IMG/VR virus record: IMGVR_UViG_3300044951_000251
Location: 1-23,417 of that record
Length of the DNA: 23,417 nucleotides
DNA from: a virus
Direction: 5' to 3' (one strand)
The notes beneath the pieces are model-generated. The model was not told the origin of the DNA and did not search any database. It saw nothing but the letters and a program-made list of their open reading frames with translations. A program made the position numbers and the translations under genes. This document shows positions 1 through 23,417 of this stretch, in pieces; within the stretch, counting starts at the first letter, position 1; the number at the start of each line of letters is the position of its first letter.

Positions 1-25
1 TTTGTATTTTTAGAGGACGACCCAT
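1..25 (-). CDS. Start of a leftward gene, probably a virion protein (partial)
   Basis: Only eight codons lie in the window; they read MGRPLKIQ and run off the left edge. The start is well supported: ATG at 25-23 preceded by AAGGAG (39-34) at 8 nt spacing, and a late-promoter-like CATAAATA (123-116) further upstream. I recall similar MGRPL starts in structural proteins of marine T4-like phages, but eight residues cannot establish a function. Its leader of roughly 85 nt is much longer than those of the other late genes here. Confidence 0.6.
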
Positions 26-115
26 TTTGTTTTCTCCTTAAAGAAGTCCGATGCGGGTTCTAGCCGCTACGCAGAGGTCTTAAGCCTGCATAAAACGCAT
101 GATTGCGTTGACAAG

Positions 116-123
116 TATTTATG
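116..123 (-). promoter_or_regulatory. Late promoter-like CATAAATA
   Basis: On the minus strand the octamer reads CATAAATA, one base from the T4 late consensus TATAAATA. It points toward the partial gene starting at 25. Transcription would start about 6 nt downstream and give a leader of roughly 85 nt, which contains short inverted repeats (CGCA-ATCA-TGCG; GCGG...CCGC) before the AAGGAG site. Confidence 0.55.
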
Positions 124-157
124 AGCGATTGATATTTTTGCAGTGTCAACATAACAC

Positions 158-165
158 GTAAATAT
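158..165 (+). promoter_or_regulatory. Late promoter-like GTAAATAT abutting the start codon
   Basis: GTAAATAT lies 4 nt before the ATG at 170 (TAAATA core at 159-164, 5 nt before the ATG). There is no Shine-Dalgarno sequence between them. If used like a T4 late promoter, the transcript would begin at or near the start codon. It is divergent from the promoter at 123-116. Confidence 0.5.
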
Positions 166-169
166 TGTC

Positions 170-1330
170 ATGCAAAACACAGAACAACTTATTGCTCAAG
201 GCAATACCTACAGAGAACAACACCTGCCTGAACAGGCACTGCAACAGTACGCAACAGCAATGGCCACGGACAGAGGCTCATCGGGTGCGTTCAACAACTA
301 CGGCAATGTGTTAAGAGAGATAGGCGATCCTGTGGGTGCTGTTCCGTTTTTACAACGTGCCATTCAACTTGATCCAGCCAATGTAACACATCATTTTAAT
401 TTGTCAGTGGCTTACTTACTCAGTGGTGACTATGTACGTGGCTGGCCTGCCTATGAAGCACGGCATAATTTTGAACATTTAAAAGGTACAATTCCCAACT
501 ATCCTTGGCCTGTGTGGAACGGTGAAGATTTAACAGGTAAAACAATTTTTATTCGTGGCGAACAAGGCCACGGTGATATTATTCAGTTTGTGAGATTCAT
601 ACAGAACTTAAAAAACATTGGTGGCACAGTCACAGTGCAAGTGACCAACGGATTGATTCCGTTGATACAATCCAGTGAAATTGGCCGTGGAGTTCGGGTG
701 ATTGGTTATGCCGAAAATCCAGGTGATGTATTTGATTACTGGCTTCCCATAATGAGCTTGCCCGGCAAGTTAAACGTTCGTGTAGACAACTTGCCCACTG
801 TGATTCAATATCTAAATCCTGACCCTGCATTGGTTGCAGACTGGCGCAGGAATTTAGGTGTAAAGAATCGTCTACGAGTGGGCTTTGCCTGGTCAGGCCG
901 ACGTGACAGTTGGATCAATCAGCACAAGGCCATGCCGTTTGCGACCATGTTGAGCTTGATTCAATCACATGCAGATTACGAATGGTATAATTTACAAACT
1001 GACTGTACTACTGAGGAAGAAAAAGAACTAGTCTCAGCAGGAGTACGCTGTTTTCCAGGTGGTGTGAACTCGTTTGCTGACACTGCCGCATTGGTTACAA
1101 ATCTTGATGTGGTGGTGAGTGTGGACACTGCCACTGCACATCTTGCTGCCGCATTAGGCAAGCCCACTTGGATCATGCTGAACAACTATGCACCTTGCTG
1201 GCGCTGGCTGTTAAACAGAGACGACACGCCGTGGTATGCCACTGCAAGATTGTTCCGTCAACCCCAAATAGGTGACTGGGACACAGTGGTTGAACGAATC
1301 AAGTTACACTTGAAATTGTTTAAGATTTAA
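170..1330 (+). CDS. TPR protein with glycosyltransferase (GT9/OGT-like) C-terminal domain
   Basis: A 386-residue protein. Residues ~1-100 carry tetratricopeptide repeats (pattern NYGNVLREIGDPVGAVPFLQ followed by AIQLDP). A linker contains GEQGHGDIIQF, matching the GEQGLGD-type motif of bacterial TPR-linked glycosyltransferase-like proteins. The C-terminus has VSVDTATAHLAAALGKPTW and a WRWLLNRDD...PWY segment typical of the same family. Such proteins are thought to bind nucleotide sugars. In a phage, a role in decorating virion proteins or the host surface is possible, but that is inference. The gene stands alone on the plus strand beside the head module. A late-promoter-like motif sits directly before its ATG and no clear RBS is present. 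The family assignment is good; the substrate is unknown. Confidence 0.8.
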   Translation: MQNTEQLIAQGNTYREQHLPEQALQQYATAMATDRGSSGAFNNYGNVLREIGDPVGAVPFLQRAIQLDPANVTHHFNLSVAYLLSGDYVRGWPAYEARHNFEHLKGTIPNYPWPVWNGEDLTGKTIFIRGEQGHGDIIQFVRFIQNLKNIGGTVTVQVTNGLIPLIQSSEIGRGVRVIGYAENPGDVFDYWLPIMSLPGKLNVRVDNLPTVIQYLNPDPALVADWRRNLGVKNRLRVGFAWSGRRDSWINQHKAMPFATMLSLIQSHADYEWYNLQTDCTTEEEKELVSAGVRCFPGGVNSFADTAALVTNLDVVVSVDTATAHLAAALGKPTWIMLNNYAPCWRWLLNRDDTPWYATARLFRQPQIGDWDTVVERIKLHLKLFKI

Positions 1331-1454
1331 CAGGTTGCATTTGCACAGGCACAACAGGAGCAACAGGCTTAGGTTGTGGTAAACCCAAGGTTGTTCCCAC
1401 TGGACTCTCATGTTTCTCAGGAAATAAGCCTGAATATTTTATTTGGTTGATCAT
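1320..1454 (-). CDS. Small Pro/Val-rich ORF behind a perfect late promoter
   Basis: A 44-codon ORF with ATG at 1454, directly behind a perfect TATAAATA motif (1467-1460; only 5 nt from motif to ATG). The C-terminal half is rich in Pro, Val and Gln (PQPKPVAPVVPVQMQPVKS). Its last 11 nt overlap the 3' end of the convergent glycosyltransferase-like gene. No family recognised. The case for a real gene is the promoter spacing, which repeats that of other late genes here; the case against is its length and lack of a Shine-Dalgarno. A longer frame extends upstream to 1511, but that would read through the terminator, so I chose the ATG after the promoter. Confidence 0.45.
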   Translation of the reverse strand: MINQIKYSGLFPEKHESPVGTTLGLPQPKPVAPVVPVQMQPVKS

Positions 1455-1459
1455 ACCAA

Positions 1460-1467
1460 TATTTATA
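1460..1467 (-). promoter_or_regulatory. Perfect T4-type late promoter TATAAATA
   Basis: The minus strand reads TATAAATA exactly, just past the terminator that closes the gp23 operon and 5 nt before the ATG at 1454. It is the only exact match to the T4 late consensus that I found beside a gene start in the window. Confidence 0.6.
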
Positions 1468-1473
1468 CCCAAT

Positions 1474-1502
1474 AAAAAAGCACTCCGAGGAGTGCTTTTT
1501 TT
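1474..1502. terminator. Bidirectional intrinsic terminator after gp23
   Basis: Stem GCACTC/GAGTGC (1480-1485 and 1490-1495) with a CGAG tetraloop, flanked by six A on the left and seven T on the right. It can therefore terminate in both directions: gp23 transcripts from the right and the glycosyltransferase-like gene from the left. Confidence 0.9.
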
Positions 1503-1531
1503 CCTTCCCATCCCTGGGGTGGATTCTCTGA

Positions 1532-2728
1532 TTAGGAGAATGACAAGTTTTGAACAGCAATCTCGCCAACATAGTCAGCGGCGTTACCGAAAGAACTTGC
1601 AGTGTTTGTCAACTCTACGAAGCCATAACGAGTCATAAATGACACGACTGGTTCGAATGTTGATGGGTCAAGAACCACACCAGAACTCATTAGAGGAATG
1701 TATGGGCAATAGAATGCGGCAGCATCTGCCTCACTAGTACCTTTGTAGCCAACCAATACGTTAGCAGTGTCGCTAGCATAGGAGTTAACAAATACACGCA
1801 TAGCACCGTTCAATGTACCAACAAACTTGGTGTTTGTAGGTGCTTCGAATGTGCCTTCTGTTGTGCGAGCAAACGCAGAAGTAGTTGCACTTTGCAACAC
1901 TGTCAATGCGGCTGGTGAAACAACAGCCCAGTTACCTGCGCCACGACGTGTACGTTGGGCGATCAAGTTAGCTGTACGGTTGATCAACACTGCCAAAGCA
2001 GCGTGTTCGTCACCTACGAACGTAGCAGTACCAGAAACGGTAGCTTGGTTGTATGTGTACTCAACAGCAGCCAATGTGCTCAAACTCAAGAGAATCTCTT
2101 GGTCAATCTCAGCAGTGATCTCTTGTGCAAGAGCTGCCATGATTTCTGCTTCAACGTCAATACCATGCATGGCTTGTGCGTCTTGTGCAGATTCAAATGT
2201 CCAACGTGCTTGCAACTTACGTGTCTTGGCTTCAACTGCTTGCTTCAAGATTTGAACGGAAATTTGCTTGCCGCCGTTACCTTCAAGCGTTGCTGTGTTA
2301 GCGCCTGTGTAAGTTGATGTTGATGTTGTATCTTTGCCAACTGTAGAGTATGCAGTAGCAATAGTGAATGGACTCAATGCTTCTTGACCAGCTGTAACAC
2401 TAGTTGCGGCAGCTGAGTTGTCAGTCAAGCTGTTGGCGTAACGCACACGCAAGGTGTGGATTTGACCAACTGGACCTGTCATTGGCTGAACGCCTACCAA
2501 CTCGTTAGCAATAACTGTTGGCATTACACGACGGATAACTGGTAGAATCACACGGTTTAGTGTGGCGATGTTGCCAGATGCTGTGGAACCAGCACTTGCG
2601 TTTTCTTTCAAGTACTTACGTGTATTCTCAAGAATAACGTTCATACTAGTGCGCTTAGAACCATTTAGACCTTCGAGCAATGCTTCCTTGGTCTCGTCCC
2701 AGCGACCTTCTAATAATTGTTGTGACAT
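1532..2728 (-). CDS. 23: Major capsid protein gp23
   Basis: A 398-residue protein of the T4 gp23 family, which builds the capsid hexamers. Recognisable segments include ATLNRVILPVIRRVMPTVIA followed by LVGVQPMTGPVGQI and the DAQAMHGIDVEAE region. It is clearly shorter than T4 gp23 (521 residues), so loops or an insertion domain are missing. The N-terminus resembles a gp21-cleaved propeptide; LKE at residues 40-42 fits the protease's (L/I)xE preference, although the exact site is a guess. Start: ATG preceded by AAAGGAGA, a strong RBS. It is the last gene of the head operon, 18 nt after gp22, followed by the terminator at 1474-1502. T4 gp24 (vertex) does not follow. Confidence 0.96.
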   Translation of the reverse strand: MSQQLLEGRWDETKEALLEGLNGSKRTSMNVILENTRKYLKENASAGSTASGNIATLNRVILPVIRRVMPTVIANELVGVQPMTGPVGQIHTLRVRYANSLTDNSAAATSVTAGQEALSPFTIATAYSTVGKDTTSTSTYTGANTATLEGNGGKQISVQILKQAVEAKTRKLQARWTFESAQDAQAMHGIDVEAEIMAALAQEITAEIDQEILLSLSTLAAVEYTYNQATVSGTATFVGDEHAALAVLINRTANLIAQRTRRGAGNWAVVSPAALTVLQSATTSAFARTTEGTFEAPTNTKFVGTLNGAMRVFVNSYASDTANVLVGYKGTSEADAAAFYCPYIPLMSSGVVLDPSTFEPVVSFMTRYGFVELTNTASSFGNAADYVGEIAVQNLSFS

Positions 2729-2746
2729 TTAATGTCTCCTTTTTAA

Positions 2747-3847
2747 TTAATTTAACCCTGCCAAACGCTTGATGTCGATAACATTGCTAGATTCAGCACT
2801 GTCGTCTTCAATTTGGCTACGGGCAGATTTATCGCCGGTGACTGCTGACACGGATTCTGTAATCACTTTAGAGGCTTTTACAGAGCGGTCGGTTAGAACA
2901 GCCGGTAGATACTTTTCAAATGCGTTTTTCAAACGTGGAGTTTGGACGCTTTCGAGTAAATTACGCATGACATCTTGCTTCTCTTTGTTAAGAGGAGCCA
3001 GTAAATCGGCCAATGTGCTTTCACGCTCATTAGACTCTTTGATCATTCGTATTTCACGCTCTTTTGACTCATTAAGAACTTTTGCATTCCTAATAAGTTT
3101 GATGGCTTCTGCCAATTTTGCATCTTTGTTTGCAATTGTATCGTGTAATTTACGTACTTCTGCCTTCTCATTGAGATGAGTAGCACCAAATTCACTTGCA
3201 TATGCTTCAAAGATACGACGACCAAAATTGTTCTCGCGAGCAACTTTAATGTCTTCTTGTAATTGACTGAGTTCAGCCTTTAGATGACGGCTAACAGATT
3301 GGCTCATTTTCTGTGCAGATTCTGTTACGAAACGTGCTTTCAATGCTTCCAATTGGCCACGTGCTTCACGTACTAGACGAACTTTTGTTTCTACAACATC
3401 ACGTTTGTCAGTTGCGAATTCTTGAATTTCGCGAGCCAATGCATGAACAATAAAGCCTTCCAATTTCTGGAGTCCTTCATTGTGCTGCTTACGATCTTTA
3501 CGCAGTTCGCTAATTTCTTCAGCAAGTTTAGTAACCATAAAGTTGTTGAACTTTGTAGCACTTTCATTCATCTTGCCTTGGAACTTAACGCGATCTTCTA
3601 CCAATTGTGCTTTTTCGGCAGCAACGGCTTGAATTTGCGTAGTGAGACCTTCTGTTACCATACGATCTAGGGCTTCCACCATCACTGTTTTGTCATGTTC
3701 ATAGCGTTGTGCAAACTCTTCGCGGAGTTCTGCACGAGCCTGTTCACGAGCTTCAACCAGCTTGGCTTCCCAAGCTTCGTTGATCTCCTGGCGAGTTTCC
3801 TCGGTGATCAAGTCGCTATCTAGTAACGGTTTAATAGCATCTAACAT
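2747..3847 (-). CDS. 22: Prohead core scaffold gp22
   Basis: A 366-residue protein, mostly charged and strongly helical/coiled-coil (long Glu/Lys/Arg/Gln-rich heptads at ~20-285), fitting the T4 gp22 internal scaffold that gp23 assembles around and gp21 later degrades. The sequence LLESVQTPRLKNAFEKYLP near residues 300-320 is characteristic of this family in marine T4-likes. The C-terminus ends VIDIKRLAGLN. It starts 2 nt after the gp21 stop with a good RBS (AGGGAGGAATAAGC before ATG), so its translation is coupled to that of gp21. It lies between gp21 and gp23 as in T4. Confidence 0.92.
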   Translation of the reverse strand: MLDAIKPLLDSDLITEETRQEINEAWEAKLVEAREQARAELREEFAQRYEHDKTVMVEALDRMVTEGLTTQIQAVAAEKAQLVEDRVKFQGKMNESATKFNNFMVTKLAEEISELRKDRKQHNEGLQKLEGFIVHALAREIQEFATDKRDVVETKVRLVREARGQLEALKARFVTESAQKMSQSVSRHLKAELSQLQEDIKVARENNFGRRIFEAYASEFGATHLNEKAEVRKLHDTIANKDAKLAEAIKLIRNAKVLNESKEREIRMIKESNERESTLADLLAPLNKEKQDVMRNLLESVQTPRLKNAFEKYLPAVLTDRSVKASKVITESVSAVTGDKSARSQIEDDSAESSNVIDIKRLAGLN

Positions 3848-3849
3848 GC

Positions 3850-4497
3850 TTATTCCTCCCTAATTTTAAGATCTTTGATCAGCTTTACTACTTCACTTTT
3901 CAAATATCTTTGTACCTTGTTGTCCGCACCGGCTTCACGTGCTACTTCCAACAGTCTATGACCATACTTCATGTTCATGAGTCCTTCATAGATTGCTGTG
4001 GGATATGCATTTGGAGCACTGGGTTGTGCAACTACATCTACAGTGACGATTTCAAAATCACTGACATGTCCTGTTCTGTCGTCGACATTTCCTGACCCAC
4101 GACTTGAAACACCTAATCTAACACCGCTGTCCAACATGGTTTTAACCAGTTGTCCCATTGGCGTTGGTAATATCTTCAATTTTCCATAACCAATTGCACC
4201 GTCGCACCACATTTTATCAATCATGTGACTCACACGGTCTAGGTTAATCTTAAGATCATCTGGATGATCTACTTCTCCCAATACCGAATTGCCACTTTTA
4301 AGTTGTTCATTAATAGTGCCAACTGCTTTACGAATTTCGTGAGCAGGGTATATTCTTTCATTAGCATTGCGTTTATCACCTTCAATGCAAATTCCTTGCA
4401 TGTAAAGGGTTTTACCAGAACCATCCTGAGCATCCTCACTCAGCAGTTCGACCTGCGCTTGTGAGAATGTCAAGTGTTCTTGTAGGTAACGAGCCAT
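3850..4497 (-). CDS. 21: Prohead core protein protease gp21
   Basis: A 215-residue T4 gp21-type serine protease that matures the prohead by cutting gp22, gp23 and other core proteins. Visible motifs: GEVDHP with candidate catalytic His78; LGVSSRGSG with the nucleophile Ser at 131/132; and DFEIVTVDVVAQPSAPNA, the conserved segment after it. Length matches the T4 protein (212). It starts 6 nt after the acidic core gene and ends 2 nt before gp22, so it is part of one translationally coupled head operon. The RBS is weak (AAGAG), consistent with low, coupled expression. Confidence 0.95.
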   Translation of the reverse strand: MARYLQEHLTFSQAQVELLSEDAQDGSGKTLYMQGICIEGDKRNANERIYPAHEIRKAVGTINEQLKSGNSVLGEVDHPDDLKINLDRVSHMIDKMWCDGAIGYGKLKILPTPMGQLVKTMLDSGVRLGVSSRGSGNVDDRTGHVSDFEIVTVDVVAQPSAPNAYPTAIYEGLMNMKYGHRLLEVAREAGADNKVQRYLKSEVVKLIKDLKIREE

Positions 4498-4503
4498 AAT
4501 CTC

Positions 4504-5265
4504 TTATACTGGAGATTTAGTGTTTACGCCTGCAGCCTGTGTTGTCACTGGCTTTGGTGCGGCACCTTGTTTAGGACTTGTTGTCATGCCCATATCTTTT
4601 ACAGATGGAGCAGGACGGCCTTGTGCAGTGTCACCAGTCATCTTAACTGGGGAACCTTGCATACCTTTGGCACCTGAGTTCTGTGGTACTACACTTTTGG
4701 TGTTGGCACCGTCGTCGCCCATTTTAGCAGGAGCTACTTTGGACAAACTTACAGCTTCCATCATGCCCATTTCTGGCATAATTTCAGATGTGTCATCCAT
4801 TTCAATAGCGTCACCGCCAGCATCCATGTCAAATTCTTGTTCTTCTTCGCCACCTTCGCCGCCCATCATGGCTTCAAATTCAGCCATTAGTTCGTCTAAT
4901 TTGTCTTCTAGGTCAACTACGCGATCTTCAATATCGCCTTCGTTGTCATGGTCGCCTTCGATGTCTTTTGTTAAATCATCACCGGCTTCTTCTGCTTCGT
5001 CGTCAAACTCAGCATCCATGTCGTCTTCTTCGCTAAGACCTTCTTCTTCAGTTTCTACGTCGGTGATCAAATCGTCAGCAGCATCGCCGTCGTTTTCCAT
5101 GCCTTCGTCAACTTCTTCAGTAGTTAATTCTTCTTCTTCTTCTTCCATTAGACTTTCGTAGATTTCGCGCGATTTCTCAACAACGATATCATGGAAAAGT
5201 TCTTTAGCTTTTGCTTCTTCATCGTTAATTACGAATTCAATTAACTGTTCAAATTTTGATGTCAT
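4504..5265 (-). CDS. Acidic prohead core protein (gp67/gp68-like)
   Basis: A 253-residue protein. The N-terminus (FEQLIEFVINDEEAKAKELF, then HDIVVEKSREIYESL) looks like the start of T4 gp67/gp68 core proteins. Residues ~40-150 are extremely acidic with runs of Glu/Asp. The C-terminal ~90 residues are low in charge and rich in Pro, Gly, Thr, Gln and Lys. T4 gp67 is a small acidic core precursor cut by gp21; by position (between portal and protease) this gene fills the 67-68 slot. Strong RBS GGAGGAAACAAT before ATG. Its leader contains an 11-bp perfect hairpin and a TAAATA motif. It could also be called gp68-like; the class (prohead core) is secure, the number is not. Confidence 0.75.
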   Translation of the reverse strand: MTSKFEQLIEFVINDEEAKAKELFHDIVVEKSREIYESLMEEEEEELTTEEVDEGMENDGDAADDLITDVETEEEGLSEEDDMDAEFDDEAEEAGDDLTKDIEGDHDNEGDIEDRVVDLEDKLDELMAEFEAMMGGEGGEEEQEFDMDAGGDAIEMDDTSEIMPEMGMMEAVSLSKVAPAKMGDDGANTKSVVPQNSGAKGMQGSPVKMTGDTAQGRPAPSVKDMGMTTSPKQGAAPKPVTTQAAGVNTKSPV

Positions 5266-5293
5266 ATTGTTTCCTCCAAAGGTTATGGCTCAT

Positions 5294-5321
5294 GTTTACT
5301 ACTTACACAAAAGTAGTAAAC
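5294..5321. repeat. Perfect 11-bp inverted repeat in the core-protein leader
   Basis: GTTTACTACTT and AAGTAGTAAAC flank a 6-nt ACACAA loop. It lies between the TAAATA motif (5333-5328) and the RBS of the acidic core gene, and is not followed by a T-tract in either direction, so it is not a standard terminator. It may be an mRNA 5' stem protecting or processing the core-gene message, or a protein-binding site. Confidence 0.75.
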
Positions 5322-5327
5322 TGAGCA

Positions 5328-5333
5328 TATTTA
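5328..5333 (-). promoter_or_regulatory. Possible late promoter CTAAATAT upstream of the core gene
   Basis: The minus strand reads TCTAAATATG, sharing the TAAATA core with the other late-promoter-like motifs. It lies 62 nt before the core-protein ATG and 30 nt after the HNH stop, so it would restart transcription after the inserted nuclease gene. Confidence 0.4.
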
Positions 5334-5363
5334 GACGTCAAAACTGGTGAATTTGACTAGATT

Positions 5364-5396
5364 TTAAAGGCCTGGAGGGGCGGCCGGGGGAGCATA
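5364..5396 (-). repeat. Copy B of the duplicated gene tail (end of HNH gene)
   Basis: These 33 nt encode YAPPAAPPGL plus stop. Aligned with 6126-6158 they are identical at 25 of 33 positions; four differing codons are third-position synonymous, one (Leu CTT/TTA) is synonymous with two changes, and one changes Pro to Ala. This copy is probably the original 3' end of the gp67-like gene, displaced by the insertion. Confidence 0.7.
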
Positions 5397-6086
5397 CATC
5401 CATCCACTGAACTGTGGTGTATTACTTCGTATTCGCTGTCTTACAGTTGATATACTTATGCGATATTTTTTAGCAACGTCTAACACCAGTGGGTATTCTA
5501 TTCCATCAACTATAACAGGCTTAATTTTTGCTACGGCACCCAGTGAGAATTTTTTTCTTTGTTCTGATGCCCAGGCGTCATTGGCCCACAACGTTTTCAT
5601 ACTATTACTGTTAGCAGTCTTGTGTTTATTATTTGTTAGTATTGCCTGTTTACTTCTTCTTTCTTTTTCAACAGGTGTTGTTGCTGCCTTGCGCATAGTG
5701 GCTTTCATTTTTTCAGCCCACTCTTTGTTTTTCCAGCGATTAGTGTTACTATTGCTAATAACTATACTTCGTCTTTTCTTAAGTATCTCGTAAGTTTTGC
5801 TGTTTATTTTTGTGTAGCGGTTTTCTTGTCCGCGCTTCTTTTGGTGGCACATTGCCCAGAACGCATAGGCTAACTCGTCTGTTTGATATGCTTTCCATAG
5901 CATCCAATGGGCAACAAAATGCACTCTTGATGGGATTGATATTAAGTTATCAGGAGAATCTCTACCGCCCAGCGACTTAGGACAGATATGATGTATCTCA
6001 GGGTAATCTGATGTGTATGTGTAATGTTCTAATAATGATTTATATCTGTTAAGATACAACTCATTCACTGGTGTTGGTAGTCGCAT
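5364..6086 (-). CDS. HNH homing-type endonuclease ending in a gp67-like tail
   Basis: A 240-residue free-standing HNH nuclease. Residues ~28-65 hold the HNH core: EIHHICPKSLGGRDSPDNL, then a His in the RVHFVAHW helix. Residues ~115-175 look like NUMOD3-type DNA-binding helices (TNRWKNKEWAEKM; MKTLWANDAWASEQ). Residues ~190-231 resemble a NUMOD/IENR-type helix-turn-helix (VAKKYRISISTVRQRI followed by FSGWMY), which normally ends near the WxY. Here it continues into APPAAPPGL, almost the same as the end of the upstream gp67-like protein. The gene interrupts the otherwise T4-ordered head operon and has its own CATAAATA motif 6 nt before the ATG, inside a perfect palindrome. No Shine-Dalgarno seen. 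Homing activity is inferred from the family. Confidence 0.88.
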   Translation of the reverse strand: MRLPTPVNELYLNRYKSLLEHYTYTSDYPEIHHICPKSLGGRDSPDNLISIPSRVHFVAHWMLWKAYQTDELAYAFWAMCHQKKRGQENRYTKINSKTYEILKKRRSIVISNSNTNRWKNKEWAEKMKATMRKAATTPVEKERRSKQAILTNNKHKTANSNSMKTLWANDAWASEQRKKFSLGAVAKIKPVIVDGIEYPLVLDVAKKYRISISTVRQRIRSNTPQFSGWMYAPPAAPPGL

Positions 6087-6104
6087 AAATGTTATTTATG
6101 CGAC
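6080..6104. promoter_or_regulatory. Perfect 11-bp palindrome over the HNH promoter and start codon
   Basis: GTCGCATAAAT and ATTTATGCGAC flank a GTT spacer. The right arm plus spacer hold the minus-strand CATAAATA (6100-6093), and the left arm holds the HNH ATG (6086-6084). In RNA it could hide the start codon if transcription began further upstream; in DNA it could be an operator. T4 I-TevI is known to repress its own late promoter by binding an overlapping operator, which is a precedent for the second idea. Confidence 0.7.
6093..6100 (-). promoter_or_regulatory. Late promoter-like CATAAATA for the HNH gene
   Basis: The minus strand reads CATAAATA, 6 nt before the ATG at 6086, giving the same nearly leaderless layout as its neighbours. 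The same octamer precedes the gp67-like gene at 6362-6355. Confidence 0.55.
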
Positions 6105-6125
6105 GTATGCTATAACGAATATATA

Positions 6126-6158
6126 TTATAAGCCGGCAGGAGCGGCTGGTGGGGCATA
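6126..6158 (-). repeat. Copy A of the duplicated gene tail (end of gp67-like gene)
   Basis: Encodes YAPPAAPAGL plus stop. Paired with 5364-5396 (25 of 33 nt identical, nearly all differences synonymous). If the nuclease inserted here with its own replacement 3' end, this is the element-borne copy and the recoding would protect it from cutting. Confidence 0.7.
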
Positions 6159-6347
6159 CTGCTTACGGACATCTTTGAGCTTTTCTTTGTATTCAAAGCT
6201 ACGAACATCTTGCATCTGACGTAGCTTGCTCAATTGTCGCAATGTCAAACGAGTCTTACGCAGCTGATTCTTTTGAGGCTGACTGTTGTCTTGAGCAACA
6301 TCTTGGTAGCCTTCAGGTTCACGGTGGTAAAGTTCGTTTAAGATCAT
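6126..6347 (-). CDS. Small prohead core-type protein in the gp67 position
   Basis: A 73-residue, highly charged protein (MILNELYHREPEGYQDVAQD at the start, then a Lys/Arg/Gln-rich helix) ending KQYAPPAAPAGL. It lies directly after the portal gene, where T4 carries gene 67, and the acidic core gene follows after the HNH insertion. Unlike T4 gp67 it is basic rather than acidic, so the equivalence is positional only. ATG at 6347 follows a CATAAATA motif by 7 nt. The last 33 nt are repeated, recoded, at the end of the HNH gene, so the present 3' end may have arrived with the mobile element. Confidence 0.65.
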   Translation of the reverse strand: MILNELYHREPEGYQDVAQDNSQPQKNQLRKTRLTLRQLSKLRQMQDVRSFEYKEKLKDVRKQYAPPAAPAGL

Positions 6348-6354
6348 GATCTTT

Positions 6355-6362
6355 TATTTATG
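6355..6362 (-). promoter_or_regulatory. Late promoter-like CATAAATA overlapping the portal stop codon
   Basis: The minus-strand CATAAATA contains the TAA stop of the portal gene (6360-6358) and ends 7 nt before the ATG at 6347. A message started here would have almost no leader. Confidence 0.5.
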
Positions 6363-8175
6363 CTGTCGGTGGTGGTGGAACTGCTGTGGGTGCTGTTCCT
6401 GCACCTGCTGGTGCACCTGGCAAGGCACCTGCATCGGGTGCGCCTGCAGGAGGCATTGCTGCCAGTTCTTCACCGGTGTTGATATCTGCTTCCATGCCTG
6501 CTGGAGTGATGCCAATACTGCGTAGATCTTGTCCTTGTGTAGTACTTAACTCAGGTTGATCACGTTCTTCACGCCAGAGTTTTTCGTTCTCTACAATCTC
6601 TTCTTGACTCAATCCCAAGTAACGTTCCATCAAGAAACGCTTACTCATGTAGGGCAATTGCTCTAGTGCACCAAATGTGCTCACACGGCTGGTGTCCATT
6701 TCTGCTTGACGATAACTGGCAAAGTTCTGTGGCGGACCTAGCACAATATCAAAAATACTGTTATCGATGTTAAAACCACGCCATTTCATGAACATCTTGA
6801 ATTCATCATCAAGTTTTTGCATGATTAAACGCTGTAAACGTTCGCAATACTGGTTGAATCTATACTCTTGTATCAGTGCTGTGCCTACTTTTCCGTCGTT
6901 CATTGCACGGTCCGAGTCGTCGGGTCCGGTGGGCAAATAGCTTGATGGCACACGCAGGCCACGGGCCATTTTGTTGTTAAAGTACTTTAAATCATCAATT
7001 TCGCCCAGTCCTGTACCACCGGGTAGGGTGTCTACACTAGAACCACGTCCGTCTGCTGTTTGTGGGAAAAAGTAATCTTCGTTGATACTCAATGGATTGT
7101 AACTAGCATCCATCAAGTTTGCGCCGCCGCCATTCACAGTGGGAATTCTACGCTGGTGCATTTCGTTTTTAACACGCTCAACAAAGGCCATGGCCATGTG
7201 GCTGGGCATGTTGCCCACGTCAATTTTAAACACTCTACGTTCTGGAGCACGGCTCACACGATAGATCAGCACAGAGTCTTCCAGCAGTTCTTTTTGTTTG
7301 TAAACTTTGAAGATGTTTTCTAAAATACTTTGTCCAAATGGCCAAAAGTAATCCAAGCCTTCATTTAGGCTCAGGTGCACCACGTGCTTGGCATCAATAC
7401 AGGTTTCATTCATGGCCTGTGCAAATCTACTGTTGCCCACAGTGCCACCGGCTCCACCACCAGATCCACCACTGGGACTTGAGTAGTTGGTTTGTCCTGT
7501 ACTACCTGTTGATCGGCTCACATAGTAGTCGCTGGTGGTTTTTTGTGCAATACTTAAATTTTGAAAGTTGGGGTTAATGTCACGAATAATGTACTGCTCA
7601 GGACGTTTGCCTTCTGATTCGTTCACAATCACACGACTGACTTTGACCATGTCAACCCAGTACATTTCAAATGTTTCTGGATCACGCACAAACAACTGAT
7701 CGCCATACTTGATGGTGTTACGGAACAGTTTGAACATGCGCTGATCCAACTTGTTCAGTTTGGTCCATTGCTGTAACTGCTTTTTAATGATTTCTACTTC
7801 GTGATCAGTGGGAGTATCTTTGAATGTGATATCAAAGGGTGTGTTGTTATCTTCGTTGTTCTGTGTGCTGAATTCTGCAATGATGTCCAAACATGCATTG
7901 ACTTCCGAATCAAGATCCATGTTTTCATACTGATTATAACGCTCAATACGATTGGGGTGACCAGAATACACTTCAGGCAGTCTACTGGCATAGTTGCGGA
8001 ATGCAAAATCATTACCTGTTCCGGCGTTGCCAGTGTAGCCATTTTGGCGATCGTAGCCCGGCAGGCCAGATTGATTGCGCCCAGAGATAGGACTCAGTTG
8101 GCCATTGGCGTCACCTGCGGCCACTTTGAAATATTTCATCCACCCGCGTTTACGACCATTCTCTGTTTCAGCCAT
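6358..8175 (-). CDS. 20: Portal vertex protein gp20
   Basis: A 605-residue T4 gp20-family portal. This dodecamer forms the DNA entry channel and starts prohead assembly. Recognisable segments: the N-terminal SRLPEVYSGHPNRIERYNQY followed by MDLDSEVNACLDIIAEFSTQ; ENIFKVYKQKELLEDSVLIY then RVSRAPERRVFKID (clip/stem region); and LKYFNNKMARGLRVPSSYLP. It has a Gly/Ser-rich insert near residues 226-246 and a ~50-residue Pro/Ala/Gly-rich C-terminal tail, making it longer than T4 gp20 (524). Start: ATG with AAAAGGAACAATTAA upstream. The promoter-like GGTAAATA at 8209-8202 gives a short leader that, unlike its neighbours, includes this RBS. Confidence 0.96.
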   Translation of the reverse strand: MAETENGRKRGWMKYFKVAAGDANGQLSPISGRNQSGLPGYDRQNGYTGNAGTGNDFAFRNYASRLPEVYSGHPNRIERYNQYENMDLDSEVNACLDIIAEFSTQNNEDNNTPFDITFKDTPTDHEVEIIKKQLQQWTKLNKLDQRMFKLFRNTIKYGDQLFVRDPETFEMYWVDMVKVSRVIVNESEGKRPEQYIIRDINPNFQNLSIAQKTTSDYYVSRSTGSTGQTNYSSPSGGSGGGAGGTVGNSRFAQAMNETCIDAKHVVHLSLNEGLDYFWPFGQSILENIFKVYKQKELLEDSVLIYRVSRAPERRVFKIDVGNMPSHMAMAFVERVKNEMHQRRIPTVNGGGANLMDASYNPLSINEDYFFPQTADGRGSSVDTLPGGTGLGEIDDLKYFNNKMARGLRVPSSYLPTGPDDSDRAMNDGKVGTALIQEYRFNQYCERLQRLIMQKLDDEFKMFMKWRGFNIDNSIFDIVLGPPQNFASYRQAEMDTSRVSTFGALEQLPYMSKRFLMERYLGLSQEEIVENEKLWREERDQPELSTTQGQDLRSIGITPAGMEADINTGEELAAMPPAGAPDAGALPGAPAGAGTAPTAVPPPPTA

Positions 8176-8201
8176 TTAATTGTTCCTTTTGCGTACAGCA
8201 A

Positions 8202-8209
8202 TATTTACC
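8202..8209 (-). promoter_or_regulatory. Late promoter-like GGTAAATA for the head operon
   Basis: The minus strand reads GGTAAATATTGC, 26 nt before the portal ATG and 4 nt past the tape-measure stop. It is placed to drive the head module with a conventional RBS-containing leader. Confidence 0.55.
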
Positions 8210-8213
8210 GTGA

Positions 8214-10550
8214 TCACTGTGCATACTTCAATAATTGCTCTGACACGCCCACTTGAGCTTGCATTATGCGTACCATTTGGTCTAGTCTATCAAGTTGTGC
8301 TGTCATCATGCTCATTTGTTCTTCATTGCCGACCATTTGCACTGGTATTGTCTTGCCATCCGGCAATGGAACCACTGCTTCAGACTGCCCGGCTTCGCCT
8401 GCCAGTACATTTGCTCCACCCGGCAACGGAGGAACTATGCCACCGTTGGCAGCTTGAAAATGCACAGGATCTTGAGGTACTTTCTGCGTTAACCCGTATT
8501 TTGCAAGAGCAGACACAGCCGCTGGATCTTGATAATTTTGAATATCAACTGCTTCGCCTCGTTCGTGTAAACTTCGTCCCGGTTTACCAATAGGCATGCC
8601 GCTGGCAGTTTTACCAGTTCTGCCAGCTGCCACTGATTCGTCCCATATTCTTTGTTGATCTTCAGGATCTCGTTTGGCACTGTTGATCTGTAACACACCG
8701 CCGGTCAATTTGTTATATTCAGTTGCAGCGGCAATGACGGAATCTTTAAATGTAGAATTTAACGCTTCAAAGTTTTGTTGGCTGCCAGATTTAGCAGTAA
8801 ATTTTAATATTTTTGTTAAATCAACTTTTTCAGCGGCCGAAGCAGAGCCAGATCCTTCAGGAGGCCGAGGACTAGGTTTTGCCGGGGTCGCTCCGCCTGC
8901 ACCTCCACCTGCACTTGCCGCTGGCTTGGCTGCCGCTGGCTTGACTGCTGTTGAGCCTGCACCTCCGCCCGAAGCAGCAGGTGCTTGTTTACCACCACCA
9001 CCAAAGAGTCCACTCAAGAAGCCGCCAACCCCACCACCACCGCTGCCACCACCCGCAGTAGGCGAAGTGCCTGGTCTTGGTGCGGCCTGCGCGGCAGCCC
9101 CAGGTTCATCACGTTTTTTGGTTGTAACGCCTGCCGCATTGGCCATCTTGGTCATGGCTTCAATGGTTGCATCAGTGGCGTTGGCCAGCCCTTTCATTCC
9201 AGTTGTAACAGGAGTTATACCAGCGTTGATTAAATCTTGCAATTTATCACGCGATGCGCGATTGGCATCCTGCAGATCTGTCATGTTCTGCGTGGTTTTG
9301 TCTGTAACGTTTTGTTGTTCTTTAGCTGCCGCCAACTGCTCTTCAACTGTGCCGGTTGCTTTCATGGCCACCAGTTTGTTTTGTTCTTGGAAGCCTATAA
9401 ACGTCTCATTGTTAACACCCATTTTGGCCAAATCTTTGGCGTAACCTGTTACATTTGCTGCTGCATCTTTCTGTGCGGCTGCCATGAATTCAGCCTGCGT
9501 AAACGTTTCTTTTCCTGCAACTGCGGCCGCGTTGGGCATTGTCAACAGCAACTTCTGCGCTTCTGGAGTATTCAAACTACCTGACAATATGTTCAAGAAA
9601 CCCTTGCGTGTTTCAGGAGCCACTTTGTCCAGCATGATCTGTGTGGCTTCAGCTTGTTTGAGTTGTTCTGCAGCCGCTGTGTCTCCCATGGCAGCACGTT
9701 GCTCTAATTCTGCTTTGTAGGCAGCATAGCGTTCTTCTGCCAATGCACTTTCGCGTGACTGTTCCTGTTGTTCTCTGTTCTTGCCGGTAATTTTTGCTAA
9801 TAAATCTGTTTCTTTGATGTAGGCGGCCGCTGCCACTGCTTGTTGTTCTGCAGACATTTTTTGCCGAGCACCTGACAGCATCTGCATTTTTGTATAACTG
9901 ACAATACCTTTATTGACCTCGTCAACACTAATACCCATATCTCGGAACTGGCGACCCATGTTACTCTGTTGTATAGACGAAGACACCGCAGCCATTTGGC
10001 CAAGGCCTTGACTTACTGTGCCGCCAAAATTGGCCAATGTTATTGAGTTTTCTTTGACAATACTGACAAACTTATCTAATTCGTCGGTACCGTAATTCAT
10101 GCGTTTTAAATTATCATAAACACCTTGCATGCCGTCGGCTGCTGTGGCACCCATTTCGGACATTTTTTGATAATTGCTGTATAGCAAATCTGCCTGTTTG
10201 TTTACAGCCTGTGTGTACTCACTTGCACCCTTGACCAGGGTTTTGAGAGCTCCACCTACATAAGGAATCAATCCCAGTAGATCTCCTAATGCATCTGCTA
10301 CTCCGCCAATGGATTTATTAAATACCGATGCACCAATTTCACCTTCCGCCAGTTGTTTAGTTAACCCCAGTGCAGAAGTTCCCAGTTGTCCAAGGCCTTT
10401 GCTCAGACTAGCAGTGACCCCTTTGATGCCAATGGACATGTCCATCATGGCCATTTTGGTTTCAGTGGTGACAGAGCCAAGACGCTTTATTTCGTCTGCT
10501 TCACGTGCTTTGAGTTCTGCAATTTCTTCGGGGGTGTACATACTTGCCAT
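8214..10550 (-). CDS. Tape-measure protein with M15 peptidase-like domain
   Basis: A 778-residue protein. Residues ~40-110 are hydrophobic/Gly-rich with LGDLLGLIPYVGGALKTLV, a typical tape-measure membrane-active segment. Residues ~110-475 are helical and Ala/Gln-rich. A Gly/Ala/Pro linker spans ~480-575. Residues ~590-700 resemble an M15 (D-Ala-D-Ala carboxypeptidase/VanY-type) peptidase: SLHERGEAVDI gives candidate zinc ligands His662 and Asp669, and DPVHF gives His698. The segment ANGGIVPPLPGG...AGEAGQSEAVVPL after it is the classic tape-measure C-terminal motif. The predicted role is setting tail length and cutting peptidoglycan at infection. In T4 the tape measure is gp29 (590 residues) and has no such domain. 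The gene precedes the portal and is divergent from the gp26-like operon. GGTAAATA ends 5 nt before the ATG. Confidence 0.85.
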   Translation of the reverse strand: MASMYTPEEIAELKAREADEIKRLGSVTTETKMAMMDMSIGIKGVTASLSKGLGQLGTSALGLTKQLAEGEIGASVFNKSIGGVADALGDLLGLIPYVGGALKTLVKGASEYTQAVNKQADLLYSNYQKMSEMGATAADGMQGVYDNLKRMNYGTDELDKFVSIVKENSITLANFGGTVSQGLGQMAAVSSSIQQSNMGRQFRDMGISVDEVNKGIVSYTKMQMLSGARQKMSAEQQAVAAAAYIKETDLLAKITGKNREQQEQSRESALAEERYAAYKAELEQRAAMGDTAAAEQLKQAEATQIMLDKVAPETRKGFLNILSGSLNTPEAQKLLLTMPNAAAVAGKETFTQAEFMAAAQKDAAANVTGYAKDLAKMGVNNETFIGFQEQNKLVAMKATGTVEEQLAAAKEQQNVTDKTTQNMTDLQDANRASRDKLQDLINAGITPVTTGMKGLANATDATIEAMTKMANAAGVTTKKRDEPGAAAQAAPRPGTSPTAGGGSGGGGVGGFLSGLFGGGGKQAPAASGGGAGSTAVKPAAAKPAASAGGGAGGATPAKPSPRPPEGSGSASAAEKVDLTKILKFTAKSGSQQNFEALNSTFKDSVIAAATEYNKLTGGVLQINSAKRDPEDQQRIWDESVAAGRTGKTASGMPIGKPGRSLHERGEAVDIQNYQDPAAVSALAKYGLTQKVPQDPVHFQAANGGIVPPLPGGANVLAGEAGQSEAVVPLPDGKTIPVQMVGNEEQMSMMTAQLDRLDQMVRIMQAQVGVSEQLLKYAQ

Positions 10551-10555
10551 AACTA

Positions 10556-10563
10556 TATTTACC
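10556..10563 (-). promoter_or_regulatory. Late promoter-like GGTAAATA abutting the tape-measure start
   Basis: The minus strand reads AGGTAAATATAGTTATG, so the motif ends 5 nt before the ATG at 10550. The 25-bp gap to the divergent gene at 10576 contains no other clear signal except the AGGAAAA RBS of that gene. Confidence 0.5.
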
Positions 10564-10575
10564 TAGGAAAAAATC

Positions 10576-11412
10576 ATGTCAAATAACCCATTAACACAAT
10601 ATTTTAGACAGCCGGCTGTGTATGTTAAATTGCCCAGTGGCGGAAAATATTATTCTGAAGGCGCAATTGTAATGCCAGCGAATCAAGAACTTCCGGTTTA
10701 TCCAATGACTGCAATTGATGAAATCACCTACAGAACACCTGACGCACTGTTCAACGGCAACGCAGTGGTCAATGTTATCAAAAGTTGTATTCCTGCTATT
10801 AAAGATCCATGGAGCATTCCTGCCATGGATGTGGATACTATTCTAGTTGCAATACGCATGGCCAGTTACGGAACCACAATGGAAATTTCAACCACTTGTC
10901 CACATTGTAAAAATGAAGCAGACTACGGAATTGATTTACGTACCATGCTGGAAAATATGCGAGCACCTGATTATTCAAAACCTGTACTTGATGGTGATCT
11001 TGAAGTGTATTTCAAACCAATGTCCTACCGAAATCTTAACGAAAATAACCAACGTCAGTTTGAAGAACAAAAAATACTACAAATTTTACCGGGCACTGAC
11101 ATGCCTGATGACCAACGAATGTCTGCGCTCAGTACAGCATTGATGAAAATTACAGAGATTACAGTCAGTGCGTTAGCACAAAGTATTGCGGCAGTTAAAA
11201 CTCCGGCTGCATTGGTCAGTGAACCGGAATACATTGAAGACATGTTAAAAAATTGTGATCGACGTTTGTTCAGTAAAATTAGAGATCACATCATTGAAAC
11301 AAAACTGGCAGCAGAGATGCAGCCATTAAAAATTGTGTGCGGCGAGTGTACCAAAGACTACTTGCAGGCCATTACCTTGGATATGACAAGTTTTTTCGCG
11401 GACGCCTCCTAG
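10576..11412 (+). CDS. 26: gp26-like baseplate hub/tape-measure chaperone
   Basis: A 278-residue protein of the T4 gp26-like hub assembly family as seen in marine T4-likes. The conserved N-terminal segment is VYVKLPSGGKYYSEGAI followed by ELPVYPMTAIDEITYRTPDA. Two Cys pairs, CPHC (108-111) and CGEC (255-258), likely form one zinc ribbon. RBS AGGAAAA lies 5 nt before the ATG. The gene is divergent from the tape-measure gene, which fits a chaperone that coats or folds the tape measure. The last codons contain a T TTT TTC slippery heptamer, and the -1 frame continues into a gp51-like domain, so this is probably the short form of a two-product gene, like lambda gpG. Confidence 0.85.
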   Translation: MSNNPLTQYFRQPAVYVKLPSGGKYYSEGAIVMPANQELPVYPMTAIDEITYRTPDALFNGNAVVNVIKSCIPAIKDPWSIPAMDVDTILVAIRMASYGTTMEISTTCPHCKNEADYGIDLRTMLENMRAPDYSKPVLDGDLEVYFKPMSYRNLNENNQRQFEEQKILQILPGTDMPDDQRMSALSTALMKITEITVSALAQSIAAVKTPAALVSEPEYIEDMLKNCDRRLFSKIRDHIIETKLAAEMQPLKIVCGECTKDYLQAITLDMTSFFADAS

Positions 11413-11627
11413 TACTGGACTCTGACCAAATTTCCAAATGGGTCGACCAATTAGACAAAGAGGCCAAAGCAATAAAATCAGAAGCGTTAAAAATGGTATG
11501 GTACATGCGCGGAGGCCTGAGTTATGAGGCTGCATTAAATCTCAGTTTTGAAGAACGCAATGCTGTTTCTGAAATCATCAAAGACAATTTAGAAACAACT
11601 AAAAAATCAGGACTGCCGTTTTTCTAA
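11337..11627 (+). CDS. 51: gp51-like domain, probably the -1 frameshift extension of the gp26-like gene
   Basis: This -1 frame overlaps the end of the gp26-like gene and runs to 11627. Its conserved part begins after 11397 and ends with KMVWYMRGGLSYEAALNLSF followed by EERNAV...SGLPFF, which I recognise as a gp51-type (baseplate hub assembly) signature. It has no plausible independent start: the frame opens with a GTG lacking an RBS, and the first ATG (11493) comes too late and lacks an RBS. The frame joins the upstream gene exactly at the slippery T TTT TTC (11391-11397). Slippage would give a 350-residue protein (274 + 76). This mirrors lambda gpG/gpGT organisation. The domain is well supported; translation by frameshift is inference. 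Confidence 0.7.
   Translation: MRRVYQRLLAGHYLGYDKFFRGRLLVLDSDQISKWVDQLDKEAKAIKSEALKMVWYMRGGLSYEAALNLSFEERNAVSEIIKDNLETTKKSGLPFF
11391..11397 (+). other. Candidate -1 programmed frameshift site (T TTT TTC)
   Basis: Read in the gp26-like frame, the heptamer is T TTT TTC and fits the X XXY YYZ rule. Both tRNAs can re-pair one base back, after which reading continues CGC GGA CGC into the gp51-like domain. The zero-frame stop TAG follows five codons later (11410-11412). I see no convincing downstream stem. Confidence 0.65.
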
Positions 11628-11633
11628 AACATC

Positions 11634-12140
11634 ATGCTGAACATAGATCAAGTCAAACAAGATATTGAACAATGGATTGTGAACTTTGTGGAAGTTCCAC
11701 ATCCTGCACTGGGCGGATTTCCGCCCTGTCCTTATGCGCGATCAGCACGATTGAAGAATAGCTATGCAGTGTACATTGGTACGGATCCCTACTACGATCT
11801 CAAGAACAGAGCCAGGTGGGGCATGGGCAATCTGGAAGTGATTGTGTACGCATACGATCCTGTAGAATGGCCACACGAACTGTTTGCATCCAGTCTGGAT
11901 CAGGCCAATCGTGAGTTTTTGCTCACAGCAGACATACTAGTGTTGGAAGATCACCCTGCTGATGTAGAAATAGTCAACGGCGTTTCAATGAATCAAGGCA
12001 CTTATGCACTGGCACTGGTGCAAAGTCTCAGTGACCTCAACACCAAAGCACAGCAAATGGCGTCAAAAGGTTTTTATGACTCGTGGCCCGAGGACTATCT
12101 CACAGCACTGTTCCAGCACAGGAAAGATCCCAGACTATGA
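11634..12140 (+). CDS. Conserved-looking hypothetical protein
   Basis: A 168-residue soluble protein; family not recognised. It contains FPPCPYARSARL near residues 29-40, then a Tyr/Trp-rich alpha/beta pattern (YAVYIGTDPYYDL; EVIVYAYDPVEWP). No signal peptide or membrane segment. The ATG follows the gp51-like stop by 6 nt without an RBS, and its own stop overlaps the next start (ATGA), so the genes of this operon appear translationally coupled. It may be an accessory gene carried along with the hub chaperones; the sequence does not show a function. Confidence 0.75.
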   Translation: MLNIDQVKQDIEQWIVNFVEVPHPALGGFPPCPYARSARLKNSYAVYIGTDPYYDLKNRARWGMGNLEVIVYAYDPVEWPHELFASSLDQANREFLLTADILVLEDHPADVEIVNGVSMNQGTYALALVQSLSDLNTKAQQMASKGFYDSWPEDYLTALFQHRKDPRL

Positions 12141-12568
12141 CTTACCAGTTTGCACGTATTAATCTAGAAAAAACAACATATAAGCCCCGGGTGGATTGGT
12201 TCTACATTACCGAACCCAACATTGCCCAACTACAAGATATCTACCGAACCTATTGCATTTACAAACACTTTAGCAGTGTAATGCCGTTGTTTGACAGCCA
12301 GTTCACAGAGCCTGGAATGGATCTCATTGGCTACAGAGACAACAACGAATTAGTAGCGTTTTCCATGATGAAACGCTATGACAACAAAAATTTATTAGCC
12401 GCACAGTTTGCTTGGAACTATCGTCAACCTCGACTACGTCTGGGTATTACGAGCTTACAAACAGAGTGTGCAATTTACAGAGAGCGAGGATTTGAGTACT
12501 TGTACTTGGATCAAGCGCACTTGTACAAACAGGACCTTGAAGGTTTTGAAATACTTGGACCACTATAA
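12137..12568 (+). CDS. Small GNAT/aminoacyl-tRNA-protein transferase-like protein
   Basis: A 143-residue protein starting at the ATG that overlaps the previous stop (12137-12140); a longer upstream frame would overlap that gene by 58 nt and is unlikely. The pattern ELVAFSMMKRYDNK, then LRLGITSLQTECAIYRERGF, EYLYLDQAHLYKQDLEGFEI recalls the GNAT-fold C-terminal half of arginyl-tRNA-protein transferases (a Y-L-x-L-G-T-x-S strand-helix and a final YK...GFE). It could transfer an acyl or amino-acid group to a small molecule or protein. The assignment rests on pattern only and the enzyme is much shorter than bacterial Bpt/ATE. Confidence 0.6.
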   Translation: MTYQFARINLEKTTYKPRVDWFYITEPNIAQLQDIYRTYCIYKHFSSVMPLFDSQFTEPGMDLIGYRDNNELVAFSMMKRYDNKNLLAAQFAWNYRQPRLRLGITSLQTECAIYRERGFEYLYLDQAHLYKQDLEGFEILGPL

Positions 12569-12569
12569 C

Positions 12570-12908
12570 ATGGCAGACTTATACACAATTTGGGCAGACA
12601 AAGAAGGCGACATCTCAGACTTGGACTGGGTTAACGGAATGAAAAGTTTCTTTGATCATTTGAAATCAGAAGGCAAGATGGAAGACTATCGTATTACTCG
12701 TTGTAAAATGGGTTTCCGTAGTATTGCTGACATGCCTGAATGGATGATACTGATGGAGTTTCGAGACATGGCTCAAATGGATGAAGCATTTCGACGTGTT
12801 GCTCCGTTGTCAGGAGAACTAGAATCTAAACACAAGTCATTCAATCAATTTGTGTCGGGAACAATTCAACATGCATTGTTTCGTGATTGGCCAGATACAT
12901 TTGTCTAA
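12570..12908 (+). CDS. Small alpha/beta protein of unknown function
   Basis: A 112-residue protein starting 1 nt after the previous stop. The sequence begins ADLYTIWADKEGDISDLDWV and continues SFFDHLKSEGKMEDYRITRC, with FRDMAQMDEAFRRVAP in the second half. It resembles a family of small bacterial proteins of unknown function with a ferredoxin-like (dimeric alpha-beta barrel) pattern; I believe this is a DUF family but cannot confirm its number. It is the last gene of the rightward operon, followed by a hairpin and an intrinsic terminator. Confidence 0.7.
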   Translation: MADLYTIWADKEGDISDLDWVNGMKSFFDHLKSEGKMEDYRITRCKMGFRSIADMPEWMILMEFRDMAQMDEAFRRVAPLSGELESKHKSFNQFVSGTIQHALFRDWPDTFV

Positions 12909-12916
12909 CACATTCA

Positions 12917-12936
12917 AGAACTTCTAACGAAGTTCT
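12917..12936. repeat. Perfect 8-bp hairpin after the rightward operon
   Basis: AGAACTTC and GAAGTTCT flank a TAAC loop, immediately before the terminator hairpin. It probably stabilises the 3' end of the rightward mRNA. Confidence 0.7.
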
Positions 12937-12967
12937 ATTGACTCGCTTTGCTCGTCAATGTTTTTTT
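12937..12967 (+). terminator. Intrinsic terminator of the rightward operon
   Basis: Stem ATTGAC/GTCAAT (12937-12942 and 12954-12959) around a TCGCTTTGCTC interior, followed by G and seven T (12961-12967). Placed 28 nt past the last rightward stop. Confidence 0.75.
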
Positions 12968-13016
12968 AATTCTTGAGCGAAGCGATTTAAGCTATTATCT
13001 AGATTACGTGGTCATA

Positions 13017-13038
13017 GTTCACCGTATGCACGGTGAAC
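13017..13038. repeat. Perfect 9-bp hairpin GTTCACCGT-ATGC-ACGGTGAAC
   Basis: Perfect inverted repeat with an ATGC loop. On the minus strand it comes directly after the U-tract of the leftward terminator; on the plus strand it is followed by six A. It is therefore not itself a simple terminator in either direction. Confidence 0.7.
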
Positions 13039-13064
13039 AAAAAACGCCATTATCTGAGTATAGC
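13039..13064 (-). terminator. Probable intrinsic terminator of the leftward operon
   Basis: The minus strand forms GCTAT...ATGGC (13064-13046), then a G and six U (13044-13039). The stem is short (5 bp with one G-U pair), so strength is uncertain. It would end transcripts coming through the GIY-YIG gene and the structured stretch. Confidence 0.5.
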
Positions 13065-13330
13065 AGTCATCTATCGTAATGAGATTGTAGTTTCCTACGC
13101 GGAGGCGGTTGACCGGTACCCCCTACTCAAGCTTCACATATCAACGGAACCCTAGTAACCCGATATAGATCCAAGTCCTATGAGCTGGGGTTGTATCTTT
13201 TTCACATATCCCCGACCATTTGTTGCCTTAAGTTAGCAATTGCCTTTGACGTCCAAGTCTGAATTGGGTATCTCACCAATCCTCAATGGAGTTGAGCCAC
13301 ATCGCCCAACACAGTGTCGTAATCGTTGCC
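13065..13330 (-). ncRNA. Structured-looking non-coding stretch between convergent operons (candidate RNA)
   Basis: These 266 nt hold no credible gene. Minus-strand RNA can form several helices: TTGGG...CCCAA enclosing CTCAA-CTCCA-TTGAG; a long-range ACCCC/GGGGT plus CTCA/TGAG stem enclosing about 50 nt; and GTAG-GAAA-CTAC, a 4-bp stem capped by a GNRA tetraloop. It is followed by the terminator at 13064-13039. Two short motifs repeat: TTCACATATC (13201 and, with one-base offset context, 13133) and CCAAGTC (13172 and 13252), read on the plus strand. It lies directly downstream of the GIY-YIG nuclease. I could not match it to tRNA, tmRNA, RNase P or a group I/II core. It may be a structured 3' UTR, a novel RNA or a decayed element. 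Confidence 0.35.
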
Positions 13331-13759
13331 TTACAGTTTGTTTATTATATGAGAGCCATGCACACGCACTTGTATGTGGCCGTTGTAATAATCTCGTGAT
13401 TCCAATACTTGTCTTGCGAATTGTTCTCTTGCCTCAATGTAACTACATTCTGACTTTGAGTTGCAATAGTAAAGTATTTCTCTAGTGAAGTTTTCGGTGC
13501 CTAGTTTTTCGATGTCTGAAGTCAATTCTGGGCTTGACCCATAGTACTCTCTCCAGTCTGAGTCGACCTTTGATCGTATCTTTTTCTTCTTCTTTGTGCC
13601 GTTCTTTTGTTTTACAGTTTTGTAAGTTGTTTTGCTAAATTTTGCTAATTTTTTGCCTATGTACTTGCGACCAGTGAGATTATTTGTAATCAAGTAAACA
13701 AATCCAACACACTCTTCGGGCAACGTCTCGATTGGGGTATCTTGATATAACCATGTCAT
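13331..13759 (-). CDS. GIY-YIG homing-type endonuclease
   Basis: A 142-residue protein from the ATG at 13759. A TTG-started frame reaches 13807, but the ATG start gives MTWLYQDTPIETLPEECVGF, which matches the usual N-terminus of this phage family. The GIY-YIG core is FVYLITNNLTGRKYIGKK, followed by a Lys-rich insert and WREYYGSS, the segment with the conserved Arg/Tyr. It lies last in the leftward operon, 31 nt after the radical SAM-SDR stop, and is followed by a structured non-coding stretch. The family is common in T4-like phages as free-standing mobile nucleases; a homing site is not visible. No convincing RBS (AGGA lies 17 nt upstream). Confidence 0.85.
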   Translation of the reverse strand: MTWLYQDTPIETLPEECVGFVYLITNNLTGRKYIGKKLAKFSKTTYKTVKQKNGTKKKKKIRSKVDSDWREYYGSSPELTSDIEKLGTENFTREILYYCNSKSECSYIEAREQFARQVLESRDYYNGHIQVRVHGSHIINKL

Positions 13760-13790
13760 GTGTTGTATGCGATTTATCCTTGCTGTATAG

Positions 13791-15497
13791 TTATGCCTTA
13801 TGATCAAAGTTTACGTAAAAAGTTGCCTCTTCTATCACAGTATTTGAACTGACTGCGGTAGCGTATTGTATAAAGTTGCTGATGTCGTTTAAATTAACGC
13901 CGTTGCCAGTCCAATTGGGCCGGCTACGACTAAGTTCTGTATCTAGTCTATCTAATGTAATAAGTATTGTTTTAAATGGTACAATGTTTTGTTTAAATGC
14001 CTGTGTGCCTTGACGACTTGCGTGTTCTAATGCTGCCTTGCTAATTCTATATGTTTCAAAACGAGGCTCGGGAGCAACAATACTTTTGCTGCCTGTGCTG
14101 CCAATGTTAATGATATGCCCAGTTTTTCTTGCTGTTTTCCATGCATCGTACACAGCCATGTATATTTGTGATTGTGCAAAGTTAGCCCAGTCTTCTTGTG
14201 GTGGACCGTCGAATGCATTGTTAACAAACACATCAAAGTCTAAACTTATTTCTGCAATTTCTTTGGCATGTTTGGTAATGTCGTAACCTTGCGTACGGCT
14301 AATACTAGTTCCACCAAAGGTCTGTACCAACTGTAGCCCCAGGCCACGATTACCACCAGTGATTAAGAATGTTTTGTTCATTTTTGTTTGATCCCATACC
14401 TTTTGAAACTGCTTGCCGCAGGTTAGTGCGCATTCAAACAGTCGCTCAGGAAATGTATTATACTTCCAACTGTTCACAAGGTCTACCCAAAAAGAGTTAG
14501 TAAACACCTGTTCCAGTGAACGATGATGTATGTTTAAGTTGTCAGCACCGTGGCGGTTGACAAATTCTTGTACTTGATTCTCTCCATCCACTGTGCTTAA
14601 ATCATTACTACACGGCAGCACAGATTGATCACGGAACCTAGCGTCACTAAGATTGTGATTTAACATATTGCACGGCAACACAAGTCCTGCGGCATTAATA
14701 GCAACTTTGTTGCCTTTTAGTGAGTCACAACAAATTTCTGTGTTGGCAAAGTATTCTTTAATATTTGGGTATTGTTTTTTTAAATCTGGCAGTATATTAA
14801 TGCTTTTGTTTTTGTATTGCGGTAGAGCAGTGGGTTTTATAACATACTCTGTTTGTCCTTGCCGATTTTGTACAGGCCACTCTGAAAATTCTTCCATGGT
14901 GTTGTGGTTTAAGAATCTACCAGTGGCACGATATTTAAAATCTCGAAAGCCTAGACTGACACTTAACTTTTGTGCCTGATTGACTTGATGTTGATTATGT
15001 TCAAATATAATGTAGTTCCATACTGCACGGCCGCCTGCGGTAATGTATGCAGTGGCATTGCTGATAATCTTGTCAAAGTCAGTGTTGCGTCTATACAAGT
15101 GGTTGGTATCAGCAAGACCGTCAATGTTAAAATCTATTTGCCCGAAGCCACCGATAATCTTGGCCATCTCGGTCCAGTATTCTGTATCGTGTGCGCTACC
15201 ATTGGTGTGTATGTATAACCAAAGTGTAGGACACTTGCGTCTAAAGTCACGCAAGATATCCAGGAATTCTGGATGCATAATAGGATCACCGTAACTGCCA
15301 CAGAAGAACACTTGTCTTAATCGATTGCATAGTTCTTCAGTAAACGCACGGTCTATTACCTGCCTAGGAAGGTGTTCAAGTTTAAGATATGGGTTAAGCA
15401 CACCACCATTGACGTTGCGAGGACATTGCGGACACGCGGCATTGCAGTAAGTGGTTACTTCAATCTGGTACTCGTCAATAACATTAAAATCGAACAT
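13791..15497 (-). CDS. Radical SAM enzyme fused to a short-chain dehydrogenase/reductase
   Basis: A 568-residue two-domain protein. Residues 1-~365 are a radical SAM domain: CNAACPQC at 18-25 gives the three [4Fe-4S]-binding Cys (18, 22, 25), FCGSYGDP follows, and later Cys residues (ICCDS, LPCNM, CALTC) suggest a SPASM-like auxiliary cluster region. Residues 373-568 are a complete SDR: TGGNRGLG nucleotide-binding loop (380-387), VNNA (425-428), INIGSTGS and the catalytic YRISK (Tyr483, Lys487). An internal ATG at the SDR start (14381) has no good RBS, so a true fusion is more likely than two genes. It starts 3 nt after the previous stop. The pairing suggests a radical modification followed by oxidation or reduction of the same substrate; the substrate is unknown. 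Confidence 0.88.
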   Translation of the reverse strand: MFDFNVIDEYQIEVTTYCNAACPQCPRNVNGGVLNPYLKLEHLPRQVIDRAFTEELCNRLRQVFFCGSYGDPIMHPEFLDILRDFRRKCPTLWLYIHTNGSAHDTEYWTEMAKIIGGFGQIDFNIDGLADTNHLYRRNTDFDKIISNATAYITAGGRAVWNYIIFEHNQHQVNQAQKLSVSLGFRDFKYRATGRFLNHNTMEEFSEWPVQNRQGQTEYVIKPTALPQYKNKSINILPDLKKQYPNIKEYFANTEICCDSLKGNKVAINAAGLVLPCNMLNHNLSDARFRDQSVLPCSNDLSTVDGENQVQEFVNRHGADNLNIHHRSLEQVFTNSFWVDLVNSWKYNTFPERLFECALTCGKQFQKVWDQTKMNKTFLITGGNRGLGLQLVQTFGGTSISRTQGYDITKHAKEIAEISLDFDVFVNNAFDGPPQEDWANFAQSQIYMAVYDAWKTARKTGHIINIGSTGSKSIVAPEPRFETYRISKAALEHASRQGTQAFKQNIVPFKTILITLDRLDTELSRSRPNWTGNGVNLNDISNFIQYATAVSSNTVIEEATFYVNFDHKA

Positions 15498-15500
15498 TTT

Positions 15501-16046
15501 TTAAATCTCAGGTAAATCTTTGAAAAAATTTTTAGCTTCTTGCAACACAGATGCACTAGTTTTAAAAATAGTATTATCCAGACTTAGCCTATCTTTTTTG
15601 CGGCATTCAATAATCCAATCAATGAAAGGGTAGAAAAATGTATACCGCCATGTGCCGTTGTGCCCTAGATATAAATTAGGGGCTATGTACGAAGGTAATT
15701 CTTGACCAGAATCTACCATATCTGAAATGTAGGACAGACCATATACTGGCCAAAATTGACCAATCTGTAACTCAGTGTCAGTCAGTCGTACCTGGTCGAT
15801 TGTGATAGACTTGATGTAAACATATTTGTCCACAGCAATTGACCCATCAGGATTGTAAAGATGATCAGTGTCTGTTTTGCCAAAGTGTACAATTTTAAGT
15901 TCGTGTTCGCTGTAGCCAATATCAAATTCACGATTAAATTGTGGTATTGCCGGACCTTCGTACAAGATTATATAATCATCTATTAGAATTTTAATTAAAG
16001 GAGTGCCCAACTGGTCACCAATTTCAAAATCAATTATTAAGTGCAT
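15501..16046 (-). CDS. Hypothetical beta-rich protein in the radical SAM cluster
   Basis: A 181-residue protein with no recognised family. The first ~110 residues alternate hydrophobic and polar residues (IKILIDDYIILYEG; HELKIVHFGKTDTDH; KYVYIKSITIDQVRL), as in a beta-sandwich, reminiscent of carbohydrate-binding modules. The C-terminal third has Trp/Tyr-rich WRYTFFYPFIDWII and a helix. No signal peptide. Its ATG overlaps the B12 radical SAM stop by one base (TAATG), and the radical SAM-SDR gene follows after 3 nt, so the three are very likely made together. It could be a binding partner or substrate carrier; this is speculation. Confidence 0.7.
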   Translation of the reverse strand: MHLIIDFEIGDQLGTPLIKILIDDYIILYEGPAIPQFNREFDIGYSEHELKIVHFGKTDTDHLYNPDGSIAVDKYVYIKSITIDQVRLTDTELQIGQFWPVYGLSYISDMVDSGQELPSYIAPNLYLGHNGTWRYTFFYPFIDWIIECRKKDRLSLDNTIFKTSASVLQEAKNFFKDLPEI

Positions 16047-17545
16047 TAATGAATCACTCCTGCTAATCGGTCAAGGCGACTTTTATAGTTGTCCATTAAC
16101 ACTTTGAGTTGGTCGTCACCTTTCCAGAAAGTATACCCTAACTTAACTGCTACTTCTTGTGCTTCAATTCTACGATGAATGCGCTCTTTGTAACTAAGTG
16201 TAGGATTATCCAAACATTTCCAATCAGGTCCCTCGGGTCTATTTCCATTAACTCCTACTATGTTAAGTAATGGATACTCTGACCAAATTGGAGTACCTTC
16301 TTCGATTGTCAAGGTAGTTCCTAAGTTTACACCTATAATGGTACCATCAGCAACATATGGCTGATATTTACGCAACATGTCAAGTGTTTGGTCAAAGTCC
16401 TCTCGAGTTTCTGTGGGAAAACCAACAATAATAAGAAAATAAGCATTAACTCCATGCTTACTAAACATCTTCATAGTAAAGTCTAAATCAATGTTAGTGA
16501 ACCCTTTTCTCATATGTTCTTTTACACGGTCGCTTCCTGATTCAACGCCAATGACCATACATTCGGCTCCACCTCTTCCCATTAATTCATAGTCTCGCTC
16601 CTGCATCATCTGCTCACTGCGAACAATGTAGTGGCTACTATATTTGAAATAGCGATCGGGAAGATTATGTTTTTCGTAATATTCAATAAGTTTACGATTG
16701 AATATTCTAAAATCTTTGACACTTCCGTTACATAAAGCATCATGAAAGAAAAAGTCACGAACTCCGTACTTTTCATAGTAGTGTACTAGTTCGTTAAACA
16801 ACCGTTCACCTGTTTTATACCTATATCCTCCGTGCATAGTAGGAATATCGCAAAACATACAGTTGCGAACACACCCGCGACTGGTTTCCATTGGTAGCAC
16901 ACCATTTTCATATCCGCTGTAATATTTTTTAATATCAAAGTCGTCAAAGTTCATAAACTCGTGGGCGTTGACGTCACTCCTCTCAGCAAAGTTATCTGAA
17001 TCAATCCCTAGTGCATCAAACTTGCCTGATATTAATGAATCTATAGTGGTTTCAACTTCGCCTCTTACCCAATGGGCAATTAATCCTTTTTGTTTTAGTT
17101 CGTATGCAAACTCGGGTCGATCAGCGTAACTTCCATTTTCGCAACGAACTAACCCTTGACCGCCGATAACAACTGGAATGTCTGTGTGTTGTTTCCAAAG
17201 AGATAAAAAATCTCTAGTAAATCTTTGCGCCTGCCAGGTAAACACACTAACCATTAGCCAATTAGGATTATACTTTTTAATTCTGTAAACCCACTCGGTC
17301 ATCCAATCAGTGTATAACCTCAGTTCATCTTGATCTAAATTAATCTGATAATTAAAAAAGTAATCATCAAGTTTCCAAAATAATTTTTCTCCATGTAATT
17401 TTCTAAAGTTACTATGAAAATCTAAATTAATATCTAATATTTTAGAATCAAGGCCACGCTTCTGCAATAAAGATTTTATGATACTTGGCGCCGCCGCTGG
17501 TCGCAATGCGGCAATTCTTGGAACAGATAAAATAATTGCAAACAT
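16046..17545 (-). CDS. B12-binding-type radical SAM enzyme
   Basis: A 499-residue protein with class B (cobalamin-type) radical SAM architecture. Residues 1-~180 are a Rossmann-like B12-binding-type domain (SVPRIAALRPAAAPSIIKSL; PVVIGGQGLV; HWVRGEVETTI). The radical SAM domain follows with TSRGCVRNCMFC (Cys225, 229, 232), FFFHDALCNG, the Glu/Ser-rich VIGVESGSDRV and IVGFPTETREDF, all typical of the family. Such enzymes perform methylations or other radical chemistry; the substrate cannot be read from sequence. Starts 2 nt after gp46 and overlaps the next gene by 1 nt. This gene and its neighbours look more A+T-rich than gp46 and gp47. Confidence 0.88.
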   Translation of the reverse strand: MFAIILSVPRIAALRPAAAPSIIKSLLQKRGLDSKILDINLDFHSNFRKLHGEKLFWKLDDYFFNYQINLDQDELRLYTDWMTEWVYRIKKYNPNWLMVSVFTWQAQRFTRDFLSLWKQHTDIPVVIGGQGLVRCENGSYADRPEFAYELKQKGLIAHWVRGEVETTIDSLISGKFDALGIDSDNFAERSDVNAHEFMNFDDFDIKKYYSGYENGVLPMETSRGCVRNCMFCDIPTMHGGYRYKTGERLFNELVHYYEKYGVRDFFFHDALCNGSVKDFRIFNRKLIEYYEKHNLPDRYFKYSSHYIVRSEQMMQERDYELMGRGGAECMVIGVESGSDRVKEHMRKGFTNIDLDFTMKMFSKHGVNAYFLIIVGFPTETREDFDQTLDMLRKYQPYVADGTIIGVNLGTTLTIEEGTPIWSEYPLLNIVGVNGNRPEGPDWKCLDNPTLSYKERIHRRIEAQEVAVKLGYTFWKGDDQLKVLMDNYKSRLDRLAGVIH

Positions 17546-17547
17546 GA

Positions 17548-19629
17548 TTACGCTAGTTCTATATCCGTATTATAACTGGTGAAGCCATTCTCTTTGATTA
17601 CTTTGAGAATGTTCTCTACACGACCAGCAAGTTCGTCTCTATGACTAACAAGCCATATACTCTTATGGCGTTCACGACTCATCTTCTTTAGCAGAGCCAG
17701 GGCATTTTCCACACCCTGTGTGTCTAGTCCGTTGTCAATCAATTCGTCAATGAACAACAAGTTGATTGGGCTGTACAAACTTTCCCATACGTCACGGAAT
17801 GCCCATGACATTGATAGGATAAGTCGATTGCGTTCTCCGCGACTCAAGTTATCAAAGTCTAGTTCACGACCTAGTTCTTCAATCATCACACTCAGATCGT
17901 TTTGAAACTTCACAGTGTGTGGCAAGCCAATACGATCCAAATAGTGTGTAAGGCGTGCATTCAAATAACTCAAGTTTTGATCAATGATCTTCTTGCGTAC
18001 AAAACTATCTTTTGATGTCAACAGTTTGAGCAAGAAGTCTTGATGTTCTTGTAATCTTGTGAGATCATTGAGTGCATCGTAGCTGACAGTTTGCAGGGCT
18101 TGTTGTTGCATTTCTGTAATCTGTTCTGTGTACGGATCCCGTTCCTCGCCTTTGGTAGCAATCTGTGTCAGCAGGGTGTTCATACGACTACGATGATCAA
18201 CTGCCTGTGCTTCTGTATCGTAATGTGTAACAGGCTGTGTGCCAACTTCTACAGGTGTGTGCTCTGCCAGTTGTTCAGCATAGGGATCTGTTTCTGCACG
18301 TTTGGCATCAATCTTGTGTTGAATGTTTTCCAACTCACTGGAATGTCGAATAGCTTCTGTTTCTGTTCGATAGTGTGTGGTAGGTTTTGCACCCAGCACA
18401 CCTAATGCAGTCAATGCATCTGTATTTTCCATCCATTGACCATTAGTACTCAACGCCTGCAGTGCAGACTCTTGTAGGGCTTTCTCTTTTGTTGCCAACA
18501 CTGTTTCGTGATTGGCGTCATGGAAGTCTTGTCCGCAAGCATAACACTTGTGATTTTTTAGTTCTTCAATTTCGGTTTTGAGTTTATCAATGACTTTTTG
18601 TTCTCGAGCTTCGTCGGCAACACACCTGGCAATCAGTTTCTCAAGGTCAGTAATGTCTTTAGATCGTTGTGTGTAAGCAGCCAAGTCTACATGTGCTTGT
18701 AGTTCAGCTGTGATATCAATATGGCTGAGATTGTTGTAAGTTAGTTCCAACTCGCTGATATCTTTTTGTTGTTTTTGTTTCCAAGCAGTTTGTCGACCAA
18801 CTAGAGCGGTATACGCATCTTGTTGTTGTTTCCTTGTGGTCCACACAGCTAGATCTTTGTGAGCCAGCAGTTCTACTTCGATGTCAATCTTGGCTAGGTC
18901 ATCATACTGTGCCACAAGGTACGCCACATCACTATCGTATTTCTTTTGCCAAAGCACTTGCCTGCGTTTCAAACTTTCGATCTGTTCTTCAATGCGCTTG
19001 TTGGCTTCTTGTTCGGCACGGATACGGAATTCTTCTTGTGAAATGCTGTCTTTGGTCTGCCGGTTGAGTTCTTTGATAGCGTCTGCACGTTCGCTCAGCA
19101 AGGTGATACCCAACAACTGCTCAATGATGTTGCGTTGGTCGTTGGCTTTTAAACTCAAGAACGGTTCGGTATAAGTGTTCAGTGCCAACACATGTTTGAA
19201 CATGTCATGACTCATATTCATCACACGTTCAATTGCATCTTGTGTTTCGCGGCTATCGCCTTGTGCTTCGTCAGTAGACACTTGTGCTTCGTTGTTGACA
19301 TAGAATCGTAGCACGTTGGGTTTGCGTCCACGTTCAATTTTGTACTCTTGACCCCCAATGACAAAGTCCAGGCTCACCAGCATGTTCTTACCGTTGGTTT
19401 TGTTAACAAGATTGTCTTTACGTATATTACTTAAGGCCTGCCCGTACAATGCATAACTTAAGGCATTAATGATAGTAGTTTTACCTGTACCGTTGCGTGA
19501 CCCGTCACCGCCTAAGTCAAGATTCTCGCCCAGGACCAGTGTAAGGTCGTTGCGATCAAAGTCAATACCTTGCGTGGCATTGCCCACGCTCATAAAGTTT
19601 TTGACAGTGAGATTTTTAATTTGAATCAA
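17548..19629 (-). CDS. 46: Recombination nuclease subunit gp46 (Rad50/SbcC-like ATPase)
   Basis: A 693-residue SMC/Rad50-type ATPase that works with gp47 in resecting DNA ends, recombination-dependent replication and host DNA degradation. Walker A is GDGSRNGTGKTT (41-52); the zinc hook is CYACGQ (362-367) between coiled-coil arms; the signature motif is LSRGERNR (595-602); Walker B is LLFIDELIDNGLD (624-636); the switch His is in VSHRDE. Both arms hold tandem repeats: residues ~242-263 recur at ~298-319, and ~416-456 at ~466-506. The start is TTG at 19629 with GGAG 6 nt upstream, inside the end of the previous gene (14-nt overlap). In most T4-likes gp47 directly precedes gp46; here two genes intervene. 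Confidence 0.95.
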   Translation of the reverse strand: MIQIKNLTVKNFMSVGNATQGIDFDRNDLTLVLGENLDLGGDGSRNGTGKTTIINALSYALYGQALSNIRKDNLVNKTNGKNMLVSLDFVIGGQEYKIERGRKPNVLRFYVNNEAQVSTDEAQGDSRETQDAIERVMNMSHDMFKHVLALNTYTEPFLSLKANDQRNIIEQLLGITLLSERADAIKELNRQTKDSISQEEFRIRAEQEANKRIEEQIESLKRRQVLWQKKYDSDVAYLVAQYDDLAKIDIEVELLAHKDLAVWTTRKQQQDAYTALVGRQTAWKQKQQKDISELELTYNNLSHIDITAELQAHVDLAAYTQRSKDITDLEKLIARCVADEAREQKVIDKLKTEIEELKNHKCYACGQDFHDANHETVLATKEKALQESALQALSTNGQWMENTDALTALGVLGAKPTTHYRTETEAIRHSSELENIQHKIDAKRAETDPYAEQLAEHTPVEVGTQPVTHYDTEAQAVDHRSRMNTLLTQIATKGEERDPYTEQITEMQQQALQTVSYDALNDLTRLQEHQDFLLKLLTSKDSFVRKKIIDQNLSYLNARLTHYLDRIGLPHTVKFQNDLSVMIEELGRELDFDNLSRGERNRLILSMSWAFRDVWESLYSPINLLFIDELIDNGLDTQGVENALALLKKMSRERHKSIWLVSHRDELAGRVENILKVIKENGFTSYNTDIELA

Positions 19630-20470
19630 TATCTACTCCGTGTTCTTTTAACATTTTAACAATATCAGCAGTGTTTGTAAACCAGTTAGAATAATCATTG
19701 TGCGGAACTTCAATGTTGTACTTTACCCAGATGTAATAGTATACCACTGCTTGAGTCCAAATATCTGTAATATGTGTTAGATCTGTGCGGTTGTTAGTTG
19801 TTGCTAGAGACAACACATTCTTTGCAGTTATCACAGGATCGATATATTTAGAATTTGCCAGGCGCCACTCTTTCCAAATACTATAAAAATCATCTGTTTT
19901 TGCAATAGCATTTATTACAGCATGACATTCCTTGTAATCCTGGTATAATTCGGCTATATCTAACTCAGTGTCAAGTAGCGTATGTTTGTTCCGTGACTTC
20001 CAGACATGCCGGAGTGGATGATCTCGCAAATACAAAAAGTATTTTTCACGTTGTGCCCAGGGCTCGTCAGATTCCCATTGATCAACCGGTAGTTGTTGTT
20101 GAAGGGTGCTTTGCATGCCTTTTTCAATCATGGTTCGGGCAACCACTGGCCAACTGTGATTAGAATAACAAATTTTAATCACAGTTGCATTGGCAAATGT
20201 GTTTTTAAAATTCTCAGATTCGTTGTTGATTCCGTTATCAATTAGCACACAATAGTTTTGATTGTTGACAAACTCAATGCCACCAGGCCAGCATTCGTGA
20301 AGATATTTAGGCACAATTAAATCCAAACTGTGACTATCACCAGTTGATGAAAAATCCAAAGATTTTTTAGGGCGGACAAAATTATCACCGTGTAAAGTTA
20401 GTATAGCATTGACAAAGTGACCAAACCCACCACTTGGATACCACACACAATAAATATTAGAAGTAGTCAA
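19616..20470 (-). CDS. Hypothetical protein between amidinotransferase and gp46
   Basis: A 284-residue protein of unknown family. I chose TTG at 20470: AGAAGG lies 8 nt upstream, whereas the more upstream TTG at 20491 has no RBS and overlaps the amidinotransferase more. The N-terminus then reads TTSNIYCVWYPSGGFGHFVN; the YPSGGFGH segment resembles the substrate loop of some sulfotransferase- or glycosyltransferase-like proteins, but the P-loop Lys of sulfotransferases is absent. The rest is helical and rich in Trp/Tyr. No membrane segment. It overlaps both neighbours by 14 nt, the same distance at each end. Likely acts with the amidinotransferase; function unknown. Confidence 0.72.
   Translation of the reverse strand: MTTSNIYCVWYPSGGFGHFVNAILTLHGDNFVRPKKSLDFSSTGDSHSLDLIVPKYLHECWPGGIEFVNNQNYCVLIDNGINNESENFKNTFANATVIKICYSNHSWPVVARTMIEKGMQSTLQQQLPVDQWESDEPWAQREKYFLYLRDHPLRHVWKSRNKHTLLDTELDIAELYQDYKECHAVINAIAKTDDFYSIWKEWRLANSKYIDPVITAKNVLSLATTNNRTDLTHITDIWTQAVVYYYIWVKYNIEVPHNDYSNWFTNTADIVKMLKEHGVDIDSN
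19636..19639 (-). promoter_or_regulatory. RBS deciding the TTG start of gp46
   Basis: GGAG lies 6 nt before the TTG at 19629, inside the preceding gene. The TTG start keeps the conserved IQIKNLTVKNF beginning of the ATPase domain. Confidence 0.65.
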
Positions 20471-21509
20471 TGCAATCACCTTCTCGCACAATGTCTAGGG
20501 TCGCGCAGTGTAGACCACAATCCCAAAAAAATCTATGTCTGAATGGAACGATATGTGGGGTAATTCCATGTCTTTCCAGAGCCAAAATAATAGCAGGATT
20601 ATGGCTATTGATGATAGCATTCTGTTGATTGATCATAAAAAGATTAACATCAAATTGTGTTTCCATTGAATATCCTACCCAGGAATTAAACTTGGTGCTG
20701 ACCAAATCAATCAATGCTGGATCTAATTCTTGATTTTTGATCCACCATTGTCCTTGAGTTGCTCTTAGAGATCTCAGTGCCTGATCATTGTCAGTATGTG
20801 AATGCCAGGGCACCTGTATAACCTCCCACCCGGGAAAACTATCTTTATACGTCAACGGATTCATATAAGTTACAATCAACCCAGGAACAACAGGAGAAAA
20901 CACTGCATCACTGTGTCCCCCGCAATCCACATAGTGGATTTTATATTTGTTAAAATAATTCGGTATAATTTTAGATTGTAATAATTTAAAATAGTCTTTT
21001 TTGTGATATGTGGGATCATGACTATAAAAATCAAAAAACAAATCTTTACCTACCCTGGTAATACAAGGTGGTGCCACTTTCTTCCACACGTCTTCATCTT
21101 TTCGATGATCTAATAACTGTGTCGGGTTCACCGAATCAATAAAACTATTCCAAGGATCAACATAGCCGTCTCCAAACCCGTTGTGTATGGCATGAAGAGT
21201 TTGGCCAATAACAATCATATCATCTCTTGGTTGCATCGGGGGTCGCTTATAAATTTCTTGGCCGGTATCAGCAGTGTACAAATACATTCCATAGTTGGAT
21301 GAAATTTCTGGCCGTATAACTTTTACGTTAAACTTTTGTAAAACTGATATTAATTTCTGGTAGTCTTCTTCTGTTTCTATAGAAATCCGTTCAAAGATAG
21401 ATCTTAATCGTGCATCTTGAATAAAACTAAAAAAATCAGGCGGATAACATTGACCTACCAGGCAAGTTTGCAGCGGTTGAAATCCGCTATTACTATTGGG
21501 ACTGATCAT
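20457..21509 (-). CDS. Amidinotransferase (guanidino-group-modifying superfamily)
   Basis: A 350-residue member of the arginine:glycine amidinotransferase/deiminase superfamily. Candidate catalytic residues are all present: Asp/His pair in CGGHSDAVFSP (His199, Asp201) and the nucleophilic Cys335 in GLHCATLDIVREG, the canonical C-terminal motif. N-terminal SGFQPLQTCLVG matches the 'EWdpL...VG' strand of the fold. These enzymes move an amidino group from arginine to an amine, or hydrolyse guanidino groups. Its start overlaps the gp47 stop (ATGA), and it is coupled to the next gene. In a phage it might modify a metabolite, a polyamine or a modified base; this is open. It appears more A+T-rich than gp47, suggesting later acquisition. 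Confidence 0.88.
   Translation of the reverse strand: MISPNSNSGFQPLQTCLVGQCYPPDFFSFIQDARLRSIFERISIETEEDYQKLISVLQKFNVKVIRPEISSNYGMYLYTADTGQEIYKRPPMQPRDDMIVIGQTLHAIHNGFGDGYVDPWNSFIDSVNPTQLLDHRKDEDVWKKVAPPCITRVGKDLFFDFYSHDPTYHKKDYFKLLQSKIIPNYFNKYKIHYVDCGGHSDAVFSPVVPGLIVTYMNPLTYKDSFPGWEVIQVPWHSHTDNDQALRSLRATQGQWWIKNQELDPALIDLVSTKFNSWVGYSMETQFDVNLFMINQQNAIINSHNPAIILALERHGITPHIVPFRHRFFWDCGLHCATLDIVREGDCIDYF
20479..20485 (-). promoter_or_regulatory. RBS deciding the TTG start at 20470
   Basis: The minus strand reads GAGAAGG, 8 nt before TTG, within the last codons of the amidinotransferase gene. Confidence 0.6.
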
Positions 21510-22522
21510 AGTGTCTGATATATTTTTAACAACAGTTTTGGATCATAGAATTCAGATTCAATGTTTGTAAGCTGGTCTGTGACAATTTGATCTACTGATT
21601 CAAACTTGACTTCACCAGGCGCCATGTCTGTGTCAACGCCGGCATTTTTATTTGGGATAAGAGCCATTTCTCTCAGTCCATAGTCTTTAATATAAGTTTC
21701 TTTGATGAAATTGGCTTCTTCGTATGAGATTTCAATGTCTAGTTGTACGCGAACGTGCATGTCTTTGGCTAACAGTGTGGCAGCATTGTCGATAACTGAG
21801 CTCAGTCCCAGCACACGATAGCGTGGCTGTGCAGGCCAAGCGTGATACACAGGTTCCTGTCCCCACTCTAACACTGTCATGCCACGTTCGTCGTCTCCGG
21901 CGTCGGCATAGTTGTGCGGAAAGCAATTGCCAATGTAGGTGATGTTTTTCTTGGTTTGACGTTTGTGGAAGTGTCCGGTAAACACATGTTCAAAGTTGTT
22001 AAAGTCTTCTCTGCGGATCTCACCATGGTCTGGCATCTCTACCATGGCATTCATCAAGTAGCCCGGCAGTTCAAAGTGCCCAAACATGTACTTGCCCTTT
22101 AGTTTGGGTATCCTCTTATGATCGTCGCCACACAGCCAAGGAGCAATGATGACATTGCCATCACTAAACCAATCGTTGCATATTTCAATGTTTGGCAAGT
22201 GTTTGGCCCATTCTACACTTTGTATATCACGCTTATCGCGATAATACAAGTCATGATTACCAGGGATGAAAAGCACACGATCAAAATTGTTGTTCATGTG
22301 CTCCAGAGCTTGTAGACTGTAGTTGAGTGTGACAATGTTCAGGCTGGATCGGTTGTTGTGCCAATCGCCTAGAAACAAACAGGTGTCACATCCTTCTGCT
22401 CGGGCTTTGGCAGTGGCCCACTTGACAAAAGCCAAACAGTCTTCGTTGTGCAACGTGCTGTTTGACTTTAAGCCAAAGTGTATGTCAGTGAATATTGCGG
22501 CTTTTTTAAATAGATTGGACAT
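21506..22522 (-). CDS. 47: Recombination nuclease subunit gp47 (Mre11/SbcD-like)
   Basis: A 338-residue calcineurin-like phosphoesterase, partner of gp46. All metal-binding motifs are present in order: DIHFG (13-17), GDWHN (52-56), GNHD (88-91), FGHFE and GHFHKR. Length matches T4 gp47 (339). I chose the ATG at 22522, giving MSNLFKKAAIFTDIHFG; a TTG 21 nt upstream is in frame but lacks an RBS and lies at the predicted transcript start. It follows gp55 after a 70-bp gap with a sigma70-like promoter, and overlaps the amidinotransferase start by 4 nt. Confidence 0.95.
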   Translation of the reverse strand: MSNLFKKAAIFTDIHFGLKSNSTLHNEDCLAFVKWATAKARAEGCDTCLFLGDWHNNRSSLNIVTLNYSLQALEHMNNNFDRVLFIPGNHDLYYRDKRDIQSVEWAKHLPNIEICNDWFSDGNVIIAPWLCGDDHKRIPKLKGKYMFGHFELPGYLMNAMVEMPDHGEIRREDFNNFEHVFTGHFHKRQTKKNITYIGNCFPHNYADAGDDERGMTVLEWGQEPVYHAWPAQPRYRVLGLSSVIDNAATLLAKDMHVRVQLDIEISYEEANFIKETYIKDYGLREMALIPNKNAGVDTDMAPGEVKFESVDQIVTDQLTNIESEFYDPKLLLKIYQTL

Positions 22523-22548
22523 AGTTATATAAGGTAATACCAAATATT

Positions 22549-22577
22549 ATTGTACTACCTGTGTTGCTGAGAAACAA
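22549..22577 (-). promoter_or_regulatory. Candidate sigma70-type promoter before gp47
   Basis: On the minus strand, TTGTTT (22577-22572) and TACAAT (22554-22549) are separated by exactly 17 nt. The predicted start is near 22542, about 20 nt before the gp47 ATG. The -10 matches 5 of 6 consensus bases, the -35 only 3 of 6. A host-type promoter suits an early/middle recombination operon, in contrast with the TAAATA motifs of the structural genes. Confidence 0.4.
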
Positions 22578-22592
22578 CCGTTATGGCAAGAT

Positions 22593-23417
22593 TCAAACGG
22601 TATTGGCCGGGTCTGATTCAGTTGCTTCCACCGGCTTATCCACAATGTATGTGGTAATGGTAACAGGACCACTCAGTGCGGCCATACTGGGCTTGGAAGC
22701 ATTCTGGCGTGTCCAACTAGGGCTCAAGCCATTGATTTCTAAAATGTCATCACGGATGTTCTGACTTTTCTTTTCTAAATTAAGGATGCGAGTAAAGCTG
22801 TTAGTGATAGCGGCAGTATAATACGCAAAAGGGTTCTGCGATTTTGATTCATCGAACTGTAGTCCAATTTGACTGAGCTGTAGCAAGGCCTGTCCTCGCA
22901 TTTCTTCGTTGTATGTGTATCCACGCCAATTACTCCTGGTAGCATATCTTTCGCACAGTTTCATAAACATGTGTGCCAACTTACGTGTCATGTCGCCGTG
23001 ATCTTTACTGAAATAGCCGGTTTCTAAATCGCCTAGCCAGTGACTACGGCCCACACAGAACCGTTCTTTGTTTTCATCCAGTCGCCAATGTTCAAATGGA
23101 GGAAAGTTCAGTCGCTGACGCACCGGGTTTAACACCACGTCATCCAGCAGTTCGTCCAGGGAATCATCAATGGGTTCGTCTTCAAACTCCAACAGATCCT
23201 CAATTTTTTGTTTTTTCTTTTGTGCAGATTTTGGAATCTTTTTCTCAGCCATTGGGATATGATCCCAGCAACTGATACGGAACACTAGGTCTGTATTGGG
23301 AATCTTAACAGGGTCCATAATGGTGCCTTCACGCTTGAGTCGATCAGCACGATTGCGTCTAGCTTCGGCTATGGTGCGTTGGTTTATTTTGTCCAAACTG
23401 GGCAAAATAATGTCGTA
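22593..23417 (-). CDS. 55: Late-transcription sigma factor gp55, N-terminally extended (5' end outside window)
   Basis: The frame is open to the right edge (at least 274 codons; a TTG at 23405 lacks support as a start), so the gene is probably truncated by the window. The C-terminal half matches T4 gp55: FMKLCERYATRSNWRGYTYN, then MRGQALLQLSQIGLQFDESK and SQNPFAYYTAAITNSFTRIL, equivalent to the T4 region around FSGYT...NFDE...NPHAYITQACFNAF. gp55 replaces sigma70 for transcription from TATAAATA. T4 gp55 is 185 residues; here over 100 extra residues precede the core, including a very acidic hydrophobic stretch (KIEDLLEFEDEPIDDSLDEL) like the C-terminal clamp-binding tail of T4 gp55. The C-terminus here lacks such a tail. 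Confidence 0.88.
   Translation of the reverse strand, partial: YDIILPSLDKINQRTIAEARRNRADRLKREGTIMDPVKIPNTDLVFRISCWDHIPMAEKKIPKSAQKKKQKIEDLLEFEDEPIDDSLDELLDDVVLNPVRQRLNFPPFEHWRLDENKERFCVGRSHWLGDLETGYFSKDHGDMTRKLAHMFMKLCERYATRSNWRGYTYNEEMRGQALLQLSQIGLQFDESKSQNPFAYYTAAITNSFTRILNLEKKSQNIRDDILEINGLSPSWTRQNASKPSMAALSGPVTITTYIVDKPVEATESDPANTV

Follow-up and report, generated by a model that had tools for sequence, protein, structure and literature searches.

Two slots of exchangeable cargo around gp46 of an uncultured T4-like phage carry enzymes that may tailor surface or virion glycans by radical chemistry

The region around gp46 in an uncultured T4-like phage comprises two cargo slots whose borders are constant, gp47|gp46 (slot 1) and gp46|g158 (slot 2), and the five enzyme-like cargo genes that flank gp46 are separately exchanged parts, namely two modules, a B12 radical SAM enzyme (B12rSAM) with a beta-rich protein (beta protein) and a twitch-domain radical SAM enzyme (rSAM) with a short-chain dehydrogenase (SDR), together with two independent riders. 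On balance, we lean towards the view that the enzymes of these slots tailor the sugars of a host-surface or virion-associated glycan, and we favour such a role over modification of a base, a polyamine or a peptide.

All genes of the locus run leftward (minus strand) in the window, as we call the whole 23,417-nt stretch of DNA that was analysed, and the tight coupling of the five cargo genes described in a first-pass annotation, with overlaps of 1-14 nt and gaps of 2-3 nt, was borne out together with their coordinates. The outer anchor of slot 1 is gp47 (SbcD-like, 21506..22543, PHROG 100, E 1.7e-63, ATG start at about 22522), which overlaps the amidinotransferase gene (20457..21509) by 4 nt. 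The second rider of slot 1 is a sulfotransferase-like candidate (19616..20470), here called the 291-aa protein after its longest ORF (19616-20491, TTG start at 20491); the alignment of its relatives puts the start near the TTG at 20470, giving 284 residues and a 14-nt overlap with the amidinotransferase gene. At its other end, this gene is overlapped by 14 nt by gp46 (SbcC/Rad50-like, 17548..19629, PHROG 77, E 6e-103), the core anchor that separates the two slots. Slot 2 holds module A, composed of the B12rSAM (16046..17545), a putative cobalamin-type, class B methylase-like enzyme separated from gp46 by 2 nt, and the beta protein (15501..16046), which overlaps it by 1 nt, followed after a gap of 3 nt by module B, the rSAM-SDR fusion (13791..15497). 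The fixed outer anchor of slot 2 is g158 (13331..13807), a small GIY-YIG/group-I-intron-endonuclease-like gene (NCBIfam TIGR01453, E 4e-4, below cut-off), which stands after slot 2 in nearly all relatives; it overlaps the fusion by 17 nt and extends the operon one gene past the five. Scans for promoters and terminators returned matches no more frequent than in shuffled sequences, so that it is the gene overlaps that support transcription as an operon.

Among relatives, the same anchors flank slots that are empty, partly filled or differently filled. Since co-occurrence counts from the rSAM and B12 scans are biased by the route through which loci were found, a scan through gp47 was added as a correction, and located 59 distinct slots, many of them empty. 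The amidinotransferase occurred in one of these, that of the source phage, while the 291-aa protein and the radical SAM/SDR pair were present in 11 and in 11-12 slots, respectively. The B12rSAM was found six times and was accompanied by the beta protein on each occasion (6/6, p=6e-7); it was also associated with the rSAM-SDR pair (5/6, p=5e-4), and the 291-aa protein showed no association with either the B12rSAM (p=0.31) or rSAM-SDR (p=0.33). Elsewhere, the slots contain SGNH-like, sulfotransferase-like, SDR, twitch-rSAM and methyltransferase-like genes in many combinations. Exchange is also evident from sequence identities, as the B12rSAM is only 40-47% identical between phages whose gp46 (93-96%) and g158 (86-100%) are nearly the same, and the closest B12rSAM (81%) and beta protein (77%) reside in a phage with a far more diverged gp46. 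At one locus (L091), the full B12rSAM-beta-rSAM-SDR cassette is located away from gp46 and still keeps the last ~60 nt of that gene, identical to those of L089 and L092 and joined to a cupin ORF. The cargo is probably swapped by homologous recombination within the conserved borders.

The two genes of module A co-diverge closely (Spearman rho 0.95), while neither of them shows much co-divergence with the rSAM and SDR (rho 0.06-0.24; for the B12rSAM, 0.06 with the SDR and 0.24 with the rSAM) or with gp46 (0.23-0.29). This pattern, together with the identity mismatch with gp46, supports two real modules plus two riders. As such, the suggestion of the first-pass annotation that the five genes had been acquired together did not hold: the sole contigs with all five genes (L002/L003) are 100% identical to the window, and the neighbours of the genes vary separately, which argues against the five-gene set and leaves intact the modules, the second of which was adjacent in 43/43 slots from the rSAM and B12 scans.

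The catalytic signatures of the amidinotransferase, the B12rSAM, the twitch rSAM and the SDR are all present, in agreement with the initial view that these genes encode real enzymes. In the B12rSAM (Pfam Radical_SAM, 1.8e-17), C225, C229 and C232 of the CX3CX2C motif are invariant in 33 sequences, and the N-terminal region of ~200 residues is of a size suited to a cobalamin-binding domain, with a weak Pfam B12-binding match at residues 85-131 (E 0.0037, below the curated cut-off). Its NCBIfam matches, including the PhpK P-methyltransferase (9e-27) and a RiPP C-methyltransferase (7e-23), are all below curated cut-offs, and its profile matches include OxsB and AprD4. The beta protein has no Pfam, NCBIfam or PHROG family match, and hence no sequence support for a carbohydrate-binding module (CBM) family, and neither it nor the 291-aa protein matched any of 50,697 named phage records. 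Its AF2 model (pLDDT 88.7) predicts a ~180-aa domain with a beta sandwich and a helical tail, for which the best PDB fold matches, 2xhh and 2xfd, are both CBM60 (prob 1.00, TM(target) 0.66-0.71, E a weak 0.02). The beta protein, an obligate partner of the B12rSAM, may be a CBM60-like, Ca-dependent carbohydrate-binding sandwich. Beta copies are also found together with a second B12rSAM (L086, L100, L107) and, in L138-L144, with an aminotransferase-like protein.

In module B, the twitch-domain radical SAM enzyme spans residues 1-370 (Pfam Radical_SAM, 2.7e-9) and the SDR residues 372-568 (adh_short, 1.5e-5, 25.0 bits vs a cut-off of 26.6), while most relatives carry two genes of about 369 and 194 aa. 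C18, C22 and C25 of the rSAM are invariant (alignment A5), as are a single auxiliary-cluster motif, C257-x13-G271-x4-C276, and C356 and C360. The SDR has TGGNRGLG at 380, NNAF at 426, S467, Y483 and K487, the S/Y/K triad being present in 82/82 sequences. Despite constant adjacency, co-divergence of the two genes is modest (rho 0.35), which may reflect recombination between them. The pair recurs in chromosomes of the order Bacteriovoracales (L206/L319, L326, L327); the genome scan, for which alignment A2 was too gappy and A5 was used instead, gave one clear homologue locus (L206). Cyanobacterial 527-aa rSAMs (L212-L226) were rejected as evidence for the pair, since what they have in common with it is the radical SAM half alone. 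No solved structure matched the A2 profile at E<=0.001, and rSAM_AprD4 was absent from the NCBIfam matches of the fusion, which places it outside the AprD4 family.

As for the riders, the sequence of the amidinotransferase indicates an L-Arg:Gly amidinotransferase fold of the GATM/SxtG/HsvA/StrB type. Its profile is closest to 2jdx/1jdw (L-Arg:Gly amidinotransferase, E 5e-21 to 2e-20), with SxtG, HsvA and StrB (1bwd) nearly as close; it shares the fold family and all catalytic residues with these enzymes and differs in forming a shorter phage branch. PRD94-96, D156, H199, D201 and C335 are invariant or at least 90% conserved in 24 phage relatives, and a homologue in cyanophage S-SCSM2R is annotated as "glycine amidinotransferase". 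The 291-aa protein is a probable sulfotransferase-like P-loop enzyme, judging from its model (AF2, pLDDT 79), with an invariant YPSGGxG loop (alignment A6) and no Pfam match; its best Foldseek matches, weak ones (E>=0.028, prob<=0.77), are mostly sulfotransferases (Teg14, SULT7A1, HS6OST).

The genomic surroundings of homologues point to sugars. The rSAM-SDR pair lies within a T4-like phage sugar cluster (L196-L198, L203, L204) with GT8, FkbM methyltransferases, epimerases and GDP-mannose 4,6-dehydratase; bacterial homologues of module B adjoin GT2, PMT-like glycosyltransferases and twitch rSAMs, and amidinotransferase paralogues of related phages adjoin an epimerase, a DegT/StrS aminotransferase and a carbamoyltransferase. 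The slots themselves hold no glycosyltransferase. From these contexts and the CBM60 fold match we infer a target, either the surface polysaccharide of the infected cell or a virion-associated glycan, onto which the beta protein would dock module A. The B12rSAM might then perform radical C-alkylation, probably methylation, of a sugar carbon, and the twitch rSAM could oxidise or dehydrate a sugar hydroxyl before the SDR reduces the ketone, following a BtrN/AprD4-AprD3-like logic. The riders would act on amino sugars, through guanidinylation by the amidinotransferase and sulfation by the 291-aa protein, and the changed surface might shut out rival phages or change how receptors are used. Counterpoints to the glycan reading are that peptides, lipids, tRNA and nucleotides are further substrates of B12-type radical SAM enzymes and that RiPP methylases are among the best NCBIfam matches of the B12rSAM, together with the lack of a glycosyltransferase in the slots, the weak E-value of the CBM60 match, the weakly recognised cobalamin domain and the modest co-divergence within module B.

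Of the other explanations, independent cargo, in which the slots gather beneficial small enzymes with targets of their own and no functional unit exists beyond the two sub-modules, is a serious contender that we nevertheless consider rather unlikely. It would account for the many combinations of slot genes and for the lack of association of the amidinotransferase and the 291-aa protein with the other genes, but not for the association of B12rSAM and rSAM-SDR beyond chance, nor for slot contents that are all tailoring enzymes rather than random. A RiPP-like modification, with the beta protein as substrate of the radical SAM enzymes, is more doubtful. The constant place of the beta protein beside the B12rSAM and the co-divergence of the two are what one would expect of a dedicated substrate, duplicated enzymes come with duplicated betas, and RiPP maturases are among the best NCBIfam neighbours; however, the beta protein is well folded and closest to CBM60, it shows no division into leader and core, neither a protease nor a transporter lies close by, the twitch enzyme carries a single auxiliary-cluster motif, and module B homologues stand in sugar-gene contexts.

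A role in small-molecule metabolism, such as guanidinoacetate or polyamine supply, or cofactor or Fe-S economy, seems quite improbable, even though the amidinotransferase profile is closest to L-Arg:Gly amidinotransferase and environmental T4-like genomes that carry as many as 12 radical SAM genes have been linked to Fe-S genes (PMC5332604). Enzymes acting on other acceptors are nearly as close, the paralogues in relatives adjoin aminosugar-type genes, and the cassette is devoid of any polyamine-making or -using gene. Very unlikely, in our view, is that the phage DNA is shielded by a modified base or another nucleotide product: the genes do lie within a DNA-metabolism operon and the nucleotide-acting OxsB is among the matches of the B12rSAM, but thymidylate-synthase-like, kinase, 7-deazaguanine and DNA glycosyltransferase genes are all missing from the window's slots, homologues occur in sugar clusters, and the cargo is missing from close relatives that share the recombination genes, which one would not expect if the base were incorporated throughout the DNA. 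Of the modification pathway proposed at first, a multi-gene unit and the option of a surface glycan are retained, while no pointer to a modified base or polyamine was found.

Within the preferred glycan reading, we offer tentatively the more specific possibility of a "radical glycan editor", a B12rSAM whose activity depends on a free-standing CBM60-like docking protein, the two forming an interchangeable module of T4-like phages. Carbons of the host surface polysaccharide would be rewritten during infection, and the twitch rSAM/SDR, aminotransferase and amidinotransferase modules would form a phage-specific sugar signature. Phage surface conversion is mainly known via glycosyltransferases and acetyltransferases; if radical reactions do take place on sugars that are finished or linked to nucleotides, they would be a different route to receptor change, one that acts at carbons beyond the reach of ordinary transferases, and slot-swapping would show phages shuffling such chemistries among near-identical genomes. 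The B12rSAM/beta pair, as a compact co-evolving unit, represents a defined target for enzymology.

Radical SAM gene cassettes have been reported in variable regions of pelagimyophages (PMC7029224). Like the phage analysed here, these and the marine T4-like phages with LPS-modification genes are aquatic and T4-like, and their sugar genes have been proposed to modify the host O-chain, a surface role similar to the one proposed here. The pelagimyophage cassettes lie in the host recognition cluster and were not analysed gene by gene, whereas here the slots surround gp46, the modules are resolved with a CBM60-like partner and exchange is demonstrated; radical SAM cassettes of marine T4-like phages having been noted before, it is the B12rSAM/CBM60-like pairing and the slot-swapping that appear to be new. 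Precedents for radical SAM sugar chemistry are AprD4 with AprD3 and GenK/GenD1 (PMC5461906), and BtrN, the butirosin dehydrogenase and a twitch enzyme that carries a four-Cys auxiliary cluster, oxidises an aminocyclitol (PMC9012708). Module B resembles BtrN in its four-Cys auxiliary site and AprD4/AprD3 (diol dehydratase and NADPH reductase) in placing a radical SAM enzyme beside an NAD(P)-type reductase, which makes it plausible that the pair oxidises or dehydrates a sugar or cyclitol and then reduces it, but close sequence kinship is absent and only the logic is compared; moreover, the SDR is fused in the window and module B occurs in phages and Bdellovibrio-order bacteria. The B12rSAM shares superfamily, CX3CX2C motif and size of the N-terminal region with GenK/GenD1, PhpK and OxsB, although all matches are below family cut-offs. 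To our knowledge, no constant beta-sandwich partner has been described for those enzymes. Among solved folds, the beta protein comes closest to the calcium-dependent CBM60/CBM36 modules, which share ~10% identity with it, lack its extra C-terminal helices and are fused to glycoside hydrolases, whereas the beta protein is free-standing beside a radical SAM enzyme.

The cargo genes are indeed more A+T-rich, as had been noted, with a mean GC of 0.377 vs 0.434 for the other genes of the window (Mann-Whitney p=0.001) and a GC3 of 0.330 vs 0.400 (p=0.002); the core genes g215, g366 and g253 have an almost equally low GC3. A single joint acquisition was rejected as the reading of this bias, since it is also seen in relatives, where the GC of the B12rSAM is lower than that of gp46 in 26/34 cases, and it is thus a mark of cargo genes generally rather than of one event. 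No tRNA was found by the tRNA scan, and the sole Rfam match, a freshwater-2 RNA at 23-110, is far from the operon. A TPR/GT9-like gene is located at 170-1330 of the window.

The window, a 23.4-kb virus record of a T4-like phage, carries gp47, gp46, the sigma factor gp55, a baseplate hub and a portal, among others, and the lineage is essentially uncultured, as its closest named portal, from PA5oct-like Pseudomonas phages, is ~50% identical. Leftward, on the minus strand, run gp47 (21506..22543), an amidinotransferase (AmT, 20457..21509), an uncharacterised 284/291-residue protein (19616..20470), gp46 (17548..19629), a B12-type radical SAM enzyme (B12rSAM, 16046..17545), a 181-residue beta-rich protein (beta, 15501..16046), a radical SAM-SDR fusion (rSAM-SDR, 13791..15497) and g158 (13331..13807), a small GIY-YIG/intron-endonuclease-like gene. 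The overlaps and gaps reported between these genes in the first-pass annotation were confirmed on the window sequence, as was the A+T-richness of the five accessory genes (GC 0.377 vs 0.434 for the rest, p=0.001). Its proposal that the five were acquired as one set did not hold, as full co-occurrence was limited to contigs identical to the window (loci L002 and L003).

Gene orders of relatives show constant anchors, gp47, gp46 and g158, with variable genes in between, and the cargo is organised in two slots, gp47|gp46 and gp46|g158, rather than in one set. Collection scans seeded with short peptides returned mostly close relatives (72 loci for B12rSAM, 54 for the fusion, 79 for AmT, 5 for the 291-residue protein and 80 for gp47), and counts from the B12rSAM and fusion scans are enriched for the query gene. 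The gp47-based survey, a query favouring no cargo, gave 59 distinct slots; the HMMs that assigned cargo were derived from these very families and miss remote versions. There, rSAM and SDR were complete in 11-12 slots, the 291-residue family occurred in 11, beta in 8, B12rSAM in 6 (beta present in 6/6) and AmT in one, the window itself, and g158 directly followed gp46 in many. B12rSAM was associated with beta (Fisher p=6e-7) and with rSAM-SDR (p=5e-4), and Fisher tests of the 291-residue protein against either B12rSAM or rSAM-SDR were not significant in these 59 slots. The closest independent approach to the five-gene set is a single 130.7-kb record (L157/L307), ordered gp47-AmT-291-residue protein-x-x-gp46-x-B12rSAM-rSAM-g158, in which beta and SDR are not recognisable; a beta-rich 139-residue ORF immediately before a B12rSAM (L307:186-605), to which the beta HMM gives no match, is possibly a very diverged beta partner.

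In pairwise protein comparisons over 35 loci, the identities of B12rSAM correlated at 0.95 with those of beta, and at 0.24, 0.06 and 0.23 with those of rSAM, SDR and gp46, while gp46 and gp47 correlated at 0.80. In four relatives (L156, L159, L165 and L183) gp46 is 93-96% and g158 86-100% identical to that of the window, yet B12rSAM is 40-47% identical; L083 has B12rSAM at 81% and beta at 77%, yet rSAM at 53%. In addition, a complete B12rSAM-beta-rSAM-SDR cassette lies away from the gp46 locus in IMGVR_UViG_3300040810_000230 (L091/L190), in a CHASE2-like region near what we take to be a QueD-like gene and curli-type genes. The cupin ORF immediately preceding it ends in ~60 nt identical to the gp46 3' end of L089/L092: on leaving the gp46 locus, the cassette took a fragment of gp46 along. 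Both pelagimyophages and OM43 phage Melnitz are known to carry curli genes (PMC7029224, PMC9004378).

AmT has every catalytic residue of the arginine amidinotransferase family, with profile matches to AGAT, SxtG, HsvA and StrB. B12rSAM has an invariant CX3CX2C and a weakly scoring cobalamin domain, its nearest NCBIfam matches being class B methylases, sub-threshold. The first half of the fusion has the radical SAM triad and four more invariant cysteines (CX13GX4C ... CX3C), the twitch-type layout with a single auxiliary cluster; in BtrN, four cysteines ligate this cluster (PMC9012708). The second half of the fusion is, by sequence motifs, a complete SDR, and the fusion (568-600 residues) is restricted to some relatives, others having separate adjacent genes. 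The 291-residue protein gave a moderate model (pLDDT 79) with weak best structural matches, mostly sulfotransferases. Radical SAM genes number 12 in one T4-like genome from the ocean (PMC5332604).

The beta model is confident (pLDDT 88.7), and in a comparison with 350,542 chains its top two solved hits were CBM60 entries (prob 1.00, E 0.02), calcium-dependent carbohydrate-binding modules; the fold is common to three uncharacterised Caudovirales proteins (E<1e-6). Beta is duplicated in L086, L088-L090, L092, L100, L107 and L138-L144, each copy adjoining an enzyme of its own, either a second B12rSAM or an aminotransferase-like one, and it seems to partner gp46|g158 enzymes in general. None of the open-access papers found describes the pairing of B12rSAM with beta, the CBM60-like fold or slot exchange anchored on gp46, which is not proof of novelty.

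We favour a glycan as the probable target of the cargo enzymes, given the CBM60-like fold of the beta partner, homologue gene contexts and aminoglycoside precedents; the mechanistic steps that we infer for them are drawn from family knowledge. rSAM-SDR pairs lie among genes for a GT8-type glycosyltransferase, FkbM methyltransferases, NAD epimerases and GDP-mannose 4,6-dehydratase (L196-L198, L203, L204), which supports this reading, as do bacterial homologues adjoining SDR or glycosyltransferase-type genes: fusion-type rSAM and SDR of the same family occur at three chromosomal loci of Bacteriovoracales-order (Bdellovibrio-like) genomes (L206/L319, L326, L327), and other rSAM copies of that order presumably adjoin GT2 and PMT-like glycosyltransferases, a UDP-galactopyranose-mutase-like protein and twitch rSAMs, labels read from sequences. 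AmT paralogues of related phages point the same way, lying in a large recurrent cluster (L308, L310, L314, L315, L317) with an epimerase, a DegT/StrS aminotransferase, a carbamoyltransferase, several twitch rSAMs and 340-1070-residue proteins free of Pfam hits. So does the replacement of rSAM-SDR in L138-L144 by a protein with its own beta, which we take to be PLP aminotransferase-like from a recognised SLSKTF motif, Pfam giving no hit. Lastly, aminoglycoside pathways contain such steps, namely C-methylation by GenK/GenD1 and deoxygenation by AprD4/AprD3 (PMC5461906).

Elsewhere in the window, ~420 nt (12909-13330) with short inverted repeats seen by eye separate convergent operons, with no assigned gene or Rfam match. 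A further glycan-type gene (170-1330, plus strand) encodes a 386-residue protein that combines TPR repeats with a C-terminus resembling GT9/heptosyltransferases (sub-threshold match), a relative of which adjoins an amidinotransferase in L009. A freshwater-2 RNA (RF02980; 68.3 bits vs a gathering score of 49.9 in Rfam) lies at 23-110 on the minus strand and reads out past the left end, and hence the gene that it would regulate lies outside the window.

Follow-up and report, generated by a model that had tools for sequence, protein, structure and literature searches.

The fused gene and its two domains

The window, by which we mean the whole 23,417-nucleotide stretch of viral DNA analyzed here, carries a minus-strand gene in which a radical SAM (rSAM) enzyme and an SDR are encoded as a single protein. 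The features of this gene are as follows.

13791..15497, minus strand: fused rSAM-SDR gene, 568 aa plus stop, ATG start (open reading frame and Pfam)
14382..15497, minus strand: rSAM half, residues 1-372; radical SAM core and twitch-type C-terminal region (PF04055, AF2 model)
13794..14381, minus strand: SDR half, residues 373-568, 196 aa; a trimmed classical SDR (PF00106, structure alignment)
15423..15446, minus strand: C18-x3-C22-x2-C25, radical SAM cluster motif (78/78 relatives)
14418..14729, minus strand: C257, C276, C356 and C360, invariant cysteines (alignment A2; motifs in 77-78 of 78)
14378..14381, minus strand: retained ATGA, the internal SDR ATG plus the base completing TGA, now out of frame (20/20 main-lineage sequences)
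14337..14360, minus strand: TGGNRGLG dinucleotide-binding motif (TGxNxGLG in 78/78 relatives)
14037..14099, minus strand: catalytic Ser (NIGS) to YRISK (YxxxK); S...YxxxK pattern in 75/78 relatives

An earlier note had proposed an open reading frame with both domains at this position, and Pfam matches to both halves confirm it. Residues 12-163 matched Radical_SAM (PF04055) with 37.9 bits, above the cut-off of 29.5 (E 2.7e-9). With the SDR half as the only query, adh_short (PF00106) exceeded its cut-off of 26.6 bits (29.8 bits, E 5.2e-7); with the complete protein it scored 25.0 bits and narrowly missed it. The motifs listed in the note (CxxxCxxC, TGxxxGxG, YxxxK) were found as C18/C22/C25, TGGNRGLG and YRISK and are conserved in relatives, and an in-frame ATG at 14379-14381 opens the SDR half exactly where the note had placed it. 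An AF2 model, for which fused and separate relatives were aligned, contains two folded domains (mean pLDDT 83.5, pTM 0.69). Residues 367-373 between them have pLDDT values below 50, and the linker is short and, in this model, probably flexible or disordered. The claim that both domains are complete holds for the rSAM half, including a twitch region with four conserved cysteines, but not for the SDR, which is about 50 aa short.

The rSAM half resembles SPASM/twitch enzymes

The modeled rSAM half aligned with SuiB, SkfB, MoaA, BlsE and DesII (Z 16.6-19.4) and with BtrN (Z 15.9, rmsd 3.6 over 232 residues, 16% identity). Both marks of a SPASM/twitch enzyme are present, namely four C-terminal cysteines and Z scores of 16-19 to BtrN/MoaA/SuiB-like folds. 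On sequence conservation and the model, Cys257, Cys276, Cys356 and Cys360 are predicted to ligate one auxiliary [4Fe-4S] cluster. In sequence, rSAM and SDR matches lay far under every NCBIfam equivalog cut-off, the best weak match being TIGR04317 (tungsten cofactor oxidoreductase rSAM maturase; 51.7 bits against a cut-off of 380). NF033640 (twitch domain-containing rSAM) gave 35.2 bits, below its cut-off of 170, and NF033070 (AprD4) was not among the matches listed, 25 of 31 NCBIfam rows. A profile sequence search of solved structures with the rSAM half returned none at E 0.01.

Since the best structural matches include peptide enzymes, a peptide substrate is possible. The rSAM half could be a peptide or protein maturase of the sactisynthase/SuiB-like kind, with the SDR modifying the same peptide. 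SuiB (19.4) and SkfB (18.7) indeed give the highest Z scores, and the best weak NCBIfam match is also a maturase. However, these Z scores are tied with those of MoaA and BlsE, and an unsystematic look at the locus brought no precursor-like small ORF to notice. Furthermore, the cluster motif begins at residue 18, leaving no room for an N-terminal RRE-type domain. We therefore consider a peptide maturase unlikely.

The SDR half is a shortened classical SDR

Ser95, Tyr111 and Lys115 of the SDR are invariant in alignment A1, as are Ser28 and Arg29 after strand beta2. From general SDR knowledge, we take the arginine after beta2 to suggest a preference for NADPH. The SDR half aligned with classical SDRs at Z 16-17, and a profile search of solved structures returned classical SDR matches, though weak ones. 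It shares the Rossmann fold, TGxxxGxG and Ser-Tyr-Lys with classical members such as FabG-like, serine and L-threonate dehydrogenases, but lacks helix alpha2 and falls about 50 residues below their usual length of about 250 aa. Both that length and helix alpha2 are typical of classical SDRs, though not obligatory. The short form is a family trait, with 192-201 aa across 78 sequences, and the model predicts no helix between beta2 and beta3 (none from strand 397-399 to helix 411-418).

Most relatives encode the two domains as overlapping genes

Searched against IMG/VR, the complete protein matched 54 loci and the SDR alone 313 relatives, whose junctions were read in part (the best 80 per scan). 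We classified 247 loci; several were the same contig fetched again, and counts are accordingly given by distinct sequence. The tblastn frames revealed two states among relatives, with either one frame across both domains or two frames. The 127 distinct relatives comprise 82 split loci with a Shine-Dalgarno sequence, 23 split loci lacking one and 22 fused loci; 3 further loci are interrupted by contig edges. Thus, when relatives were checked for separated genes, as the earlier note had recommended, 105 of 127 proved to have two. The SDR lies directly behind the rSAM gene at every classified IMG/VR locus except the 3 at contig edges. At one locus (L118) the rSAM frame is broken well inside the gene, with a stop 719 nt before the SDR start; this is a pseudogene or an assembly error.

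The carriers of the fused lineage are uncultured T4-related water phages, with sequences from many metagenomes. As the note had surmised, this is not a standard phage gene: the fusion occurs in no cultured phage of the collection, where rSAM matches were only distant (24-29% identity) and the SDR had no match. Among the matches listed for GTDB genomes, a close relative was found on one contig only, in a Bacteriovoracales MAG (positions 6294-8570; rSAM 45% and SDR 47% identity). Gene order is kept there, with a 106-aa ORF inserted between the two genes that overlaps the SDR by ATGA and whose start repeats the rSAM tail (WLDQNLEK). A large membrane-protein ORF resembling a glycosyltransferase adjoins this locus. 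The 128 other genomes of the same order contained no homologue at E 1e-20 (1/129, the MAG itself). Apart from this one MAG, then, the SDR appears from sequence to be a viral family among the matches listed.

The fusion junction retains the ATGA of the overlap

In all 105 distinct split loci the two genes overlap by exactly 4 nt (ATGA), and in 82 of them a Shine-Dalgarno sequence is embedded in the rSAM tail. At the commonest junction the rSAM protein ends in VWDQGG..R/K, and the codons of the two glycines form AGGAGG, the embedded Shine-Dalgarno sequence; the duplex energy with the 16S tail is -11.4 to -12.7 kcal/mol for this type. The second split type ends in QT[KR] or QS[KR] and has no Shine-Dalgarno sequence (-4.0 to -5.2 kcal/mol). 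Short overlaps favor termination-reinitiation and show a 4.5-8-fold enrichment among heteromeric complex subunits (PMC10666635). In the unfused relatives, the SDR can be initiated in this way.

The fused junction reads VWDQT[KR]M[NTK].., with a duplex energy of -3.9 to -4.0 kcal/mol, and one junction type is common to 21/22 fused sequences. Relative to the split types, the frame is shifted by 1 at the overlap (net -2 nt compared with the Shine-Dalgarno type, net +7 nt compared with the type lacking it), which removes the stop and yields a single chain. All distinct SDR sequences of the main fused lineage (20/20) keep the ATGA, which we interpret as a relic of the 4-nt gene overlap. The exception in junction type is a diverged fused gene (L166; 2858-4588 of a 194-kb contig) with a different linker, WDQNKTVANTYRYYITGD, which has no ATG there and still has a GTG.

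Two further proposals about the junction were set aside. One was programmed -1 frameshifting in the unfused relatives; slippery heptamers before the stop were present in 0/20 loci of the type lacking a Shine-Dalgarno and 3/61 of the type with one. The other was that one inserted base joined the genes, an attractive candidate when ACTAAATGA is compared with ACTAAAATGA, but the fused SDR begins with two extra codons and the SDRs most closely related to it belong to the Shine-Dalgarno type. A consensus scan for promoters and terminators returned sites no commoner than in shuffled sequences.

The internal ATG raises the possibility, mentioned in the earlier note, that the gene yields two products, the full-length protein and a stand-alone SDR of about 22 kDa. 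In keeping with this proposal, the Met is invariant (20/20 main-lineage sequences) even though residues 374-376 vary and residues 367-373 are predicted to be disordered, and stand-alone SDRs are functional units in relatives. However, the start has no Shine-Dalgarno sequence (about -4.0 kcal/mol, compared with -11.4 to -12.7 in split loci of the Shine-Dalgarno type), the stop codon needed for termination-reinitiation is gone from the fused gene, and L166 is fused without an internal ATG. Just upstream of this start, synonymous variation is reduced only marginally (in the lowest 5% of 6-codon runs, in one of four analysis windows tried). Given the loss of both stop and Shine-Dalgarno, a single product is favored, and a separate 22-kDa SDR from the fused gene is unlikely; what stands of the suggestion is the invariance of the ATG in the main fused lineage.

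The fusion is old and both halves are constrained

When the junction columns were left out of the rSAM tree, all 19 full-length fused sequences grouped as a single lineage (SH-aLRT 99-100). L166 was placed elsewhere in the free tree, and a single clade of the main lineage plus L166 was not rejected (AU test, p 0.54); L166 may represent a second fusion event or a sister of the main lineage. Across the fused lineage, each half has a dN/dS of 0.064, indicating strong purifying selection on both, and median dS exceeds 1.3 and is saturated. Constraint on both halves together with saturated dS indicates that the fusion is old. The note's suggestion of a recent fusion fails on the same grounds, since synonymous distance is saturated and fused members diverge to about 70% amino acid identity. 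We infer that the split arrangement with its ATGA overlap is ancestral.

In the SDR tree the fused sequences do not group together, and this tree is unusable as a record of the fusion, since SDR 3' parts recombine. Two split loci, L024 and L028, have SDRs 87-98% identical in nucleotides to that of the window beyond the first 60-120 nt, whereas their rSAM genes are 62-64% identical to the window's. Such exchange of SDR 3' segments between fused and unfused loci, with rSAM genes staying distant, was seen in L024, L028, L078 and L086. This indicates that the SDR works in either form, and the occurrence of SDRs about 90% identical in nucleotides at both fused and unfused loci implies that covalent linkage is not needed for function.

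This exchange would also be compatible with a neutral fusion, in which the two enzymes have unrelated substrates and share no more than their expression, as would the restriction of the fused form to one lineage, possibly plus L166. Against this proposal stand the absolute linkage of rSAM and SDR genes, the exact overlap in every distinct split sequence and the selection on both halves of the fused form, and we regard it as quite improbable. Joining of overlapping neighbor genes into one protein instead suggests successive steps of one reaction, and the rSAM and SDR probably act in sequence on one substrate. The weakest alternative, a sequencing or assembly indel that joined two genes, would agree with the stop at the junction in all unfused relatives but can be dismissed in view of 22 distinct fused sequences from many metagenomes and a main fused group that is one clade with purifying selection in both halves. 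The note had held that a stop between the domains in relatives would imply such an error; the stop is there, in every unfused relative, but the implication does not follow because a whole lineage is fused. That the rSAM-SDR fusion is real and inherited is, in our view, virtually certain.

Genomic neighborhood and carrier phages

Neighborhood counts were made over 60 loci. The genes around the fusion in the window are the following.

13331..13807, minus strand: SegE-like GIY-YIG ORF, immediately downstream (PF19835 E 2e-33; 53/60 loci)
15501..16046, minus strand: 181-aa protein, predicted CBM60-like beta-sandwich, upstream (33/60 loci)
16046..17545, minus strand: B12-type rSAM protein, next upstream (PF04055 E 1.8e-17; 33/60 loci)
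17548..19629, minus strand: gp46/SbcC-like recombination subunit, boundary of the cargo site (phrog_77 E 6e-103; 50/60 loci)

The fused gene thus lies between gp46 and the SegE-like ORF, packed end to end with the genes for the 181-aa protein and the B12-type rSAM protein. The predicted fold of the 181-aa protein matched vCBM60 (Z 9.8) and CBM36 (Z 9.6), the next, unrelated rows being at 5.4; the protein has a conserved YLGHNGTW motif. The B12-type rSAM protein gave a weak B12-binding match and NCBIfam matches of the B12-rSAM methyltransferase type under cut-off. A 350-aa protein is encoded at 20457-21509 (minus strand), with related ORFs in 5/60 loci; over its last 64 residues it resembles amidinotransferases (HsvA, E 3e-9; inosamine-phosphate amidinotransferase, E 9e-8).

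The window's portal protein is nearest to those of Pseudomonas jumbo phages of the PA5oct/MIJ3 group (49.7%). In MIJ3, gp47, gp46 and portal keep this order but no rSAM-SDR gene is present, indicating that the fused gene is cargo at a variable site. In L086 the fused gene is on a 338-kb viral contig (IMGVR_UViG_3300046786_000293), which places jumbo-size genomes among the carriers. L003, L011, L014 and other phages have additional rSAM paralogues (30-39% identity) close to the pair.

A proposed two-step reaction

Three points favor a radical step that generates a ketone, followed by its reduction: the genes are paired, the catalytic residues are conserved, and AprD4/AprD3 provide a precedent. 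In this scheme, the substrate would be a sugar, cyclitol or nucleotide-sugar. The rSAM half would abstract a hydrogen at one of its carbinol carbons, and a BtrN-like oxidation or AprD4-like dehydration would yield a ketone. The attached SDR, using NAD(P)H, would then reduce this ketone, resulting in net epimerization or deoxygenation. The ATGA overlap may already keep the two products near 1:1; fusion would fix this ratio and may help to hand on the intermediate. The product would probably decorate a phage or host glycan.

The CBM60-like fold predicted for the upstream gene product hints at a carbohydrate substrate. Counting against it, the CBM60-like gene is absent beside many fused loci, and the peptide maturases SuiB and SkfB have Z scores at least as high as those of sugar enzymes. 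We accordingly propose ketone formation and reduction on a carbohydrate-like substrate only tentatively. The wider reading, a bifunctional phage enzyme that arose by in-frame joining of translationally coupled genes and that follows this ketone-then-reduction scheme, comes close to an even chance without quite reaching it. Its most specific form, a single-chain cascade in T4-related phages with an ATGA-coupled precursor, in which an rSAM-generated ketone is reduced by the tethered SDR, thereby supplying an unusual sugar to glycans of phage or host, is conceivable but doubtful.

If this is true, the invariant ATGA-coupled precursor shows translational coupling turning into gene fusion. One homologous pair offers three natural states (Shine-Dalgarno with overlap, overlap alone, and fusion), which makes the passage from coupled genes to fusion directly testable. 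With this scheme, an uncharacterized phage pathway also gains a specific two-step reaction that can be tested.

Comparison with known systems

A limited search of the open-licence literature found no description of an rSAM-SDR fusion or gene pair. Environmental genomes of T4-like marine phages may carry a dozen rSAM genes, and no SDR partner or fusion is described there (PMC5332604). SPASM enzymes typically bind two auxiliary clusters (PMC9012708). Compared with SuiB and SkfB, its best structural matches (Z 18.6-19.4), the phage rSAM has only four conserved cysteines in its C-terminal region and no extra N-terminal domain before the core, and the alignments begin at about residue 100 of the SuiB and SkfB chains.

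BtrN, a twitch rSAM dehydrogenase of butirosin synthesis, has a fully ligated auxiliary cluster and carries out a two-electron alcohol oxidation (PMC9012708). The same single auxiliary cluster with four cysteines is predicted here; the likeness consists of the fold match and the cysteines only and, unlike the phage fusion, BtrN has no SDR domain. The apramycin pathway offers a succession of an rSAM enzyme and an NADPH-dependent reductase, in the diol dehydratase AprD4 and its partner AprD3 (PMC5461906). These are two separate proteins of an antibiotic pathway, and the phage protein would resemble them in pairing an rSAM enzyme with a reductase.
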